A stretch of 64,000 bases of DNA from Saccharothrix saharensis. Its GTDB lineage: Bacteria; Actinomycetota; Actinomycetes; Mycobacteriales; Pseudonocardiaceae. The number at the start of each line of letters is the position of its first letter. Positions within the stretch are counted from its first letter, which is position 1. Both the position numbers and the translations under genes were made by a program. The notes beneath the pieces are model-generated. The model saw nothing but the letters and a program-made list of their open reading frames with translations. It searched no databases and was not told the origin of the DNA. The DNA is taken from the NCBI RefSeq assembly GCF_006716745.1, contig NZ_VFPP01000001.1, positions 7,637,386-7,701,385 of the forward strand. The letters are read 5' to 3'. Below are positions 1 through 64,000 of the stretch, one piece after another.

Positions 1-1
1 G

Positions 2-1177
2 GCCGACGTGACCGGCCGCCGGTTCGTCGAGACGGCCCACCGGGGCCGGATCGGGATCCGCCCCGAGCAGGCCGCGTCGGCGCTGGAGGTGATGAGCCGC
101 TTCGCCATCGACCCGCACCACCTGCTGTACCTGCCGCCGACGATGGCGCCGACGGCGACCTCGCAGCGGCCGGACGTGCTGGAGCACCCGGAGGACGCCT
201 TCGCGGAGTACCGCGACGCCGGTGTGCGCGAGGTGGTCTGCGAGGAGAAGCACATGGGGTCGCGTGCGGTGGTCCTGGTGCGCCGGGACGGGGGAGGGGT
301 GATCCACACGCGCACCGGTCGTGCGTTCTTCGACCCGCCGACGGGGGACGAACTGCTGGCACGGGTGCGCGCGGAGGTGACGCGGGCGGGGCTGTGGGAC
401 GAGCTCGACACCGACTGGCTGCTGTTCGACGCCGAGCTGCTGCCGTGGAACGCGAAGGCGTCCGGGCTGATCAAGGAGCAGTACGCCTCGGTCGGTGCGG
501 CGGCGACGGGCGCGCTCGGCGTGGCGGTGGACGTGCTCGCGCGGACCGCCGCACGGGGCATCGACGTCGGCGAGCTGCTTTCGCGCACGCGGGGCAGGCT
601 GGCCAACGCCACCGGTTACCGCGACGCCTACCGGCGGTACGTGCGGCCGACCGACGGCCTGGCCGGTGTCACGCTCGCGCCGTTCCAGCTGCTCGCCGCG
701 CGCGGCCGCACGTTCCACGACCGCGACCACCTGTGGCACCTGGACGTGCTGGGCCGCCTGGGCGGCGAGACGTTCACGCCCACCCGGCGGCTGGTCGTGG
801 ACACGGCGGACGCCGAGCAGGTCACCGCGGGCATCCGCTGGTGGGAGGACCTGACCGCGGCGGGTGGCGAGGGCATGGTGGTCAAGCCGCTGGCGAACCT
901 GGTCCGCGGCGACCGGGGGCTGGTGCAGCCGGGGGTGAAGGTGCGCGGGCGCGAGTACCTGCGGATCATCTACGGCCCGGACTACACCGAGCCGGAGAAC
1001 CTCGAACGGCTGCGCAAGCGTGCCCTGGGCGCGAAGCGGGCGCTCGCGATCCGCGAGTACGCGCTGGGTCTGGAGGCGTTGGAACGGGTGGCTCGCGATG
1101 AGCCGTTGTGGCGCGTGCACGAGTGCGTGTTCGCGGTGCTGGCACTGGAGTCGGAGCCGGTGGACCCCCGGCTCTGA
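2..1177 (+). CDS. pnkp: Polynucleotide kinase-phosphatase, C-terminal (ligase) part; 5' end outside window
   Basis: This is the C-terminal part of bacterial Pnkp, the end-healing and adenylyltransferase enzyme that repairs cleaved RNA such as tRNA, normally with the 2'-O-methyltransferase Hen1. The frame is open to the left edge, so the kinase and phosphatase domains (full proteins are about 850 residues) lie upstream. The first visible residues fit the end of the phosphatase domain. The nucleotidyltransferase motif EEKHMGSR follows, with the candidate adenylated lysine at residue 81 counted from the GTG at position 8. Further on, GGEGMVVKP fits ligase motif IV/V. The stop lies 3 nt from the stop of the convergent next gene. 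Domain assignment is confident; whether hen1 is adjacent cannot be seen here. Confidence 0.9.
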   Translation, partial: ADVTGRRFVETAHRGRIGIRPEQAASALEVMSRFAIDPHHLLYLPPTMAPTATSQRPDVLEHPEDAFAEYRDAGVREVVCEEKHMGSRAVVLVRRDGGGVIHTRTGRAFFDPPTGDELLARVRAEVTRAGLWDELDTDWLLFDAELLPWNAKASGLIKEQYASVGAAATGALGVAVDVLARTAARGIDVGELLSRTRGRLANATGYRDAYRRYVRPTDGLAGVTLAPFQLLAARGRTFHDRDHLWHLDVLGRLGGETFTPTRRLVVDTADAEQVTAGIRWWEDLTAAGGEGMVVKPLANLVRGDRGLVQPGVKVRGREYLRIIYGPDYTEPENLERLRKRALGAKRALAIREYALGLEALERVARDEPLWRVHECVFAVLALESEPVDPRL

Positions 1178-1180
1178 GCG

Positions 1181-1807
1181 TCACGGGGCGCTGGGCAGTC
1201 GCGTGCGGCCGCCCGGCGCCCGGTCGCGCCCGCGGACCGCGCGCACGACCGGGTACGACACCGCCACCACCAGGGACACCGCCGGCAGCGGCACGCCCAG
1301 CAGGGACTGGCCGAGCGCGTAGTCCGCCGCGGGCACGGCCAGGCACAGCGCGAAGGCCCACGGCGGCGCGGTCTTCGGCTTGGCGGGTGGGGCCCACGGC
1401 GTCCGCTTGAACGGCTTGGCCACCGAGAACCACACCTGGCAGGCCAGGGCCGACGCCATCAGCAGGGCGCCGACCCGCATGAGCGTCGGCGAGCCGTCCG
1501 GGTGCAGGTTCGGGCTGAGCACGAAGATCCCGACGTACAGCTGGCTGACCGTGATCACGGCCTTCGCGAGCACCCACCAGTGCCGGGAGTAGCCCCACGC
1601 GGTGAGCCCGGACAGCATGAACCCGGTGAACGCCGACGTGGTGGCCATGAACTGGAGCACCTGCACGTCGAGCAGCAGCGCCACCTCGAACGCCGACCGG
1701 TCCGGCCCGGCCAACGCGTGGTTCACCACCACGAACAACGCCAACGCCATGAACATCCACCCCGTGGACGACACGACGTGCGCCCAGACCAGCAACTTCC
1801 GGTTCAC
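1181..1807 (-). CDS. Small multi-pass membrane protein of unknown function
   Basis: A protein of about 208 residues with roughly five to six hydrophobic segments and a basic, probably cytoplasmic tail (DRAPGGRTR). The start is chosen at the GTG at 1807, because a GGAGG lies 7 nt before it; an in-frame GTG six bases upstream (1813) sits only 1 nt from the same GGAGG and is too close. The sequence begins MNRKLLVWAHVVSSTGW. It resembles uncharacterised integral membrane proteins of actinomycetes (DUF2269-like size and layout), but I do not recognise a definite family. Transcription would start within or just upstream of the 44-bp palindrome at 1815-1858, so repression by a dimeric regulator is likely. 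Confidence 0.7.
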   Translation of the reverse strand: MNRKLLVWAHVVSSTGWMFMALALFVVVNHALAGPDRSAFEVALLLDVQVLQFMATTSAFTGFMLSGLTAWGYSRHWWVLAKAVITVSQLYVGIFVLSPNLHPDGSPTLMRVGALLMASALACQVWFSVAKPFKRTPWAPPAKPKTAPPWAFALCLAVPAADYALGQSLLGVPLPAVSLVVAVSYPVVRAVRGRDRAPGGRTRLPSAP

Positions 1808-1814
1808 GAGCACC

Positions 1815-1858
1815 CTCCACTAGTAGCCGCACTACGTATAGTACGGCTACTAGTGGAG
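1815..1858. promoter_or_regulatory. 44-bp near-perfect palindrome, candidate operator
   Basis: Two perfect 15-bp arms (1815-1829, CTCCACTAGTAGCCG, and its complement at 1844-1858) flank a 14-nt centre that is itself nearly palindromic (ACTA-CGTA-TAGT). Only two base-pair mismatches occur before the central TATA-rich core, which contains a -10-like TACTAT on the minus strand. It begins 7 nt after the stop of the upstream minus-strand gene and overlaps the ribosome binding site of the next gene. It could be a TetR- or MarR-type operator over a promoter, or a terminator, or both. Confidence 0.6.
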
Positions 1859-1865
1859 TGGTGGC

Positions 1866-4109
1866 TCAGACGCGGCAGGGGCTGCCGCCGGGCTCGGTCG
1901 GCTCGATGTTGGCCTTCGCCTCACCGAGGACCACGTCGGTCAGCGCCGTGTCCAGGGCGAACGCCCGCTGCACCACGCTGGTCGACGTCGTCGTGGTGCT
2001 GTTGAGCTGCAACGAGCCGATCACCAGCGGGATGGTCAGCGGCGCGCTGCCCACGGCCACCGCGACCCCGTTGATCCGCAGGCTCGCGATCTGCGACGAC
2101 CCCGTGAACACCGGGTCCAGGTTCGCGTCGCACGTCACCGACGCGGTCGCCTGGATCACGCCCACCTCGATGGTGACCAGCAGGCTGCTGATCCGGGTGT
2201 AGTCGACCCGCGCGGTGGACACCGCGCCGTCACCGGGCGCCGGTGGCAGGGCGAGGAGGTCGTCCGGCGTCTGGTTCGTGCTCGCGGTCAGCGCGTTGGC
2301 CCGGACGGTCAGGATGCCCGCCGACAGGTTGACGTTCGCCACGTTCGCGGCGTCGTCGACGCACGGCACGTCCGGCGGGTTGGCCCGCGCCACGACGATC
2401 CCGGCCAGGTTCAGCGCGGTCGCCTGGCAGGAGAACACGCCGGTCCGCTCGGAGGTCCTGATCCGCAGGTCGGACAGGACCGGGCTGTCGCCGGACGGGC
2501 TGGCCGCCAACGTCGCCCGCACCTCGATGTACCGGCCCACCCGGGCGAACTCCACCCCGTTGGACACCGGCGTGAACGTCTCGCCGGCCAGTCCCGCCTC
2601 GGTGTCGGACGTGCGCGCCTCGACCGTGATCGAGGTGCCCGGCGGGACGCTGCCCTGCGCCTCGGTGTTCCAGGTGACGGTGCCCCACGTCTGACCCGCG
2701 ACGCCACCGTCCTGCACCACCGACCACGTGCCGATCGGCGCGGTGATCTCACCGAGCACGGACCCGGTCATGTCGCTGTAGTTGTACGGCCCCGCGCCCG
2801 CGCCCAGGTCGACGGTCAGGTCGACCGCGCCGACGGTGAACCCGCCGCCGCCGACCGGACCGGCGTCCGGGTCGATGCGCTGGGCGTTGTTGGAGTTGAT
2901 GTTGGCGACCCAGACCTTGCCGTTGGTGTCCACCGCGACACCGGTCGGGCCGTTGCCGCCGGGCAGGACCACGTTGCCGACGAACGTGCCGTCGGTGCGC
3001 AGGTGGCCGACCGTGTTGGTGCCGTTGTCGAGCGCGTGGGCGACCCAGACGTTGCCTTCCATGTCGACCGCGACGCCCTGCGCGCGCGGGTGGCCGTGCG
3101 GGAACGTGCCGAGCACGGTGCCCGCCGGGTCCATCTTGACGGTGTTGCCGGAGTTGACCTGGGTGTGCCAGATCTCGCCGGTCACCGGGTCCATGCCCAG
3201 GCCGTAGTCGCCGTGCGAGGTGTCCAGGCAGGCACCCGTGCCGGTGCCCGGCTCGTACCGCAGCAGGTTGGTGCCGTACCGGGCGGACCACAGCGTGCCC
3301 GCCTTGTCGACCAGGCCGCCGTAGCCGCCGCAGCCGAAGCTGACCGGCGCGGTCAGCGGCGTGCCGTCCACGCCGGAGATCTTCTGGTGCTGGGTGTTCG
3401 AGCCGCCGGTCCAGAGGTCGTTGTTGGCGTCCACGGCCACCGTGCGGGTGTTGGTTCCCGCGACCCGACTGTAGGTGATCAGGCACTCGTCGGCCGCGGT
3501 GGTGACGCCGCCGTCGGAGTCCGCGCCGCCCGCGTTCGTCCACGGCCGGATGTCGGTCAGCCCGCGGGAGGTGGCGATCAGGCCGTCGCCGTCGCGGTCG
3601 ACGCAGGTGTTGTAGCCGAACGGGCCCTTCAGGTAGTCGCCGTCCGGGTTGGCGGTGCCGTCGGCGTTCGACCGGGTGCCGCCCCGGATCACGCCGACCC
3701 GGGTGACCGAGCCCCGGCCGCCGCCGGCCTCGTTCCGGTTCGACAGCCACGTGTTGCCGAGCTTGTCGACGGTGGTGCGGGAGGGGTTGCGGCCCTGGCC
3801 GTCCGGCGCGGACAGCCACTCGCCGACGATCTCGCCGGTGTTGACGTCGATGCGGATCATCGTGCCGCGCGCGGACGCGGCGACGTTGACGTACGGGAAG
3901 AACACGGTCTGGCGGTTGAGCTGGAGCTGGTCGTTGTCCGGCGCGTCGTGGTTGACGTCCTGGAGCACGCCCTGGTCGAAGTCCGCGTCCAGCGTGTAGA
4001 GCACGTCCTCCCCGGGAACGGGGGCGGCGAGAGCCGTCGGCGCGCCGGCGAGGGGGAGCAGGAGCGCGCCGGCAGCGGCGAGCGCCAGAGATCTTCGCGG
4101 GTGACGCAT
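1866..4109 (-). CDS. Secreted beta-propeller (NHL/Vgb-like) protein with C-terminal choice-of-anchor P-like domain
   Basis: A secreted protein of 747 residues. The ATG at 4109 is chosen because it begins a clean Sec signal peptide (MRHPRRSLALAAAGALL, cleavage near ALA-AP at residue 28); an in-frame extension upstream has none. Residues about 35-470 form repeated propeller blades of the virginiamycin-B-lyase/NHL kind (for example VAVDMEGNVWVAH and VAVDTNGKVWVAN), and there is a calcium-like DRDGDG stretch. A central beta-sandwich follows. The last 200 residues (FSCQATALNL ... ASLRINGVAV ... GSLQLN) fit the choice-of-anchor P pattern of actinobacterial surface proteins. The role is unknown: no lyase active site could be confirmed, and a structural or binding role is equally possible. 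Confidence 0.75.
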   Translation of the reverse strand: MRHPRRSLALAAAGALLLPLAGAPTALAAPVPGEDVLYTLDADFDQGVLQDVNHDAPDNDQLQLNRQTVFFPYVNVAASARGTMIRIDVNTGEIVGEWLSAPDGQGRNPSRTTVDKLGNTWLSNRNEAGGGRGSVTRVGVIRGGTRSNADGTANPDGDYLKGPFGYNTCVDRDGDGLIATSRGLTDIRPWTNAGGADSDGGVTTAADECLITYSRVAGTNTRTVAVDANNDLWTGGSNTQHQKISGVDGTPLTAPVSFGCGGYGGLVDKAGTLWSARYGTNLLRYEPGTGTGACLDTSHGDYGLGMDPVTGEIWHTQVNSGNTVKMDPAGTVLGTFPHGHPRAQGVAVDMEGNVWVAHALDNGTNTVGHLRTDGTFVGNVVLPGGNGPTGVAVDTNGKVWVANINSNNAQRIDPDAGPVGGGGFTVGAVDLTVDLGAGAGPYNYSDMTGSVLGEITAPIGTWSVVQDGGVAGQTWGTVTWNTEAQGSVPPGTSITVEARTSDTEAGLAGETFTPVSNGVEFARVGRYIEVRATLAASPSGDSPVLSDLRIRTSERTGVFSCQATALNLAGIVVARANPPDVPCVDDAANVANVNLSAGILTVRANALTASTNQTPDDLLALPPAPGDGAVSTARVDYTRISSLLVTIEVGVIQATASVTCDANLDPVFTGSSQIASLRINGVAVAVGSAPLTIPLVIGSLQLNSTTTTSTSVVQRAFALDTALTDVVLGEAKANIEPTEPGGSPCRV

Positions 4110-4539
4110 GGATCTGCCCTTCTTGGTGGGGTTCCGCAGGTATTCGGGCATTTCCGTCACGTGACAACCGGGTGTCGGGAGCCGGTCGGAACGCGTTACC
4201 GGCCCGGGAAAGGTGAGTAGACAATTAGGCAAAAATCGGGTGCAACTTTCACTCGCTGCCGAGGGGAGTTCGTTCGGACGGTCCAGCGGAGCGATCCGCT
4301 CGGTGACTGTCGACGTTGCTCCGTACGTCGAACGGCCCAGTCCATGGGCTGATCCGGGCCGATCCGGAAGCGGTGACCGTTAACCGCCCGGACATTTCCG
4401 GGTCACCCGGATTTCGTGCTGTCGGTCGGCTGGGTCGCAGTCCGCGCCGGTTGCTTGACAAACGCGCGCGGCGTCCCGAATCCTCCGCTCGTCGGCCCGT
4501 TTTGGTCGTCCGCGAATAAACCCCCGAGGAAGGTTCGAC
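4110..4539. other. Divergent intergenic region (430 bp)
   Basis: This region separates the secreted propeller gene (minus) from the ABC importer operon (plus) and must hold both promoters. A consensus -35 hexamer TTGACA is at 4455-4460 on the plus strand; the sequence 17 nt on (GAATCC) is only a weak -10. A small hairpin with a GCGA tetraloop (AGCGGA/TCCGCT, 4285-4300) is the only other structure seen. A ribosome binding site GAGGAAGG precedes the GTG at 4540. No coding sequence is convincing here. Confidence 0.5.
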
Positions 4540-5670
4540 GTGAACCACACCCGAGTCCTGCGGTCGGTGGTCGTCGGCGTCACCGCGTTGGCGTTGATCA
4601 CCGCGTGCGGCACGCCGCCGCCCAAGGACGGCGCCGCGAACGGCACCGCCGCCGCCACCGCGAAGTCCGCCGCCGACTTCGGCGGGCTGGACAAGCTGGT
4701 CGAGGCCGCGAAGGGGGAGGGCAGGCTGAACGTCATCGCCCTGCCCCCGGACTGGGCCAACTACGGTGAGCTGATCGAGGCGTTCGAGGCGAAGTACGGC
4801 ATCGAGGTCGACTCCGCGCAGCCCGACGCGTCCAGCCAGGACGAGATCAACGCGGCCAAGCAGCTCAAGGGTGGCGACCGCGCGCCGGACGTGTTCGACC
4901 TCGGCCTCACCGTGGCGCTGGCCAACACCGACGTGTTCGCGCCCTACCAGGTGCGGACGTGGGCCGACATCCCCGACGAGCTCAAGGAGCCGTCCGGGCT
5001 GTACTACGGCGACTACGGCGGCTTCATGTCCATCGGCTACGACGCCGCCAAGGTGCCCGCGCCGACCGCGGTCAAGGACCTGCTCAAGCCCGAGTACCAG
5101 GGCAAGGTCGCGCTCAACGGCGACCCGACCCAGGCGGGCGCGGCGTTCTCCGGCGTGGTCATGGCCGCGCTGGGCAACGGCGGCTCGGCCGACGACATCG
5201 CACCCGGCGTGGAGTTCTTCAAGCAGCTCAAGGCCGCGGGCAACTTCCTGCCGGTCGACCCGTCGCCCGCGACCGTCGAGTCCGGCCAGACACCCGTCGT
5301 GATCGACTGGGACTACACCAACGCCGCGCAGACCGCGAAGCTCGCGGGCAAGGTCGACTGGAAGGTCGTCGTCCCGGCCGAGGCGCAGGTAGGCGGTTAC
5401 TACAACCAGGCGATCAACAAGGACGCGCCGCACCCGGCCGCCGCGCGCCTGTGGCAGGAGTTCCTGTACTCCGACGAGGGCCAGAACCTCTACCTCAAGG
5501 GCCTGTCGCGCCCGGTCCGGATGGACGCGATGACCAAGTCCGGCACGGTCGACGCGGCCGCGGCGGCGAAGCTGCCGAAGACGTCGGGCGAGCAGGTGTT
5601 CCCCACCCAGGAGCAGTCGGACAAGGCCAAGCAGGTGCTGGCCGCCACGTGGGCGCAGGCGGTGGGCTGA
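4540..5670 (+). CDS. ABC importer substrate-binding lipoprotein (iron/polyamine/phosphonate type)
   Basis: The extracellular solute-binding lipoprotein of a complete importer. It is 376 residues long with a GTG start 9 nt after GAGGAAGG. A lipoprotein signal ends in LITAC with the modified cysteine at residue 23, followed by a flexible linker and a family 1 binding fold (ADDIAPGVEFFKQL, DPSPATVESGQTPVVIDWDY). The two-permease, one-ATPase layout downstream is that of the Fe3+, spermidine/putrescine, thiamine and 2-aminoethylphosphonate group. The sequence (LKPEYQGKVAL) is closest in style to AfuA/phosphonate-binding proteins. The substrate cannot be settled from sequence alone, and no regulator or metabolic enzyme for one of these compounds is adjacent. 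Confidence 0.85.
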   Translation: MNHTRVLRSVVVGVTALALITACGTPPPKDGAANGTAAATAKSAADFGGLDKLVEAAKGEGRLNVIALPPDWANYGELIEAFEAKYGIEVDSAQPDASSQDEINAAKQLKGGDRAPDVFDLGLTVALANTDVFAPYQVRTWADIPDELKEPSGLYYGDYGGFMSIGYDAAKVPAPTAVKDLLKPEYQGKVALNGDPTQAGAAFSGVVMAALGNGGSADDIAPGVEFFKQLKAAGNFLPVDPSPATVESGQTPVVIDWDYTNAAQTAKLAGKVDWKVVVPAEAQVGGYYNQAINKDAPHPAAARLWQEFLYSDEGQNLYLKGLSRPVRMDAMTKSGTVDAAAAAKLPKTSGEQVFPTQEQSDKAKQVLAATWAQAVG

Positions 5671-5673
5671 CCG

Positions 5674-6585
5674 GTGGTCGCACCCGTCACGACCGGGGTC
5701 GGGAGGGCCGACCGCGCCGCTCCGGGCCCCGGTCCCGGCCGCAGCCGCGTGGCGTGGCTCGTCGTGGTGCCCTTCCTGGCCTACGTCGGCACGTTCCTGG
5801 TGTACCCGACGGTGTCGGTGCTGGCCGGCGCGTTCCAGGACGCCGACGGCGGGTTCACGCCCACCAACCTGGCCGACCTGACCCGCGGTGCGTACCTGCG
5901 GGCGTTCCTGCGCAGCATCGAGCTGTCCGCGATCACCGCCCTGCTGGGCGCGGTGCTCGGGGCCCTGCTGTCGTGGGCGGTGGCCGGCGGCGCGCCGGAC
6001 GGGCCGCTGCGCCGCGTCGTGGTGGCCGGCGCGGGCGTGCTCGCCCAGTTCGGCGGCGTGCCGCTGGCGTTCGCGTTCCTGGCCACGGTCGGCTTCCAGG
6101 GCTTCGTCACGCGGTTCCTGCGCGACTCGTTCGGCGTGGACCTGTTCGCCGGCGGCGCGTGGCTGTTCGAGCTGCCCGGCCTGACCCTGGTCTACACGTT
6201 CTTCCAGATCCCGCTGATGGTCATCGTGTTCCTGCCCGCGCTCGACGGCCTGCGCCCGCAGTGGCGGGAGGCGGTGGACAGCCTCGGCGGCACGGCGTGG
6301 ACCTACTGGCGGCACGTCGGCGGCCCTGTCCTGCTGCCCGCGTTCCTCGGCGCGGTGCTGCTGCTGTTCGCCAACGCGTTCTCCGCCTACGCCACGGCGG
6401 CGGCGCTGGTGTCGCAGGGCAGCCCGATCGTGCCGTTGCAGATCCGCGGCTTCCTGACCGGCGAGGTGCTGCTGGGCCGGGAGAACCTGGGCAAGGCGCT
6501 CGGCCTGGGCATGGTCGTGGTGGTCGGCGTGGCGATGGGCCTGTACGCGGTGGTGCAGCGGAGGTTCGCCCGATGGCAGCGGTGA
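5674..6585 (+). CDS. ABC importer permease, first subunit (PotB/ThiP-like)
   Basis: A membrane permease of 303 residues with about six helices. It begins 3 nt after the binding-protein stop, with GGTGGG as ribosome binding site. A polar N-terminal tail of about 25 residues precedes the first helix (VAWLVVVPFLAYVGTFLV). The EAA loop that docks on the ATPase is visible as WREAVDSLGGTAWTYWRHV. Its 3' end overlaps the next permease by 13 nt, showing translational coupling. It pairs with the second permease as a heterodimeric channel for the lipoprotein upstream. Confidence 0.88.
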   Translation: MVAPVTTGVGRADRAAPGPGPGRSRVAWLVVVPFLAYVGTFLVYPTVSVLAGAFQDADGGFTPTNLADLTRGAYLRAFLRSIELSAITALLGAVLGALLSWAVAGGAPDGPLRRVVVAGAGVLAQFGGVPLAFAFLATVGFQGFVTRFLRDSFGVDLFAGGAWLFELPGLTLVYTFFQIPLMVIVFLPALDGLRPQWREAVDSLGGTAWTYWRHVGGPVLLPAFLGAVLLLFANAFSAYATAAALVSQGSPIVPLQIRGFLTGEVLLGRENLGKALGLGMVVVVGVAMGLYAVVQRRFARWQR

Positions 6586-7358
6586 GGGCACGGGGTCGCG
6601 TCGTGCGGTTCGTGGTCCTGCTGGTGCTCGGTGCGTTCTTCCTGCTGCCGCTGGTCGCGATGGTGGAGTTCTCCACGCGGGGCGCCGGCGGCACGCGCGG
6701 TCTGGCGTCGTGGGCGGCGATCGCGGACGACCCGGACCTGGTCGAGGCGATCGTGGTGTCGGTGCAGCTCGCGGCCGCCAGTTCCCTGCTCGTGCTGGTG
6801 CTGCTGGTGCCGACGATGACGTGGATCAGGCTGCGGCTGCCCGCGTTGCGGCGGCTGGTGGAGTTCCTGTGCCTGCTGCCGGTGGCGATCCCGGCGATCG
6901 TGCTGGTGGTGGGCATGGCGCCGCTGTACGCGTGGGTGAACTACCTGCTCGGCGACTCGCCGTTGACCCTGGCGTTCGCCTACGCGGTGCTGGTGCTGCC
7001 GTTCGCCTACCGGGCGATCGACGCGGGCCTGTCCGCGATCGACCTGAAGACGTTGGCGGAAGCGGCCCGCGGGCTGGGCGCGTCCTGGGGCACGGTGCTG
7101 CTCCGGGTCGTCGTGCCCAACATCCGGACCGCGCTGATCGGCGCGTCGCTGCTGTCGGTGGCGCTGGTGCTCGGCGAGTTCACCGTCGCGTCGCTGCTGA
7201 ACTTCGACACGCTGCAGGTGCGGGTCAACCTGCTCGGCAAGCGCGACGCGGGCGTGTCGATCGCGGTGTCGCTGATGAGCCTGCTGTTCGCGTTCGCGCT
7301 GCTGTTCCTGCTCTCGTTCATCGGCAGGCGGCGGCGTGCCGCCGTCGGGGAAGGCTGA
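6573..7358 (+). CDS. ABC importer permease, second subunit (PotC-like)
   Basis: A permease of 261 residues starting at the ATG at 6573, behind a GAGG, inside the end of the previous gene. Six hydrophobic segments can be seen, and the EAA loop is well preserved (LAEAARGLGASWGTVLLRVV). The C-terminus is short and basic (GRRRRAAVGEG). The gap to the ATPase gene is 1 nt. It forms the channel heterodimer with the permease at 5674-6585. The assignment of family is firm; the transported compound is unknown. Confidence 0.88.
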   Translation: MAAVRARGRVVRFVVLLVLGAFFLLPLVAMVEFSTRGAGGTRGLASWAAIADDPDLVEAIVVSVQLAAASSLLVLVLLVPTMTWIRLRLPALRRLVEFLCLLPVAIPAIVLVVGMAPLYAWVNYLLGDSPLTLAFAYAVLVLPFAYRAIDAGLSAIDLKTLAEAARGLGASWGTVLLRVVVPNIRTALIGASLLSVALVLGEFTVASLLNFDTLQVRVNLLGKRDAGVSIAVSLMSLLFAFALLFLLSFIGRRRRAAVGEG

Positions 7359-7359
7359 C

Positions 7360-8403
7360 ATGGGGTACCTGCGACTGGACGGGCTGCGCAAGGCGTTCGG
7401 CGGCCAGACCGCGCTCGACGGGCTCGACCTGGACCTCGCCGAGGGCGAGCTGGTCAGCCTGCTCGGCCCCAGCGGCTGCGGCAAGACGACCGCGTTGCGG
7501 ATCGTGGCCGGGTTCGAGACCGCCGACGCCGGGTCCGTGCTGGTGGCCGGCCGTGACATCACGGGCGTGCCCGCGAACAGGCGGGACATGGGCATGGTGT
7601 TCCAGGCTTACAGCCTGTTCCCGAACATGACCGTGACGCAGAACGTGGCGTTCGGCCTGCGGCTGCGCAAGGCGCCGGACCGGGCCGGGCGGGTCGCCGA
7701 GCTGCTGGAGCTGGTCGGGCTCGCCCACCTCGGCAAGCGCTACCCGCACCAGCTGTCCGGCGGTCAGCAGCAACGCGTGGCGCTGGCCCGTGCCCTGGCG
7801 ATCCGGCCGCGGGTGCTGCTGCTGGACGAGCCGCTGTCCGCGCTGGACGCCAAGGTGCGGGTGACCCTGCGTGACGAGATCCGGCGCATCCAGACCGAGC
7901 TGGGCATGACCACGCTGTTCGTCACGCACGACCAGGAGGAGGCGTTGGCGGTCTCCGACCGGGTGGGCGTGATGTCGCACGGCAGGCTGGAGCAGCTGGA
8001 CACCCCCGCGGTCGTGTACCGGGAGCCCGCGTCGGCGTTCGTGGCGCGGTTCGTCGGCGTGACGAACGCCCTGCACGGCGTCGCCGAGGCCGGTGGCGTC
8101 CGGCTGGGCGCGTTCCGGCTGGCCACCGACGCGGCGGACGGGCTGACCGGCGAGGTCGAGGTGATCGTGCGGCCGGAGGACATCGCGATCACGCCACACC
8201 CCGGCCCGGCGGCCGGCGCGTTGACCGGCGCCGTGCTCGCGCAGAGCTTCCTCGGCCCGGTCACCAGGCTGTCCGTGCGGCTCGACGGCGGCGACCAGGT
8301 CCTGCGGGTCGACCAGCCGTCCCACCGGGCGGCCGACTTCCCGCCCGGCACCGCCGTCGCGCTGGACCTCGCGGTCGGCAGGCTCATGGTCGTCGGGGCG
8401 TGA
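7360..8403 (+). CDS. ABC importer ATPase with C-terminal TOBE domain (PotA-like)
   Basis: The ATP-hydrolysing subunit, 347 residues, starting at the ATG at 7360 after GGGGAAGG. Walker A (GPSGCGKTT, 36-44), Q-loop, signature LSGGQQQ (132-138), Walker B (LLLDEP, 153-158) and the switch histidine (VTHD, about 188-191) are all present. About 110 residues after the nucleotide-binding domain form a TOBE region (VEVIVRPEDI), typical of importers of the CUT1/polyamine/iron group. All catalytic residues are intact, so the transporter is expected to be functional. It is the last gene of the operon and ends at a small hairpin. Confidence 0.92.
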   Translation: MGYLRLDGLRKAFGGQTALDGLDLDLAEGELVSLLGPSGCGKTTALRIVAGFETADAGSVLVAGRDITGVPANRRDMGMVFQAYSLFPNMTVTQNVAFGLRLRKAPDRAGRVAELLELVGLAHLGKRYPHQLSGGQQQRVALARALAIRPRVLLLDEPLSALDAKVRVTLRDEIRRIQTELGMTTLFVTHDQEEALAVSDRVGVMSHGRLEQLDTPAVVYREPASAFVARFVGVTNALHGVAEAGGVRLGAFRLATDAADGLTGEVEVIVRPEDIAITPHPGPAAGALTGAVLAQSFLGPVTRLSVRLDGGDQVLRVDQPSHRAADFPPGTAVALDLAVGRLMVVGA

Positions 8404-8421
8404 CGGCGGTGCCGGCCGTCA
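8401..8421. terminator. Short hairpin between convergent genes
   Basis: A 7-bp perfect stem (TGACGGC, 8401-8407, with GCCGTCA, 8415-8421) and a 7-nt loop overlaps both the stop of the importer ATPase gene and the stop of the opposing gene. There is no U-run. It is a plausible but weak bidirectional terminator. Confidence 0.4.
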
Positions 8422-9033
8422 CGGGCGGCGCAATTTCGTCAACCTGAGCCGCTCGTCCTCGGAAAGCGCCGAATCGGTCAAAACGCGCACCCCGCGCGCG
8501 CCGATCGGCTGGCCGTTCACGGAAGTGACCCACGTGGTCGGCACATCGGTGAACAAGGTGACTTCCGGCGTGTCGGCGAAATGGCCGTAACCCAACACCG
8601 TCGACCGGCTCACGTTCGGCCCGTTGAGCACCACGTAATCCTGGTCGGCGAGGGTCGGGTCGGTCACCCACGGCACCTCGTCGCCCAGCGTCCAGCCGCC
8701 GACGCCGCCGTAGCGCAGCAGGAACGTGCGGGCGTGGTGGATGGTGACCACGTAGTGGTGGTCGCAACCCGGGTCTACCGGCGCGGGCGTGCGGGTGAAG
8801 TCCAGGCCGTACGGGACGCCCGTCGCGCGCAGCGCCCGCGAGAACGCGGCCGGGTCGCCGCCGCCGGTGCTGATCGCCCGGGACAGCGCCGACCACGCGC
8901 CGGTGGCCGTCTGGTTGGGCAGCCGGGCGCCCGGCCAGGGGTCGCGAATGGTCATGCCGCCCCAGATGAGACGCACGGCCGGGGCGGGCCAGACATTGTC
9001 TCGTTCACCCCGGTAGAGGGTCATGTCCGGCAT
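8419..9033 (-). CDS. Orphan protein of unknown function
   Basis: A soluble protein of 204 residues without signal peptide or membrane segment. The start at 9033 is supported by GAGGAG 7 nt upstream. I do not recognise a family. The N-terminal MTLYRGERDNVW recalls the strand bearing the first NAD-binding arginine of ADP-ribosyltransferases, but the later conserved serine and glutamate motifs could not be identified, so this is only a hint. The middle is rich in Gly, Asp and aromatic residues (HHYVVTIHHARTFLLRYG). It stands alone between the importer operon and an LVIVD protein, with its own upstream region. Confidence 0.6.
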   Translation of the reverse strand: MPDMTLYRGERDNVWPAPAVRLIWGGMTIRDPWPGARLPNQTATGAWSALSRAISTGGGDPAAFSRALRATGVPYGLDFTRTPAPVDPGCDHHYVVTIHHARTFLLRYGGVGGWTLGDEVPWVTDPTLADQDYVVLNGPNVSRSTVLGYGHFADTPEVTLFTDVPTTWVTSVNGQPIGARGVRVLTDSALSEDERLRLTKLRRP

Positions 9034-9190
9034 CGGAATACTCCTCGCGAGGAATTCGTGCAGAGGAATCGGTGCCGATCCTACGCGGAGTAGGACGAAA
9101 CGCGGACCACTTCACCGCCAAGGAGTACCGGGCCGCGAAAATGCGGTGTGAAAAGGGGGAATATGCAATGTGGCCGCCGCCGGAACGGGC

Positions 9191-9225
9191 GGAGGGGTCC
9201 GCCGCGGCGCGCGGCGGACCCCTCC
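9191..9225 (-). terminator. Strong terminator hairpin after the LVIVD gene
   Basis: A perfect 15-bp GC-rich stem (9191-9205 with 9211-9225) and a 5-nt loop (GGCGC) lies 29 nt downstream of the stop of the minus-strand gene at 9254. This is the typical actinomycete terminator shape without an obvious U-run. Confidence 0.8.
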
Positions 9226-9253
9226 GGGTGTCACGACGGTCGGACCGTACGGG

Positions 9254-10753
<1,500 letters not shown>

Positions 10754-10905
10754 TTTCAGGTTCCCCTTCCAGCCCACTGCAGGGCCCGCAGTATCGCCCG
10801 TTCGCAACGCTAAGGACCAGACCCGATCGTCGGGAATTTTGTTACTTCCGGCAGGTGGAACGGCCGGGTACGTTGGCGGCCGACCGGAGTCGTAGGGGGT
10901 ATCGG

Positions 10906-11529
10906 ATGCGGATCGTGTTCGTCGCGGTGTTGGTGGCCGTCCTCGCGGGCTGCACGTCCCAGGCGGACGACCAGCCTCCGATCATCGCGCCGCAAGGGCC
11001 CGGCGAGCAAGCGAAGACGTTGGCGCCGGAGGAGTTCGGCACCGACCGCTGGGTCGCGCCCAGTCGAGCCGACCTGGACTACGTGGCCCGCATGATCGTC
11101 CACCACCGACAGGCGCTGGAGATGACCGCGCTGGCCCCGGAACGCGCGCAGAACGAGACCGTGCGCGGCCTGGCGTCCCGGATCCACGACACCCAGGGCC
11201 CGGAGATCGCCGCGATGGAGCAGTGGCAGCGGCAGTACGCGGAGAACGCGCCGGCGCACGGCCACAGCGGCGAACTGCCCGAGGTCGACCACGCGTCCAT
11301 GCCCGGCATGGCCACCGACGAGCAGTTGGCCGCCCTGGAGGCCGCGCGGGGCGCGGACTTCGACCGGCTCTTCCTCCAGCTCATGATCGCCCACCACGAG
11401 GGCGCGGTCCGGATGGCCGTCGACGTGCTGTCCACCGGACGCGACGTGCGCGTCGAGGAGATGGCCAACGACGTGTCCGTGTCGCAGACCGACGAGATCG
11501 ACCGGATGCGGGCGATCACCATCCCCTGA
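10906..11529 (+). CDS. DUF305 lipoprotein
   Basis: A lipoprotein of 207 residues; the ATG at 10906 follows an AGGGGG. The signal ends in LAGC with the lipidated cysteine at residue 16. Two paired copies of the DUF305 signature are visible (MIVHHRQALEMT and MIAHHEGAVRMA), each bringing two histidines, a spaced Met-rich helix and an acidic cluster. DUF305 proteins form ferritin-like helical bundles and are often linked to copper or to extracytoplasmic metal handling; that function is inferred, and no copper gene is adjacent. The gene is followed by an array of inverted repeat units that may end transcription. Confidence 0.88.
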   Translation: MRIVFVAVLVAVLAGCTSQADDQPPIIAPQGPGEQAKTLAPEEFGTDRWVAPSRADLDYVARMIVHHRQALEMTALAPERAQNETVRGLASRIHDTQGPEIAAMEQWQRQYAENAPAHGHSGELPEVDHASMPGMATDEQLAALEAARGADFDRLFLQLMIAHHEGAVRMAVDVLSTGRDVRVEEMANDVSVSQTDEIDRMRAITIP

Positions 11530-11533
11530 CCTG

Positions 11534-11645
11534 CCCGAGTGTCGAACGCTCAAGTCCCGAGTGTCGAACGCTCAGATCCCGAGAGTCCTACGTCCAGGAC
11601 CCCTGAGTTCAACGCTCAGGTACACCCCTGAGCGTGGATCAGGGT
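11534..11645. repeat. Intergenic palindromic repeat cluster (GTCGAACGCTC family), copy 1
   Basis: Two direct copies of CCCGAGTGTCGAACGCTCA start at 11534 and 11556. They are followed by two palindromic units, CCTGAG...CTCAGG (11602-11620) and CCTGA...TCAGG (about 11627-11643). Each GAGTGTCGAACGCTC unit is itself an imperfect palindrome centred on TCGA. The 11596-11627 part matches, in reverse complement, most bases of 47327-47357. The cluster lies between the DUF305 gene and the exporter operon and may act as a terminator or a protein-binding array. Confidence 0.75.
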
Positions 11646-11733
11646 GGTTTACGGGAGGATCAACCGACCGGTTGATGCGAGGTGTGGCCCGCCGTGCGAT
11701 CCGCCGGGCCGCCGCCGCGACGACGCTGGTGGC

Positions 11734-12642
11734 ATGGCAATCATCGAGGTGGTCGACCTCGTCAAGACCTACGACCGCAAGGTCGCGGTGGACGGCGTGT
11801 CGTTCACCGTCGACGAGGGGGAGATCTTCGGCATCCTCGGCCCGAACGGGGCCGGGAAGACGACGACGGTCGAGTGCGTGGAAGGCCTGCGCAACCCCGA
11901 CGGCGGCACGATCCGCGTCGACGGCTTGGACCCGCGACACGATCGCGCGAAGCTGCGCACCCGGCTGGGCGTGCAGCTGCAGCAGAGCGAGCTGCCCGAC
12001 CGCATCCGGGTCGGCGAGGCGCTGGACCTGTACGCGTCGTTCTACCGCGACCCGGCCGACTGGCGGGAGCTGCTGGCCCGCCTGGGCCTGGCCGATCGCG
12101 CCAAGACCGAGTACCGCAAGCTCTCCGGCGGCCAGAAGCAACGCGTCTCCATCGCGCTGGCGCTGATCGGCAAGCCCAAGGTCGCCGTGCTGGACGAGCT
12201 CACCACGGGTTTGGACCCGCAGGCGCGCCGCGACACGTGGAGCCTGGTCGAGCAGATCCGCGACGCCGGCGTCACGGTCGTGCTGGTCACCCACTTCATG
12301 GAGGAGGCCGAGCGGCTGTGCGACCGGATCGCCCTGATCGACGCGGGCAAGCTGGTCGCGGTCGACAGCCCGGCCGGGCTCGTGTCCCGGGTGGACGGTG
12401 AGCAGCGGGTCCGGTTCCGGCCCTCCGCGCCGCTCGACGTGGACCTGCTCACCGACCTGCCCGAGGTCTCGCAGGTCGAGCGGCACGGTCCGCAGCTCGT
12501 CGTGACCGGTACCGGCAACCTGCTGCACGCCGTCACGTCGGTCCTCGCCCGCAACCAGATCGTCGCCGCCGACCTGCGCATCGAGCAGGCCGGCCTGGAC
12601 GACGCCTTCATCCGCCTCACCGGCCGCAAGCTCTCGGAGTAA
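11734..12642 (+). CDS. ABC exporter ATPase, drug-resistance (DrrA/CcmA) type
   Basis: The ATPase of an ABC-2 exporter, 302 residues, start ATG at 11734 (weak ribosome binding site; upstream in-frame extension lacks homology-like sequence). Walker A GPNGAGKTT (36-44), signature LSGGQKQ (130-136), Walker B VLDELTTGLDP (about 152-162) and the H-loop VTHF are intact. A C-terminal extension of about 90 residues is typical of DrrA-like subunits. Four nucleotides separate it from the permease gene. The following sensor kinase and regulator indicate a cell-envelope stress or antibiotic-responsive exporter, as in LiaRS- or BceRS-like modules; the inducer is unknown. Confidence 0.9.
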   Translation: MAIIEVVDLVKTYDRKVAVDGVSFTVDEGEIFGILGPNGAGKTTTVECVEGLRNPDGGTIRVDGLDPRHDRAKLRTRLGVQLQQSELPDRIRVGEALDLYASFYRDPADWRELLARLGLADRAKTEYRKLSGGQKQRVSIALALIGKPKVAVLDELTTGLDPQARRDTWSLVEQIRDAGVTVVLVTHFMEEAERLCDRIALIDAGKLVAVDSPAGLVSRVDGEQRVRFRPSAPLDVDLLTDLPEVSQVERHGPQLVVTGTGNLLHAVTSVLARNQIVAADLRIEQAGLDDAFIRLTGRKLSE

Positions 12643-12646
12643 CCGC

Positions 12647-13372
12647 ATGCTGAAGATCGTCAACACCGAGTGGAAGCTGTTCCTGCGCGAGCCGAGCATG
12701 GTCGTGTTCGCCATCTTCTTCCCGACCATCCTGCTGCTGGTGCTCGGCGCCATCCCGGCGCTGCGCACCCCCGACCCCAACTTCGACAACCTGCGGTTCG
12801 TCGACGCCTACGTGGGCACGCTCGTGGTGATCGCGCTGGCGTTCCTGGGGCTGAACAAGCTGCCGTCCACGGTCGCCACCTACCGCGAGAAGGGCGTGCT
12901 GCGCCGCTTCTCCACCACCCCGGTCCACCCGGCGCGCCTGCTCGTGGCGCAGGTGCTGGTCAACGTGATCGCGGGCGTGATCTCGATCGTGCTGCTCATG
13001 GTCGTGTGCCGGGTGGTGTTCGACATCGACCTGCCACACCACCCGCTCGGGTTCCTGGTGACGTGCCTGCTGGGCATGCTGTCGCTGTCGGCCCTGGGGT
13101 TGCTGGTCGCGGCCTGGGCGCCGAACGCGCGGGCCGCGGGCGGGTGGGCGACGGTGGTGTTCATGCTGGTCATGTTCTTCGGTGGCGCGTACCTGCCCCG
13201 GTTCCTGATGCCGGAGTTCCTGGTCCGCGTCGGCGAGTACCTGCCGCCGGGCGTGGGCGCGTTGCAGGAGGCGTGGCTGGGCGCCGCGCCGGACCCGGTG
13301 CAGCTGGGAGTCCTCGCCCTGGTCACGCTGGCGGCGGGTACGGTCGCGGCGAAGTCGTTCCGCTGGGAGTAG
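12647..13372 (+). CDS. ABC-2 exporter permease
   Basis: A membrane protein of 241 residues with six predicted helices in the ABC-2 layout: a cytoplasmic N-terminus (TEWKLFLREPSMV), a first helix, a long external loop, then five closely spaced helices, and the conserved coupling motif RFSTTPVHPARLLVAQ. It forms the membrane half of the exporter with the ATPase encoded 4 nt upstream. The next gene, the sensor kinase, starts 10 nt after its stop, so all four genes are likely one transcript. Confidence 0.9.
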   Translation: MLKIVNTEWKLFLREPSMVVFAIFFPTILLLVLGAIPALRTPDPNFDNLRFVDAYVGTLVVIALAFLGLNKLPSTVATYREKGVLRRFSTTPVHPARLLVAQVLVNVIAGVISIVLLMVVCRVVFDIDLPHHPLGFLVTCLLGMLSLSALGLLVAAWAPNARAAGGWATVVFMLVMFFGGAYLPRFLMPEFLVRVGEYLPPGVGALQEAWLGAAPDPVQLGVLALVTLAAGTVAAKSFRWE

Positions 13373-13382
13373 GGGTGCGCGC

Positions 13383-14582
13383 GTGAGGGACGATCTCGAC
13401 GTCTGGGAGAAGCGCCTCGATGCGGTGGGGCACGCCATCCCGTACTTCGTCCTGGTGCTGCCCACGGTCGTCTACCTGGCGACGGGCACCGACCCGTGGC
13501 GGACCGAGGCGGTCAACGTCGGCATCGCGGCGGTCACCGGCCTGTGGATGCTGTGGTGGTTCACCCTCCACCCGGGCTGGCGGTCGCGCACCGGGTTGAT
13601 GGCGGTGTTCTTCGTCGGTGTCCTGGTCGCGTACGCGGTGCTGGGGTTGCGCGACCCGATCTTCGGGTTCTTCTCCTTCGCCGGGTACGTCTACGCCATC
13701 GAGGTGCTGCCCGGTCGCTGGAAGTTCGCGGGGGTGGTCGTCAACGGCGTGCTGGCGGCCACCTCCCTGCACGGCGGCTTCCCGCCGGCGGAGTTCGGCG
13801 CGATCGTGATCTACCTGGTCATCGTGGTGGTGATCGTGACGATCGCGAGCACGTTCACCATGCTGGGCCACATCACCACCGAGCAGTCCCGGCGGCGCAA
13901 GGAGATGGTCGCCGACATGGCGGCCATGATGGAGGAGAACGCGGGCCTGCACGCCCAGCTGCTGATCCAGGCGCGTGAAGCGGGGGTGCTGGACGAGCGG
14001 CAGCGGTTGGCGCGGGAGATCCACGACACGCTCGCCCAGGGCTTCACCGGCATCATCACGCAGCTCCAAGCCGACGAGGACCCGCCGCGGCACGTCGAGA
14101 CGGCGTTGCGGCTGGCGCGGGAGAACCTGGCCGAGGCACGCCGCTCGGTGCACGCCCTGCGCCCGCCCGCGCTGGTGGACGCCAACCTGCCGGACGCGTT
14201 GGCCGAGGTCGCGGCCGGGTGGACGGACCAGACCGGGGTGGCCGCGTCGATCAACACGACGGGTGCGGCGCGCGCCCTGCACCCCGAGGTGGAGGTGACG
14301 TTGCTGCGGGCCGCCCAGGAGGCGTTGTCGAACGTCGCCAAGCACGCGCGCGCGTCCCGGGTCGGGTTGACGTTGTCGTACATGGAGGACGTGGTGACGC
14401 TGGACGTGCGAGACGACGGCACGGGGTTCGACCCGGAGGCGCGCACGGACGGGTTCGGGCTGGTCGGCATGCGCCAGCGGGTGTCCCGCCTGGCAGGTGC
14501 GCTGGTCGTGGAGTCCGAGCCGGGCGGCGGCACGGCGGTGTCCGCGTCGGTGCCCGCGATCCCGGCCGAGGTGACCCGGTGA
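13383..14582 (+). CDS. NarL-type sensor histidine kinase
   Basis: A 399-residue kinase with about five to six N-terminal helices (residues 18-160) and almost no extracytoplasmic domain, so it probably senses within the membrane or through the ABC exporter. A short coiled coil (165-200) leads to the HisKA_3 dimerisation helix with phosphate-accepting His214 in REIHDTLAQGFTGI. The HATPase domain follows, with N-box AAQEALSNVAKHA and G-box DDGTGFD. Its stop overlaps the start of the response regulator by 4 nt (GTGA). This is the standard partner of the LuxR-type regulator downstream. Confidence 0.92.
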   Translation: MRDDLDVWEKRLDAVGHAIPYFVLVLPTVVYLATGTDPWRTEAVNVGIAAVTGLWMLWWFTLHPGWRSRTGLMAVFFVGVLVAYAVLGLRDPIFGFFSFAGYVYAIEVLPGRWKFAGVVVNGVLAATSLHGGFPPAEFGAIVIYLVIVVVIVTIASTFTMLGHITTEQSRRRKEMVADMAAMMEENAGLHAQLLIQAREAGVLDERQRLAREIHDTLAQGFTGIITQLQADEDPPRHVETALRLARENLAEARRSVHALRPPALVDANLPDALAEVAAGWTDQTGVAASINTTGAARALHPEVEVTLLRAAQEALSNVAKHARASRVGLTLSYMEDVVTLDVRDDGTGFDPEARTDGFGLVGMRQRVSRLAGALVVESEPGGGTAVSASVPAIPAEVTR

Positions 14583-15196
14583 TCCGCGTGGTGATCGTGG
14601 ACGACCACCCCGTGGTGCGCGACGGGCTGCGCGGGATGCTGGCGGGTGCCGGTGACGTCGACGTGGTGGGTGAGGCGGCGGACGGCGGCGAGGCGGTGAC
14701 CGTGGTGCGGGCGCTGCGGCCGGACGTCGTGCTGATGGACCTGCGGATGCCCGGCGTGGACGGCGTCACGGCCATCGAGCGGCTGCGCGGCTGCCCGACC
14801 CGGGTGCTGGTGCTGACCACGTACGACACGGACAGTGACGTGCTGCCCGCGATCAAGGCGGGCGCGACGGGGTACCTGCTCAAGGACACCCCGCGTGACG
14901 AGCTGTTCCGGGCGGTGCGTTCGGCGGCCAGGGGAGAGGCCGTGCTGTCACCGTCCGTGGCGACGCGGCTGGTGGGCCAGGTGCGGCAGCCCGCGGCGGA
15001 GCCGTTGAGCGACCGCGAGGTGGAGGTGCTCGGGCTGATCGCGCGCGGCTGCACGAACCGCGAGGCGGCGGCGAAGCTCTTCATCAGCGAGGCGACGGTG
15101 AAGACGCACTTGGTGCACGTCTACGCCAAGCTGGGGGTGAAGGACCGTGCCGCGGCCGTCGCGGTGGCCTACGAGCGGGGGCTGCTGGGCGCTTAG
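14579..15196 (+). CDS. NarL/LuxR-family response regulator
   Basis: A 205-residue regulator with a receiver domain (acidic DD at residues 8-9, phosphorylated Asp54 in VLMDLRMPG, and the switch Lys in LLKDTPRDEL) and a C-terminal LuxR helix-turn-helix (LSDREVEVLGLIARGCTNRE, then TVKTHLVHVYAKLGV). It starts with GTG within the stop of the kinase gene. It is expected to control the upstream exporter operon, and possibly itself, in response to the kinase. No operator could be identified from a single copy. Confidence 0.92.
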   Translation: MIRVVIVDDHPVVRDGLRGMLAGAGDVDVVGEAADGGEAVTVVRALRPDVVLMDLRMPGVDGVTAIERLRGCPTRVLVLTTYDTDSDVLPAIKAGATGYLLKDTPRDELFRAVRSAARGEAVLSPSVATRLVGQVRQPAAEPLSDREVEVLGLIARGCTNREAAAKLFISEATVKTHLVHVYAKLGVKDRAAAVAVAYERGLLGA

Positions 15197-15215
15197 CCGC
15201 ACCGGCTGTCGCGAC

Positions 15216-15371
15216 TTGTCCACAGCGGCGAGCAGCGGTCGCGCCACACCCCCGCACGGGGTCACCGTCCGAAATTGCCTGATCAGGCCAGTGGCGGGGC
15301 GGAGCTGATCGCCCGGAACCCCGGCATCCGCCGAGGCCGCCCCGCAAGCGTTGGCGAAGCAGTTGTCCACA
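15216..15371. promoter_or_regulatory. Two exact DnaA-box-like sequences (TTGTCCACA)
   Basis: TTGTCCACA, the DnaA-box consensus of streptomycetes and relatives, occurs at 15216-15224 and again at 15363-15371 in the 268-bp convergent intergenic region between the response regulator and the nucleoside deaminase genes. The region is not an origin (no dnaA or dnaN nearby, only two boxes). It may titrate DnaA or be coincidental. No other structure stands out here. Confidence 0.4.
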
Positions 15372-15464
15372 ATCGGCGAAGACCTCGATGCGGTCACCGG
15401 AGATCACGCCGAACCTGTGCCCATGGCCAACGACCTCGGCAACACCACCGAACACCCCCTCCGA

Positions 15465-15947
15465 CTAGTAGTCGACGCGGTCGGTCCGGGACAGCCACGC
15501 GGCGAACGGCGCGGTGTCCTCCCCCGTGGAGACCTGGTGCACCGGCAGGCTCCACGTCGCGCGGGGCCGGCCGAACAGCTCGTGGAACTCGCGGTCGTCG
15601 AACCCGGCCGCGGCGGCGTCGTGCCGGTCGGCGGCGTAGACGACCCGGTCCACCCGTGCCCACAGTGCGGCGGACAGGCACAGCGGGCACGGCTCGCACG
15701 ACGACACCAGCACGCAGCCGGTGAGCCGGAAGTCCCCGACGGCCCGGCACGCCGCGCGGATGGCGACGACCTCGGCGTGCGCGGTGGGGTCGAGCGTCGG
15801 GGTGACCTGGTTGGTGCCGGTGGCGACCACCTCGCCGGCGCGGACGACCACCGCGCCGAACGGGCCGCCGCCGTCGGCGACGTTGCGGGTGGCCAGCTCG
15901 ATCGACTCGCGCAGCCAGGCGTGGTCGGGGGACACGGACGTGGTCAT
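15465..15947 (-). CDS. Cytidine/guanine-type nucleoside deaminase
   Basis: A zinc-dependent deaminase of 160 residues in the cytidine deaminase-like fold. The zinc motif is complete: HAE at residues 57-59 (catalytic Glu59) and PCPLC at 86-90. The size and the FDDREF segment near the C-terminus resemble bacterial guanine deaminase of the GuaD/CodA-like small family, which would turn guanine into xanthine for the xanthine dehydrogenase encoded next to it. It is the last gene of the purine operon on the minus strand, 60 nt after the Mo-subunit gene. Substrate assignment rests on context. Confidence 0.85.
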   Translation of the reverse strand: MTTSVSPDHAWLRESIELATRNVADGGGPFGAVVVRAGEVVATGTNQVTPTLDPTAHAEVVAIRAACRAVGDFRLTGCVLVSSCEPCPLCLSAALWARVDRVVYAADRHDAAAAGFDDREFHELFGRPRATWSLPVHQVSTGEDTAPFAAWLSRTDRVDY

Positions 15948-15972
15948 GGGGTGCTCCTCGGGGCGTGCGCGA

Positions 15973-15997
15973 GCGCGCCGCGGCGGCCGCGGCGCGC
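15973..15997 (-). terminator. Hairpin between xanthine dehydrogenase and deaminase genes
   Basis: An 11-bp perfect all-GC stem (15973-15983 with 15987-15997) and a 3-nt loop lies just after the stop of the Mo-subunit gene and before the deaminase gene. It could reduce read-through into the deaminase gene or stabilise the upstream mRNA. Confidence 0.6.
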
Positions 15998-16007
15998 GGT
16001 ACGGGGA

Positions 16008-18233
16008 TCAGGTGCCGGTGATGTGCTCCGGTCGCACGGGCACGCGGGTCAGGGCGAGGCCGGTGGCGGCCCGGATGGCCGCGACGATGGCCGGCGTGGA
16101 GGAGATCGTGGGCGGCTCGCCGACGCCCCGCACACCGTACGGCGCGTTCGGGTCCGCGAGCTCCAGCACGTCGATGCTCATCGGCGGCATGTCGAGCACG
16201 GTCGGGATGAGGTAGTCGGTGAACGACGGGTTGCGCACCTTGCCGCCCTCGACCTGGATCTCCTCCATCACGGCGAGCCCGAGGCCCTGCGCCGAGCCGC
16301 CCTGGATCTGGCCGAGCACGGCCTGCGGGTTGAGCGCCTTGCCGACGTCCTGCGCGCAGTCCAGCTCGACCACCTTCACCAGGCCCAGCTCCACGTCCAC
16401 GTCCACCACGGCGCGGTGGGCCGCGAACCCGTACTGCACGTGGGCGTTGCCCTGTCCGGTCTCGGGGTCGATCGGCTCGGTGGCGCGGTGCCGCCACTCC
16501 ACGGTCTCGTCGACCACGTCGTCGCCCAGCAGCCCGGCCAGGTCCACGTCGGCCAGGTCACGGCCGCCGGCGAGCTTGGTCAGCTTCTCCCGCACGGCGG
16601 CGCACGCGGCCTTCACCGCGCCACCGGTGACGTAGGTCTGGCGGGAGGCGGACGTGGAGCCGCCGTTGCCGATGCTGGTGTCCATCGGCAGGATCGTCAC
16701 CCGCTCCACGCCCAGCTCGGTGCGCACGATCTGCTGCATGATCGTGACCAGGCCCTGGCCGACCTCGGCCGCCGCCGTGTGCGCCAACGCGGCCGGCTCG
16801 CCGTTGATGACCTGCAACCGGACGCGGGCGGTCGAGTAGTCGTCGTAGCCCTCGGAGAAGCAGATGTTCTTGATGCCCACGGCGTAGCCGACACCGCGCA
16901 CCACGCCTTCGCCGTGCGTGGTGTTGGAGACGCCGCCCGGCATGTCCCGCAGGTCGACCGCGTTCGCCGGGGGCGGCATCGGCTTGTCCCGCACCAGCTT
17001 GAGCAGTTGCGCGACGGGTGCGGCCGAGTCGACCACCTGGCCGGTCGGCATGACCGAGCCCTCGCTCATCGCGTTGACGATCCGCACGTCGACCGGGTCC
17101 ATGCCCAGCGCCTCGGCGAGCTTGTCCATCTGCGACTCGTAGGCGAATCCGGCCTGCACCGCGCCGAACCCGCGCATCGCGCCGCACGGCGGGTTGTTCG
17201 TGTAGACGCCCCAGCAGTCGACGGTCACGTTGTCCACGTCGTAGGGGCCGACGCCGAGCGTGGCGGCGTTCGCCACCACCGCGGACGTGCTGGAGGCGTA
17301 CGCGCCGCCGTCGAGGTGGATCCGCGCCTTGACGTACACGAGCTTGCCGGTGCGGTCCGCGCCGTGCTCGTAGTGCAGCACCGCGGGGTGCCGGTGCACG
17401 TGGCCGTAGAACGACTCCTCGCGGTTGTAGACCATCTTGGTGGGCTTGCCGGTGTGCACGGCCAGCAGGCAGGCGTGCACCTGCATGGACAGGTCCTCGC
17501 GCCCGCCGAACGCGCCGCCGACCCCGGACAGCGTCAGCCGCACCCTCTCCAGCGGCAGGCCCAGGGCCGCCGCGACCTGGCTCTGGTCGACGTGCAGCCA
17601 CTGGGTCGCGATGTAGAGGTCGACGCCGCCGTCCTCGGCGGGCACGGCCAGCCCGGACTCGGGGCCGAGGAACGCCTGGTCCTGCATGCCGACCTCGTAC
17701 CGGCCGGTGACGACGACCTCGGCTCGCGCGTGCTGGTCGCCCCGCCGCACGGGCACGTGCCGCACGAGGTTCCCGCCGGGGTGCAGCGGCGTGGCGTCGA
17801 CCGCAGTCTCCATGTCCACGACCGGGGTGAGCACCTCGTACTCGACCTTGATGCGCTTCATGGCGCGTTGCGCGGTCTCAGGGTGGTCCGCGCCGACCAG
17901 GGCGACCGGTTCGCCCTGGTAGCGCACGACGTCCTCGGCGAGCACGGGCTGGTCCTGGTGCTCCAACCCGTACCGGTTCCGGCCGGGCACGTCCTGGTGC
18001 GTGAGCACGGCGTACACGCCCGGCACCCGCAACGCCTCGGTCAGGTCGACGGAGACGATCCGCGCGTACGGGTGCGGGCTGCGCAGGGTCGCGCCCCAGA
18101 TCATGTCCTCGTGCCACAGGTCCGAGGCGTAGGCGAACTCGCCGCGGACCTTGAGGTTCCCGTCGGGCCGCTGCGCGCTGGAACCGATGCCACCGGCCAC
18201 GGCGGAGGTCAGTTCGGCGGGGGTGAGGCTCAT
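16008..18233 (-). CDS. xdhA: Xanthine dehydrogenase, molybdopterin-binding subunit
   Basis: The large catalytic subunit, 741 residues, that hydroxylates xanthine or hypoxanthine at the molybdenum centre. The ATG at 18233 overlaps the stop of the preceding deaminase gene (ATGA), with GAAGGGGA upstream. The family motif for cofactor binding is visible (GVGGAFGGRED), along with QTYVTGGAVKAA, AAEVGQGLVTI and the C-terminal GVRGVGEPPT that holds the conserved glutamate near molybdenum. The FAD and Fe-S subunits are encoded upstream in the same operon, giving a complete three-subunit enzyme. Maturation factors for the sulfurated cofactor are not in the window. Confidence 0.9.
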   Translation of the reverse strand: MSLTPAELTSAVAGGIGSSAQRPDGNLKVRGEFAYASDLWHEDMIWGATLRSPHPYARIVSVDLTEALRVPGVYAVLTHQDVPGRNRYGLEHQDQPVLAEDVVRYQGEPVALVGADHPETAQRAMKRIKVEYEVLTPVVDMETAVDATPLHPGGNLVRHVPVRRGDQHARAEVVVTGRYEVGMQDQAFLGPESGLAVPAEDGGVDLYIATQWLHVDQSQVAAALGLPLERVRLTLSGVGGAFGGREDLSMQVHACLLAVHTGKPTKMVYNREESFYGHVHRHPAVLHYEHGADRTGKLVYVKARIHLDGGAYASSTSAVVANAATLGVGPYDVDNVTVDCWGVYTNNPPCGAMRGFGAVQAGFAYESQMDKLAEALGMDPVDVRIVNAMSEGSVMPTGQVVDSAAPVAQLLKLVRDKPMPPPANAVDLRDMPGGVSNTTHGEGVVRGVGYAVGIKNICFSEGYDDYSTARVRLQVINGEPAALAHTAAAEVGQGLVTIMQQIVRTELGVERVTILPMDTSIGNGGSTSASRQTYVTGGAVKAACAAVREKLTKLAGGRDLADVDLAGLLGDDVVDETVEWRHRATEPIDPETGQGNAHVQYGFAAHRAVVDVDVELGLVKVVELDCAQDVGKALNPQAVLGQIQGGSAQGLGLAVMEEIQVEGGKVRNPSFTDYLIPTVLDMPPMSIDVLELADPNAPYGVRGVGEPPTISSTPAIVAAIRAATGLALTRVPVRPEHITGT

Positions 18234-19585
18234 CGCGTCCCCTTCAGTCGCTCGGCGGCGGCGCGCAGGTCGCGCGCGAGGTCGGTTTCGGAGGCGGTGC
18301 GCAGCTCGCCGTCGTCCACCACGGTCCGGCCGCCGACCAGCAGGAGCTTGAGCGTCGGCTGCGGACCCAGGACCAGGGCGGCCACCGGGTCGTCGATGCC
18401 CGCGTGGTCGAGCCCGTCGAGCCGCCACACGGCCAGGTCGGCGAGCTTGCCCGGCTCGATCGAGCCGATCTCGCCGTCACGGCCGAGGCAGCGCGCGCCG
18501 CCCATCGTGCCCAGCCACAGCGCCTGCCGGACGTCCAGCGCCTTGGGTCCCCCGCGCTGCCTGGCCTGCAACAGGGCTTGGCGCAGCTCCTCGACCAGTC
18601 CGCCGGACTCGTTGGACGCCGCGCCGTCCACGCCGAGGCCGACCGGTGCGCCCGCGTCGAGCAGGTCGCGAACCGGGGCGATGCCGGTGCCCAGCCGGCC
18701 GTTGGAGGTGGGGCAGTGCGCGCTGCCGGTGCCGGTCGCGCCCAGCCGCTTCACCGCGTCGGGTGACAGGTGCACGGTGTGCGCCAGCCACACGTCGTCA
18801 CCGAGCCAGCCGAGGCGTTCGGCGTACTCGGTGGGCGTGCAGCCGTTCTCGGCCTGGCACTGGTCCTCCTCGTCCACCGTCTCGGCGAGGTGGGTGTGCA
18901 GCCGGACGCCCCGGGCGCGGGCCAGTTCCGCCGCGCCGGTCATCAGCTCGGCGCTGACGGAGAACGGCGAGCACGGCCCGACGGCCACCCGGACCAGCGC
19001 GTCCGGGCGGGTGTCGTGGTGGTCGGCGATGGCCTGTTCGGTGGCCTGGAGCGCGGCTTCGGTGTCCTCGACCAGGTTGTCCGGCGGGAGGCCGCCGTGC
19101 GACCGGCCGCGGTCCATCGAGCCGCGGATGGCGTGCAGGCGGATGCCGACGCGTTCGCCGGCCTCGACCAGGGCGGCGAACTGGTCGCCTCCCTCGCGGG
19201 GGTGGACGTAGTGGTGGTCGGCGGCGGTCGTGCAGCCGGTGGTCGCGAGCTTCGCCAGCCCGGCGGAGGCGGCCGCGTGCGTGATCCCGGCGTCCAGGCC
19301 GCGCCACACCGGGTAGAGCGTGGTCAGCCACTCGAACAGGGTGGCGTCCTGCGCGATGCCCCGGGTGGCCCACTGGTAGAGGTGGTGGTGGGTGTTGACC
19401 AGACCGGGCGTGACCAGGCAGCCGCTGCCGTCGACCCACGTGTGGGGGCCGGTCGGCCGGGGTGCCTGGCCGGGCCCGACGGCCGTGATCCGGCCGTTCT
19501 CGATGACGACGTGGCCGAACGCGTGCTCGGTGCCCGCGGCGTCCACCGTGGCCACCGCGACGCCGTCGAGGACGGTCGGTGTCAT
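18230..19585 (-). CDS. 8-oxoguanine deaminase-type amidohydrolase
   Basis: An amidohydrolase of 451 residues with the metal motif NTHHH (64-68), the second histidine cluster HTHLAETVDEE and the metal aspartate near GLGVDGAASNES. The sequence, including LVTPGLVNTHHHLYQWATRG and CPTSNGRLGTG, fits the 8-oxoguanine deaminase/hydroxydechloroatrazine-like group that converts 8-oxoguanine to urate. It sits between the Fe-S and Mo subunits of xanthine dehydrogenase, with 4-nt overlaps on both sides, which supports a purine role. Guanine deamination is the main alternative. Confidence 0.83.
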   Translation of the reverse strand: MTPTVLDGVAVATVDAAGTEHAFGHVVIENGRITAVGPGQAPRPTGPHTWVDGSGCLVTPGLVNTHHHLYQWATRGIAQDATLFEWLTTLYPVWRGLDAGITHAAASAGLAKLATTGCTTAADHHYVHPREGGDQFAALVEAGERVGIRLHAIRGSMDRGRSHGGLPPDNLVEDTEAALQATEQAIADHHDTRPDALVRVAVGPCSPFSVSAELMTGAAELARARGVRLHTHLAETVDEEDQCQAENGCTPTEYAERLGWLGDDVWLAHTVHLSPDAVKRLGATGTGSAHCPTSNGRLGTGIAPVRDLLDAGAPVGLGVDGAASNESGGLVEELRQALLQARQRGGPKALDVRQALWLGTMGGARCLGRDGEIGSIEPGKLADLAVWRLDGLDHAGIDDPVAALVLGPQPTLKLLLVGGRTVVDDGELRTASETDLARDLRAAAERLKGTR

Positions 19586-20067
19586 CGGGTCGCGCCCTCC
19601 GGGTCCGCCTTGCGGGTGGCGGCCAGGCGCACGGCGTCGAGGATCTTCTCGTAGCCCGTGCAGCGGCACAGGTTCCCGGCCAGCGCCTCCCGGATCTCCG
19701 GGTCGCTCGGCCGCGGCACCCGGTCGAGCAGGTCGTGCGCGGCGACCACGAGACCGGGGGTGCAGAAACCGCACTGCACCGCGCCGGCCTCCACGAACGC
19801 CTCCTGGACGGGGTCGAGCCGGTCGCCGTCGGCCAACCCCTCCACCGTCCGAACCTCGCGGTCCTGCACCTGGCCCGCGGCCACCAGACAGGAGCACACC
19901 GGCGTGTTGTCCAGGTACACCGTGCACGAGCCGCACTCGCCCTGCTCACAGGCGTTCTTCGAACCGGGCAGGCCGAGTCGCTCGCGCAGCAGGAACAGCA
20001 GGCTCTCGCCCTCCCACACGTCGTCGGCCTGCCGCGGCTCGCCGTTCACCGTCACGTTCACGCGCAT
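19582..20067 (-). CDS. xdhC: Xanthine dehydrogenase, 2Fe-2S subunit
   Basis: The small iron-sulfur subunit, 161 residues. The plant-type ferredoxin cluster is formed by the cysteines in ACEQGECGSCTVYLDNTPVC, and the second cluster by CGFCTPG and NLCRCTGY. Both sets are complete. It passes electrons from the molybdenum centre to the FAD subunit. It starts 3 nt from the FAD-subunit stop and overlaps the deaminase gene by 4 nt. Confidence 0.93.
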   Translation of the reverse strand: MRVNVTVNGEPRQADDVWEGESLLFLLRERLGLPGSKNACEQGECGSCTVYLDNTPVCSCLVAAGQVQDREVRTVEGLADGDRLDPVQEAFVEAGAVQCGFCTPGLVVAAHDLLDRVPRPSDPEIREALAGNLCRCTGYEKILDAVRLAATRKADPEGATR

Positions 20068-20069
20068 GG

Positions 20070-20942
20070 TCAGGCCACCTTCTCGGCGTAGTCGCGCCAG
20101 GCCCAGTCGAGCGTGCGGCGGGCCAGCACGGCGAGGGCGTGCTTGCGGTACGCGGCCGAACCGCGCACGTCGTCGATGGGGCTCGCGGCCTGCGCCACGA
20201 GGTCGCCGAACCGCCGCTTCACCGAGTCGAGCAGCGGTTTCGGCGACTCCCACTGGTCGGTGGAGGTCAGTTCGGCGGACAGGAACTCCTCGGCGGCGCT
20301 CGCCCGGCGCGGCGTGGGCGCGGCACTGCCGACCGCCGCCCCGACCCGCTGCCGCACGGGGTGCAGCGCGACGGCGAACGAGCACACCGCGATGACCATG
20401 GCGTTGCGCGTGCCGACCTTGGCGAACTGCTGCGGGGCCCCGGTGGCAGGCACGCGGACCGCCGTGATCAGCTCGTCCGGCTCCAGCGCGTTGCGCTTGA
20501 CACCCAGGTAGAACCCGGTGGCCGGGATGAGCCGGGTGCCCCTGGTCGAGGCGACCTCCACGGTGGCGTCCGCGGCGAGCAGCACGGGGTGCGTGTCACC
20601 GGCGGGTGAGGCGGCGCCCAGGTTGCCGCCGACCGTGCCGCGGTTGCGGATCTGCGGCGAGCCGACCGTGCGGGACGCCATCGCCAACCCGGGCAGGCGC
20701 TCGCCCAGCTCGTCGATGATCCGGGTGTAGGGGACGCCGGCGCCGATGCGCACCGCGTCGCCGTCCACGTCCCAGGAGCGCAGTTCGGCGATCCGGGTCA
20801 GGTCGAGCAGGGCGGGTGGGCGGCGGTGGTCGAAGTTCAGCTCCACCATCACGTCCGTGCCGCCCGCGATGGGCACGACGTCCGGGCGCTGCGCCTTCAG
20901 GGCCAACGCCTCGGCGAGGGTGTCGGGACGGAGGAAATCCAT
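20070..20942 (-). CDS. xdhB: Xanthine dehydrogenase, FAD-binding subunit
   Basis: The flavin subunit, 290 residues, first gene of the purine operon. The FAD-binding motifs of the CO-dehydrogenase flavoprotein family are present: PIAGGTDVMVEL near the N-terminus and SPQIRNRGTVGGNLG in the middle. It delivers electrons to NAD+. The 174 bp upstream are shared with the divergent PucR-type regulator gene, an arrangement that suggests control by that regulator. The C-terminal domain is slightly short compared with E. coli XdhB but ends normally. Confidence 0.92.
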   Translation of the reverse strand: MDFLRPDTLAEALALKAQRPDVVPIAGGTDVMVELNFDHRRPPALLDLTRIAELRSWDVDGDAVRIGAGVPYTRIIDELGERLPGLAMASRTVGSPQIRNRGTVGGNLGAASPAGDTHPVLLAADATVEVASTRGTRLIPATGFYLGVKRNALEPDELITAVRVPATGAPQQFAKVGTRNAMVIAVCSFAVALHPVRQRVGAAVGSAAPTPRRASAAEEFLSAELTSTDQWESPKPLLDSVKRRFGDLVAQAASPIDDVRGSAAYRKHALAVLARRTLDWAWRDYAEKVA

Positions 20943-21116
20943 CGGCTACCTCGGTGGGTGGGGTGCGCGGTGTGTGGGCCAGTACACAGACGGGGGACGG
21001 TGATCGGCTACGGCGGAGCCCATGAATCCCAGGCTCCTACGGCGAGAGGATTTGTGCTTTCCTACAAACACGATCGGACGATGGTAAATCGGGAAAGTGA
21101 CGCCGAGGAGGCGCCT

Positions 21117-22598
21117 GTGTTGCTGGTTCGGAGCCTGCTCGGGATGCCGGAACTCCGCCTGCGCCTGGTGAGCGGCACCGACTCCGTGGACAGGCCGGTG
21201 ACCAGGCTCTACGGCACCGAGTTGCCCGATCCGGCCCGCTACCTGTCCGGTGGCGAGCTGGTGCTCACCGGGCTGTTGTGGCACCGCACCGCCGCCGATT
21301 GTGAAAAGTTCGTCGCTTCCTTGGCGGCGGCCGGGGTCGCGGCGTTGGCGGCCAGTTCGCCCGATGCCGCCGGTGCATTGCCCGGAGCGCTGGTGGAGGC
21401 GTGCGAACGGCACGGCGTGCCGCTGTTGGAGGTACCGGTCGACCTGTCGTTCGCGGCCATCACCGAACGGGTGGTGCTGGAGCTGGCGGCCGAACGGGTC
21501 GGCGACGCGGGCGTGCTGCTGGGCCGGCACCGGCGGCTGCTGACCGTGGTCGCCGACGGCGGTGGGTTGTCCGAGCTGGTGGCGGCCGGCGCGGCGGAGC
21601 TGGACGCGCCCTGCTGGGTGCTGGCGTGCACGGGCCGCGTCGTCGCCGGGCCGGACCTGCCGGAGGCGACGGCGTTCGTGCGGGAGTTCCTGCGGGCCGA
21701 CCGGCTGCCCAAGGTCGTGCGCGGCACGACGCTGCTTCCGGTGTCCGCGCGCGGCGGGGCGCGGCTGACCTCGTGGATCCTCCTGGTGTCCGGCGACCGC
21801 ACGCACGACGAGGTGGCCGCCGAGCTGGCCAGCCTCGTCGGCGTGGAGCGGGCGCGGGTCGTGCAGGGCAGGGAGATCGAGAACCGCGCGGCCGGGCCCC
21901 TGCTGCGGCAGGTGTTCGCCGGTGGCGACGTCGCCGCGCGGATCGCGGCGGTCGGGTGGGACCCGGACGCGCCGCTCCGGGTGTTGGCGGCGTCGGTGTC
22001 GAACGGACAGGCCGAGCAGGCCGTGGCGCTGGTGGAGGAGGTGCTGGCGTCGGTCACCTCGACGTTCCTGGTGGCCGCCGTGGGCGGCGAGGTGTACGCG
22101 CTGGCGCCGTCCGGGTCGTGGACCGAAGGGGTGCGCTCGGCGTTGCGGGCACTGGAACCGGGGTTGCGCTCGGCCCGGGTGCTGGTCGGCATCTCCTCAC
22201 CGGTCGGGCACACGGGGCTGCGCGGTGCGGCGGAGGAGGCGTCGCACGCCCGGCGGCTGGGAGAACGGCGGACCGGCCGCACGTGCGTGGTGGCGGGGGA
22301 GGAGATCGCGCTGCACCAACTGCTGCTGGCCGGTGTGCCGGAGGAGCTGCGCCGCTCCCTGCGCCGGAGGCTGCTGGGCCCGGTGCTGGACTACGACGCC
22401 GAGCACGGCTCGGACCTCGTCGGCACGCTGCGGGTGTTCCTGGACTGCTCGGGCTCGTGGACGGCCGCCGCCGCCCGCCTGCACGTCCACGTGAACACCC
22501 TGCGGTACCGGGTGGGGCGCGTGGAGGACCTGCTCGGCGTGGACCTCTCGGAGTTCACCGAACGGGTGGACCTGTACCTGGCCCTGCAGGCAGGGTGA
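21117..22598 (+). CDS. PucR-family transcriptional regulator
   Basis: A regulator of 493 residues with an N-terminal purine catabolism (PucR) domain (VRSLLGMPELRLRLVSG, then LSGGELVLTGL), a central GGDEF-like CdaR region and a C-terminal PucR helix-turn-helix (AAARLHVHVNTLRYRVGRVE). The GTG at 21117 is chosen for its GAGGAG ribosome binding site; an ATG 36 nt upstream lacks one. It is divergent from the xanthine dehydrogenase operon and probably activates it when purines are available, as PucR does in Bacillus. The shared spacer contains TTTGTG-CTTTCCTA-CAAACAC, a possible imperfect operator. Confidence 0.88.
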   Translation: MLLVRSLLGMPELRLRLVSGTDSVDRPVTRLYGTELPDPARYLSGGELVLTGLLWHRTAADCEKFVASLAAAGVAALAASSPDAAGALPGALVEACERHGVPLLEVPVDLSFAAITERVVLELAAERVGDAGVLLGRHRRLLTVVADGGGLSELVAAGAAELDAPCWVLACTGRVVAGPDLPEATAFVREFLRADRLPKVVRGTTLLPVSARGGARLTSWILLVSGDRTHDEVAAELASLVGVERARVVQGREIENRAAGPLLRQVFAGGDVAARIAAVGWDPDAPLRVLAASVSNGQAEQAVALVEEVLASVTSTFLVAAVGGEVYALAPSGSWTEGVRSALRALEPGLRSARVLVGISSPVGHTGLRGAAEEASHARRLGERRTGRTCVVAGEEIALHQLLLAGVPEELRRSLRRRLLGPVLDYDAEHGSDLVGTLRVFLDCSGSWTAAAARLHVHVNTLRYRVGRVEDLLGVDLSEFTERVDLYLALQAG

Positions 22599-22599
22599 G

Positions 22600-22788
22600 A
22601 CCGGACCCACCGGCGGTCCTGCTCGACGACCCCCGGTCGCGCCGTTGCGGCTGAACGCGGCCACAGGTCGAAGCCGATGATCCCAGGCCGACCGCGAACC
22701 ACAGCCAGGTGAACGGCCGGTCGAGCGGGAAGTTCGCCAGGCCGAAGACCGGGATCGCCGCGCCGACCACGGCCCCGAAGACCGCCAT
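22600..22788 (-). pseudogene. Remnant of a small membrane protein gene, frameshifted
   Basis: Reading the minus strand from an ATG at 22788 gives a hydrophobic protein (AVFGAVVGAAIPVFGLA, then TWLWFAVGLG). At about 22686 the frame turns non-hydrophobic, but shifting by one base continues the second helix as IIGFDLWPRS. One missing G in the GGGATC context would restore a two-helix protein. No good ribosome binding site or clear end exists, and the shifted frame runs into the PucR gene. It is therefore either a decayed gene or a sequencing error. Low confidence. Confidence 0.35.
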
Positions 22789-22888
22789 CGGCCCGGCCGG
22801 GCGGACGCGTGCCGTCGAAGACCTCCCCGGTCGGCGGTTCGCGTCCCCGGGGGTACCGCGTGATCCACGCGGGAAACGCGCGGAGGGT

Positions 22889-22926
22889 GCCACCCCCGAC
22901 CAGCCGCCGCGCAGGCCGGGGGTGGC
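22889..22926 (-). terminator. Hairpin after the DUF1996 gene
   Basis: A 9-bp perfect stem (GCCACCCCC at 22889-22897 with GGGGGTGGC at 22918-22926) and a 20-nt loop lies 36 nt downstream of the stop of the minus-strand DUF1996 gene. The rest of the 363-bp gap 22599-22961 holds only the membrane-protein remnant. Confidence 0.6.
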
Positions 22927-22961
22927 GGTCTCCTCACCTCACCCGCTGCCCCGGATCGTCG

Positions 22962-24374
22962 TCATTCCCGGCACCGGCGGCCGGAGTTCACGCACTGCAC
23001 CAACCGGTTCATGATCTCCTCGGACATCACGTTGGCGAAGTCGTCGTGGTCGGAGAACGGGTTGTGCTCCTCCTGGGGGAAGGCGTCGACGGCGTACTGC
23101 CCGGCCACCTGCACGTCCCGCGGGATGTCGTAGGTCAGGCTGATCCGCAGTTGCGGCACGGCTTTGAAGCCGCGCGGGCACTTGCCGTTCCCGTCCGGGT
23201 AGACGATGTGGTCGCGGTGGTTGGCGCTGTCGGTGTTCCTGCCGTCCCAGCAGCTCGCGAAGTCGTGGATGCGCTTGACCTTGCTGCCCTGCGGGCAGAT
23301 CGGGTACTTGTCGATCAGCACCTTGTCCTCGAACCCGGTGCACGTCCACGACTTGCGGGCGTTCTTCGGGCCGTTCGTGGAGACCTTGGCGTCGCCGTAC
23401 AACACGCGCAGGAACTGCGGCATCGGCTCGACCTTGCCGACGGGGCTGCCGCGGAAGGTGATGTCCACGACCTCGGGGCGCTGGATCTCGCCCTCGTTGC
23501 CGGGCAGTTCGTTCTCGTCACTGGCGCTCTTGCCGTCACCCTTCTCCGGCGCGTCCGCCTCGGCTTCCCGAGCCGCCTCGGCGACCTTGGCGTCGTCGCC
23601 GTCGCCGTCCTTCACCGTGCACGGCGCGAGCCTCCTGAGCCCGCGCGGCCGTTCGGCGACCCGGTCGATGGCCTGCGCGATGCGGTCGAGGGACGCGGTC
23701 CGCTTGTCCCGCAACGGCCGGAGCACGGCGTTGTTGACGAAGTTCGGGTCCTCGACGTTCGCCGCGGCCTTCAGCTTGGTGTTCGCCCCCGCGATCTGGT
23801 CCTTCATCGCCTGGAGGTTGCGGTCCACCTCCGCCTTGGCCTGACGCGGCACGGTGCGCAGCTTGCGCCGCACGTCGGGGCACTCGACCTCGGCGCCGGC
23901 GGGCTGACCGGGTTCCCCGTCCTCGTTCTCGCGGTCGATCCGGACCACGGGCCAGAAGTAGGCGGACTTGTCGCCGTTCTTGCAGGTGGTGTCGGCTTCG
24001 AGCAGGCTCTCGTTCGTGGAGTCGGCGTCGGTCGACACGTTGCCCACGTAGTCGTGCAGGTGTTCCGCGCCGTTGCGGACCCCCGGCTGCGCGATGAAGT
24101 TGTCCGGGTTGAAGTGGCCGTTCTCGTTGCGGCCGCAGTCCACGGTGAACGTGCCGGTGCTCGCGCCGCGCTGTGGCCGAGGGGCGCGCACGTTGCGCTG
24201 CTGCTTCGTGATGTCGACGAACAGGGAGATGTCGGCCCCGTCCGCCTGGGCGGTCCCCTGATCGCCGGTGGTGCTGATCGCGACGGCCAGGCCGATCGTG
24301 AGCGCCAACCCGGTCACGCCGGCAGTCAGCTTCGTGCGCCGGGAGAAGCGGTGCCGCCCCTGGTTTCGCATCAT
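22962..24374 (-). CDS. Secreted or membrane-anchored DUF1996 protein
   Basis: A protein of 470 residues with an N-terminal basic stretch (RHRFSRRTKL) and one hydrophobic segment that is a signal peptide or anchor. The start is MM, either ATG at 24374 or 24371, behind GAGGTGAC. The DUF1996 domain is split by an insertion of about 130 charged residues (170-300). The first half includes GTFTVDCGRNENGHFNPDN and GAEHLHDYVGN; the second half has the hallmark FASCWDGRNTDSANHRDH. DUF1996 proteins are common in fungi and actinomycetes and may be carbohydrate-active, with conserved His/Asp; their function is unproven. It ends at a hairpin and is monocistronic. Confidence 0.85.
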   Translation of the reverse strand: MMRNQGRHRFSRRTKLTAGVTGLALTIGLAVAISTTGDQGTAQADGADISLFVDITKQQRNVRAPRPQRGASTGTFTVDCGRNENGHFNPDNFIAQPGVRNGAEHLHDYVGNVSTDADSTNESLLEADTTCKNGDKSAYFWPVVRIDRENEDGEPGQPAGAEVECPDVRRKLRTVPRQAKAEVDRNLQAMKDQIAGANTKLKAAANVEDPNFVNNAVLRPLRDKRTASLDRIAQAIDRVAERPRGLRRLAPCTVKDGDGDDAKVAEAAREAEADAPEKGDGKSASDENELPGNEGEIQRPEVVDITFRGSPVGKVEPMPQFLRVLYGDAKVSTNGPKNARKSWTCTGFEDKVLIDKYPICPQGSKVKRIHDFASCWDGRNTDSANHRDHIVYPDGNGKCPRGFKAVPQLRISLTYDIPRDVQVAGQYAVDAFPQEEHNPFSDHDDFANVMSEEIMNRLVQCVNSGRRCRE

Positions 24375-24749
24375 GGATGTGTCACCTCGTCGTAGGTACG
24401 CGCATGTGTGCGTTCAACCCCGACCGCCGGTGGGCGGTGGACACAGTGGCATACGTACCGCGCCCAGTCCGCGACCTGACCGTTACCTTTTCGTTATCTC
24501 GACTCGACCCCTATCTTGCGCATCGAACCGACCGCGCACGGGTAGGCACTGATCGCCTCGGTGAACCCGTCACCGGTGCCGCGTCGTCGAGTGCGAGCCG
24601 GTCGGTGCTGAGGGCTTCCGTCCGGGTCGGTATCCACGGCTGTGAACGACCCTGTCGGTTCGCTGTCGAGGCTTCACCTCCGGCTGATCGCCGGGAAACA
24701 CTCCGGGGCGTCTCACGAGCAAGTGCTCACGAGCCGAGAAGGAGTGGTC
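24375..24749. other. Divergent intergenic region (375 bp)
   Basis: This region separates the DUF1996 gene (minus) from a secreted propeller gene (plus). A small inverted repeat GAGCA-AG-TGCTC (24717-24728), flanked by two CACGAG copies, lies just before the GAAGGAG ribosome binding site of the plus-strand gene and could be an operator. No consensus promoter hexamers or coding sequence stand out. Confidence 0.4.
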
Positions 24750-25679
24750 ATGCATCGCACACTCGGTGTGCTGGCCGCAGTGGTGCTGGGGGCTTCCCTC
24801 GTCACCGCCGCGCCCGCCGCCGCAGCGCAAGCGCACCCGTTCCCCACCCAGTTCCCCCTGCCCGACGGGTTCCTGCCCGAAGGCATCGCGATCGGCGCGG
24901 CGCCCACGGCGTACTTCGGGTCGCGGGCCGATGGGGACCTGTTCCGCGTCGACCTCCGCACCGGGCGCGGTGAGGTGTTCAGCCAGGGGCCCGGTACGGC
25001 GTCGGTCGGGGTGAAGGTCGATCGGCGCAAGAGGGTGTTCGTGGCCGGTGGCGGGGGTGGTGACGGGCGGGTGGTCGACGCCCGGAGCGGAGCGGTCCTC
25101 AAGTCTTACCGGTTCGCTTCGGACGCGAACACATTCGTCAACGACGTGGTGATCACCGACGACGCGGCGTACTTCACCGACTCGCGGAAGGCGGTGCTGT
25201 ATCGCGTCGCGTTCGGTCGGCACGGCGCGTTGCCGGAGTCGCACACCGAGATTCCCCTCTCCGGCGACTTCGTCCTCACGCCGGGTGTCAACAACGCCAA
25301 CGGCATCGCGGAGACGCCCGACGGCAAAGCGCTGGTGATCGTCCAGAGCAACACCGGGCAACTGCACCGGGTCGACCCGCGGACCGGCGTGACGGCCGTC
25401 GTCGACCTCGGCGGCGAGGTGCTGACCAACGGCGACGGGCTCCTGGTCGAGGGCCGCACGCTCTACGTCGTGCAGAACCGGCTGAACACCCTGGCCGTGT
25501 TTTCCCTGGCCAGGGATGGTTCGAGCGGTCGGCTCGTGACCAAGGTCACCGATCCGCGGTTCGACGTGCCGACCACGGTCGCGTCGTTCGCGGGACGGCT
25601 CTACCTGCCCAACGCCCGCTTCACCACACCGCCCACGCCCACGACGACGTACGACGCCGTTTCGGTGCCGAAGCCGTGA
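24750..25679 (+). CDS. Secreted SMP-30/gluconolactonase-like beta-propeller
   Basis: A secreted protein of 309 residues; the ATG at 24750 follows GAAGGAG. The signal peptide (HRTLGVLAAVVLGASLVTAA, cleavage near AAA-QA) is clear. The rest is a six-bladed propeller of the superoxide-dismutase-like/SMP-30 group (LPEGIAIG near the start, NGIAETPDGKALVIVQ, LTNGDGLLVEGRTLYVVQ). The conserved Asn and Asp metal residues of gluconolactonases appear partly retained (NNANGI, NGDGL), but enzyme activity is not certain. Homologous proteins are usual in actinomycetes. The gene is monocistronic and followed by a hairpin. Confidence 0.83.
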   Translation: MHRTLGVLAAVVLGASLVTAAPAAAAQAHPFPTQFPLPDGFLPEGIAIGAAPTAYFGSRADGDLFRVDLRTGRGEVFSQGPGTASVGVKVDRRKRVFVAGGGGGDGRVVDARSGAVLKSYRFASDANTFVNDVVITDDAAYFTDSRKAVLYRVAFGRHGALPESHTEIPLSGDFVLTPGVNNANGIAETPDGKALVIVQSNTGQLHRVDPRTGVTAVVDLGGEVLTNGDGLLVEGRTLYVVQNRLNTLAVFSLARDGSSGRLVTKVTDPRFDVPTTVASFAGRLYLPNARFTTPPTPTTTYDAVSVPKP

Positions 25680-25685
25680 AACGCG

Positions 25686-25719
25686 GGGGGCCGGTGGCGA
25701 GAAGTTCACATCGGCCCCC
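25686..25719 (+). terminator. Hairpin after the propeller gene
   Basis: An 8-bp stem (GGGGGCCG at 25686-25693 with CGGCCCCC at 25712-25719) and an 18-nt loop begins 6 nt after the stop of the propeller gene. It probably separates it from the conservon that starts at 25850. Confidence 0.55.
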
Positions 25720-25849
25720 TGTTCGGGGCATCACTCGACTGGGTAACCTCATCGTCGCGTCGCGCAAGTGATCGCTGTCTCTTCGTAATAATGATCTTCG
25801 AGTGTTACCGTTCCGTCGCCGATCAGGTGAAGAAGAGGCAGCGTTCCTA

Positions 25850-28336
25850 GTGCTGCGCCTGACCAGGCAACGGACGAGGCTGCGGAGCGCTGTGAAGCAG
25901 AAGAGCACCACGGAGACGAACTACAAGACGATCCGTTCACGACTCACCGGTGTCGTCGTCGTCCCCAGCATCGTCCTTCTCATCATGTGGGCGCTGTTCT
26001 CGTCGTACACCCTGTTCGACGGCTTCTACCTCCGCGCGGTCGCCTCCGGCGTGAAGGACGCGTCGATCCCGGCGGTCCAGACGTTCGCCTCGCTGCAGAA
26101 GGAGCGCGAGCTCAGCATGACCGCGCTGAGCCAGCCCGACCGCGGCACCAGCGACCTCGAGGTGCAGCAGGCGGAGACCGACCGCGCGGTCGAGGGGATG
26201 CGCGCGGCGTTCGACGAGCTGGCGTCCCAGGCGCCGCAGGAGATCGTCGACAAGATCAACGCGCTGAACGTGCTGCTGGACCAGCTGCCCCAGCGCCGGT
26301 CGGCGCTCGACGCGGGCCGCGCGTCCAAGAGCGAGATCTACACGTACTACAACAGCCTCCTCGACGCCGGTGACGCGCTGTTCAGCGTGCAGGCCCGCGT
26401 GGTGCCCGACCACGAGTCGGTCAAGGGCGCCATCATCTCCACCGAGGCCTTCAAGGCCGCCGACTGGATGTCCCGCGCGACCTCGCTCGCGTCGAGCGCC
26501 CTGGCCGCCGGGTCGTTCACGCCCGAGGAGCACATCGAGTTCGCCAACCTCGTCGGCGCCTACCACTCGTCCTACGACTCGATCGCCCCCTACGCACGCC
26601 CCGAGGTGCGCGAGCACTACCAGTTCATGATCGAGGGCGACCAGTGGAAGCGGCTGGTCGAGTTCGAGGGCAGGCTGATCCAGAACGGCCCGAAGCCGTC
26701 CAACGCCGGGTCGCTGCAGGAGTGGCAGAACGTCAGCGGCCCCATCTCCGACGAGCTGGTCGCGCTGGTCAGCGAGCAGGCGTCCGGCGCGGTCAGCGTC
26801 ACCATGGCCCGCGGCGAGAGCAAGTTCCGCACCGTGCTGATCGGCAGCCTGGTCGCGCTGCTCGCCGTGATCATCGGCATCCTGATCGCGATCCGCACGT
26901 CGAACCGCCTGGTCAACCGGGCCCTGATCACGCGCCTGGCCGCGTTGAAGAAGGACTCGCTGACCCTGGCGCACGAGCGGCTGCCCGACATCGTCGACCG
27001 GCTCCGCGAGGGCAAGCACGTCGACGTGGAGGTCGAGGTGCCGCCGCTGGACTACGGCAGCGACGAGATCGGCCAGGTGGCCGACGCGTTCAACGCCGCC
27101 CAGTACACCGCCGTCGCCGCGGCCGTGAAGGAGAGCCAGGCGCGTGAGGGCGTGAACCGGGTCTTCCTCGACATCGCGCACCGCAACCAGGGCCTGGTGC
27201 ACCGCCAGCTGAAGATCCTGGACAAGCTGGAGCGCGAGGAGGAGAACCCCGAGCAGCTCGACGCGCTGTTCCAGCTCGACCACCTCGCCACCCGCGCCCG
27301 CCGCAACGCCGAGAACCTGATCATCCTCGCGGGCGAGCAGCCCGGCAGGCAGTGGCGCAAGCCCGTGCGCCTGCTCGACGTGCTGCGCGCCGCGGTCGCC
27401 GAGACCGAGCAGTACGTCCGGGTCAAGGTCAACCCGGTGCCCGACACCGCGCTGGTCGGCGCGGCCGTCGCCGACACCATCCACCTGATCGCCGAGCTGG
27501 TGGACAACGCCACCGCGTTCTCCTCGCCCCGGTCGCAGGTGCAGGTGCACGCCAGCGAGGTGCCGCAGGGCATCGTGGTGGAGATCGAGGACCACGGCCT
27601 GGGCATCAACCCCGAGGACCGCGAGCAGCACAACGCGATGCTGGCCGACCCGCCGGAGTTCGACGCGATGCGCCTGCGCGGCGAGTCGCGGCTCGGCCTG
27701 TTCGTCGTCGCCCGGCTGGCCGCCCGGCGCGGCATCCACGTCGAGCTGCGCGACTCGCCCTACGGGGGCACGCTGGCGCTCGTCCTGATCCCGTCCGCCA
27801 TCGTCGCGGGCCCCACCACGGCGACGGAGCCCGCCGAGACTCGGCAGCTCCCCCGCCGCACCTTCCACGACATCCCGGAGCAGGGCGACGACTCAGTGCG
27901 AGACGCCAGGTTTCCCGACAGTTCCCGAGACCTGGAGGGGTTCTGGGCCCAGGCCGAGGCCGCGGCCAACGAACATCCCCTTCCAGAGGTCGAACGACTG
28001 AGCGGCGGGCTGGACCTGTCGCAGCGCAGCGGCGAGCTCGAGCTGCCGCAACGCAGCGGTGAGCTGGAGCTGCCGCAGCGGAAGCGGGCCACCTCGGAGT
28101 GGCCCGCCGAAGATCCGGGTTCGGCCGCCACCGCCGCCGACCGACCCGAACTGCCACGCCGGCGCCGCCAGCAGAACCTGGCGCCGCAGTTGGTGCGCAA
28201 CGATTTCCACCCTTCGCCCGAACCGCTCCCCGAGGTCGATTCCGAGAAGTCCGCCGAGAGGGTCCGCAAGGGCCTGTCGGCGTTCCAACGGGGCACACGC
28301 GACGCCCGTCGGACACCCGACGACCTCGAACCCTGA
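25850..28336 (+). CDS. cvnA: Conservon CvnA-type sensor histidine kinase with nitrate/nitrite-sensing domain
   Basis: A membrane sensor of 828 residues, first gene of a conservon. The GTG at 25850 has AAGAGG upstream; an in-frame GTG at 25802 is a possible longer start. The protein has a helix at 34-55, a large extracytoplasmic helical NIT (nitrate- and nitrite-sensing) domain, a second helix at about 327-348, and a HATPase domain with N-box HLIAELVDNATAFSSP (about 543) and G-box EDHGLGI (about 580). No canonical phospho-accepting H-box is obvious, as usual in CvnA. The last 170 residues are low-complexity and hold a tandem repeat. The family assembles with CvnB-D at the membrane. Confidence 0.9.
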   Translation: MLRLTRQRTRLRSAVKQKSTTETNYKTIRSRLTGVVVVPSIVLLIMWALFSSYTLFDGFYLRAVASGVKDASIPAVQTFASLQKERELSMTALSQPDRGTSDLEVQQAETDRAVEGMRAAFDELASQAPQEIVDKINALNVLLDQLPQRRSALDAGRASKSEIYTYYNSLLDAGDALFSVQARVVPDHESVKGAIISTEAFKAADWMSRATSLASSALAAGSFTPEEHIEFANLVGAYHSSYDSIAPYARPEVREHYQFMIEGDQWKRLVEFEGRLIQNGPKPSNAGSLQEWQNVSGPISDELVALVSEQASGAVSVTMARGESKFRTVLIGSLVALLAVIIGILIAIRTSNRLVNRALITRLAALKKDSLTLAHERLPDIVDRLREGKHVDVEVEVPPLDYGSDEIGQVADAFNAAQYTAVAAAVKESQAREGVNRVFLDIAHRNQGLVHRQLKILDKLEREEENPEQLDALFQLDHLATRARRNAENLIILAGEQPGRQWRKPVRLLDVLRAAVAETEQYVRVKVNPVPDTALVGAAVADTIHLIAELVDNATAFSSPRSQVQVHASEVPQGIVVEIEDHGLGINPEDREQHNAMLADPPEFDAMRLRGESRLGLFVVARLAARRGIHVELRDSPYGGTLALVLIPSAIVAGPTTATEPAETRQLPRRTFHDIPEQGDDSVRDARFPDSSRDLEGFWAQAEAAANEHPLPEVERLSGGLDLSQRSGELELPQRSGELELPQRKRATSEWPAEDPGSAATAADRPELPRRRRQQNLAPQLVRNDFHPSPEPLPEVDSEKSAERVRKGLSAFQRGTRDARRTPDDLEP
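28016..28081 (+). repeat. Tandem 27-bp repeat within the cvnA C-terminal tail
   Basis: Two and a half copies of a 27-bp unit encode LSQRSGELE, LPQRSGELE and the partial LPQR in the disordered tail of CvnA. The copies differ mainly at third positions, so the repeat is kept at the protein level. Confidence 0.8.
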
Positions 28337-28377
28337 TCAGCAGTGGCCGGACGACTGGAAACCGGAAAGGCAACCCG

Positions 28378-28815
28378 ATGAACGACATGACCAGCCAGCA
28401 CAACGAACTGAACTGGTTGTTGGAGGACCTGGTCGGCCGGGTGGTCGGAGCTCGGCACGCGGTGGTCCTCTCGGCCGACGGTCTGCTGCTGGGCCGCTCG
28501 CCCGGGTTGTCGAAGGACGACTCGGACCACCTGTCGGCGATGGCGTCGGCGTTCCAGAGCCTGGCCCGCGGCACGGGACGGCACTTCGGCGGCGGCGCCG
28601 TGCGGCAGACCATCGTCGAGATGGAGCACGCCTACCTCTTCGTCACCGCGGCCGGTCACGGCGCCTGCCTGGCCGTCCTGGGCGAAGAGGACTCCGACAT
28701 GGGCATGATCGCCTACGAGATGAACATGCTGGTCAAGCGGGTCGGCACGTACCTGTCGTCGGCGCCGCGCGGTACGACCGCGGCGAGCCTGCCCGCCGCC
28801 CGAAGGTCGTCCTGA
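28378..28815 (+). CDS. cvnB: Conservon CvnB-type roadblock/LC7 protein
   Basis: A 145-residue roadblock/LC7 protein; ATG at 28378 with GGAAAGG upstream. The typical start LNWLLEDLVGRVVGARHAVV and the strand VLSADGLLLGRS are visible, as is IAYEMNMLVKRVG at the C-terminal helix. In conservons these proteins act as dimeric regulators of the small GTPase, similar to MglB. Its stop overlaps the start of cvnC by 1 nt (TGATG). Confidence 0.93.
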   Translation: MNDMTSQHNELNWLLEDLVGRVVGARHAVVLSADGLLLGRSPGLSKDDSDHLSAMASAFQSLARGTGRHFGGGAVRQTIVEMEHAYLFVTAAGHGACLAVLGEEDSDMGMIAYEMNMLVKRVGTYLSSAPRGTTAASLPAARRSS

Positions 28816-29186
28816 TGGCCGGCCGCGAGGACTGGTGGTACGACGAGGCCGCGGGCCCGCTGGTCCGCCCGTACGCGATGGTGCGCGGCCGGACCCGGCC
28901 GCTGCGACCGGAGCTGCACCTGGTGACCCAGGTGCGCGCGATGCCGTCGCCGTCGGACCCGGACGCGTTGTCGGTCGAGCACATGGAGATCATGGAGCTG
29001 TGCCGGCGACCGCTGTCCGTGGCCGAGGTGGCCGCGTACCTCGACGTGCCGCTGGTGGTCGTCAAGGTGCTGTTGAGCGACCTCATCCAACGCGGTGACG
29101 TCGTGATCCGAGACCCCTCCCGAGTCCCGCAAGTGCCGGACCGGAACCTGCTCCAAGCGGTGTTGGATGGTGTCCGTGGAATCTGA
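28815..29186 (+). CDS. cvnC: Conservon CvnC-type DUF742 protein
   Basis: A DUF742 protein of 123 residues. The characteristic features are the N-terminal LVRPYAMVRGRTRP, a winged-helix-like region (LCRRPLSVAEVAAYLDVPLV) and the end LLQAVLDGVRGI. Its role in conservons is thought to be that of an adaptor or DNA-binding-like partner of the GTPase. It overlaps cvnB by 1 nt and cvnD by 20 nt, indicating strict co-translation. Confidence 0.93.
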   Translation: MAGREDWWYDEAAGPLVRPYAMVRGRTRPLRPELHLVTQVRAMPSPSDPDALSVEHMEIMELCRRPLSVAEVAAYLDVPLVVVKVLLSDLIQRGDVVIRDPSRVPQVPDRNLLQAVLDGVRGI

Positions 29187-29760
29187 GCGGCCGGGTGGGG
29201 AACTGCTCGTACCCACCCCAGTGAAGATCGTCATCGCCGGCGGCTTCGGCACCGGGAAGACGACGATGGTCAACTCGGTCAGCGAGATACCGCCGCTGCA
29301 CACCGAGGAGCTGCTCACCGAGGCCGGTGTCGGCGTCGACGACGTGCTGGGCCTGGAGTCGAAGGAGACGACCACGGTCGCGCTCGACTTCGGCCGCATC
29401 ACCATCAACCCCGAGGTGGTGCTGTACCTGTTCGGCACGCCTGGCCAGAACCGGTTCTGGTTCATGTGGGACGAGCTGGCCTACGGGGCCATCGGCGCGG
29501 TGATCCTGGTCGACACGCGCCGGTTGGACAGCAGCTTCCCGTCGATCGACTTCTTCGAGCGGCGCGGCATCCCGTTCATCATCGCGGTGAACTGCTTCGA
29601 GGGCGCGCACAGCTACGAGGTCGACGAGGTGCGGCGGGCGCTGGACGTGGACGCCGCCATCCCGCTCGTGCTGTGCGACGCGCGGGACCGCGAGTCCGCC
29701 AAGACCGTGCTGGTGAGCCTGATCCAGCACACCATGGACCGGCTGGACGCCATGGCGTGA
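29167..29760 (+). CDS. cvnD: Conservon CvnD-type small GTPase
   Basis: A Ras-like ATP/GTP-binding protein of 197 residues. The P-loop is GGFGTGKTT (25-33), the switch II-like DxxG is replaced by LFGTPGQNRFWFMW, and the base-recognition NKxD motif is degenerate (AVNCFEG), which is typical of this family. It completes the conservon. Conservons in Streptomyces form a membrane signalling complex that affects development and antibiotic production. The gene ends at a strong hairpin shared with the convergent tryptophanase gene. Confidence 0.93.
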   Translation: MVSVESERPGGELLVPTPVKIVIAGGFGTGKTTMVNSVSEIPPLHTEELLTEAGVGVDDVLGLESKETTTVALDFGRITINPEVVLYLFGTPGQNRFWFMWDELAYGAIGAVILVDTRRLDSSFPSIDFFERRGIPFIIAVNCFEGAHSYEVDEVRRALDVDAAIPLVLCDARDRESAKTVLVSLIQHTMDRLDAMA

Positions 29761-29763
29761 GGC

Positions 29764-29792
29764 GGCGGGTGACCGGGGTCCGGTCACCCGCC
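29764..29792. terminator. Bidirectional terminator between conservon and tryptophanase gene
   Basis: A perfect 13-bp stem (29764-29776 with 29780-29792) and a 3-nt GGT loop fills the 36 bp between two convergent stops. Symmetric and GC-rich, it can serve both directions. Confidence 0.85.
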
Positions 29793-29796
29793 CCGG

Positions 29797-31164
29797 CTAC
29801 ACCACCGGTTCGAGCCGGCAGTTGAAGTGCCGCAGCAGCTTCGGCACGTGCGTCAACCGGTACCCCGGCACCCGTTCCGGGTCCTTCGCGATCTCCGCCA
29901 ACGTCTCGCCGACGTACTCCAGGTGGCTCTGGGTGTACACCCGGCGGGGGATGGCGAGGCGGACCAGCTCGTACGGCGCGGGCTTGAGCAGCTCGCCCTC
30001 GTCGTCCAGCTCGCCGAGGTACAGCGAGCCCAGCTCCGCGCACCGGATGCCGCCCGCCAGGTACAGCTCGGTGGCCAGCGCGAACCCCGGGAACCGGCTC
30101 GGCGGCAGGTGCCGCAGCAGGCGCCCGGCGTTGAGGTACACCGCGTGCACGCCGGTCGGCCGCACGCTGTCCACGCCCGCGGCCCGGGCCAGCTCCGCCA
30201 CGTACGCCGTCGCGTCGGCCCGCGCCCGCAGGTACTCCGGGTCGGTGACCTCCTGCAGCCCCTGCGCCAGCATCTCCAGGTCGCGACCGGACAGGCCGCC
30301 GTAGGTGCGGAAGCCCTCGGTCGCGATCAGCAGCAGCTCGCACCGGGCGGCCAGCTCGGGGTCGCGGACCGCGAGCAACCCCCCCATGTGGACGATGCCG
30401 TCCTTCTTCAGGCTCGCCACGCACCCGTCGGCCAACCGGAACGCCTCCTGCGCGACCTGCCGCGGGGTGTGGTTCTCGTAACCGGGCTCCCGCTGCGTGA
30501 CCAGCCACGCGTTCTCGGCGAACCGCGCCGCGTCGAGGAAGAGCGGCACGCCGTGGCGGCGGGCGATCTCACCCGCGGCCTTGATGTTCGCCATCGACAC
30601 CGGCTGCCCGCCGCCACCGTTGTTGGTGATGGTGAGCAGCACGAAGGCGACGTCCCGCGGCCCGGACAGGATGGTCTCCAGCGCGTCCAGGTCGATGTCG
30701 CCCTTGAACGGCGCGTCGTCGTCGAGGTCCTCGGCGGCGCGGCACGGCAGGTCGACGGCCGTGCCGCCGAGGATCTCGACGTTCGCCCTGGTGGTGTCGA
30801 AGTGCGTGTTGCTGACGCTGACCTGGCCCGGCTTGAGCAGCGCGGTGAACAGGATCCGCTCGGCCGCGCGCCCCTGGTGGACGGGGAAGGCGTGCGGGTA
30901 GCCGGTCAGGTCCTGCACCGCGTCGTGGAACCGGTAGTAGGAGCGCGCGCCCGCATAGGTCTCGTCACCGCGCAGGCCCGCCGCCTGCTGCTCGGCCGAC
31001 AGGGCGCCGGTGCCCGAGTCGCTGAGCAGGTCGATGGTCACGTCGGTGCCGGCGAGGTTGAACGGGTTGTACCCGGCGGCGGCCAGCGCCCGCTCGCGGT
31101 GCGCGCGCGTGGTGATCGGGATGGGCTCCACGACCTTGATGCGGTACGGCTCCATCGTGGGCAT
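29797..31164 (-). CDS. tnaA: Tryptophanase (beta-eliminating lyase family)
   Basis: A PLP enzyme of 455 residues that splits tryptophan into indole, pyruvate and ammonia. The cofactor lysine lies in ASLKKDGIVHMGG (Lys253/254). The segment EGFRTYGGLSGRD and the end KLLRHFNCRL fit the family; the histidine of RHF is the tryptophanase-type residue (tyrosine phenol-lyase has Phe there), and the hydrophobic residue in RCAELG replaces the phenol-binding arginine of tyrosine phenol-lyase. Ribosome binding site GGAG overlaps the end of the spacer after the prenyltransferase gene 9 nt upstream, so the two are co-transcribed and likely act in one pathway on prenylated tryptophan or indole. Confidence 0.88.
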   Translation of the reverse strand: MPTMEPYRIKVVEPIPITTRAHRERALAAAGYNPFNLAGTDVTIDLLSDSGTGALSAEQQAAGLRGDETYAGARSYYRFHDAVQDLTGYPHAFPVHQGRAAERILFTALLKPGQVSVSNTHFDTTRANVEILGGTAVDLPCRAAEDLDDDAPFKGDIDLDALETILSGPRDVAFVLLTITNNGGGGQPVSMANIKAAGEIARRHGVPLFLDAARFAENAWLVTQREPGYENHTPRQVAQEAFRLADGCVASLKKDGIVHMGGLLAVRDPELAARCELLLIATEGFRTYGGLSGRDLEMLAQGLQEVTDPEYLRARADATAYVAELARAAGVDSVRPTGVHAVYLNAGRLLRHLPPSRFPGFALATELYLAGGIRCAELGSLYLGELDDEGELLKPAPYELVRLAIPRRVYTQSHLEYVGETLAEIAKDPERVPGYRLTHVPKLLRHFNCRLEPVV

Positions 31165-31173
31165 GGGTGGCTC

Positions 31174-32268
31174 CTAGCCTGCCAGGCTGATCGAACGGGG
31201 TGAGGCCACGTCGTAGGCCTCGGACGAGAGGTAGACCGTGATGCCGGGTCGCGGCCTGCCCATGCGCAGCGACACGTGGGCGATCAGGCCGACTCCCTCG
31301 TCCAGCGGCCGTCGGGCGATGGTGCGCAGCGCGCTGTCGAACGGCGTCGGGTCGAGGTCGTACTTGGCCATCACCGCGAGCACCCGGCGGCGGGCTTCCT
31401 CGTCGTCGGCCACGTAGTCCCGGATCGGCACGTACAGGGAATAACCGCTCGGCGCGTCGGCGTCGCCGTCCAGGAACGTGTAGCTGGAAATCAGGGGGCG
31501 CTTGTCGAACGTTCCGGTGTTGCCGCCGGTGAGCAGGCAGAAATCGGGCAGCCTGTCCACATCGACCCCGCGCGCGGCCTTCGCGGCACGCGTGACGTCC
31601 GTTACATCGGCGGCGTGGTGGGAGATGTAGACCTTCACCCGGGCGCGCCGTTGTTCGACGAGGTCGAGCGCGAAGAAGGAATACCTGTCCAGTCCCGGTC
31701 GGGTCACCGCGTGCGCCCGCAGCGCCGGGAAACCGGCGGCGAAACCGGTCCGGTCGAGCCCGGCCCGGACCAACTCCTCGGCGGCGGCTTCGCCCCGTAC
31801 TTCAGGGTTGAAGTACACCTTCACCGCAGGCGCCTCGTCGGGCCGGAACACCAACGAGTACCAGAACGTGAAATCACGTTCCGGGTGGGCCGGCAGGAAC
31901 AGGTCCTTGACCGCGTCGAAACGACGGGTGTCGAGGGTGCCGCGGCGCTTCATCCGGTCCAGCGCGGCGAGCGCCTCGGCCGTGTTGGCGGCACGGGAAG
32001 GCCTGGTCGCGGTGGGTTCGACGATGGTGCGGAGAACCGGTGCCTCGCCCGCGGCGAACGCCGTGGAGAACTCCACCGGGGTGTGGTCGTCGGCCACGTC
32101 CGAGGGCCAGGCCGGGCTGGTGGAAACCGGCCGGAGACCGCCGGGCCCGAGCGCGTCCGCGAGCAGTCCCACGGATTTGACGGGGTTCTCCGTGATGCCC
32201 AGAGAATGCAGCAGGGCGCTGAGCTGGCGACCCGTGAAATCGCGTATGGCTACTTTTTGAGGGTCCAA
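31174..32268 (-). CDS. DMATS-type aromatic (indole/tryptophan) prenyltransferase
   Basis: An ABBA-fold prenyltransferase of 364 residues, the bacterial DMATS group that attaches a dimethylallyl or longer prenyl chain to the indole ring. Start codon is TTG at 32268, supported by GAGGAG 9 nt upstream. Typical features are the repeated strands with basic residues binding the diphosphate (VKVYFNPEVRG, RVKVYISHHA) and the Tyr/Lys-rich ends of strands (TFWYSLVFRPDEAPAVKV, GYSLYVPIRDY). It is the first gene of a two-gene unit with tryptophanase, a pairing known from Streptomyces 6-DMATS genes. Whether tryptophan is prenylated before cleavage, or free indole after, is not shown by sequence. Confidence 0.85.
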   Translation of the reverse strand: MDPQKVAIRDFTGRQLSALLHSLGITENPVKSVGLLADALGPGGLRPVSTSPAWPSDVADDHTPVEFSTAFAAGEAPVLRTIVEPTATRPSRAANTAEALAALDRMKRRGTLDTRRFDAVKDLFLPAHPERDFTFWYSLVFRPDEAPAVKVYFNPEVRGEAAAEELVRAGLDRTGFAAGFPALRAHAVTRPGLDRYSFFALDLVEQRRARVKVYISHHAADVTDVTRAAKAARGVDVDRLPDFCLLTGGNTGTFDKRPLISSYTFLDGDADAPSGYSLYVPIRDYVADDEEARRRVLAVMAKYDLDPTPFDSALRTIARRPLDEGVGLIAHVSLRMGRPRPGITVYLSSEAYDVASPRSISLAG

Positions 32269-32710
32269 GGCGGGGTTCTCCTCGTGGGGGGCGAGTCGAA
32301 AGTTACGCTAGGCGAAGCAATCTTGTCCACCAGGCGGCCGTAGCGTGACGTAGGGCACTCTAAAGGCTGGTCACAGGTCCTGTCGATCAGTAGTCACCAG
32401 GGCCGGCACGGTAATCAAGACTACTCCGAACGGCCTCTTGACGAGGGTGCCGTCAGTCTTTCGCACTAATCACGCGCAGCAGTTCGATGACGGATCGTGG
32501 TATTTTGCCCCGACCTTCGCCCGAGGTACGGTCGGTCGTTTGCCGGCTAATGCAGTCCACCATTCAAGACGTTGGTGTTAATTGTTCGTGCCGTCCTTCG
32601 CGTGGCGCCGGTGGTCGCGCTGTGGTAAAGCGGCCCGGATACGCGAACGGGGCCGCCGACCACTCGGGTCGACGGCCCCGCGAACGCCCGGTCCGGGCGC
32701 GGCGTCGGTG
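32269..32710. other. Intergenic region upstream of the prenyltransferase gene (442 bp)
   Basis: This contains the promoter region of the prenyltransferase-tryptophanase unit and, at its right end, the terminator of the next gene. The central part (about 32360-32600) is distinctly less GC-rich than its surroundings, with stretches such as TATTTTGCC and TTAATTGTTCG. No coding sequence or known RNA element was recognised. Confidence 0.5.
32648..32680 (-). terminator. Terminator after the 3-hydroxyacyl-CoA dehydrogenase gene
   Basis: Stem CGGGGCCG (32648-32655) with CGGCCCCG (32673-32680), extended inward by CGAC/GTCG after one mismatch, loop of 7 nt. It lies 30 nt after the stop of the minus-strand gene at 32711. 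Confidence 0.8.
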
Positions 32711-33574
32711 TCAGGACGCGTAGTTGTGGAACCCGCGCCCGCTCTTCTTGCCCAGCAGCCCCGCGTCCACCATGCGCAGCAGCAACGGCGGCGGCGAGTA
32801 CAGCGGCTCCTTGAACTCCTCGTACATCGACTCGGCGATGGCCTTGGTGGTGTCCAGGCCGATCAGGTCGGTCAGGCGCAGCGGACCCATCGGGTGCGCG
32901 CAGCCGAGCACCATGCCGTTGTCGATGTCCTCGGCGCTGGCGAACCCCGACTCCAGCATCCGGATCGCGGACAGCAGGTAGGGGATCAGCAGGGCGTTGA
33001 CCACGAACCCGGCGCGGTCCTGCGAGCGGATGACCTCCTTGTGCAGCACCCCGGTCACGAACGCCTCGGCCCTGGCCTTGGTCTTGTCGCCGGTCAGCAG
33101 CGACGGCACCAGCTCCACCAGCTTGAGCACCGGCACCGGGTTGAAGAAGTGCACGCCGATGACCTGCTCGGGGCGACCGGTGGCCATGCCGAGCTTCATG
33201 ATCGGGATCGAGGAGGTGTTGGACGCGAAGATCGCGTCCGGGTCCACGACGACCTTGTCCAGCGCCGCGAACACCTCGGTCTTGACCTGCTCGTTCTCCG
33301 CGACGGCTTCCACGACCAGGTTCCGGTCGGCGAAGTCGGCGAGGTCGGTGGTGAACCGCAGGCGCTCCAGTGCGGCGTCCCGGTCCTCGGCGGACAGCTT
33401 GCCGCTGCGCACACCCCGGCCGAGCGACGAGGCGATCCGCCCGCGCGCGGCCTCGGTGGCCTCCGGGCTGACCTCGGACACCAGCACGTCCAGCCCGGCC
33501 CGCGCGCAGACCTCGGCGATGCCGGAGCCCATCAGGCCCGATCCCACCACTCCAACACGTTGAATGTCACTCAC
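32711..33574 (-). CDS. 3-hydroxybutyryl-CoA dehydrogenase
   Basis: An NAD-dependent 3-hydroxyacyl-CoA dehydrogenase of 287 residues, GTG start at 33574. The N-terminal Rossmann motif GVVGSGLMGSGIAEV and the catalytic histidine region GVHFFNPVPVLKLVELV are intact; the C-terminal helical dimerisation domain is full length. It oxidises 3-hydroxybutyryl-CoA or reduces acetoacetyl-CoA in fatty-acid or butanoate metabolism. It is monocistronic, with a strong terminator behind it. Confidence 0.92.
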   Translation of the reverse strand: MSDIQRVGVVGSGLMGSGIAEVCARAGLDVLVSEVSPEATEAARGRIASSLGRGVRSGKLSAEDRDAALERLRFTTDLADFADRNLVVEAVAENEQVKTEVFAALDKVVVDPDAIFASNTSSIPIMKLGMATGRPEQVIGVHFFNPVPVLKLVELVPSLLTGDKTKARAEAFVTGVLHKEVIRSQDRAGFVVNALLIPYLLSAIRMLESGFASAEDIDNGMVLGCAHPMGPLRLTDLIGLDTTKAIAESMYEEFKEPLYSPPPLLLRMVDAGLLGKKSGRGFHNYAS

Positions 33575-33692
33575 GCCCCGATCCTGCCAGGGGCGTCACG
33601 GCGGGGCACATCCCGACTGTGGTTTTCCCCAGCAGACCGGGTGGCGCTCCTCATGGTCGGCCGCCGCGCCGCCTCCTAGCGTGGCCCTCGTG

Positions 33693-34718
33693 ATGATCAA
33701 CACTGCGATCGCCGGCGTGCTGCTGGCCGTGACCGGCACCTTTCCCGCGCTGGACGGGTGGGTGCGGCAGGGGTGGGCCTCCGGCGCGCTGCTGACCGTC
33801 GAGGACTCCGCCGGGGTCCGGGCGGACGCGGCGGGTGAGGCGTCGGTCGGCGGCCACTTCCGGATCGGCAGCGCCACCAAGACGTTCGTCGCCACGGTCG
33901 TGCTGCAACTCGTGGACGAGGGCAAGGTCCGGCTGGACGATCCCGCGGACCGGTACGTCACCGGCGTGCCCCGCGGCCTCAACGGCGACCGGCCCACCGT
34001 GCGCCAGGTGCTCAACCACACCAGCGGCCTGTACGACTACGCGCACGAGGAGGGCTACTCGACCAACCGGTGGCGCGGTGCGGACCGGTTCCGCACCTAC
34101 CGGCCGCAAGAGCTGCTGGACGTGGCGTTCGCCCACCCGTCCCACTTCGACCCCGGGAAGGGGTGGCGCTACTCGAACACCAACTACATCGTCGCCGGGA
34201 TGCTGATCGAGCGCGTGACCGGCCGGACGTACGGCGACGAGGTGCGCTCCCGCATCCTGCGCCCGCTCCGCCTCGCGCACACGGTCGTGCCGGGGTCGTG
34301 GCCCGGCCTGCCGCACCCCCACGCCCGCGGCTACAGCGAGGTGGACGGGCGACTCGTCGACGCGACGCTGATGAACCCGACCCTGGACTGGGCGGCGGGC
34401 GAGATGATCTCCACCGCCGGGGACCTGAACCGGTTCTTCGACGCGCTGCTGAGCGGCCGGTTGACGAGCGCGGCGTCCCTCGACGCCATGCGGCGGACCG
34501 TGGCGACGAACACGATCTTCGCCTACGGACTGGGCCTGCAGCGGTTCGACCTGCCGTGCGGCCGTTCGGTGTGGGGTCACGGCGGTGAGCTGATCGGCTA
34601 CCGCACCTACGCCACGCGGGCCGACGACGGCAGGCGGGCGACCCTGTCCTACAACCCCCTGCCCGCCGACGTGCCGGCGGAGGAGGTCATCGGGCTGTTC
34701 GCCTCGGTCTACTGCTGA
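33693..34718 (+). CDS. Serine hydrolase of the class C beta-lactamase/DD-peptidase family
   Basis: A protein of about 341 residues starting at the ATG at 33693 (a GTG directly before it is in frame too; neither has a good ribosome binding site). The nucleophile motif SATK (60-63), the YSN motif (160-162) and an HGG near the C-terminus are present, the three active-site elements of family S12. A short hydrophobic N-terminus may be a weak signal peptide. Such proteins are D-aminopeptidases, esterases or penicillin-binding-like enzymes; true beta-lactamase activity is not assured. It is convergent with the CAP-domain gene. Confidence 0.87.
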   Translation: MINTAIAGVLLAVTGTFPALDGWVRQGWASGALLTVEDSAGVRADAAGEASVGGHFRIGSATKTFVATVVLQLVDEGKVRLDDPADRYVTGVPRGLNGDRPTVRQVLNHTSGLYDYAHEEGYSTNRWRGADRFRTYRPQELLDVAFAHPSHFDPGKGWRYSNTNYIVAGMLIERVTGRTYGDEVRSRILRPLRLAHTVVPGSWPGLPHPHARGYSEVDGRLVDATLMNPTLDWAAGEMISTAGDLNRFFDALLSGRLTSAASLDAMRRTVATNTIFAYGLGLQRFDLPCGRSVWGHGGELIGYRTYATRADDGRRATLSYNPLPADVPAEEVIGLFASVYC

Positions 34719-34730
34719 CGCCCGCCCGGA

Positions 34731-34764
34731 GGTTCGCACCCGTCGGCGACGGCGGGTGCGAACC
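34731..34764. terminator. Bidirectional terminator hairpin
   Basis: A 12-bp perfect stem (GGTTCGCACCCG at 34731-34742 with CGGGTGCGAACC at 34753-34764) and a 10-nt loop lies between the convergent stops of the serine hydrolase and CAP-domain genes. Confidence 0.85.
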
Positions 34765-34775
34765 CGGCGGCGGGG

Positions 34776-35237
34776 TCAGCCCGTGACGCCGAACTCCTGC
34801 GTCCAGTAGATCTTGTTGCTGCCGTCGGCGGTGTGGGCCACGCCGAGGTCGCGCAGTTCGCAGTTCACGATGTTGGCCCGGTGGCTCTCGCTGTTCATCC
34901 ACGCGCTCACGACCTCCTCCGCGGTGCCCTGGCCGGCGGCGATGTTCTCCGCCATCAGCCGGAAGTGATACCCCGCATCGGTGACGCGTTGCGCCGCTGT
35001 GCTGCCGTCCGAGCCGGTATGGCTGAAGTTGCCGGTGCGTGCCATGTCGTCGCTGTGCCGCTTGGCCGCTGCCGCGAGCTGAGCGTTGGTGGTGAGGGCC
35101 GGGCAGCCCACGGCGGAGCGTTCCCCGTTTGTCAGAGCCAAAACCCGGTCTTCGAGAGTGGGTGCGGCGAGCGCCGGGGCGGCCGTGGACAGCAGTGCCG
35201 CGATGGCCGCCGCGGCGGTGAACGCGCTGCGCTTCAT
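34776..35237 (-). CDS. Secreted CAP-domain (SCP/PR-1-like) protein
   Basis: A secreted protein of 153 residues; ATG at 35237 with GAGGAGGAG upstream. The signal peptide ends at ALA-AP (residue 24-25). The CAP domain is complete: LTNGERSAVGCPAL, AKRHSDDMARTGNFSHTGSD, MAENIAAG and SESHRANIVNCELRDLGVAH, with the two histidines and two acidic residues of the CAP cavity. Four cysteines at most are seen, with one pair likely linked. Bacterial CAP proteins of this YkwD type are usually secreted from sporulating or filamentous cells, function unknown. Confidence 0.9.
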   Translation of the reverse strand: MKRSAFTAAAAIAALLSTAAPALAAPTLEDRVLALTNGERSAVGCPALTTNAQLAAAAKRHSDDMARTGNFSHTGSDGSTAAQRVTDAGYHFRLMAENIAAGQGTAEEVVSAWMNSESHRANIVNCELRDLGVAHTADGSNKIYWTQEFGVTG

Positions 35238-35366
35238 GATCGTTCTCCTCCTCGTGGGCGGGACCTCTGTTGTCAAGGGGTTCCCACTCGCGAGAAGACT
35301 TGTATTCCACGATCGGTGGAACCGTGATGACGGCGAGTCAACCGGTTCCGGACTGTTGCCGGTCGG

Positions 35367-36782
35367 TCAGTCCTTCAGCTCCTGCTCGGCCTGGGCGATG
35401 GCGGCGAACTCCTCCTCCGGCGCGGCGGCCACCAGGTGGTGCCTGCTGTAGAACCAGAAGTAGGCCAACGCCACCACGACGATGCCCGCGGTGATGCCGG
35501 CGGCCAGTTCGTCCACGAAGAACGTCGCCACGACCGCCGCCACCGCGAGCACCAGCGCCACCCCGGTGGTGACGACGCCGCCCGGCGTCCGGTACGGCCG
35601 CGCCAACCCCGGCTCGCGCACGCGCAGCACGATGTGCGACACCATCATCAGCACGTACGACAGCGCCGCGCCGAACACCGCGACGTTGATCAGGGTCGCA
35701 CCGCTCTTCAGGATCGCGGCCAGCACGAACCCGATCGTGCCGGGCACGATGAGCGCCAGGTACGGCGTCCTGCGCTTGCCGGTCCTCGACAGCCAGCGCG
35801 GCAGGTAACCGGCCCGGGACAGCGCGAACAGCTGCCGCGAGTACGCGAAGATGATCGAGAAGAACGACGCCACGAGCCCGGCCAGGCCCACGTAGTTCAC
35901 GACCTGCGCCAGCGCGTTGTCGCCGCCGTACGCCGCGCGCACCGCCTCGGGCAGCGGGTTGCCCGACGACATCAACGCCGCCGAGCCCGCGCCGCCGGGC
36001 GCGAACACCAGGATCGCCGCCGCGAACACCAGCAGCACCAGCATCGCCCCGATGATCCCGCGCGGCATGTCCTTCTTCGGGTCGCGCGCCTCTTCCGCCG
36101 CCAGCGGCACTCCCTCGACCGCGAGGAAGAACCAGATCGCGTACACCAGTGCGCCCAGCGCGCCGGTCACCCCGAACGGCAGGAAGCTCCCGTCCCCGAT
36201 GTCGAACAGCTTGGCGGAGTCGAACCGCGGCACCATCCCGACCACGAACGCGACCAGCGCGACCACCGCGACCCCGGTGATCACGAACATCAGTCGCAAC
36301 GCCTCGCCGACGCCGTACAGGTGCACGCCCACGAAGATCGCGTAGCAGACCAGGTAGACCGGCCACGAGCTGGTGAGCCCGAACAGCCCGAGCGCCTGCA
36401 CGTAGTCGCCGATGAACACCACGATCGCGGCGGGCGCGATGGCGTACTCGACCAGGATCGCGACGCCCGTGGCGAAACCGCCCAGCGGTCCGAGCGCCCG
36501 GCGCGCGAAGCCGTACCCGGCGCCCGCGACCGGCAGCGCCGCGGCCAGCTCGGCCAGGCCGAACACCATGCACGTGTACATGGCGCCCATGAGGATCGTC
36601 GCGACCAGCAGGCCGCCCCAGCCGCCCTGGGCGAGGCCGAAGTTCCACCCGGCGAAGTCGCCGGAGATGACGTACGAGACCCCGAGCCCCGCCAACAGCA
36701 CCCAGCCCGCCGCACCCCGCTTGAGCTGCCGGTGCTCCAGGTAGTCGCTGCCCACCTTCTCGTACTCGACGTGCTTCGCCAT
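35367..36782 (-). CDS. APC-superfamily amino acid/amine permease (ethanolamine permease-like)
   Basis: A transporter of 471 residues with about twelve helices and the APC start (VLLAGLGVSYVISGDFAGWNFG) that is particular to the ethanolamine permease group. ATG at 36782 follows GGGAG. Its loop with FLAVEGVPLAAEEARDPKKD is the conserved APC signature. The genes for a gamma-glutamyl ligase, hydrolase and aldehyde dehydrogenase 1.4 kb away suggest that it brings in ethanolamine or a polyamine for that pathway. It is transcribed on the opposite strand, separated from those genes by a frameshifted gene. Confidence 0.85.
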   Translation of the reverse strand: MAKHVEYEKVGSDYLEHRQLKRGAAGWVLLAGLGVSYVISGDFAGWNFGLAQGGWGGLLVATILMGAMYTCMVFGLAELAAALPVAGAGYGFARRALGPLGGFATGVAILVEYAIAPAAIVVFIGDYVQALGLFGLTSSWPVYLVCYAIFVGVHLYGVGEALRLMFVITGVAVVALVAFVVGMVPRFDSAKLFDIGDGSFLPFGVTGALGALVYAIWFFLAVEGVPLAAEEARDPKKDMPRGIIGAMLVLLVFAAAILVFAPGGAGSAALMSSGNPLPEAVRAAYGGDNALAQVVNYVGLAGLVASFFSIIFAYSRQLFALSRAGYLPRWLSRTGKRRTPYLALIVPGTIGFVLAAILKSGATLINVAVFGAALSYVLMMVSHIVLRVREPGLARPYRTPGGVVTTGVALVLAVAAVVATFFVDELAAGITAGIVVVALAYFWFYSRHHLVAAAPEEEFAAIAQAEQELKD

Positions 36783-36834
36783 CTGCGCTCCCTAATGGGT
36801 CAGACGCGCTCCTTTGCACGGAGAGTGGCGTGGA

Positions 36835-38057
36835 TCACCTGATGGTGTCAACAGGGATGAGGCGGAGCGGGCCTCTCGGCGAGTAGCCCAACCGGACGAA
36901 CGCCGGGTGCACGGCCCTGGTGACCGCGATGCGGAGCGAGTTGTGGATCGGGGAGTACCGGCGCACCGGCACGAAGTGACCCCGCCAGTCCGGCGAGAAG
37001 AAGATCAGCGCGCGCACGGCCGAACGGATCCCGCCGTCCCCCGCGTAAGCGGGCAGCGGGGGCGGCGTCCACTCCTCACCGTTGTCCCGCGGGTTCCGCG
37101 ACGCGTGGGCGCCCACCGTCCCGGCCGCTGCGATGCGGAACCGCTCGTACGCCTCGCGGTCCATCGTCACGACGAGGATGAGCCGTTCCGGCGGCAGTAC
37201 GCGCATCGCTTCCGCCAGCTCCCACAGCGTGCCCGGGCCCCAGCCGAGCACGAGCACCACGTGCCGCGGATGAACTCCCGCACCGGAGCCTGCCACTCCT
37301 CGAGCGGGAGGTAGACCCGCCACGCGCCGATGTGCGGCATCACCTCGCCGGGTCTGCCGACCGTCACCATGGTCGCGTCTGTCGGCGACAACGCGTCGAT
37401 CAGCAACTCCTCCTCCGACATCTCCACGACGAAGAGGCTCCGCAGCGCACGCTTGATCGGCGAGAACCGCTGCACGCCGGAGAGTCGGCGGTCCTCGTCG
37501 AACGTCCTCAGGTAGAGGCCGTAGTCCACGCCGGTGAGGTCGCGCGGCTTCCGCACGGTCCCGGTCATCAGCCGTTTGGACGCGGCGAACAGGGAGTTGC
37601 CCTTCCGGAGCAGGAGCAGGCCGCACCACAGCACGCCGACCTGCACCGCGGATCGCCAGGTGAACTCGCCTTCCAGGACGCCGCCGGAGTGCGGCAGCGT
37701 GCGGAGCTCCCGCACCAGGGCCAGGAAGACCAACGCGAACGCGATCGCGCCCGACGCAACGCTGACCCACCCCAACCGCCGGTTGACCAGGAAGAAGTTG
37801 TTGCCGTGGCTGACGACGTTCCACGTCGCGCGCAGGCACACCACCTCGAGGATGATCATCCAGGTGTTCTGCCTGGTCAGAGACTCCGCGGTGATCGGCG
37901 GCTCGGTGAGCCCGAGGAGGAGTGCCAAGGCGGTCAGCACGAACACCGTGGCGACGAGAGTGGCCAACGTCCCGCCCCACACGTACGAGCGCCCCAGGGC
38001 CGCGGCGGGGTTCGGCGCCAGCTTCGCCTGCATCGACTGCCACGCGCGCGTGTCCAC
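36835..38057 (-). pseudogene. Frameshifted gene for a two-domain membrane protein (YLRTFDEDR family)
   Basis: From a GTG at 38057 (ribosome binding site GGAGGAGGG) one frame encodes two to four helices and then LTGVDYGLYLRTFDEDRRLS ... VTVGRPGEVMPHIGAWRVYL. At about 37262 it turns into a Cys/Ser-rich shadow, while a shifted frame continues with HVVLVLGWGPGTLWELAEA down to the stop at 36835. Restoring one base (a C in CGCGGCACG) would join FIRG to HVVLV. The intact protein would be about 405 residues. The LRSFDDDR ... GRPGE ... W ... WEL pattern is that of a common uncharacterised family with a Rossmann-like C-terminal domain. A sequencing error is possible. Confidence 0.75.
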
Positions 38058-38228
38058 CCGACCCTCCTCCGGTGAGCCGCCGTGCTGTGGACCGTAGCGA
38101 GTCGGGGCCTCGCGCGAGACCGCTACCCGGGTTGGGTCGGGTCCCGAATCGGGTGTGGCGGCCTTCACTCGAAGGTGTCAGGATGAAACGTCCAATGGCT
38201 CGCTGTCATACCTTTGGAGGTACTGCGG

Positions 38229-39569
38229 ATGCTCGCCGTGGAGGAGTTGCGCGTGCTCGTGGACGCCGGGGAGGTCGACACGGTGTTGGTCGCCGTGGTC
38301 GACATGCAGGGCCGTCTCCAGGGCAAGCGCTGCGCCGCGCGCTACTTCGTGGACGAGGTCCTGCCGCACGCCGCCGAGGGCTGCAACTACCTGCTGGCCG
38401 TGGACGTGGAGATGAACACCGTCGGCGGCTACGCCATGTCGTCGTGGGACAGCGGCTACGGCGACTTCGTGATGAAGCCGGACCTGTCCACGCTGCGCCG
38501 CGTCCCCTGGCACGAGGGCACCGCGCTGGTCATGTGCGACCTGGTCTGGGAGGACGGCGGGCCGGTGGTGGCCTCGCCGCGCCAGATCCTCAAGCGCCAG
38601 CTCGACCGGCTCGCCGAACGGGGCCTGAGCGCGTTCGTCGGCACCGAGCTGGAGTTCATCGTCTTCGACGACACCTACGAGGACGCCTGGAACCGCGGGT
38701 ACCGCGGCCTCACGCCCGCCAACCAGTACAACGTCGACTACTCGCTGCTGGGCACGGCGCGGATCGAGCCGCTGCTGCGCGCCATCCGCAACCACATGGC
38801 GGGCGCGGGCATGGTGGTCGAGTCGGCCAAGGGCGAGTGCAACCCCGGCCAGCACGAGATCGCGTTCCGCTACACCGAGGCGCTGGCGACCTGCGACAAC
38901 CACAGCATCTACAAGACCGGCGCCAAGGAGATCGCGGCGCAGCACGGCAAGTCGATCACGTTCATGGCGAAGTACAACGAGCGCGAGGGCAGCTCCTGCC
39001 ACATCCACCTGAGCCTGCGCTCGGCGGGCGGCGAGCCGGTGTTCGCCGAGGGCCGGGGCCGGTCGCGGCTCATGGACCACTTCATGGCGGGTCAGTTGGC
39101 GGCGCTGCGCGAGCTCACCTGCTTCCTGGCGCCGAACATCAACTCGTACAAGCGGTTCGCGCAGGGCAGCTTCGCGCCGACCGCGGTGGCGTGGGGCAGG
39201 GACAACCGGACGTGCGCGGTGCGCGTGGTCGGGCACGGCCAGTCGCTGCGGTTCGAGAACCGGGTGCCCGGCGCGGACGTGAACCCGTACCTGGCGGTCG
39301 CCGCGCTGATCGCGGCCGGCCTGCACGGCGTGGACAACGAGCTGCCGCTGGAGGAGGAGTTCGTCGGCAACGCCTACGCCTCCGGCAAGCCGACCGTGCC
39401 CACGACGCTGCGCGACGCCGCGTCCCTGCTGTCCCGCAGCGAAGTCGCGCGCGAGGCGTTCGGGCAGGACGTGGTCGAGCACTACCTCAACGCGGCCCGG
39501 GTGGAGCTGGCCGCGTTCGACTCGGCGGTGACGGACTGGGAGCGCATCCGTGGTTTCGAACGGCTCTAG
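38229..39569 (+). CDS. Glutamine synthetase-like gamma-glutamyl-amine ligase
   Basis: A glutamine synthetase fold protein of 446 residues, ATG at 38229 after GGAGG. The glutamate/ATP-binding segments are visible (GTELEFIVFD, ESAKGECNPGQHEIAFRY, MAKYNEREGSSCHIHLSL, NSYKRFAQGSFAPT, RVVGHGQSLRFENRVPGADV). The first two match the catalytic Glu and metal sites. It is shorter at the N-terminus than GlnA1 and lacks the adenylylation tyrosine loop. By its neighbours (hydrolase, aldehyde dehydrogenase, SDR, regulator) it should couple glutamate to ethanolamine or a polyamine, as GlnA3/GlnA4 of Streptomyces do. Ordinary glutamine synthesis is less likely. Confidence 0.87.
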   Translation: MLAVEELRVLVDAGEVDTVLVAVVDMQGRLQGKRCAARYFVDEVLPHAAEGCNYLLAVDVEMNTVGGYAMSSWDSGYGDFVMKPDLSTLRRVPWHEGTALVMCDLVWEDGGPVVASPRQILKRQLDRLAERGLSAFVGTELEFIVFDDTYEDAWNRGYRGLTPANQYNVDYSLLGTARIEPLLRAIRNHMAGAGMVVESAKGECNPGQHEIAFRYTEALATCDNHSIYKTGAKEIAAQHGKSITFMAKYNEREGSSCHIHLSLRSAGGEPVFAEGRGRSRLMDHFMAGQLAALRELTCFLAPNINSYKRFAQGSFAPTAVAWGRDNRTCAVRVVGHGQSLRFENRVPGADVNPYLAVAALIAAGLHGVDNELPLEEEFVGNAYASGKPTVPTTLRDAASLLSRSEVAREAFGQDVVEHYLNAARVELAAFDSAVTDWERIRGFERL

Positions 39570-40260
39570 GGCGCGGCCGCTGATCGGCGTCAGCACCTAC
39601 CTGGAACGCGCGCGGTTCGGCGTCTGGGACGTGGAAGCGGCCGTGCTGCACCGCGACTACCTCGACTCGGTGGTGCGCGCGGGCGGCAACCCGGTGCTGC
39701 TGCCGCCGGTCGGCGACTGGGACGCGGACAGCGTCGCGTTCCTCGACGGCCTGGTGCTGGCGGGCGGCGCGGACGTCGACCCCGCGCTGTACGGGCGGCC
39801 GCGCGACCCGCGCACGGGACCGGCGCGGCCCGAGCGCGACGCGGTCGAGCTGAGCCTGGCCCGCGCCGCGCTGAAGCTGGACCTGCCGCTGCTGGCCGTG
39901 TGCCGGGGCATGCAGGTGCTCAACGTGGCGCTGGGCGGCACGCTGGTCCAGCACGTCGAGGGCCACAACCCGGCGCCCGCGGTGTTCGAGCACACCGGGA
40001 TCACGGTCGCGCCCGGCTCGGTGCTCGCCTCGGTCGTCGGCCTCGCCACCACCGTGTTCTGCCATCACCACCAGGCGTTGGACGGCCTCGGCGACGGCCT
40101 GCGGGTCGTGGCGGGCGCGCCGGACGGCACCGTGGAGGCCGTGGAGCTGCCGGGCGCGCGGTTCGTGCTCGGCGTGCAGTCGCACCCCGAGGCCGACACC
40201 GAGGACGACCGCTTGTTCGCCGCGCTTGTGGCCGCCACCCGCGACAGGAGTGTGAAGTGA
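39550..40260 (+). CDS. Class I glutamine amidotransferase-like gamma-glutamyl hydrolase (PuuD type)
   Basis: A peptidase C26 hydrolase of 236 residues. The triad is Cys118 in LLAVCRGMQVLN, with His212 and Glu214 in QSHPEAD. It would cleave gamma-glutamyl amides (such as gamma-glutamyl-GABA) and release glutamate. It overlaps the ligase gene by 20 nt and the aldehyde dehydrogenase gene by 4 nt, so translation is tightly linked. The start is a GTG at 39550; the protein begins close to the family N-terminus (PLIGVSTYLE). Confidence 0.88.
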   Translation: MVSNGSRARPLIGVSTYLERARFGVWDVEAAVLHRDYLDSVVRAGGNPVLLPPVGDWDADSVAFLDGLVLAGGADVDPALYGRPRDPRTGPARPERDAVELSLARAALKLDLPLLAVCRGMQVLNVALGGTLVQHVEGHNPAPAVFEHTGITVAPGSVLASVVGLATTVFCHHHQALDGLGDGLRVVAGAPDGTVEAVELPGARFVLGVQSHPEADTEDDRLFAALVAATRDRSVK

Positions 40261-41615
40261 CCACGTTCGACGTCATCAACCCGGCCACCGAGGACGTGGT
40301 CCGCTCGGTGCCGCTGGCGACGCTGGAGGAGGCCGACGCGGCGATCGCCCGCGCGTCGGCGGCGCTGCCCGCGTGGCGCGCGGTCGCCCCCGGTGACCGG
40401 GCCAGGCTGCTGCGCCGGTTCGCCGAGGCGGTCGACGGCGCGGTGGAGGAGCTGGCCGCGCTGGAGGTGCTCAACGCCGGGCACACCATCGGCAACGCGC
40501 GGTGGGAGGCCGGGAACGTCCGCGACGTGCTGCACTACTACTCGGCCGCGCCGGAGCGGCTGTTCGGCAGGCAGATCCCGGTGCCGGGCGGGCTCGACGT
40601 GACGTTCCACGAGCCGGTGGGCGTGGTCGGTGTGATCGTGCCGTGGAACTTCCCGATGCCGATCGCCGCGTGGGGCTTCGCGCCCGCGTTGGCGGCGGGC
40701 AACACGGTGGTGCTCAAGCCCGCCGAGCTGACGCCGCTGACGGCGCTGCGGTTGGCCGAACTCGCGCTGGAGGCCGGGATCCCGCCGGACGTGTTCCAGG
40801 TGCTGCCCGGTGCCGGACCGGTGGTGGGTCGGCGGTTCGTCACGCACCCCGCCGTGCGCAAGGTCGTGTTCACCGGGTCCACCCGGGTCGGCAAGCAAAT
40901 CATGGCCGGCTGCGCGGAGCAGGTGAAGCGGGTGACGCTGGAGCTGGGCGGCAAGTCGGCCAACATCGTCTTCGCCGACGCCGACCTGGAGCGCGCGGCG
41001 GCCACCGCGCCGTACGGGGTGTTCGACAACGCGGGGCAGGACTGCTGCGCGCGGTCGCGCATCCTGGTGCAGGCGTCGGTCTACGACCGGTTCATGGAGT
41101 TGCTGGAGCCCGCGGTCAAGGGCGTCGTGGTCGGCGCGCCGGGCGACGAGGCCACCGAGATGGGGCCGCTGATCTCGGCCGCGCACCGGGAGAAGGTCGC
41201 GTCCTACGTGCCGTCCGACGCGCCCGTGGCGTTCCGCGGGTCGGCCCCGTCCGGCGCGGGGTTCTGGTTCCCGCCGACGGTGCTCGCGCCCGTCGCGCCC
41301 GGTGACCGCGTTGCCGTGGAGGAGGTCTTCGGGCCGGTCGTGGCCGTGCTGCCGTTCGCCGAGGAGGAGGACGCCGTGCGGCTGGCCAACGACAGCGCCT
41401 ACGGCCTGTCCGGGTCGATCTGGACGCGGGACGTGGGGCGGGCGCTGCGCGTGTCGCGTGCCGTCGAGGCGGGGAACCTGTCGGTCAACTCGCACTCGTC
41501 GGTGCGGTACTGGACGCCGTTCGGCGGGTTCAAGCAGTCCGGGCTGGGGCGCGAGCTGGGACCGGACGCCCTCGACTCGTTCACCGAGACCAAGAACGTC
41601 TTCATCGCTCACTGA
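40257..41615 (+). CDS. NAD(P)-dependent aldehyde dehydrogenase
   Basis: An aldehyde dehydrogenase of 452 residues, start GTG within the stop of the hydrolase gene. Catalytic residues are Glu229 in LELGGKS and Cys263 in GQDCCARSR; the NAD-binding FTGSTRVGK and the general IVPWNFP motif are intact. It should oxidise the aldehyde formed from the gamma-glutamyl amine intermediate or from ethanolamine. It lacks an N-terminal extension. The following SDR gene starts 11 nt after the stop. Confidence 0.9.
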   Translation: MTTFDVINPATEDVVRSVPLATLEEADAAIARASAALPAWRAVAPGDRARLLRRFAEAVDGAVEELAALEVLNAGHTIGNARWEAGNVRDVLHYYSAAPERLFGRQIPVPGGLDVTFHEPVGVVGVIVPWNFPMPIAAWGFAPALAAGNTVVLKPAELTPLTALRLAELALEAGIPPDVFQVLPGAGPVVGRRFVTHPAVRKVVFTGSTRVGKQIMAGCAEQVKRVTLELGGKSANIVFADADLERAAATAPYGVFDNAGQDCCARSRILVQASVYDRFMELLEPAVKGVVVGAPGDEATEMGPLISAAHREKVASYVPSDAPVAFRGSAPSGAGFWFPPTVLAPVAPGDRVAVEEVFGPVVAVLPFAEEEDAVRLANDSAYGLSGSIWTRDVGRALRVSRAVEAGNLSVNSHSSVRYWTPFGGFKQSGLGRELGPDALDSFTETKNVFIAH

Positions 41616-41626
41616 TTGGGAGAGAC

Positions 41627-42394
41627 ATGGTTGTGCGACTCGAGGGCCGGGTGGCCGTGGTGACCGGCGGCGGCAGCGGCATCGGGCTGGCGTCGGTGCG
41701 GCGGCTCGCGTCCGAGGGGGCGAAGGTCGTCGTCGCGGACGTCGACGCGGAGTCCGGCAAGGCCGCGGCCGACGAGGTGGGCGGGCTGTTCGTCCAGGTC
41801 GACGTGACCGACGAGGAGCAGGTGGCGGCGCTGTACCGGACCACCGCGGACACCTACGGGTCGGTGGACGTCGCGTTCAACAACGCCGGCATCTCGCCGC
41901 CCGACGACGATTCGATCCTGACCACGGGGATCGAGGCGTGGGACCGGGTGCAGAAGGTCAACCTGACGTCGGTCTACCTGTGCTGCAAGTACGCGATCCC
42001 GCACATGCTGGAGCGGGGGCGCGGATCGGTGATCAACACCGCGTCGTTCGTGGCCACGATGGGAGCGGCGACGTCCCAGATCTCGTACACGGCGTCCAAG
42101 GGCGGGGTGCTGGCGATGAGCCGTGAACTGGGCGTGCAGTTCGCCCGGCAGGGCGTTCGAGTGAACGCGCTCTCACCCGGACCGGTGAACACGCCGCTGT
42201 TGCGCGAGCTGTTCGCGAAGGACCCGGAGCGGGCCGCGCGGCGGCTGGTGCACGTGCCGCTGGGCCGGTTCGCCGAGCCGGAGGAGATCGCGGCGGCGGT
42301 GGCGTTCTTGGCCAGTGACGACTCGTCGTTCATCACCGCGTCGAACTTCCTGGTGGACGGCGGTATCGCCGGTGCCTACGTGACACCGCTGTGA
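41627..42394 (+). CDS. Short-chain dehydrogenase/reductase
   Basis: A classical SDR of 255 residues; ATG at 41627 after GGGAGAGA. The cofactor motif TGGGSGIG (13-20), NNAG, catalytic Ser-Tyr-Lys (SQISYTASK) and the C-terminal FLVDGG are complete. An aspartate after the second strand (VVADVD) favours NAD. In this operon it may oxidise a hydroxylated intermediate. Substrate is not identifiable from sequence. Confidence 0.88.
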   Translation: MVVRLEGRVAVVTGGGSGIGLASVRRLASEGAKVVVADVDAESGKAAADEVGGLFVQVDVTDEEQVAALYRTTADTYGSVDVAFNNAGISPPDDDSILTTGIEAWDRVQKVNLTSVYLCCKYAIPHMLERGRGSVINTASFVATMGAATSQISYTASKGGVLAMSRELGVQFARQGVRVNALSPGPVNTPLLRELFAKDPERAARRLVHVPLGRFAEPEEIAAAVAFLASDDSSFITASNFLVDGGIAGAYVTPL

Positions 42395-43092
42395 TGCCGG
42401 TGCAGGACGCGTTGTTCCGCCCCGTGCGGGCGGGCAACGCGTTCGAGGAGACCGTGGAGCGGCTCATGCAGGCGATCCGGCTCGGCGTGGTCGGGCCGGG
42501 GGAGCGGTTGCCCGCGGAACGTGACCTCGCCACCCGGCTGGGTGTCAGTCGTGTGACGCTGCGGGAGGCGATCCGGTCACTGCAGGACGCGGGGTACGTC
42601 GAGTCCCGGCGCGGTCGTTACGGCGGGACGTTCGTGAACTCGCCGCTGCCCGCGCCCGCGCCGGACCGCCGGGCCGACCCCGCCGAGCTGGCGGACGCCG
42701 TGACGCTGCGGGCGGCGGTGGAGACGGGTGCGGCGGAGTGCGCGGCGGGTCGGGCGCTGAGCCCGGTGGAGCGGCGCAACCTCCTCGCGCGCCTGGCCGA
42801 GTGCCGTGACGCGTCGGTCGACTCCTACCGGCGCAAGGACTCGCGGCTGCACCTGGCGATCGCCGAGGCGACCGGCTCGCCGTCGCTCACCGCGGCCGTC
42901 GCCGACGCCCGGACCAGGGTCAACGCCCTGCTGGACCGGATACCGCTGCTGCCGCCGAACCTGGCGCACTCCAACGAGCAGCACGAGCGGATCGTGACGC
43001 ACATCGTGGCGGGCGAGCCGGAGGCCGCGCGGCGGGCGATGGCCGAGCACCTGGACGGCACGGCCCTGCTGCTGCGCGGCTTCCTGTCCTGA
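42391..43092 (+). CDS. FadR-type GntR-family regulator
   Basis: A regulator of 233 residues at the end of the amine operon, with start GTG at 42391 (ATG at 42394 is an alternative). It has a winged helix of the GntR kind (VGPGERLPAERDLATRLGVS, then TLREAIRSLQDAGYV) and a C-terminal all-helical FCD ligand-binding domain with metal-binding-like histidines (RLHLAIAEATG, HSNEQHERIVTHI). It is probably the repressor of this operon. It ends 2 nt before the convergent stop of a small membrane protein gene. Confidence 0.9.
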   Translation: MMPVQDALFRPVRAGNAFEETVERLMQAIRLGVVGPGERLPAERDLATRLGVSRVTLREAIRSLQDAGYVESRRGRYGGTFVNSPLPAPAPDRRADPAELADAVTLRAAVETGAAECAAGRALSPVERRNLLARLAECRDASVDSYRRKDSRLHLAIAEATGSPSLTAAVADARTRVNALLDRIPLLPPNLAHSNEQHERIVTHIVAGEPEAARRAMAEHLDGTALLLRGFLS

Positions 43093-43094
43093 CC

Positions 43095-43433
43095 TCAGTG
43101 CTCGGAGTCGCGTCCCGACGGGCGGTCCGGGCCGCGGTCGCCCCGGTCCCCCCGCTCACCGCGCTCGTCGAACCGCGAGTGACCGGGCCGGTCGGCCCCG
43201 ACGCCGTAGCGGGGGTGGTGGTCCCGGTCGGCCAGCGCCACGATCCCGCCGCCGAGGACGAGCCCGAGCAGGCCGACGGCGACCAACTGGGTGGCCCGGT
43301 GCCGGACGACCCGGCCGACGACCGCACCCCTGCCGGGCGCGGTCGGGTGGTGGTCCTGCGCCGGTGCGGCCTGCTCGCTCGCCGCGGCGGTCGGCTGGGG
43401 GTCGGCGGGTGGTGGTCGGTCGGGTTCCGACAT
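43095..43433 (-). CDS. Small single-pass membrane protein
   Basis: A protein of 112 residues starting at ATG 43433, behind GGAG. The N-terminal 45 residues are rich in Pro and Ala, one helix lies at the centre (QLVAVGLLGLVLGGGIVAL), and the C-terminus is Arg/Asp-rich (RGERGDRGDRGPD), low complexity. An in-frame ATG at 43469 lacks a ribosome binding site. No family recognised. It is divergent from the HTH/Clp-N gene pair, 143 bp away, and may share the operators there. Confidence 0.6.
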   Translation of the reverse strand: MSEPDRPPPADPQPTAAASEQAAPAQDHHPTAPGRGAVVGRVVRHRATQLVAVGLLGLVLGGGIVALADRDHHPRYGVGADRPGHSRFDERGERGDRGDRGPDRPSGRDSEH

Positions 43434-43530
43434 GGCGGACTCCTGCTCTTCGGTGCTGGTGAGCGCCATGGTGCGTGATCGACCTGAGGGGAACCTGATC
43501 GTCGGCTGTCCGCCGGCTGTGAACGAGATC

Positions 43531-43573
43531 GTCAGCAAGTGTTGACGGCGCCCATGCGTCAGCATATGTTGAC
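43531..43573 (+). promoter_or_regulatory. Two copies of a 16-bp palindrome before the HTH gene
   Basis: GTCAGCAAGTGTTGAC (43531-43546) and GTCAGCATATGTTGAC (43558-43573) share GTCA...TGAC ends and have centres 27 bp apart; the second ends 3 nt before the ATG at 43577. This is the layout of an autoregulatory operator. Because the second site overlaps the translation start region, binding would block transcription or translation directly. Confidence 0.65.
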
Positions 43574-43576
43574 GAC

Positions 43577-43789
43577 ATGGCTGCGATCGCCGATCTCGAC
43601 CCGGCCGCGCACGGCGAGGACCCCGACGCCGGCCTGCGCGCCGTGGCCCGCCTGCGCCGCCTCGTGGAGCAACTGGAAGCCGAGCACGTCGCCGCCGCCC
43701 GTCGGGCCGGCTGGTCGTGGCGCGACATCGCCACCCGCCTGGGCGTCACCAAGCAGACCGTCCACCGCAAGCACGGCCGAGAGGACTGA
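43577..43789 (+). CDS. Small helix-turn-helix protein
   Basis: A 70-residue protein with an N-terminal acidic helix (LRAVARLRRLVEQLEAEHV) and a C-terminal helix-turn-helix of the sigma-like/Trp-repressor-like kind (RRAGWSWRDIATRLGVTKQ, then TVHRKHGR). In actinomycetes it is encoded just before a Clp-N-domain protein, here 3 nt upstream of it. It is the obvious candidate to bind the two palindromes directly upstream and control the pair. Confidence 0.85.
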   Translation: MAAIADLDPAAHGEDPDAGLRAVARLRRLVEQLEAEHVAAARRAGWSWRDIATRLGVTKQTVHRKHGRED

Positions 43790-43792
43790 CCG

Positions 43793-44506
43793 GTGTTCCG
43801 AGGCGACCACCCCGACCTGAACCGCACCATGGACCGCGCGCTGCGACTGGCACGGGACCTCGGCCACCCGCGCACGGGCAGCGAACACCTGCTCGCCGCG
43901 CTCTCAGACGGCGCGTCAGCCGGTGGCACCGTCGCCGACGTCCTCGTCCGCCACGGCGCCACGCCCGCCGCCGTCCGGGACGCCGCGCACCTCGCCGCGC
44001 CCCTCGGTGCCGGTGGAGCCGCCGACCGCGCGCTGCTCGCCCCGCTCGGCGTCGACCTGGACCGCCTGCTCGGCCGCGGCGGGCCCGCGCTGGACCGCCC
44101 ACCCGGCCGTGAGCCGCTGCTCCCGTTCGGCGCGGCGGCGGCACGGCGGCGCTGCGCCCGCCTCACCCCGCCGCTCGGCCTGGACGCCCAGGCGTCCTAC
44201 TCGGCCTCGCTGGGCCTCGCCCTGGCCCGCCGCGAGCGCGAGCACCGCCCCGAGCACCTCGCCCTCGCCCTCACCGCCCTGGACCCCGGTGTCGCCTGGG
44301 TGCTCGAGACCGCCCGCGTCGACCGCGCCACCCTGCTCGCCGACCTGGCCGCGACCTTCCCGCCCCCGCGCCGCCACCCGCTGCTCACCGCCGAACGCCG
44401 GCTCGGCCACCGGGTCCGCCACCGCGACCTCGTCCGCCGCTACCAGCGCACCACCGGACGCGCCGTGACCTCGGCCGACGCGCTGCCCGCCCTCATCCGC
44501 GGCTGA
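43793..44506 (+). CDS. Clp N-terminal-domain protein without AAA+ module
   Basis: A protein of 237 residues, GTG start, made of two Clp-N repeats (HPRTGSEHLLAALSDG in the first, HRPEHLALALTAL in the second) and a basic C-terminal tail. There is no Walker motif, so it is not a ClpC ATPase. Such stand-alone Clp-N proteins are known in actinomycetes and may act as substrate adaptors or as ClpC modulators; the exact role is unproven. It forms one unit with the small HTH gene 3 nt upstream. Confidence 0.82.
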   Translation: MFRGDHPDLNRTMDRALRLARDLGHPRTGSEHLLAALSDGASAGGTVADVLVRHGATPAAVRDAAHLAAPLGAGGAADRALLAPLGVDLDRLLGRGGPALDRPPGREPLLPFGAAAARRRCARLTPPLGLDAQASYSASLGLALARREREHRPEHLALALTALDPGVAWVLETARVDRATLLADLAATFPPPRRHPLLTAERRLGHRVRHRDLVRRYQRTTGRAVTSADALPALIRG

Positions 44507-44627
44507 GCGCCCGCCCGACCGGGTGATCCGCGGGACACCGGGGCGGCCGACCCGGTGCGCCGGAAAAGGACTCGGTGAGCACCGATAACATCAGGGTCGA
44601 CGGACCTACCCACACCGAGGAGTCACC

Positions 44628-46691
44628 GTGTCCCAGCCACGTCCCGCAGCCGCTCTCGCCCCACCGCGCGTGGTGGTGCCGGCGGGGACTACCGCGGGGA
44701 CGGCGGTGCGTGAAGCGGGGCTCCCGGGCAAGGGTCCGGACGCCGTCGTGGTCGTGCGCGACCCCGAGGGCCACCTGCGCGACCTGTCGTGGACGCCGCG
44801 GGTCGACGTCGAGGTGGAGGCGGTCGCCGCCGACACCGACGACGGCCGCAGCGTCATCCGGCACTCCGCCGCGCACGTGCTGGCCCAGGCCGTGCAGCAG
44901 CAGTTCCCCGAGGCCAAGCTGGGCATCGGCCCGCCGGTCAAGGACGGCTTCTACTACGACTTCCAGGTCGACAAGCCGTTCACGCTCGACGACCTCGCCG
45001 CGCTGGAGAAGCGGATGAAGGCGATCGTCAAGGGCGCGCAGCGGTTCGACCGCCGCGTGGTCGAGTCGGTCGACGCGGCCAAGTCCGAACTCGCCTCCGA
45101 GCCGTTCAAGCTCGAACTGGTGGACATCAAAGCCGAATCGTCCGACGCCGTCGTCGACTCCTCAGAGATCATGGAGGTCGGCGGCGGCGAGCTGACGATC
45201 TACGACAACCTCGACCCGCGCTCCGGTGAGCGGGTGTGGGGCGACCTGTGCCGCGGCCCGCACGTGCCGACGACCAAGCACATCCCGGCGTTCAAGCTGA
45301 CCCGCGTGGCCGCCGCGTACTGGCGCGGCAACGAGAAGAACCCGCAGCTGCAGCGCATCTACGGCACGGCGTGGGAGTCGCAGGAGGCGCTGGACGCCCA
45401 CCTGGAGCTGCTGGCCGAGGCCGAGCGCCGCGACCACCGCAAGCTCGGCGTCGAGCTGGACCTGTTCAGCTTCCCGGACGAGATCGGCTCGGGCCTGGCG
45501 GTGTTCCACCCCAAGGGTGGCGTCATCCGCAAGGCCATGGAGGACTACTCGCGCGCCCGGCACACCGAAGAGGGCTACGAGTTCGTCTACTCGCCGCACA
45601 TCACCAAGGGCAACCTGTTCGAGACCTCCGGGCACCTCGACTGGTACCGCGACGGCATGTACCCGGCGATGCACCTCGACGCCGAGCTCAACGAGGACGG
45701 CACGGTCCGCAAGCCCGGCCAGGACTACTACCTCAAGCCGATGAACTGCCCGTTCCACGACCTGATCTTCAAGTCGCGCGGTCGGTCCTACCGCGAGCTG
45801 CCGCTGCGCATGTTCGAGTTCGGCGGCGTGTACCGGTACGAGAAGTCCGGCGTGATCCACGGCCTGACCCGCGTGCGGGGCATGACGCAGGACGACGCGC
45901 ACATCTTCTGCACCCCCGACCAGGTGCAGGACGAGCTGAAGTCGCTGCTGTCCTTCGTGCTCGGGCTGCTGCGCGACTACGGCCTGGACGACTTCTACCT
46001 GGAGCTGTCCACCCGCAACCCGGAGAAGTCCGTCGGCTCGGACGAGGTCTGGGAGAAGGCCACCGAGGCGCTGCGCGTCGCGGCCGAGGACTCCGGCCTG
46101 GAACTGGTGCCGGACCCGGGCGGCGCGGCGTTCTACGGGCCGAAGATCTCCGTGCAGGCCAGGGACGCGCTGGGCCGCACCTGGCAGATGTCCACCATCC
46201 AGGTCGACTTCAACCTGCCCGAGCGGTTCGAGCTGGAGTACACCGGCCCGGACGGCAACCGGCAGCGCCCGGTCATGATCCACCGCGCGTTGTTCGGCTC
46301 GGTGGAGCGGTTCTTCGGCGTGCTGACCGAGCACTACGCGGGCGCGTTCCCGGCGTGGCTGGCGCCGGTGCAGGTGGTGGGCATCCCGATCGCGGACGAG
46401 CACGTCGACCACCTGCTCGCGGTGGCCGGGCAGCTCAAGGCGAAGGGCATCCGGGTCGAGGTGGACGCCTCCGACGACCGGATGCAGAAGAAGATCCGCA
46501 ACCACACCACGCAGAAGGTGCCGTTCATGCTGCTCGCGGGCGGCAAGGACGTGGAGCAGGGCGCGGTGTCGTTCCGGTTCCGCGACGGCACGCAGATCAA
46601 CGGCGTGCCGGTCGAGCGGGCCGTGCAGACGGTCGTGGACTGGGTGGCCCGGCGGGAGAACGCCTCGCCGACGGCGGAACTCGTCCAGTGA
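44628..46691 (+). CDS. thrS: Threonyl-tRNA synthetase
   Basis: A class II synthetase of 687 residues, GTG start after GAGGAG. It has an N-terminal TGS-like domain (residues 15-65), the editing domain with [11 protein letters not shown], the catalytic core with [10 protein letters not shown] and the zinc/active-site region, and a C-terminal anticodon-binding domain ([17 protein letters not shown]). No T-box-like leader was seen in the 121 bp upstream. It heads the gene order thrS-HIT that in mycobacteria continues with the phosphatidylinositol mannoside genes. Confidence 0.97.
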
Positions 46692-47254
46692 CCGGGTCGT
46701 ACGAGGAGCGGGGCGGGTACGAGGAGCAGGACGGGGTCGGGGTCGACGACGCGTTGCAGCGCCTGTGGACCCCGCACCGCCTCTCGTACGTGCGCGGGGA
46801 GGGCAAGGCCGTCGGCGACGAGCCGGAGGGGTGCCCGTTCTGCCGGGTGATCGGGCTGGACGACGCCGAGGGGCTGATCCTGGCGCGGGGCGAGCTGGTG
46901 TTCGCGGTGCTGAACCTGTACCCGTACAACCCAGGGCACCTGATGGTGTTGCCGTACCGGCACGTGCCCGACTACACGGACCTGAGCGGGGCGGAGACGG
47001 CGGAGTTCGCCGCGTTCACCCAGAAGGCGATGCGGGTGATCCGGTCCGCCGCCGGGCCGCACGGGTTCAACATCGGCATGAACCAGGGCGTGGTGGCGGG
47101 CGCGGGCATCGCGGCCCACCTGCACCAGCACGTCGTGCCGCGTTGGGGCGGTGACGCCAACTTCATGCCGGTGATCGGCCACACCAAGGTCCTGCCACAA
47201 CTGCTGGGCGAAACCAGGCAACTGCTGGCCGACGCCTGGTCCACCACCAATTGA
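46688..47254 (+). CDS. HIT-domain protein (Ap4A phosphorylase-like, Rv2613c type)
   Basis: A protein of 188 residues overlapping thrS by 4 nt (GTGA). The histidine triad is HLHQHVV, and CPFCRVI near the N-terminus is the zinc-like motif of this subgroup. In M. tuberculosis the homolog next to thrS is a diadenosine tetraphosphate phosphorylase. The following phosphatidylinositol mannoside genes are expected directly after it but lie 6.1 kb away here. The stop is followed at once by a large palindromic repeat. Confidence 0.9.
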
Positions 47255-47429
47255 TACGCGAGTCGAACGCTCAGGTCCCGCGTGTCGAACGCTCGCGACC
47301 CCCGAATTCGACGCTCGGGTTCGGGTGCGGGGTACCTGAGCGTGGAATTCAGGGGTCCTGAGCGTTCGACACGATGGGCCTGAGCGTTCGACACGCGGGA
47401 CCTCGGCGTTCGACGCGCGCAGGTTTTTT
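47255..47429. repeat. Large palindromic repeat cluster (GTCGAACGCTC family), copy 2
   Basis: Three forward units (GTCGAACGCTC at about 47262, 47284, and a variant at 47307) face three inverted units (GAGCGTTCGAC from 47360, 47382 and a variant near 47405). A perfect 21-bp inverted repeat is formed by 47274-47294 and 47382-47402, and an inner 12-bp arm pair (47298-47309 with 47345-47356) has one mismatch. A T-run follows at 47424-47429. It matches the unit family at 11534-11645. It can fold into one very long hairpin and probably terminates the thrS-HIT transcript. Confidence 0.8.
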
Positions 47430-47508
47430 GGGGTCGGGTTGAACGGCGGGTGGGGCTGTCTCGTTCAGACCGGGTGATAACGCCCGGCTGACGAGAGGTG
47501 CACACCCT

Positions 47509-49020
47509 GTGACGGCCATGACCGAGCCCACCGCGGTGCAAGACCTGCCCCCGAGTGACCGCCCGCTGTTCCTGCGGTTCGGCCGGGGTCCGAGCGCCAC
47601 CCCGCCGTTCCACCGCATCCACCACGCCTTCGAAGCCCACGCGGCACGGTCGCCGCACGCGCGGGCGGTCGAGCACGAGGGCGACTGCCTGACCTACGGC
47701 GAACTCGACCACCGCGCGAACGTCGCCGCCGCCGAACTCCTCGACGCGGGCGTGCGCCCGGGCGATCACGTCGGCGTCTTCTTATCCCGCTCGATCCACA
47801 TGGTCGTCGGCATCCTGGCCGTGCTGAAGGTCGGCGCGGCCTACGTGCCGCAGGACGTCCGGATCACCCCGGCACCCCACCTCGCCCACGTGATCCGCAC
47901 CGCCGGCATCACCGTCGTCCTCACCACCACCGAGCACGCCCCCGAGCTGTCCGCACCGAACGTCCTCGCCCTCGACGCGCTCCCGGACCGCCGCGTCGGC
48001 CCACCCACCGCGGCACCGGGCGACACGGCCGTCGTCATCTTCACCTCCGGCACGACCGGCGTGCCCAACGGCGTCCGCGTCACCCACGCCAACCTGTGCA
48101 ACGTCCTGCTCACCGCGCCCGGCGACCTGGGCGTCCGACCGGGCGACCGGGTCGCGCACCTGCTCAACATCGCCTTCGACATGGCGGTGTGGGAACTGTT
48201 CGGCGCACTCGCCCACGGCGCCACGGCGGTCCTCCGCGGCCGCGACATCGCGGCGACCGCGAGGACCGCCACCGTCCTCATCGCCACGCCCGGTGTGCTG
48301 TCCACAGTGGACCCGGCCGCGTGCCCCGACGTCCGCGTGGTCGCCGTCGCCGGCGAGCGCTGCCCCCAACCCCTGGCCGACGCCTGGTCCGCGCGCGCCG
48401 CGTTCCACAACGCCTGCGGCCCCACGGAGGTCACCATCGTCAACACCGTCCAGCGCTACGACCCGGCGACGGGCCGGCTGACCATCGGCCGCCCGATCCC
48501 GAACACGACGGTCTACGTGCTCGACCAGGACCTGCGGCCGTGCCCGATCGGCGAGGTCGGCGAGATGTGGGCGGGCGGCGCCTGCGTCACGGCGGGCTAC
48601 CTCGGCAACGACGTGCTGACCGCCCAGCGCTACCGCCCCGACCCGTTCCTGGGCGGCGACCACCTGATGTTCCGCACCCGCGACCTGGGCCGCTGGACGC
48701 CCGACGGCGAGCTGGAGCACCACGGCCGCACCGACGACCAGGTGAAGGTGCGCGGTTTCCGCGTCGAGCTGGACGCGGTCACCTCCGCGCTGGAGACGAC
48801 CGACGGCTGCGCCCGCGCGACGACCGTCCTGCACGACGGCCGGCTCGTCGGCTTCGTCAGCCCCGCCACCGTGGACGTCCGTGCGGCCACGGACGCCGTG
48901 GCACGCGCCCTGCCCTACTACTGCGTGCCGTCACAGGTCGTCGCGGTGGACGACCTCCCGCTGACCGAACGCGGCAAGGTGGACCGGGCCGCGCTGACGT
49001 CACTGGTGACCGTCGCATGA
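47509..49020 (+). CDS. Stand-alone adenylation-domain enzyme (NRPS A-domain type)
   Basis: An ANL-superfamily enzyme of 503 residues that activates a carboxylic or amino acid as an adenylate. Core motifs are complete: A3 FTSGTTGVPNG (178-188), A4 FDMAVWE (223-229), A5 NACGPTEVTI (301-310), A7 FRTRDLGRW (388-396), A8 GRTDDQVKVRGFRVE (406-420) and the catalytic Lys490 of A10. The pocket shows D, M and W at the first three positions. No carrier-protein or thioesterase domain is attached. The next gene (4-nt overlap) encodes a membrane flavoreductase; fused, the two would resemble fungal TmpL. Start GTG at 47509; ATG at 47518 is an alternative. Confidence 0.85.
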   Translation: MTAMTEPTAVQDLPPSDRPLFLRFGRGPSATPPFHRIHHAFEAHAARSPHARAVEHEGDCLTYGELDHRANVAAAELLDAGVRPGDHVGVFLSRSIHMVVGILAVLKVGAAYVPQDVRITPAPHLAHVIRTAGITVVLTTTEHAPELSAPNVLALDALPDRRVGPPTAAPGDTAVVIFTSGTTGVPNGVRVTHANLCNVLLTAPGDLGVRPGDRVAHLLNIAFDMAVWELFGALAHGATAVLRGRDIAATARTATVLIATPGVLSTVDPAACPDVRVVAVAGERCPQPLADAWSARAAFHNACGPTEVTIVNTVQRYDPATGRLTIGRPIPNTTVYVLDQDLRPCPIGEVGEMWAGGACVTAGYLGNDVLTAQRYRPDPFLGGDHLMFRTRDLGRWTPDGELEHHGRTDDQVKVRGFRVELDAVTSALETTDGCARATTVLHDGRLVGFVSPATVDVRAATDAVARALPYYCVPSQVVAVDDLPLTERGKVDRAALTSLVTVA

Positions 49021-50231
49021 CCACCACGCGAACCGACGCGCCGTCGGCGTGGCGGCTCAGGCTGCGCAGGCGCCCGTTCACCCACCACAACCGGCTCGCC
49101 GCCGCGGTCGTCGGGGCCAACGCGGTCGCGGCGTTCGGCGTGGACGACGCGCGAGCGCTCGCGGACCTGGTCGTGCTCAACGTGGCCCTGGCCGTGCTGG
49201 TCCGCCAGCAGCACGTGATCAACCTGCTGTTCCGGCTCGCGACCGGCGCGCCGACGTCGTGGCCGCTGCGGGTGCGCTGGACGCTGGGCAAGGTCTACCA
49301 CTTCGGCGGGCTGCACGTCGGCGCCGCCGTGTCCGCCACCGCCTGGTTCGCGGTGCTGGCGGTGGTCCGCGACGACCCGCTCACGTGGGCGGTCCTCGCC
49401 CTGATGGTCGCGATGGTCGTGTTCGCCCTGCCGAACCTGCGCGCACGGCGGCACGACGTGTTCGAGCGCGTGCACCGCTTCGCGGGCTGGACCGTGCTCG
49501 CCCTGTTCGCCGCGGACTCGGCGCGGCAACCCGGTTTCGTCGGCTCCACCGCGTTCTGGGCGCTCCTGCTGGTGGTGGGGAGCGTGGTGCTGCCGTGGAC
49601 GCGGTTGCGCCGCGTGCCGGTGCTGATCACCCGCCCGTCGCGGCACGTCGCGCTGGTGTCGTTCGACTACGGCGTGACGCCGTTCGCCGGGTCGTCGACC
49701 GCGGTGAGCCGACGCCCGCTGCTGGAGTGGCACTCGTTCGCCAACGTGCCGACGCCCGGCCGCAGCGGGTTCCGGCTCACGATCTCCCGCGCGGGCGACT
49801 GGACCGGCTCGCTGATCGACGACCTGCCGACCCACCTGTGGGTCAAGGGCGTGCCCACGGCCGGGGTGGGCAACATCGACCGGCTGTTCACCAGGGTGGT
49901 GTGGGTGGCGACCGGCAGCGGCATCGGCCCGTGCCTGCCCCACCTGCTGTCGGGGGAGACGCCTGCGCGCCTGGTGTGGTCCACCCGCACGCCGCGCGAG
50001 ACCTACGGCGACGACCTGGTGGACGAGATCGAGGCCGTCCAGCCGGACGCCCTGGTCTGGGACACCGTCCGCGACGGCAAGCCCGACCTGGTGGAGCTGG
50101 CGCTGCGCGCCCACCGGGAGTTCGACGCCGAAGCGGTGATCTGCATCTCGAACAAGAAGACGACCTGGCACGTCGTGGAGGAGCTGGAAGCGCGGGGCGT
50201 GCCCGCGTTCGGCGCCATCTGGGACTCGTGA
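49017..50231 (+). CDS. Six-helix membrane flavoreductase, NADPH-oxidase/ferric-reductase-like
   Basis: A 404-residue protein with six predicted helices (about 27-43, 50-70, 93-117, 122-140, 153-170, 176-194) followed by a soluble reductase module. EWHSFAN (237-243) and RAGDWT (258-263) correspond to the HPFT and GDWT-like FAD-binding segments of NADPH oxidases, and ATGSGIGP (298-305) is the ferredoxin-reductase NAD(P)-binding loop. Membrane histidines (His66, His95, His100 and His153) could bind heme, but this is unproven. The stop/start overlap with the adenylation gene shows coupled expression. It probably moves electrons from NAD(P)H across the membrane or to the adenylated product. Confidence 0.78.
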   Translation: MTTTRTDAPSAWRLRLRRRPFTHHNRLAAAVVGANAVAAFGVDDARALADLVVLNVALAVLVRQQHVINLLFRLATGAPTSWPLRVRWTLGKVYHFGGLHVGAAVSATAWFAVLAVVRDDPLTWAVLALMVAMVVFALPNLRARRHDVFERVHRFAGWTVLALFAADSARQPGFVGSTAFWALLLVVGSVVLPWTRLRRVPVLITRPSRHVALVSFDYGVTPFAGSSTAVSRRPLLEWHSFANVPTPGRSGFRLTISRAGDWTGSLIDDLPTHLWVKGVPTAGVGNIDRLFTRVVWVATGSGIGPCLPHLLSGETPARLVWSTRTPRETYGDDLVDEIEAVQPDALVWDTVRDGKPDLVELALRAHREFDAEAVICISNKKTTWHVVEELEARGVPAFGAIWDS

Positions 50232-50241
50232 GGAGACCGGC

Positions 50242-51045
50242 GTGGACTACTCGACCTTGCTCATCGACGAACGGGACGGCGTCACGACGGTCACCGTGTC
50301 CCGGCCGGCCGCGCGCAACGCGTTGTCCGGCCGCGTGCTGGCCGAGCTCGACCACTACCTGTCCGGTGTCCTCGCCGGTCCGGCGCCGCGCGGGATCGTC
50401 CTCACCGGAGCGCCCGGCCCGGCGTTCGTGGCGGGCGCGGACATCCGCGAGATGGCCGTGATGACGCCGGACGAGGGCGAGCGGTTCGGCGCGCTGGGCC
50501 AACGCGTCACCCTGCTGCTGGAGGAGGTGCCGTGCCCGGTCGTGGCGTGCGTGGACGGCTACGCGCTCGGCGGTGGCTGCGAGGTGGTGCTGGCGTGCGA
50601 CTTCGCCTACGCGACCCGCCGTTCGGTGTTCGGCCAGCCGGAGGTGGTGCTGGGCCTGATCCCGGGCTTCGGCGGGTGCGTGCGGCTCCAGCGCCTGGTC
50701 GGTCCCGCGGTCGCGCGGGAGCTGATCTACACCGGCAGGCACGTCGACGCGCCCGAGGCGTTGCGGCTCGGTCTCGTCACGGCCGTGTTCGACGACCGCG
50801 ATGAGATGCTGGCCGCCGCACGCGCGGTGCTCGGCCGGATCGCGGGCAACTCGGCCACGGCGGTGTCGCTGGCCAAGGCCGCGGTGAACGCCGCCCGGGG
50901 CACGGCCGTCGCCGCCGGGCTGGCGTTCGAGCTCGACGCGTTCCGCGCGGCGTTCGGCACCGAGGACATGCGCGAGGGCACGGCGGCGTTCCTCGCCAAG
51001 CGACGGCCCGCGTTCCGCGCGGGGGAACCGCTGCTCCAGGACTAG
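50242..51045 (+). CDS. Enoyl-CoA hydratase/isomerase family protein
   Basis: A crotonase of 267 residues, GTG start after GGAG, 10 nt after the reductase stop. The oxyanion-hole segments FVAGADIREM and GYALGGGCE are present, and both catalytic glutamates (Glu114 and Glu134, 20 residues apart as in rat hydratase) are kept. It can therefore hydrate enoyl-CoA or act as an isomerase. Its place behind the adenylation and membrane reductase genes suggests a common acyl substrate. A fully separate beta-oxidation role remains possible. Confidence 0.85.
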   Translation: MDYSTLLIDERDGVTTVTVSRPAARNALSGRVLAELDHYLSGVLAGPAPRGIVLTGAPGPAFVAGADIREMAVMTPDEGERFGALGQRVTLLLEEVPCPVVACVDGYALGGGCEVVLACDFAYATRRSVFGQPEVVLGLIPGFGGCVRLQRLVGPAVARELIYTGRHVDAPEALRLGLVTAVFDDRDEMLAAARAVLGRIAGNSATAVSLAKAAVNAARGTAVAAGLAFELDAFRAAFGTEDMREGTAAFLAKRRPAFRAGEPLLQD

Positions 51046-51075
51046 CCGAGGAGGTGCGCGATCAACGACAGTCAC

Positions 51076-51570
51076 ATGGCCCTGCTGCGCTCCCTCCACG
51101 ACGAGCACGCGCCCGCGCTGTGGCGGTACGTACGCCGGCTGACCGGGGACGACGAGCTGTCCCGCGACGTGGTGCAGGAAGCGCTGCTGCGGGCGTGGCG
51201 CAACCCCAAGGTGCTGGAACAGGGCGCGGCGGCGGCGCGGGCGTGGCTCTACACGGTGGCCCGCAACGTGGTGATCGACGAGCGGCGCAGCGCCCGCGCC
51301 CGCTGGGAGGTCGGGTCGGAGCGGCTGCCCGAGCGGGCGCGGTCCGACCACAGCGACGCGGCGTTGGACGCCTGGTTGGTGGCCGACGTGCTCACCCAGT
51401 TGACGCCGGAGCACCGCGCGGTGATCGTGCGTGCGTACTACATGGGCCAGTCGGTAGCCGAGCTGGCCGTCGCACTGGACCTGCCGGAGGGAACCGTGAA
51501 GTCCCGGCTGCACTACGGTCTGCGGGCGCTGCGGCTGGCGCTGGAGGAGAAAGGGGTCACCGGACGTTGA
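51076..51570 (+). CDS. SigL-type ECF RNA polymerase sigma factor
   Basis: An ECF sigma factor of 164 residues when counted from the ATG at 51076. Region 2 (DELSRDVVQEALLRAWRN) and region 4 (GQSVAELAVALDLPEGTVKS, RLHYGLRALR) closely resemble mycobacterial SigL. The GGAGGTG ribosome binding site (51050-51056) is 19 nt from this ATG, but only 4 nt before an in-frame ATC at 51061 that would add NDSHM; a rare ATC start is possible. The next gene overlaps by 4 nt and encodes its anti-sigma factor. In mycobacteria SigL controls surface and disulfide-related functions. Confidence 0.88.
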   Translation: MALLRSLHDEHAPALWRYVRRLTGDDELSRDVVQEALLRAWRNPKVLEQGAAAARAWLYTVARNVVIDERRSARARWEVGSERLPERARSDHSDAALDAWLVADVLTQLTPEHRAVIVRAYYMGQSVAELAVALDLPEGTVKSRLHYGLRALRLALEEKGVTGR

Positions 51571-52274
51571 GCACGCCAGTCGATCCGTACCGGGACTGGG
51601 GTGCCGCGTACGTCCTCGGTTCGCTGTCGCCCGGCGAACGGCGGGAGTTCGAGCAGCACCTGGCCGGGTGCCCGGAGTGCTCGGGGGACGTGGCGTCCTT
51701 CGCGGGCGTGCCCGGCATCCTCTCGGTGGTGCCCCGGGACCGCGCGCTCGACCTGCTGGAGCCCGACGAGGAGGCCGACGAACCGCCGCCCGCGCTGCTC
51801 ACCGGGCTGGTCGCGGCGGAGCGGTCGCGCCGGTGGCGGACACGGGTCCTGGTGGCCGCGGCGCTGGTCGTGGCGGCGTTCCTGGGGGCGGCGGTCGCGC
51901 TGGCCGTGCGACCGGCCGCCCCCGACGCCACGACCGCCACGTCCGCCGCGCCGCCCGCGCCGGACGTGACGCTGGACCAGACGATGCCCAGCCCGGTGAC
52001 GGCCAGCGTGCGGCTGGTGGACGAGGCGTGGGGCACCCGGATCGAGGTGCTGTGCTCGTACGCCGTGCCGGACGGCCCCCCGCCGCCCGTCTTCGCCTAC
52101 TCCCTGCACGTGGTCGCGGCCGACGGCACCCGGACCCAGGTCGCGACCTGGACCGCCGGTCCCGGTTCCACCACCCGGCCCACCGCCACGACCGGGCTGC
52201 CCCGGGCCGACATCACCGGTATCGAGATCAGATTGGTGCAGAAAGACCTGGTCCTGCTCCGGGTCACCCTCTGA
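51567..52274 (+). CDS. Zinc-type anti-sigma factor (RslA-like)
   Basis: A membrane anti-sigma factor of 235 residues, TTG start inside the sigma stop (TTGA). The ZAS motif His31-x3-Cys35-x2-Cys38 (EQHLAGCPEC) binds zinc and the sigma factor; a single helix at about 93-114 anchors it; the C-terminal part (from SPVTASVRLVDEAWG) is the extracytoplasmic anti-sigma-K-like fold (RskA_C). Loss of zinc or membrane signals would release the sigma factor. Co-translated with it. Confidence 0.87.
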   Translation: MSTPVDPYRDWGAAYVLGSLSPGERREFEQHLAGCPECSGDVASFAGVPGILSVVPRDRALDLLEPDEEADEPPPALLTGLVAAERSRRWRTRVLVAAALVVAAFLGAAVALAVRPAAPDATTATSAAPPAPDVTLDQTMPSPVTASVRLVDEAWGTRIEVLCSYAVPDGPPPPVFAYSLHVVAADGTRTQVATWTAGPGSTTRPTATTGLPRADITGIEIRLVQKDLVLLRVTL

Positions 52275-52484
52275 CCGCGCGCCCGAGCCCCGCCGGACCG
52301 TCGCGACGCGCGTACCCGCAGGCTCGGGACCTGCTGCAAGAGCACCTGCACGCCCCGCTGCACGTGCGTTCGCCCGGGAACGCCGGATACGTGTTCCAGA
52401 TCACCCGCGGGGACGCCCGGCACGGCCGCAGACACCTTCCTGGCCGATCGTCAAGAGGGGTGAGGCGTCGATACGGTGCGTTGC

Positions 52485-53324
52485 ATGACCGCACCTGAGC
52501 GTTCGCGGCTGGCCCGAGAACGGCTCTCGCGCGAGTTACGAAGGCTGCGCACCGAGGCCAAGATGACCGGCACGGCCACGGCGCGCGCTACCGGGATGAG
52601 CCAGTCCAAGCTGTCGAAGATAGAGAACGGCATGCTCCTCCCGTCCGTGACCGACGTGGAGCGCCTGGTCGCCGAGCTGTCCGCGACCAGGGAGACCAGG
52701 GTCGAGCTGGTGGAGTTGGCCCGTCAGTTGCACGCCGAGGCGGAGACCCGCCGCGTGGTGCTGCACCGGGGCGCGCATCGGCACCAGCAGACCGTGGCCC
52801 GCATCGAGGCCCGTGCCACCACCAGCCGCTTCTTCCAGAACGCGGGTGTGCCCGCGCTGTTGCAGAGCGAGAACTACCTGCGGGTGGTGCTGAACACGAC
52901 GCCGCCGCACGAGCAGGACACCGCCATCGCCACCCTGCGCGCCCGTCGTGCCCGCATGGACGACCTGGGCAAGCGGTTCGTCTTCCTCCTCGCGGAGAGC
53001 GCGCTGCGCTGGCGGATGGGCTCGGCGGACCTGATGTGCGAGCAGATCGACCACCTCGTGCAGATCATCCGAAGACCAAACGTGCAGCTGGGCGTGGTGC
53101 CGTGGACCGCGGACGCGAACCTGGTCGCCCTGCACGGGTTCCAGGTCTACGACGAACGGGTGGTGACGTTGAGCGTGCTGACCGGCAATGCGACCATCAC
53201 CGACCCCCACGACGTGCGCGAGTACCTGGGACTGTTCGGCCGGCTCGAACGGTTGGCGGTGCGCGGCGACGCGCTGGAGGACCTGCTGGAGCAGATCTCC
53301 AGGGACCACCGCAAGCTCGGCTGA
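52485..53324 (+). CDS. XRE-type regulator with DUF5753 domain
   Basis: A protein of 279 residues starting at ATG 52485 (a GTG 9 nt upstream is an alternative). The N-terminal helix-turn-helix is LRTEAKMTGTATARATGMSQ with SKLSKIENG, and the DUF5753 part contains FFQNAGVPALLQSENYLRVV, typical of Streptomyces WhiJ-like regulators. Unlike the similar gene at 58515, no DUF397 partner follows. It stands alone before the phosphatidylinositol genes; the 201 bp upstream hold no other gene. Confidence 0.88.
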   Translation: MTAPERSRLARERLSRELRRLRTEAKMTGTATARATGMSQSKLSKIENGMLLPSVTDVERLVAELSATRETRVELVELARQLHAEAETRRVVLHRGAHRHQQTVARIEARATTSRFFQNAGVPALLQSENYLRVVLNTTPPHEQDTAIATLRARRARMDDLGKRFVFLLAESALRWRMGSADLMCEQIDHLVQIIRRPNVQLGVVPWTADANLVALHGFQVYDERVVTLSVLTGNATITDPHDVREYLGLFGRLERLAVRGDALEDLLEQISRDHRKLG

Positions 53325-53369
53325 GCTGGGCGGTTAGGCTGCCGGGGACCACGTCGTCGGAGTCGGTAG

Positions 53370-53993
53370 GTGCCCCGCCACCCCATGCTGAACATCTTCG
53401 CCCGCGCATCGGTTTCGCGCGTCACCGATCCGATCGGGGCCTGGCTGCTGCGTCGCGGCCTCACCCCGAACACCGTCACGGTGCTGGGCACCGTCGGCTC
53501 CGTCGCCGCCTCGCTGTGGTTCATCCCGCGCGGGCAGCTCTTCACCGGCGCGGCGCTGGTCACCGCGTTCGTGCTGTTCGACCTGATCGACGGCGCGATG
53601 GCGCGCGCGCAGGGCGGTGGCACGAAGTTCGGCGCCGTGCTGGACGCGAGCTGCGACCGGATCGCCGACGGCGCGCTGTTCGCCGCCATCGCCTGGTGGG
53701 CGTTCGGCGCGGACGAGCACGGCCTGGCCGCGGCGACCCTGGTGTCGCTGGTCGGCGCGCAGGTCACCTCGTACGTGAAGGCGCGCGCCGAGGCGTCCGG
53801 GCTCTCCGCCGACGGCGGGCTGGCCGAACGCGCGGAGCGGTTCATCGTGGCGCTGGTCGGTGTGGGCCTGCACGGTCTGGGCGTGCCCTACATCCTGCCG
53901 GTGGCGCTGTACCTGCTGGCCGCGCTGGTGACGATCACCGTGCTCCAGCGCATCCTGGCCGTGAGCCGCGCCGCGAAGGAGCTCGGGAAGTGA
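53370..53993 (+). CDS. pgsA: Phosphatidylinositol phosphate synthase (CDP-alcohol phosphatidyltransferase)
   Basis: An integral membrane enzyme of 207 residues that joins CDP-diacylglycerol to inositol phosphate, the first step to mycobacterial-type phosphoinositides. The signature DLIDGAMAR...G...D...D occupies residues 71-96 with all aspartates (71, 74, 92, 96). GTG at 53370 is preceded by GGAG; the family usually starts at the ATG at 53385 (MLNIFARAS), so either could be used. It heads the operon pgsA-acyltransferase-pimA-NUDIX. Confidence 0.93.
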   Translation: MPRHPMLNIFARASVSRVTDPIGAWLLRRGLTPNTVTVLGTVGSVAASLWFIPRGQLFTGAALVTAFVLFDLIDGAMARAQGGGTKFGAVLDASCDRIADGALFAAIAWWAFGADEHGLAAATLVSLVGAQVTSYVKARAEASGLSADGGLAERAERFIVALVGVGLHGLGVPYILPVALYLLAALVTITVLQRILAVSRAAKELGK

Positions 53994-54937
53994 AGGCTCG
54001 GGACCTCAAGGGCGGCCTGGCGGACCTCGGCTACGCGGCCGGGTGGCGCCTGGTGCGGCTGCTGCCGGAGAAGGTGGCGCGGGCGTTGTTCGACGCGGCC
54101 GCCGACCGGGCCGCGACACGCGGCGGCGGCGGGGTGCGGCAGCTGCGGTCGAACCTGCGGCGGGTCGTGCCGCAGGCGGGCGAGGCCGAGCTGGACGAGC
54201 TGGTCCGGCTGGCCGTGCGCTCGTACGCGCGGTACTGGCGCGAGGCGTTCCGGATGCCGTCGCTGGACCAGGAGGAGCTCTACGCCGAGCTGGACCGCAC
54301 GATGACCGGCGTCGAGAACCTGGACGCGGCGCTGAACGAGGGCCGGGGCGCGGTCATCGCGCTGCCGCACTGCGGCAACTGGGACATGGCGGGCGTCTGG
54401 CTGGTCGGGCACTGCGGCACGTTCACCACCGTCGCCGAGCGGCTCAAGCCCGAGTCGCTGTACCGGCGGTTCATCGCGTTCCGGGAGAGCCTGGGCTTCG
54501 AGGTGGTACCGCTGACCGGCGGCGACCGCAACCCGGCGCTCGTGCTGGCCGAGCGGCTGCGCGCGAACCAGGTCGTCTGCCTGCTCGCCGACCGCGACCT
54601 CACCGCCGGCGGCGTGCCCGTGACGTTCTTCGGCGAGCGCACCCTGATGCCCGCCGGTCCCGCGCACCTGGCGGCGACCACCGGGGCGGCGCTGATCCCG
54701 GCCGGCCTGTGGTTCACCGAGGACGGCTGGGTGATCCGGCTGCACCCGCCGATCCGCGTCCCCGGCACGGCGGGCGTGGCCGCGGCGACCCAGCAGATCG
54801 CCGACGTGTTCGCCGCCGACATCGCCGCGCACCCCACCGACTGGCACATGATGCAGCAGCTGTGGCTGGCCGACCTGCCCGAGAGCAGGCAGAAGGCGCT
54901 GCGCCGGGTGCTGGCCCGCCGGGGGGAGTCCGCGTGA
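53990..54937 (+). CDS. Phosphatidylinositol mannoside acyltransferase (PatA/Rv2611c-like)
   Basis: An acyltransferase of 315 residues of the lauroyl/HtrB family, GTG start inside the pgsA stop. The catalytic HX4D motif is His127 to Asp132 (HCGNWD), and a conserved Glu-rich loop follows. By homology and gene order it acylates the 6-position of a PIM mannose. It overlaps the next gene by 4 nt. Function as the PIM acyltransferase is inferred from context; the enzyme family is certain. Confidence 0.9.
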   Translation: MKARDLKGGLADLGYAAGWRLVRLLPEKVARALFDAAADRAATRGGGGVRQLRSNLRRVVPQAGEAELDELVRLAVRSYARYWREAFRMPSLDQEELYAELDRTMTGVENLDAALNEGRGAVIALPHCGNWDMAGVWLVGHCGTFTTVAERLKPESLYRRFIAFRESLGFEVVPLTGGDRNPALVLAERLRANQVVCLLADRDLTAGGVPVTFFGERTLMPAGPAHLAATTGAALIPAGLWFTEDGWVIRLHPPIRVPGTAGVAAATQQIADVFAADIAAHPTDWHMMQQLWLADLPESRQKALRRVLARRGESA

Positions 54938-56055
54938 GGGTCGGCATCGTCTGCCCGTACTCCTTCGAGGTACCGGGGGGCGTGCAGGCGCACGTGGTCG
55001 ACCTGGCCCGTGCCCTGCGCGGCCTGGGGCACGAGGTGGACGTGCTGGCGCCCGCCGACGAGGACACGCCGGTGCCGGAGTTCGTCACGGCGGCCGGCCG
55101 CGCGGTCGGCATCCCCTACAACGGGTCGGTGGCCCGGCTGTCGTTCGGCCCGGTGTCGTTCGCCCGGGTCCGACGCTGGATCGCCGAGCACGACTTCGAC
55201 GTGCTGCACCTGCACGAGCCGACCGCGCCCTCGCTGTCCATGCTGGCGCTGATGGTGGCCGACGGGCCGATCGTGGCGACCTTCCACACCTCCACGCCGC
55301 GGTCGAAGATGCTGTCGGCGTTCCAGGCGGTGCTGCAGCCGTTCCTGGAGAAGGTCACCGCCCGCATCGCGGTGTCCGCGCTGGCCCGCCGGGTGCAGGT
55401 GGAGCACCTGGGCGGCGACGCGGTGGAGATCCCCAACGGGGTGGACGTCGGGTTCTTCGCCGACGCCGCGCCCCTGGACGGCTACCCGCGCCCCGGCGGC
55501 ACGGTCGGGTTCGTCGGCCGGTTCACCGAGCCGCGCAAGGGCATGCCGGTGCTGCTCGACGCGTTCCGCGAGCTCGACCTGCCGGACGCGCGGCTGCTGG
55601 TCGTCGGGCGCGGTGACGCCGACGAGCTGCGCAAGCAGGCGGGGCCGGAGCTGGCGTCGCGGATGGTGTTCCTCGGCATGGTGGACGACGAGACGAAAGC
55701 GCGCGCGCTGCGCAGTGTGGACGTCTACTGCGCGCCCAACACCGGTGGGGAGAGCTTCGGGATCATCCTGACCGAGGCGATGTCGGCGGGCGCGGCCGTG
55801 CTGGCCAGCGACCTCGACGCGTTCCGGCGCGTGCTGGACGACGGCAAGGCGGGCGTGCTGACCCCGGTCGGCGACCCGTCCGCGCTGGCCGGGGCGCTGC
55901 GCGAGCTGCTGACCGACCCCGCGCGGCGGGCCGACTACGTGGACGCGGCGCGGCAGCGGGTGATGATGTTCGACTGGTCGGTGGTCGCGAACCAGGTGCT
56001 GCGGGTGTATGAGACCGCCATGGCGGCAGACCCCCGTCGGGTGGGTGAGGCGTGA
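54934..56055 (+). CDS. pimA: Phosphatidylinositol alpha-mannosyltransferase
   Basis: A GT-B glycosyltransferase of 373 residues that transfers the first mannose from GDP-mannose onto phosphatidylinositol. N-terminal VCPYSFEVPGGVQAHVVDLA and LHLHEP are the lipid/acceptor side; VGFVGRFTEPRKGMPVLL and the C-terminal GGESFGIILTEAMSAG (EX7E motif) are the donor side, all as in mycobacterial PimA. Overlaps on both sides are 4 nt, so the operon is strictly co-translated. Confidence 0.94.
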   Translation: MRVGIVCPYSFEVPGGVQAHVVDLARALRGLGHEVDVLAPADEDTPVPEFVTAAGRAVGIPYNGSVARLSFGPVSFARVRRWIAEHDFDVLHLHEPTAPSLSMLALMVADGPIVATFHTSTPRSKMLSAFQAVLQPFLEKVTARIAVSALARRVQVEHLGGDAVEIPNGVDVGFFADAAPLDGYPRPGGTVGFVGRFTEPRKGMPVLLDAFRELDLPDARLLVVGRGDADELRKQAGPELASRMVFLGMVDDETKARALRSVDVYCAPNTGGESFGIILTEAMSAGAAVLASDLDAFRRVLDDGKAGVLTPVGDPSALAGALRELLTDPARRADYVDAARQRVMMFDWSVVANQVLRVYETAMAADPRRVGEA

Positions 56056-57029
56056 CCAGTTCCGGCGTCGCGACGACGTTCCTGGTGCTGTTGGCGGTGG
56101 CCGTGCTGGTCGGGCCGTGGACGCTCGGCACGGCCAACCGGCTGGACCGGCTGCACGTGCGCACGGACGCGGCCTGGGCGGCGCTCGACGCGGCCCTGGC
56201 GCGGCGCGCCGTGGTGACGCGGGCGGTGGCCGCGGTGTGCGGCAAGCCCGACCTGCGGGCGGCGGCGGACCGGGCCGAGCGGGCGGCGAGGCCGGACCGG
56301 GAGGCGGCGGAGAACCGGCTCTCGGCGTTGCTGGAGGGGCTGGACCGGTCCGTGCTGGAGCCGGAGCTGGCGGCCGAGCTGTCCGACGCCGAGCAGCGGG
56401 TCGTGCTGGCCCGGCGGGTGCACAACGACGCCGTGCGCGACACGTTGGCGTTGCGCCGGCGGCGGTCCGTGCGGTGGCTGCGGCTCGCGGGGACCGCGCC
56501 CACGCCGTCCTACTTCGAGATCGCCGAACCCGGCGGCGACGTCGAGGCGTCCGCGTTGACCCAGCGCGTGTCGGCGCGGGTCGTGCTGCTGGACGCGCAG
56601 GACCGGGTGCTGTTGTTCGAGGGCTTCGACCCGACCCGACCGGACGAGCTGTTCTGGTTCACGGTCGGCGGTGGGGTCGAGCCGGGGGAGGACGTCCGGG
56701 CCGCTGCGGTGCGGGAGCTGCACGAGGAGACCGGTCTGGAGGTCTCCGGCGACGAGCTGGTGGGTCCGGTGTGGAAGAGGCACGCCGTGTTCGCCTTCGA
56801 CGGGCTGAACTACGCGGCGGTCGAGTGGTTCTTCATCGGGAAGGTGGAGGCGGTCGAAGTGGACACCTCGCGGTTCAACGAGATCGAGCAGCGCACGATC
56901 CGCAGGCACAGGTGGTGGACGGTGCAGGAGCTCGCGTCGACCGACGCGACCGTGTACCCGGTCCAGCTCGCCGACCTGCTGCCCGGCGCGTCGGCCGGGT
57001 GGGACGGCACGACCCGTTCGGTCCGATGA
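56052..57029 (+). CDS. Membrane-linked NUDIX hydrolase (Rv2609c-like)
   Basis: A protein of 325 residues. The first 20 residues form a helix, followed by a LemA-like helical region (LHVRTDAAWAALDAALARR to about residue 140) and a C-terminal NUDIX domain with the box GGGVEPGEDVRAAAVRELHE plus ETGLE (207-229). In mycobacteria the same fused protein follows pimA. The NUDIX substrate is unknown; a role in clearing nucleotide-sugar or dinucleotide by-products is a guess. It overlaps the next small gene by 4 nt. Confidence 0.87.
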   Translation: MTSSGVATTFLVLLAVAVLVGPWTLGTANRLDRLHVRTDAAWAALDAALARRAVVTRAVAAVCGKPDLRAAADRAERAARPDREAAENRLSALLEGLDRSVLEPELAAELSDAEQRVVLARRVHNDAVRDTLALRRRRSVRWLRLAGTAPTPSYFEIAEPGGDVEASALTQRVSARVVLLDAQDRVLLFEGFDPTRPDELFWFTVGGGVEPGEDVRAAAVRELHEETGLEVSGDELVGPVWKRHAVFAFDGLNYAAVEWFFIGKVEAVEVDTSRFNEIEQRTIRRHRWWTVQELASTDATVYPVQLADLLPGASAGWDGTTRSVR

Positions 57030-57370
57030 TCGGGATCTCGAGCCGGATGGACGACGTCGTCTCGTTCTACCGCGCCCTGGAGGAGTCGGACCGGCCGCGC
57101 GCGTACTTCGAGTTCGTGGACGTCGAGGGCTGGGTGGACGAGGGCGCGCGGGCGCTCTACGAGACCGTCGAGCACGAGGGCGAGCTGATCGCGATCCGGC
57201 AGATCGAGCTGCCCTCGGCGGGCGGCGTGCACCGCTACTCGTGGCGGCGGATGGAGGACGCGTTCGGCGGCCTCACCGACGAGCCGATCGACCCGCACGA
57301 CGACCCGGTCAAGCCGATCCCCCGCGAGGTCTTCGTCGAGGCCTGGAACTCGCTGCCGCACGAGGTGTGA
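57026..57370 (+). CDS. Small conserved-looking hypothetical protein
   Basis: A 114-residue acidic soluble protein (MIGISSRMDDVVSFYRALEE) starting within the stop of the NUDIX gene. No motifs or helices across membranes are visible. Its 4-nt overlap marks it as the last gene of the phosphatidylinositol mannoside operon. Family not recognised. It ends before a hairpin shared with the convergent PH-domain gene. Confidence 0.7.
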   Translation: MIGISSRMDDVVSFYRALEESDRPRAYFEFVDVEGWVDEGARALYETVEHEGELIAIRQIELPSAGGVHRYSWRRMEDAFGGLTDEPIDPHDDPVKPIPREVFVEAWNSLPHEV

Positions 57371-57405
57371 CGGGCCCGCCACACCGCGACCGGGTGGTTC
57401 GGCGT

Positions 57406-57441
57406 GGGCGGGTTCCCGGTCGCGCGCCGGCGAACCCGCCC
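57406..57441. terminator. Bidirectional terminator
   Basis: A 10-bp perfect stem (GGGCGGGTTC at 57406-57415 with GAACCCGCCC at 57432-57441) and a 16-nt, itself palindromic loop (CCGG...CCGG) lies between the convergent stops at 57370 and 57443. Confidence 0.85.
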
Positions 57442-57442
57442 G

Positions 57443-57817
57443 CTAGAGGATGAACGTGGCGATCATCTGCCCGAGCAGCCGCACGTCGGCGTGCCCCTTG
57501 AACTCCAGCCGCACCTGGCCCAGCCCGCTGAACCACAGGTCCAGCTCGGCGTCCATGTCGAACGTGCCCGCCGTCTCGATGGAGAACGCCTGCACCCGGC
57601 TGTAGGGCAGCGACGTGAAGTCCTTCTTGCGGCCGGTCATGCCCTGGACGTTCACCGCGATCACCCGCTTGTTGGTGAACACCACGAAGTCCCGCACCGT
57701 CTTGAAGCTCGACACGATCTGCTCGCCCTGGATCAGGATCGGCGACACCTGCGACGCGATGTCCTCGGGCCGGCACGGCGCCAGCTTGAAGACGGACTGC
57801 TTCTCGAAGTCGATCAC
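57443..57817 (-). CDS. PH-domain protein (bacterial pleckstrin-homology-like)
   Basis: A protein of 124 residues, GTG start at 57817. Its sequence (FKLAPCRPEDIASQVSPILI, then FVVFTNKRVIAVNVQGMTG, DLWFSGLGQVRLEFKGHADV) matches the bacterial PH/YvbH-like domain that covers the whole protein. These small proteins often bind to other proteins or membranes; function unknown. The ribosome binding site is weak. It follows, 17 nt away, a gene on the same strand for a DUF4240 protein. Confidence 0.85.
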   Translation of the reverse strand: MIDFEKQSVFKLAPCRPEDIASQVSPILIQGEQIVSSFKTVRDFVVFTNKRVIAVNVQGMTGRKKDFTSLPYSRVQAFSIETAGTFDMDAELDLWFSGLGQVRLEFKGHADVRLLGQMIATFIL

Positions 57818-57834
57818 GCGTTCGACGGTACCCG

Positions 57835-58353
57835 CTACCGCGGCCACCCCGCCGGGTTCGACACCGATTCCCGGGAGATCCCCGACCCCGTCTCCGGGTA
57901 ACCCCCGAATCGTGCGTCGTGCAGGTGGGCGAAGAAGTAGCAGAACTCCTCGCACTCGGCGTCCACCACCGCCACGCGAGGATCGCGTGCCACGGCCTCG
58001 TAGAACTCCCGGCCCAGCGCGAGGATGAAGCCGCGCGCGTACAGGAAACCGTCGTCCGAGCCGTCGGTGACCTCTTGGAGGTCGGCCCGGTCGATCTCGT
58101 ACAGCTTGCGCTCGGCCACCCGGTCCAGCGCGGTCAGCTCCTCGGCGGACAACCCTTCGCACGCCTGAGCCAACGCCCGCAGCACGCTTTCGAGGTGTCC
58201 TTCCAGCTCGGCGGCCTCCTCGAAGGCGTCCTCGGACACGTCACGCTTGGCCAGCGCCCGGCGCACCTCGTTCGGTTCCGGGCCGAGCGAAGCCCACGCG
58301 TCTTCCAGCATCGCCCAGAATCGGGCCTCTTCGGTCTCGGTGGGGAGGATCAT
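57835..58353 (-). CDS. DUF4240 protein
   Basis: A soluble protein of 172 residues with the DUF4240 pattern: ARFWAMLEDAWASL at the N-terminus, LERALA-like helices, and SDDGFLYARGFILALGREFY followed by EAVARDPRVAV. Sequence is acidic. DUF4240 proteins are frequent in actinomycetes next to toxins and immunity genes, but no toxin is seen here. It is separated from the PH-domain gene by 17 nt and is likely in one transcript with it. Confidence 0.82.
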   Translation of the reverse strand: MILPTETEEARFWAMLEDAWASLGPEPNEVRRALAKRDVSEDAFEEAAELEGHLESVLRALAQACEGLSAEELTALDRVAERKLYEIDRADLQEVTDGSDDGFLYARGFILALGREFYEAVARDPRVAVVDAECEEFCYFFAHLHDARFGGYPETGSGISRESVSNPAGWPR

Positions 58354-58514
58354 GCGGCGACGCTAGCAACGGGGTCCGACAATCCCGGGTGCTCCCGCGC
58401 TCGGGAGACCACCCGATCGGGTCAACCGTGGCCCGCCGGTACCGCCCTGACCTCTTGGGCGGAATGCCCGCGTCCTGGCTGGAACCGGCTCGTAGGACGC
58501 CCTAGCGTGCCCGC

Positions 58515-59372
58515 ATGGAGTCACGCGCGTCGAACGCGCTCAGCCGCGAGCTGGGCGATGCCCTCCGCCGAGCCCGCCGCCGGTCGACGGTGAGGTTCAC
58601 GGACCTGGCCGAGGAGCTGGGTTGGTCGGAAGCCCGGATCTCGAAGGTGGAACGCGGGCTGCGCGGCACGAGCCCGCTGGACATCGCCCGCTACGTCGGC
58701 CACCTCCGGTCCGACCAGGCGACCTACGACCACATCATGGAGTTGGCCGAGGAGCGGAACACGGGCCACCTCGTCCGGCCGCACAAGATCGCGATGCCCG
58801 ACAGCCTGCGTGCGCTCCTGCTGCACGAGCAGACGGCCCAGGTCATCTGGTCGTACCAGCTCGTCACCATCCCAGGGCTGCTCCAGACCGTGGACTACGC
58901 CGCCGCATTGATCGGTTCGCCCGACTCCGAGCACGGCGTCGCCGAGCGGATGGCCCGCCAACGGATCTTCGATCGGCCTCGGCCACCGGAAGGGCGCTTC
59001 TTCATCCTCGAACCGGCGCTGCACAACGTGGTGGGCGGTCCACAGGTGATGTACGAGCAGATGCTGCAACTGTTGTTCCGCGGCGGGGTGCGGCTCGTGA
59101 CCCTCGCGCGTCAGCTACCCGCATCGCTGATCGCGGCTTTCACCTTCATGACCTTCACCGAGCACTCACCCGTGTCGTACGTGGAGAGCGGGCCGGTGTC
59201 GCTGTTCTCGGACGAGGTCGAGACCACCATCCAGTTCGAGCGCGCCTGCAATGACCTCGACCGGGTGGCGTTGAGTGAGGAACAATCGCGGTCGGTGTTC
59301 GCCGAGTGGGCGGATCGCTTTGACCGACTGCGGGAGGAACAGCGTGGCTCCGGAGGCCCGGCAGTGGCGTAA
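58515..59372 (+). CDS. XRE-type regulator with DUF5753 domain
   Basis: A protein of 285 residues, ATG at 58515, probably with a very short leader. The helix-turn-helix is FTDLAEELGWSEARISKVER, and the DUF5753 region includes IWSYQLVTIPGLLQTVDYAA, RQRIFDRPRPPEG and FTFMTFTEHSPVSYVESG. It overlaps the DUF397 gene by 29 nt. In Streptomyces such DUF5753/DUF397 pairs (for example whiJ) control development or are thought to act like toxin-antitoxin modules. Divergent from the DUF4240 gene. Confidence 0.9.
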   Translation: MESRASNALSRELGDALRRARRRSTVRFTDLAEELGWSEARISKVERGLRGTSPLDIARYVGHLRSDQATYDHIMELAEERNTGHLVRPHKIAMPDSLRALLLHEQTAQVIWSYQLVTIPGLLQTVDYAAALIGSPDSEHGVAERMARQRIFDRPRPPEGRFFILEPALHNVVGGPQVMYEQMLQLLFRGGVRLVTLARQLPASLIAAFTFMTFTEHSPVSYVESGPVSLFSDEVETTIQFERACNDLDRVALSEEQSRSVFAEWADRFDRLREEQRGSGGPAVA

Positions 59373-59553
59373 GAGCAGTTACAGCGGCGGCGGGAACACG
59401 GAGTGCGTGGAGGTGGCGTTCGCCCCGGAGGTCGTCGGCGTGCGGGACTCGAAGAAGATCGCGCCACGCCTGGCCTTCACACCGACCGCGTGGCGCGCCT
59501 TCCTCTCCTCACCGGCGTTCGGTCACACCCGGCCGACCACCTCGTCGCCGTAG
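59344..59553 (+). CDS. DUF397 protein
   Basis: A protein of 69 residues (GTG at 59344) with the DUF397 signature WRKSSYSGGGNTECVEVAF, VVGVRDSKK and LAFTPTAWRAFL. It overlaps the upstream regulator gene by 29 nt and the convergent F420-type oxidoreductase gene by 31 nt. DUF397 proteins are paired small partners of DUF5753 regulators. Together they form a typical two-gene regulatory unit. Confidence 0.88.
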   Translation: MAPEARQWRKSSYSGGGNTECVEVAFAPEVVGVRDSKKIAPRLAFTPTAWRAFLSSPAFGHTRPTTSSP

Positions 59554-60521
59554 GCCCCGAGGGTCTTGTCCTTGTCGTCGTGCATCAGGTACAGCGCGAA
59601 GTTGTCCACGCCGACCTCGCGCAGCTCCTGCAACCGGTCCACGTGTGCGGACGCCGGGCCGAGCAGGCAGAACCGGTCCACGATCGAGTCCGGCACGAAG
59701 TCCGTCGACCGGTTGCCGGCCCTGCCGTGGTGGCTGTAGTCGTAGCCCTCCCGGCCCTTGATGTAGTCGGTCAGCGCGGTCGGCACCGCGCCCGAGTCGC
59801 CGTACCGGGCGACCAGGTCGGCCACGTGGTTGCCGACCATGCCGCCGAACCAGCGAAGCTGGTCGCGCTGGTGCGCCAGGTCCGTGCCCACGTACGCGGG
59901 TGCGGCCACGCACATGGTGATCGTCGACGGGTCGCGGCCCGCGGCCACCGCGGCCTCGCGCACGCTCCCGATCGTCCACCGCGCGATGTCCACGTCCGCG
60001 GTCTGGAGGATGAACCCGTCCGCCTGCTCGCCGACCATCTTCAACGCCTTCGGCCCGTACGCGGCCATCCACACCTCCAGCTTGCCGTCACGCACCCAGG
60101 GGATGCGCACCGGCGTGCCGTGGTGCTCGACCTCCTTGCCCTCGGCCAGGTCCTTGATGACCGTCATGGCCCGGCCCAGGGCGGCCAGCGAGGCGGGCTT
60201 CTGCCCGATCACCCGGCGCGCCGAGTCGCCGCGCCCGATGCCGCACACCGTGCGGTTGCCGAACATGTCGTTCAGCGTGGCGAACAACGACGCCGTCACC
60301 GACCAGTCCCGGGTGCTCGGGTTGGTCACCATCGGCCCGACGACCAGGTCCTTCGTCGCCGCCAGCACCTGCGAGTAGATGACAAACGGCTCCTGCCACA
60401 GCACGACCGAGTCGAACGTCCAGCCGTAGCGGAACCCGTTGTCCTCGGCGGCCTTCATGCCGGCCACGACGTCCCGCGCGGGCGGGTCGGTCTGGAGCAC
60501 TACCCCGAAGTCCACGTCCAC
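59523..60521 (-). CDS. LLM-class F420-dependent oxidoreductase (TIGR03842-like)
   Basis: A luciferase-like flavin/F420 enzyme of 332 residues, GTG start 3 nt after the hydantoinase stop. The F420-type features are DFGVVLQTDPPARDVV at the start, GIGRGDSARRVIGQKPASLA, and YGPKALKMVGEQADGFILQ. It belongs to the group found with hydantoinase/dihydropyrimidinase genes. It may reduce or oxidise a pyrimidine or hydantoin intermediate using F420. Because no classical dihydropyrimidine dehydrogenase is in the operon so far, it could take that reductive step; this is inferred only. Confidence 0.85.
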   Translation of the reverse strand: MDVDFGVVLQTDPPARDVVAGMKAAEDNGFRYGWTFDSVVLWQEPFVIYSQVLAATKDLVVGPMVTNPSTRDWSVTASLFATLNDMFGNRTVCGIGRGDSARRVIGQKPASLAALGRAMTVIKDLAEGKEVEHHGTPVRIPWVRDGKLEVWMAAYGPKALKMVGEQADGFILQTADVDIARWTIGSVREAAVAAGRDPSTITMCVAAPAYVGTDLAHQRDQLRWFGGMVGNHVADLVARYGDSGAVPTALTDYIKGREGYDYSHHGRAGNRSTDFVPDSIVDRFCLLGPASAHVDRLQELREVGVDNFALYLMHDDKDKTLGAYGDEVVGRV

Positions 60522-60524
60522 CCC

Positions 60525-61910
60525 TCACACCAGGTACTGGTTCAGCTCGCGGGCCAGGAACTTCCCGTGCCCGGCCGCGCCGTGGAACCCGCCCGCGTCC
60601 ACGACCACCCGGCCGCGGGACAGCACCGTGTCGACCTTGCCGGTGATCTCCATGCCCTCGTACGCCGAGTAGTCGACGTTCATGTGGTGCGTGGCCGCGG
60701 AGATGACCTGCTGTGCGCTCGGGTCGTACACGACGATGTCGGCGTCCGCCCCGGGCGCGATGACGCCCTTGCGGGGGTGCAGGCCGAACATGCGCGCGGG
60801 CGTGGTCGAGCAGATCTCCACCCACCGCTCCAGCGTGATCTCACCGGCGACCACGCCTTGGTGCAGCAGGTCCACCCGGTGCTCGACGCCCGGCATCCCG
60901 TTGGGGATCTTGGAGAAGTCGCCCCGGCCCAGCTCCTTCTGGTCCTTGAAGCAGAACGGGCAGTGGTCGGTCGACACCACCGACAGGTCGTTGGTGCGCA
61001 GGCCCCGCCACAGCTCGGACTGGTGCTCCTTGGGCCGCAGCGGGGGAGAGGCGACGTACTTCGAGCCCTGGAAGTCCGGCTTCGCCAGGTCCTCCAGCGA
61101 CAGGTACAGGTACTGCGGGCACGTCTCGGCGAACACGTTCTGCCCGGTGTCGCGCGCCTTCGTCACCGCGTCCAGCGCCTGCGCGGCGGACAGGTGCACG
61201 ATGTAGAGCGGCGACCCGGTGACCTTGGCCAGCGTGATGGCGCGCGAGGTGGCTTCGCCCTCCAGCTCGGCGGGCCGCGTCAGGCCGTGCTCGACGGGGT
61301 CCGTGCGGCCCTGCGCGAGCGCTTGCGCGACCAGTTGGTCGATCGCGATGCCGTTCTCCGCGTGCATCATGATCGTCGCGCCGGTCTCGCGGGCCTTCTG
61401 CATCGCGCGCAGGATCTCGCCGTCGGTGGCGTAGAAGACGCCGGGGTAGGCCATGAACATCTTGAACGTGTTCACGCCCGCGTCGATGCAGGACTCCATC
61501 TCCTTCAACGACGTGTCCGTGACGTCGGAGACGATCATGTGGAAGCCGTAGTCGACCGCGCACCGGCCGTCCGCCTTGCCGTGCCACTTGTCCAGGGTGG
61601 ACAGCAGCGAGGAACCCTTGGGCTGCACGGCGAAGTCGATGATCGTGGTGGTGCCGCCCCACGCGGCGGCGATCGTGCCGGTCTCGAACGTGTCGGCGGA
61701 GAACGTGCCGCCGAACGGCATCTCCATGTGGGTGTGCGCGTCGATGCCGCCGGGGATCACGTACTTGCCGGTGGCGTCGATCGTCGCGTCCGCCTGCACC
61801 GGGAAGCCCGGCGCGAGCAGCGCGACGATCTTCTCGCCGTCCACCAGCACGTCGGCCGCCACGGCGCCGGTGGCGTTGACCACCGTGCCGCCCTTGATCA
61901 GAGTGCTCAC
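60525..61910 (-). CDS. Dihydropyrimidinase / D-hydantoinase
   Basis: An amidohydrolase of 461 residues that opens the ring of dihydrouracil or hydantoins. Metal motifs are HTHMEM (near residue 60), the carboxylated-lysine segment NTFKMFMAYPG, MHAEN, YIVHLSAA and STDHCPF, all intact. The GTG at 61910 overlaps the stop of the amidohydrolase gene (GTGA). Its product would be an N-carbamoyl amino acid for the enzyme encoded upstream. The short gap to the oxidoreductase gene implies co-transcription. Confidence 0.92.
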   Translation of the reverse strand: MSTLIKGGTVVNATGAVAADVLVDGEKIVALLAPGFPVQADATIDATGKYVIPGGIDAHTHMEMPFGGTFSADTFETGTIAAAWGGTTTIIDFAVQPKGSSLLSTLDKWHGKADGRCAVDYGFHMIVSDVTDTSLKEMESCIDAGVNTFKMFMAYPGVFYATDGEILRAMQKARETGATIMMHAENGIAIDQLVAQALAQGRTDPVEHGLTRPAELEGEATSRAITLAKVTGSPLYIVHLSAAQALDAVTKARDTGQNVFAETCPQYLYLSLEDLAKPDFQGSKYVASPPLRPKEHQSELWRGLRTNDLSVVSTDHCPFCFKDQKELGRGDFSKIPNGMPGVEHRVDLLHQGVVAGEITLERWVEICSTTPARMFGLHPRKGVIAPGADADIVVYDPSAQQVISAATHHMNVDYSAYEGMEITGKVDTVLSRGRVVVDAGGFHGAAGHGKFLARELNQYLV

Positions 61911-62749
61911 GGCTTCACCAGGCCCTCGTAGGTGTCGGGGCGGCGGTCGCGGTAGAACGCCCACAGGTCGCGCACCTCGGCCAGCAGGTCCATGTCCAGG
62001 TCGCGGACCACAATCTCCTCCTCCGTGTCGGAGGCCGCCTCGCCCACCAGTTGGCCGCGCGGGTCGGCGAAGTAGGACTGGCCGTAGAACTCGTTGTCGC
62101 CCAGCGGTTCCACGCCGACGCGGTTGATCGTGCCGACGTAGTACTCGTTGGCCACCGCCGCCGCGGTCTGCTCCAGCCGCCACAGGTACTCCGACAGGCC
62201 GCGGCTGGTCGCCGACGGGTTGAACACGATCTGGGCGCCGTTCAGCCCCAGCGCCCGCCAGCCCTCCGGGAAGTGCCGCTCGTAGCAGATGTAGACGCCG
62301 ACCTTGCCCACCGCGGTGTCGAACACCGGGTAGCCGAGGTTGCCCGGCTTGAAGTAGAACTTCTCCCAGAACCCCTTGACCTGCGGGATGTGGTTCTTGC
62401 GGTGCTTGCCGAGGTAGGTGCCGTCGGCGTCGATCACCGCGGCGGTGTTGTAGTAGACCCCCGGTTGCTCCTCCTCGTACATCGGCACGACGAGCACCAC
62501 GCCCAGCTGCCCGGCCAGCTCGCACATCAGGTCCGTGGTCGGGCCGTCGGGGATGCCCTCGGTGTAGGAGTAGTAGTCCGCGTCCTGCACCTGGCAGAAG
62601 TACGGGCCGTAGAACAACTCCTGCAGGCACACCACCTGCGCGCCCTGCGACGCGGCGGAGCGGACCGCCTCGACCGCGTTCGCGATCATCGACCCCTTGT
62701 CGCCGGTCCACTTCTGCTGCACCAGACCGGCTCGGATGACGTTGCTCAC
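61907..62749 (-). CDS. Carbon-nitrogen hydrolase (N-carbamoyl-beta-alanine / N-carbamoyl-amino acid amidohydrolase)
   Basis: A nitrilase-superfamily enzyme of 280 residues with the Glu-Lys-Cys triad (Glu44 in LQELFYGPYF, Lys118 in KHRKNHIP and Cys155 in YICYERHF). It would release beta-alanine or an amino acid, CO2 and ammonia from the carbamoyl compound made by the hydantoinase. It overlaps the transporter and hydantoinase genes by 4 nt each. Its sequence style (PSATSRGLSEYLWRLEQTA) is that of beta-ureidopropionase-type enzymes. Confidence 0.92.
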   Translation of the reverse strand: MSNVIRAGLVQQKWTGDKGSMIANAVEAVRSAASQGAQVVCLQELFYGPYFCQVQDADYYSYTEGIPDGPTTDLMCELAGQLGVVLVVPMYEEEQPGVYYNTAAVIDADGTYLGKHRKNHIPQVKGFWEKFYFKPGNLGYPVFDTAVGKVGVYICYERHFPEGWRALGLNGAQIVFNPSATSRGLSEYLWRLEQTAAAVANEYYVGTINRVGVEPLGDNEFYGQSYFADPRGQLVGEAASDTEEEIVVRDLDMDLLAEVRDLWAFYRDRRPDTYEGLVKP

Positions 62750-64000
62750 GCGTTCTCCCTCCGTGGCGCCAGCGCCAGGTAGACGAGCATGCCGCCGACC
62801 AGGCCGACGACCCAGTTGTAGTCGTAGAGCGGTTTGAGGAACGGGATCAGGCCGTCGGCCGGGAACGGCCCGTTGTACGCGCCGCCGACCGCGAGCACCG
62901 AGCCCACCAGCGTGGCGACGACCGCCCGCCAGTTCCAGCCCGCCGTGAACCAGTACGCGCCCCGCCCGGCCAGGTACAGGTCGGGCAGCTCCAGCCGGGT
63001 CTTGTTCAGCACCCAGTAGCCGGCGACGAACACGCCCGCCACGGAGGCCAGCAGGCCGCCGTAGAAGCCCAGCCAGGCGAAGATGTAGATGCCGGGGTCG
63101 GAGATCAGCCGCCACGGCTGGATCACGATGCCGATCACGCCGGTGATCAGGCCGCCGACCGCGAACGTGATCTTCTTCGGGAAGGCGTTGGAGAAGTCGT
63201 AGGACGGGCTCACCACGTTCGCCGCCAGGTTCGCCGACACCGTCGCCAGCACCAGCGCCACCAACGCGACGAGCACGACCGCGGTGCTGTCGAACCGGCT
63301 CGCCAGCTCCGCCGGGTCCCAGATCGCCTCGCCGTACAGCGCCATCGCGCCGGACGTGGTCAGGATGGCCACGATCGCGATGAACGACATCGTCGTGGGC
63401 AACCCCAGGATCTGGCCGACCACCTGCTTGCGCTGGCTGCCGCCGAACCGGGTGAAGTCCGGCATGTTCAGCGACAGCGTCGACCAGAACGCGATCATGC
63501 CCATCAGCGACGGGAAGAACACCTTCCAGAAGTCGGCGCCCCAGCCGAGCTTCGACGGCTCCGACAGGATCGGGCCGAACCCGCCCGCCTTCACCGCCAC
63601 GTACCCGAGCAGGACCAGGAAACCGACGCTGACCAGCGGCGCGGTCCAGTTCTCGAACCGGCGGATCGCCTCCATGCCGCGCCAGATGATCAGCATCTGC
63701 ACCACCCAGAACGCCAGGAAGCACAGCCACAGCGTCCACACCTGGCCCAGCACGACCGGCGCGTTCACCCACCCGTCGCCCGCCAGCCGGCCCACGATCA
63801 CGTGCAGCGCCTTGCCGCCGACCCAGGTCTGGATGCCGAACCAGGCGCACGCGATGAACGCCCGCAGCAGCGCCACCAGGTTCGCGCCGCGCACCCCGTA
63901 GAACGCGCGGGCGAACACCGGGAACGGGATGCCGTACTTCGTGCCCGCGTGGCTGTTGAGCAGCATCGGGACCAGCACGATCAGGTTGCCCAGGGTGATG
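62746..64000 (-). CDS. NCS1-family nucleobase/hydantoin transporter, 5' end outside window
   Basis: The C-terminal 418 codons or so of a cation symporter of the NCS1 group, continuing past the right edge (the frame is open through 64000, with LGNLIVLVPMLLNSHAGTKY). The conserved HAGTKYGIPFPVFARAFYGV region, WFGIQTWVGGKAL and the PDFTRF segment identify uracil, allantoin or hydantoin transporters. It has about 10 visible helices. It is the first visible gene of the catabolic operon and brings in the substrate. Confidence 0.92.
   Translation of the reverse strand, partial: ITLGNLIVLVPMLLNSHAGTKYGIPFPVFARAFYGVRGANLVALLRAFIACAWFGIQTWVGGKALHVIVGRLAGDGWVNAPVVLGQVWTLWLCFLAFWVVQMLIIWRGMEAIRRFENWTAPLVSVGFLVLLGYVAVKAGGFGPILSEPSKLGWGADFWKVFFPSLMGMIAFWSTLSLNMPDFTRFGGSQRKQVVGQILGLPTTMSFIAIVAILTTSGAMALYGEAIWDPAELASRFDSTAVVLVALVALVLATVSANLAANVVSPSYDFSNAFPKKITFAVGGLITGVIGIVIQPWRLISDPGIYIFAWLGFYGGLLASVAGVFVAGYWVLNKTRLELPDLYLAGRGAYWFTAGWNWRAVVATLVGSVLAVGGAYNGPFPADGLIPFLKPLYDYNWVVGLVGGMLVYLALAPRRENA

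What the first reader, a model, noticed from the sequence alone, without database searches (positions are those of the whole stretch)
47509..51045. Split TmpL-like cassette: adenylation enzyme + six-helix NADPH-oxidase-like reductase + enoyl-CoA hydratase
Three tightly coupled genes join an NRPS-type adenylation enzyme without carrier protein, a six-helix protein with NADPH-oxidase-like FAD/NAD(P) motifs, and an active crotonase. Fused, the first two would have the domain order of TmpL, a fungal transmembrane protein (AMP-binding, six helices, FAD/NAD(P) binding) tied to redox control and virulence. The cassette here looks like a bacterial, three-gene version whose substrate, electron acceptor and product are unknown.
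Basis: partly seen in the sequence, partly recalled or inferred. Interest (0 to 1): 0.72.

Follow-up and report, generated by a model that had tools for sequence, protein, structure and literature searches.

The report
Bacterial counterpart of fungal TmpL
Three neighbouring bacterial genes, kept together in the same order in very different bacteria, encode an enzyme that probably activates the amino acid alanine, a membrane electron-transfer protein and a hydratase, and they look like the bacterial form of a fungal protein, TmpL, whose chemistry is still unknown.

Summary
A (47509-49020), reductase (49017-50231) and crotonase (50242-51045) are intact and tightly coupled. Of 80 kept loci from four phyla, 79 have A directly upstream of the reductase and 75 have the crotonase downstream. 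Starting from A, 30 of 30 fetched loci carry the reductase. Natural A-reductase fusions of 1005-1035 residues occur in some Bacteroidota and actinobacteria, the architecture and length of fungal TmpL; a putative enoyl-CoA hydratase gene also neighbours A. nidulans tmpB. The modelled reductase has the NADPH-oxidase fold but seems to keep only inner-heme histidines. The A pocket code, DMWIAAAIVK, equals that of Salinispora Sare0718, published as L-alanine-specific and flanked by a hypothetical gene and an enoyl-CoA hydratase, so the first substrate is probably L-alanine. In Saccharothrix and relatives an ECF sigma/anti-sigma pair follows, with a conserved promoter motif before A. Acceptor and product remain unknown; no fungal sequence could be aligned. 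A new bacterial variant of a known but unexplained fungal system.

The parts
47440..47466 (+). ECF-type promoter motif TGAAC-N12-TGTCTCGTTC upstream of A
   Evidence: exact match in 22 of 25 sigma-bearing loci and 0 of the other 55; once in each of 10 of 12 cassette-bearing genus genomes, 0 of 13 without
47509..49020 (+). stand-alone NRPS-type adenylation enzyme, pocket code DMWIAAAIVK, likely L-alanine
   Evidence: published Sare0718 has the same code
49017..50231 (+). membrane flavoprotein with NADPH-oxidase fold (TmpA-like); H100 and H153 candidate inner-heme ligands; GSGIGP NAD(P) motif
50242..51045 (+). crotonase / enoyl-CoA hydratase with both catalytic Glu (E114, E134)
51076..51570 (+). 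ECF sigma factor, linked to the cassette in this clade
51567..52274 (+). putative zinc-finger anti-sigma factor (zf-HC2; HxxxCxxC read in the sequence)

Best explanation
This is a bacterial TmpL-class operon. SHOWN by sequence, model or published assay: A is an adenylating enzyme of one tight clade with an almost invariant pocket; a Salinispora enzyme with the same pocket code and matching gene neighbours is specific for L-alanine in vitro; the reductase is a membrane protein whose model has the NADPH-oxidase fold with an FAD/NAD(P) module; the crotonase keeps its catalytic residues; an ECF sigma/anti-sigma pair and a conserved promoter motif accompany the operon in this clade. INFERRED: A makes alanyl-AMP and passes it on, probably as a CoA thioester since the partner is a CoA-type hydratase. 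The reductase takes NAD(P)H electrons through FAD to a single inner heme (H100/H153) and spends them near the cytosolic face of the membrane on the activated alanine or on oxygen used to oxidise it, not across the membrane as in true NADPH oxidases. The crotonase then adds or removes water on the resulting unsaturated acyl-CoA. The product would be a small alanine-derived metabolite, perhaps a signal or stress compound, made when the sigma factor is released. Confidence covers the identity and the alanine step; the later chemistry alone is nearer 0.3.
For: Synteny: A upstream in 79 of 80 loci, crotonase downstream in 75 of 80, order always A-reductase-crotonase. Reciprocal search from A: 30 of 30 fetched loci have the reductase. 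Fusions: 5 of 80 loci, all Bacteroidota, 1005-1018 aa; 3 of 30 loci of the family of G403, one checked as a 1035-aa ORF. A and reductase identities correlate, r 0.94 overall and 0.84 between genera, 75 rows. Cassette A enzymes (42 rows used of 80) form a clade (support 0.974) excluding the 29 own-genome A domains used. Pocket code nearly constant in 79 of 79 readable rows plus 30 of 30. Sare0718: code DMWIAAAIVK, L-Ala specific among 20 amino acids, Km 0.116 mM; neighbours sare0716 enoyl-CoA hydratase, sare0717 hypothetical, sare0719 PPTase; L246 has PPTase-A-reductase-crotonase on one strand. Spacing I310-K490 in the window is 180, as between I315 and K495 printed for TmpB (residue numbers of the window protein). 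Fold. Heme. Sigma and promoter. Fungal parallels.
Against: No fungal sequence was available, so homology to TmpL rests on architecture, length, the GSGIGP motif, the neighbouring hydratase and a published tree. The fungal FAD motif string RLHFD is in 0 of 81 bacterial reductases, and the D-to-G spacing in A is 80 here versus 71 from the positions printed for TmpB. The pocket looks as if built for a larger residue, so the published alanine result is surprising and rests on one colorimetric study. The 80 loci are the best-scoring of at least 341; 7 of 29 reductase places in the family search, the more distant ones, have no A beside them. The crotonase is absent beside 4 loci of 80 not cut by a contig end, and from the flank of 6 of 22 A-bearing family places, so it may not be essential. 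The heme count is inferred from alignment and models, not coordinates or spectra: the first ten residues of the fragment model that fix the register have mean pLDDT 54, and 16 of 81 rows do hold two H-X12-14-H pairs in their first 230 residues.
Confidence: 0.72

Rival explanations
1. A loading part of a dispersed NRPS: alanine is activated and handed to a carrier protein encoded elsewhere; the reductase and crotonase tailor the tethered residue.
For: A is of NRPS type (TIGR01733 above cut-off); a 4'-phosphopantetheinyl transferase lies beside A in Salinispora-like loci L246 and L248.
Against: No fourth gene shared across phyla appears among the 40 widest ORF clusters around the cassette; A stands apart from 29 own-genome A domains in a tree and carries odd core motifs (PNG for PKG, CGPTE for YGPTE); fusion to the reductase points to a direct hand-over.
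Confidence: 0.13
2. The reductase is an ordinary NADPH oxidase or ferric reductase that makes superoxide or reduces iron; A and crotonase make an unrelated compound from the same operon.
For: Full-length match to NOX structures; fungal TmpL is needed to regulate reactive oxygen (abstract); 16 of 81 rows hold two H-X12-14-H pairs.
Against: A His at the TM3 outer-heme position (residue 114) is present in 1 of 81 rows, and the published NOX FAD and NADPH patterns match 0 of 81; fusion and co-variation with A.
Confidence: 0.1
3. Convergence: bacterial cassette and fungal TmpL assembled the same parts independently.
For: No direct alignment was possible; RLHFD not found.
Against: Stand-alone A domains of Salinispora and Hahella nest in the ChNPS12 clade in a published tree, presumably of the Sare0718 kind, though the passages seen do not name the genes; GSGIGP is invariant in 81 of 81; hydratase neighbour in Aspergilli.
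Confidence: 0.05

Closest known systems
Fungal TmpL / TmpB / ChNPS12 (A domain - six helices - FAD/NAD(P))
   Same: Domain order, lack of T and C domains, fused length (989-1025 aa in fungi, 1005-1035 in bacterial fusions), GSGIGP motif, enoyl-CoA hydratase neighbour for A. nidulans tmpB
   Different: Split into two genes in the window; FAD motif string differs; one pocket spacing differs by 9 residues; sigma factor beside the operon
Sare0718 of Salinispora arenicola, alanine-activating stand-alone A domain (PMC3360062)
   Same: Identical pocket code; neighbours a hypothetical protein and an enoyl-CoA hydratase
   Different: Published as an isolated A domain; in the parts I read the neighbouring hypothetical gene is not recognised as a membrane reductase, nor the group as a module
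NADPH oxidase family (SpNOX, NOX2)
   Same: Six-helix plus FAD/NAD(P) fold; TM3 inner-heme position appears to be His
   Different: Outer-heme TM3 His absent in 80 of 81 rows; FAD and NADPH motifs outside the published NOX patterns
Single-heme FRD proteins (STEAP, YedZ)
   Same: Fewer than four heme histidines
   Different: Those keep the surface-proximal heme; here the cytosol-proximal one appears kept, and the FAD/NAD(P) module is C-terminal

Membership tests
TmpL / ChNPS12 | NRPS-type adenylation domain without thiolation or condensation domain | tested here: met
   Pfam finds only AMP-binding domains in P0001; A ends after GKVDR
TmpL / ChNPS12 | Six membrane helices followed by FAD/NAD(P) module | tested here: met
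   (model and fold match)
TmpL / ChNPS12 | NAD(P) motif GSGIGP | tested here: met
   81 of 81 rows; motif from PMC2766074
TmpL / ChNPS12 | FAD motif, printed as RLHFD for TmpL | tested here: inconclusive
   string in 0 of 81; RLT[IV]S in 80 of 81; equivalence cannot be judged without the fungal sequence
TmpL / ChNPS12 | A and reductase in one polypeptide | tested here: not met
   two genes in the window; met in 5 of 80 loci and 3 of 30. The window is therefore called a split counterpart, not a TmpL protein
TmpL / ChNPS12 | Sequence homology or tree position with fungal members | not testable with these tools
   no fungal sequences held; a published tree places Salinispora and Hahella single A domains in the clade
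NADPH oxidase (NOX) | Two bis-histidine hemes in TM3 and TM5 | tested here: not met
   TM3 outer-position His in 1 of 81 rows; a looser test, two H-X12-14-H pairs anywhere in the first 230 residues, is met by 16 of 81; H100 maps to SpNOX 69 and NOX2 98-102 if there is no gap, from a low-confidence start of the model
NADPH oxidase (NOX) | FAD and NADPH motifs as in the published bacterial NOX screen | tested here: not met
   0 of 81 for each
NADPH oxidase (NOX) | Fold | tested here: met
Sare0718-type A enzyme | Pocket code and gene neighbours | tested here: met
   code identical; order PPTase-A-reductase-crotonase in L246 matches sare0719-0716; the window has reductase and crotonase after A and a HIT gene, no PPTase, before it
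Sare0718-type A enzyme | Activation of L-alanine by the window enzyme | not testable with these tools
   needs assay
Enoyl-CoA hydratase | Both catalytic glutamates | tested here: met
   E114 and E134 in the at-least-97%-conserved set of 76 rows; roles recalled

The most novel reading that the evidence does not exclude
The cassette is an ancient module shared by bacteria and fungi and a new enzyme system: an alanine-activating enzyme feeds a membrane NOX-fold protein that has given up its outer heme, so electrons stop inside the membrane and are used to convert the activated amino acid itself. The crotonase finishes a small diffusible alanine-derived product that bacteria switch on with a single-target sigma factor and that fungi use as a developmental signal.
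Probability: 0.3. Interest if true: 0.88.

Novelty: new variant of a known kind. Interest (0 to 1): 0.72.

Why it matters
[quoted passage not shown] A simple, split, single-operon version in culturable bacteria, with a likely first substrate (L-alanine), a hydratase partner and an apparently dedicated sigma switch, makes the chemistry open to ordinary biochemistry and gene knock-out. It also suggests what the hypothetical gene beside Sare0718 encodes, and points to a NOX-fold family that a published NOX motif filter would exclude.

Tried and rejected
Considered and dropped: (1) an aromatic substrate, guessed from the pocket's likeness to the phenylalanine code (recalled); replaced by L-alanine after reading PMC3360062. 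(2) A non-heme di-iron site at H95/H100/H146/E150/H153: not excluded, but heme is simpler, since H100 maps near the SpNOX inner ligand and E150 is shared with ferric reductases. (3) Two independent recruitments of the crotonase: the 55-row tree splits cassette crotonases in two clades with own-genome paralogues between them, with a long-branch warning, but a 28-row tree puts them together with support 34; undecided. (4) Heme ligands by profile comparison of the helix region alone: weak (probability 3.8), and it matched TM4-5 here to TM2-3 there, a pseudo-repeat. (5) Comparison with short Ferric_reduct proteins: no match. (6) Single-sequence PDB search with the reductase: one hit only, an enoyl-CoA hydratase at E 0.021 over the helices, taken as chance. 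(7) A fourth gene conserved across phyla: none seen among the 40 widest clusters of ORFs of 90 aa or more; lineage-specific neighbours only. (8) Sigma-70 promoters and terminators in 47200-51100: none above chance. (9) Frequency outside Actinomycetota by genome draws: not obtained, so none is given for the other phyla.

Rows dropped before counts: alignment A2 leaves out L027 (a shortened copy) and L029 (very distant) that were in A1; one A row (L067, 97 residues at a contig edge) has gaps at nine of the ten pocket positions, and L103 has no A row; the 90% identity cut for sigma orthologues was mine (15 of 25 genomes pass the E-value, 3 of them only by paralogues near 49%). Trees used subsets: 43 of 76 crotonases and 12 of 14 paralogues, 42 of 80 A enzymes, 48 of 80 rows, 22 of 76 crotonases and 6 paralogues. 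The identity comparison used the 75 rows with all three genes. The phylum draw scored only 4 candidates per genome, so 3 of 396 may be low.

Papers: PMC2766074 (sections 6, 7 and passages), PMC4804170 (sections 15, 18 and passages), PMC2823734 (section 7 and passages), PMC3360062 (parts 1 and 2 of 5 and passages), PMC5118889, PMC5561558, PMC11031084, PMC5676040, PMC11564096, PMC3591440 (passages only). The others were seen as search listings. Soid-Raggi 2006 and the NOX2 ligand H101 are recalled only. I saw no report of a bacterial TmpL system in ten searches of an open-licence library; most subscription journals are not in it.
Full report
OBSERVATION. A runs 47509-49020 from a GTG start, the reductase 49017-50231 with an ATGA overlap, and the crotonase 50242-51045. 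A matches the AMP-binding family at 1.6e-67 and the NRPS amino acid adenylation model above its cut-off; the crotonase matches ECH_1 at 2.4e-55; the reductase has no significant Pfam or NCBIfam match. With relaxed limits its best Pfam hits are NAD_binding_1 (E 0.22) and Ferric_reduct (E 0.43), and the only PDB sequence matches of its profile up to E 1 are NOX2 chains at E 0.25: weak hints in the right direction. A single-sequence PDB search gave one hit, an enoyl-CoA hydratase at E 0.021, which I take as chance.

HOW MANY HEMES. SpNOX holds its inner heme with H69 and H129 and its outer heme with H83 (H82 in another paper) and H142 (passages). A second model starting at residue 90 aligns residue 90 with SpNOX 59 and with NOX2 88-92 depending on the entry. 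If there is no gap in ten residues, H100 falls on SpNOX 69 and NOX2 98-102, next to or on the inner ligand and far from the outer one. The start of that model is poor (mean pLDDT 54 for its first ten residues), so the register is approximate. H100 and H153 are invariant in 81 of 81 aligned reductases, as are H95 and H146. At the outer position of TM3 (114) a His occurs in 1 of 81; in TM5 position 167 is His in 41 of 81 and Asp in the window. Against this, 16 of 81 rows have some His between 101 and 125, and 16 of 81 hold two H-X12-14-H pairs in the first 230 residues. I infer one heme at most in most members, near the cytosolic face. The placing of H153 rests on motif alignment, not on coordinates, which the tools do not give. 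The motif filters printed for a bacterial NOX screen match 0 of 81 for either FAD or NADPH, so such a screen would pass this family over.

THE GENES TRAVEL TOGETHER. A scan of GTDB genomes with a 13-row reductase profile found at least 341 relatives; the best 80 were kept. A lies directly upstream on the same strand in 79 of 80 (the other is cut by the contig edge) and the crotonase directly downstream in 75 of 80 (absent in two Crossiella and two Kribbella loci, contig end in one). These come from Actinomycetota, Chloroflexota, Bacteroidota and Pseudomonadota; a concatenated A plus reductase tree of 48 of the 80 rows keeps the phyla nearly apart. The sample favours close relatives. In the family draw, 27 of 200 genomes have the reductase; of 29 distinct places 22 have A within the 1.5-kb flank and 16 of those 22 the crotonase. 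The seven without A are more distant, TmpA-like orphans; six of the seven were also read in longer stretches. Other draws: 3 of 396 across the phylum, including the window's own genome, with only 4 candidates scored per genome; 11 of 200 in the family of G222; 12 of 25 in the genus. Starting from A in the family of G403, 32 of 300 genomes match at E up to 1e-150, and 30 of 30 fetched loci carry the reductase beside it; their 1.5-kb flanks are too short for the crotonase (0 of 30), which is present in 5 of 5 longer stretches. A and reductase identities correlate at r 0.94, or 0.84 between genera; with the crotonase 0.72-0.73 and 0.46-0.48.

NATURAL FUSIONS. In Aquimarina (three), Splendidivirga and a Saprospiraceae bin, A and reductase are one reading frame of 1005-1018 residues (5 of 80). 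Three of 30 loci in the family of G403 are fused too, one checked as a 1035-residue frame. Fungal TmpL is 994-1025 and TmpB 989 residues.

WHAT A ACTIVATES. Reading the ten pocket positions by motif anchors (numbering recalled) gives DMWIAAAIVK in the window and nearly the same in 79 of 79 readable rows; only position 322 varies much (A, S, C or G). The 30 further loci agree. The 29 own-genome A domains compared vary widely at these positions and lie outside the cassette clade (support 0.974). The clade carries PNG for PKG and CGPTE for YGPTE. After this I read PMC3360062 (parts 1 and 2 of 5 and passages): Sare0718 of Salinispora arenicola has the code DMWIAAAIVK, was specific for L-alanine among 20 amino acids (Km 0.116 mM, kcat 12.6 per min), and is next to sare0717 (hypothetical), sare0716 (enoyl-CoA hydratase/isomerase) and sare0719 (phosphopantetheinyl transferase). 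Locus L246, from a 5,183,331-base chromosome that I recall as the length of Salinispora tropica CNB-440, has transferase, A, reductase and crotonase in that order on one strand. L247 has an A gene of 1671 bp, the published length of sare0718, and the code DMWIAAAIVK. So sare0717 is very probably the reductase. The published screen covered the 20 proteinogenic amino acids; D-alanine is not mentioned in the parts I read.

LINK TO FUNGI. TmpL has the order A, six helices, FAD/NAD(P), no T or C domain, and the motif GSGIGP; that motif is in 81 of 81 bacterial reductases. A. [quoted passage not shown] The pocket residues printed for TmpB (D, W, C, G, I, K) are all found at the matching positions of the bacterial clade, the C in 14 of 79 rows. 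A published tree places stand-alone A domains of Salinispora and Hahella inside the ChNPS12 clade. [quoted passage not shown] Against: I could not align a fungal sequence, RLHFD is absent, and a 9-residue spacing difference remains.

REGULATION. The next two genes are an ECF sigma factor and a zf-HC2 protein, a likely anti-sigma factor. The sigma gene follows the cassette in 25 of 80 loci, an adjacent anti-sigma match in 22 of those. In the genus, orthologues at 90% identity or more are in exactly the 12 of 25 genomes that have the reductase. By eye, upstream regions of six Saccharothrix and seven Lentzea rows, aligned apart, share a block, TGAAC-N12-TGTCTCGTTC, with one mismatch in L036. It is exact in 22 of 25 sigma-bearing loci and 0 of the other 55 (a few of which are cut short upstream), and occurs once in each of 10 of the 12 cassette genomes of the genus and in none of the 13 others, with no hit of the reversed control (Fisher tests, inflated by kinship). 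A dedicated, perhaps single-target, sigma circuit is the natural reading; no expression was measured.

MECHANISM. Shown: module, modelled fold, conserved residues, pocket identity with an alanine enzyme, sigma linkage. Inferred: alanyl-AMP or alanyl-CoA is passed to the reductase, electrons from NAD(P)H stop at one inner heme and serve a reaction on the activated alanine or with oxygen near the cytosolic face, and the crotonase adds or removes water. The Aspergillus authors propose that the fungal oxidoreductase domain oxidises the activated amino acid. The rivals (dispersed NRPS, plain NOX, convergence) are less likely but open.

VERDICT. What is added is the trans-phylum conservation, bacterial fusions, a likely substrate from a 2012 paper on Sare0718, probable loss of the outer heme, and the sigma switch. 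Product and acceptor remain the open question.

Noticed in passing
window 47257-47419: Intergenic element between the HIT gene and A: units of 22 nt related to CCTGAGCGTTCGACACG in direct and inverted array (64-nt arms, 86% complementary), with two further copies at 11538-11576; 6 matches in the window with up to 2 mismatches against 0.09 expected.
   Followed up: partly
L114-L119 (unnamed relatives): Orphan TmpA-like reductases at 33-52% identity in the same family, with no match to A or crotonase beside them; possible bacterial parallel of fungal TmpA.
   Followed up: partly
L034-L113, crotonase genes: Cassette crotonases fall in two well supported clades; the Saprospiraceae locus L064 carries the type of the Pseudonocardiaceae although its A and reductase sit with Bacteroidota.
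   Followed up: partly
L040: Record titled Rhodococcus rhodnii NRRL B-16535 nests with Kribbella, Kibdelosporangium and Amycolatopsis in the A plus reductase tree, and its contig length equals that of a contig of genome G093, which the tool places in the window's family; the label may be wrong.
   Followed up: no
P0001 residues 186-188 and 303-307: Core motifs of the adenylation enzyme differ from the NRPS norm in the clade: PNG for PKG (41 of 41 readable rows, against K in 29 of 29 own-genome A domains) and CGPTE for YGPTE (C in 41 of 41, Y in 27 of 29).
   Followed up: partly
L119 (G048): A shortened reductase copy lacking the stretch with the NAD(P) motif, next to an unidentified 512-residue ORF.
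   Followed up: no
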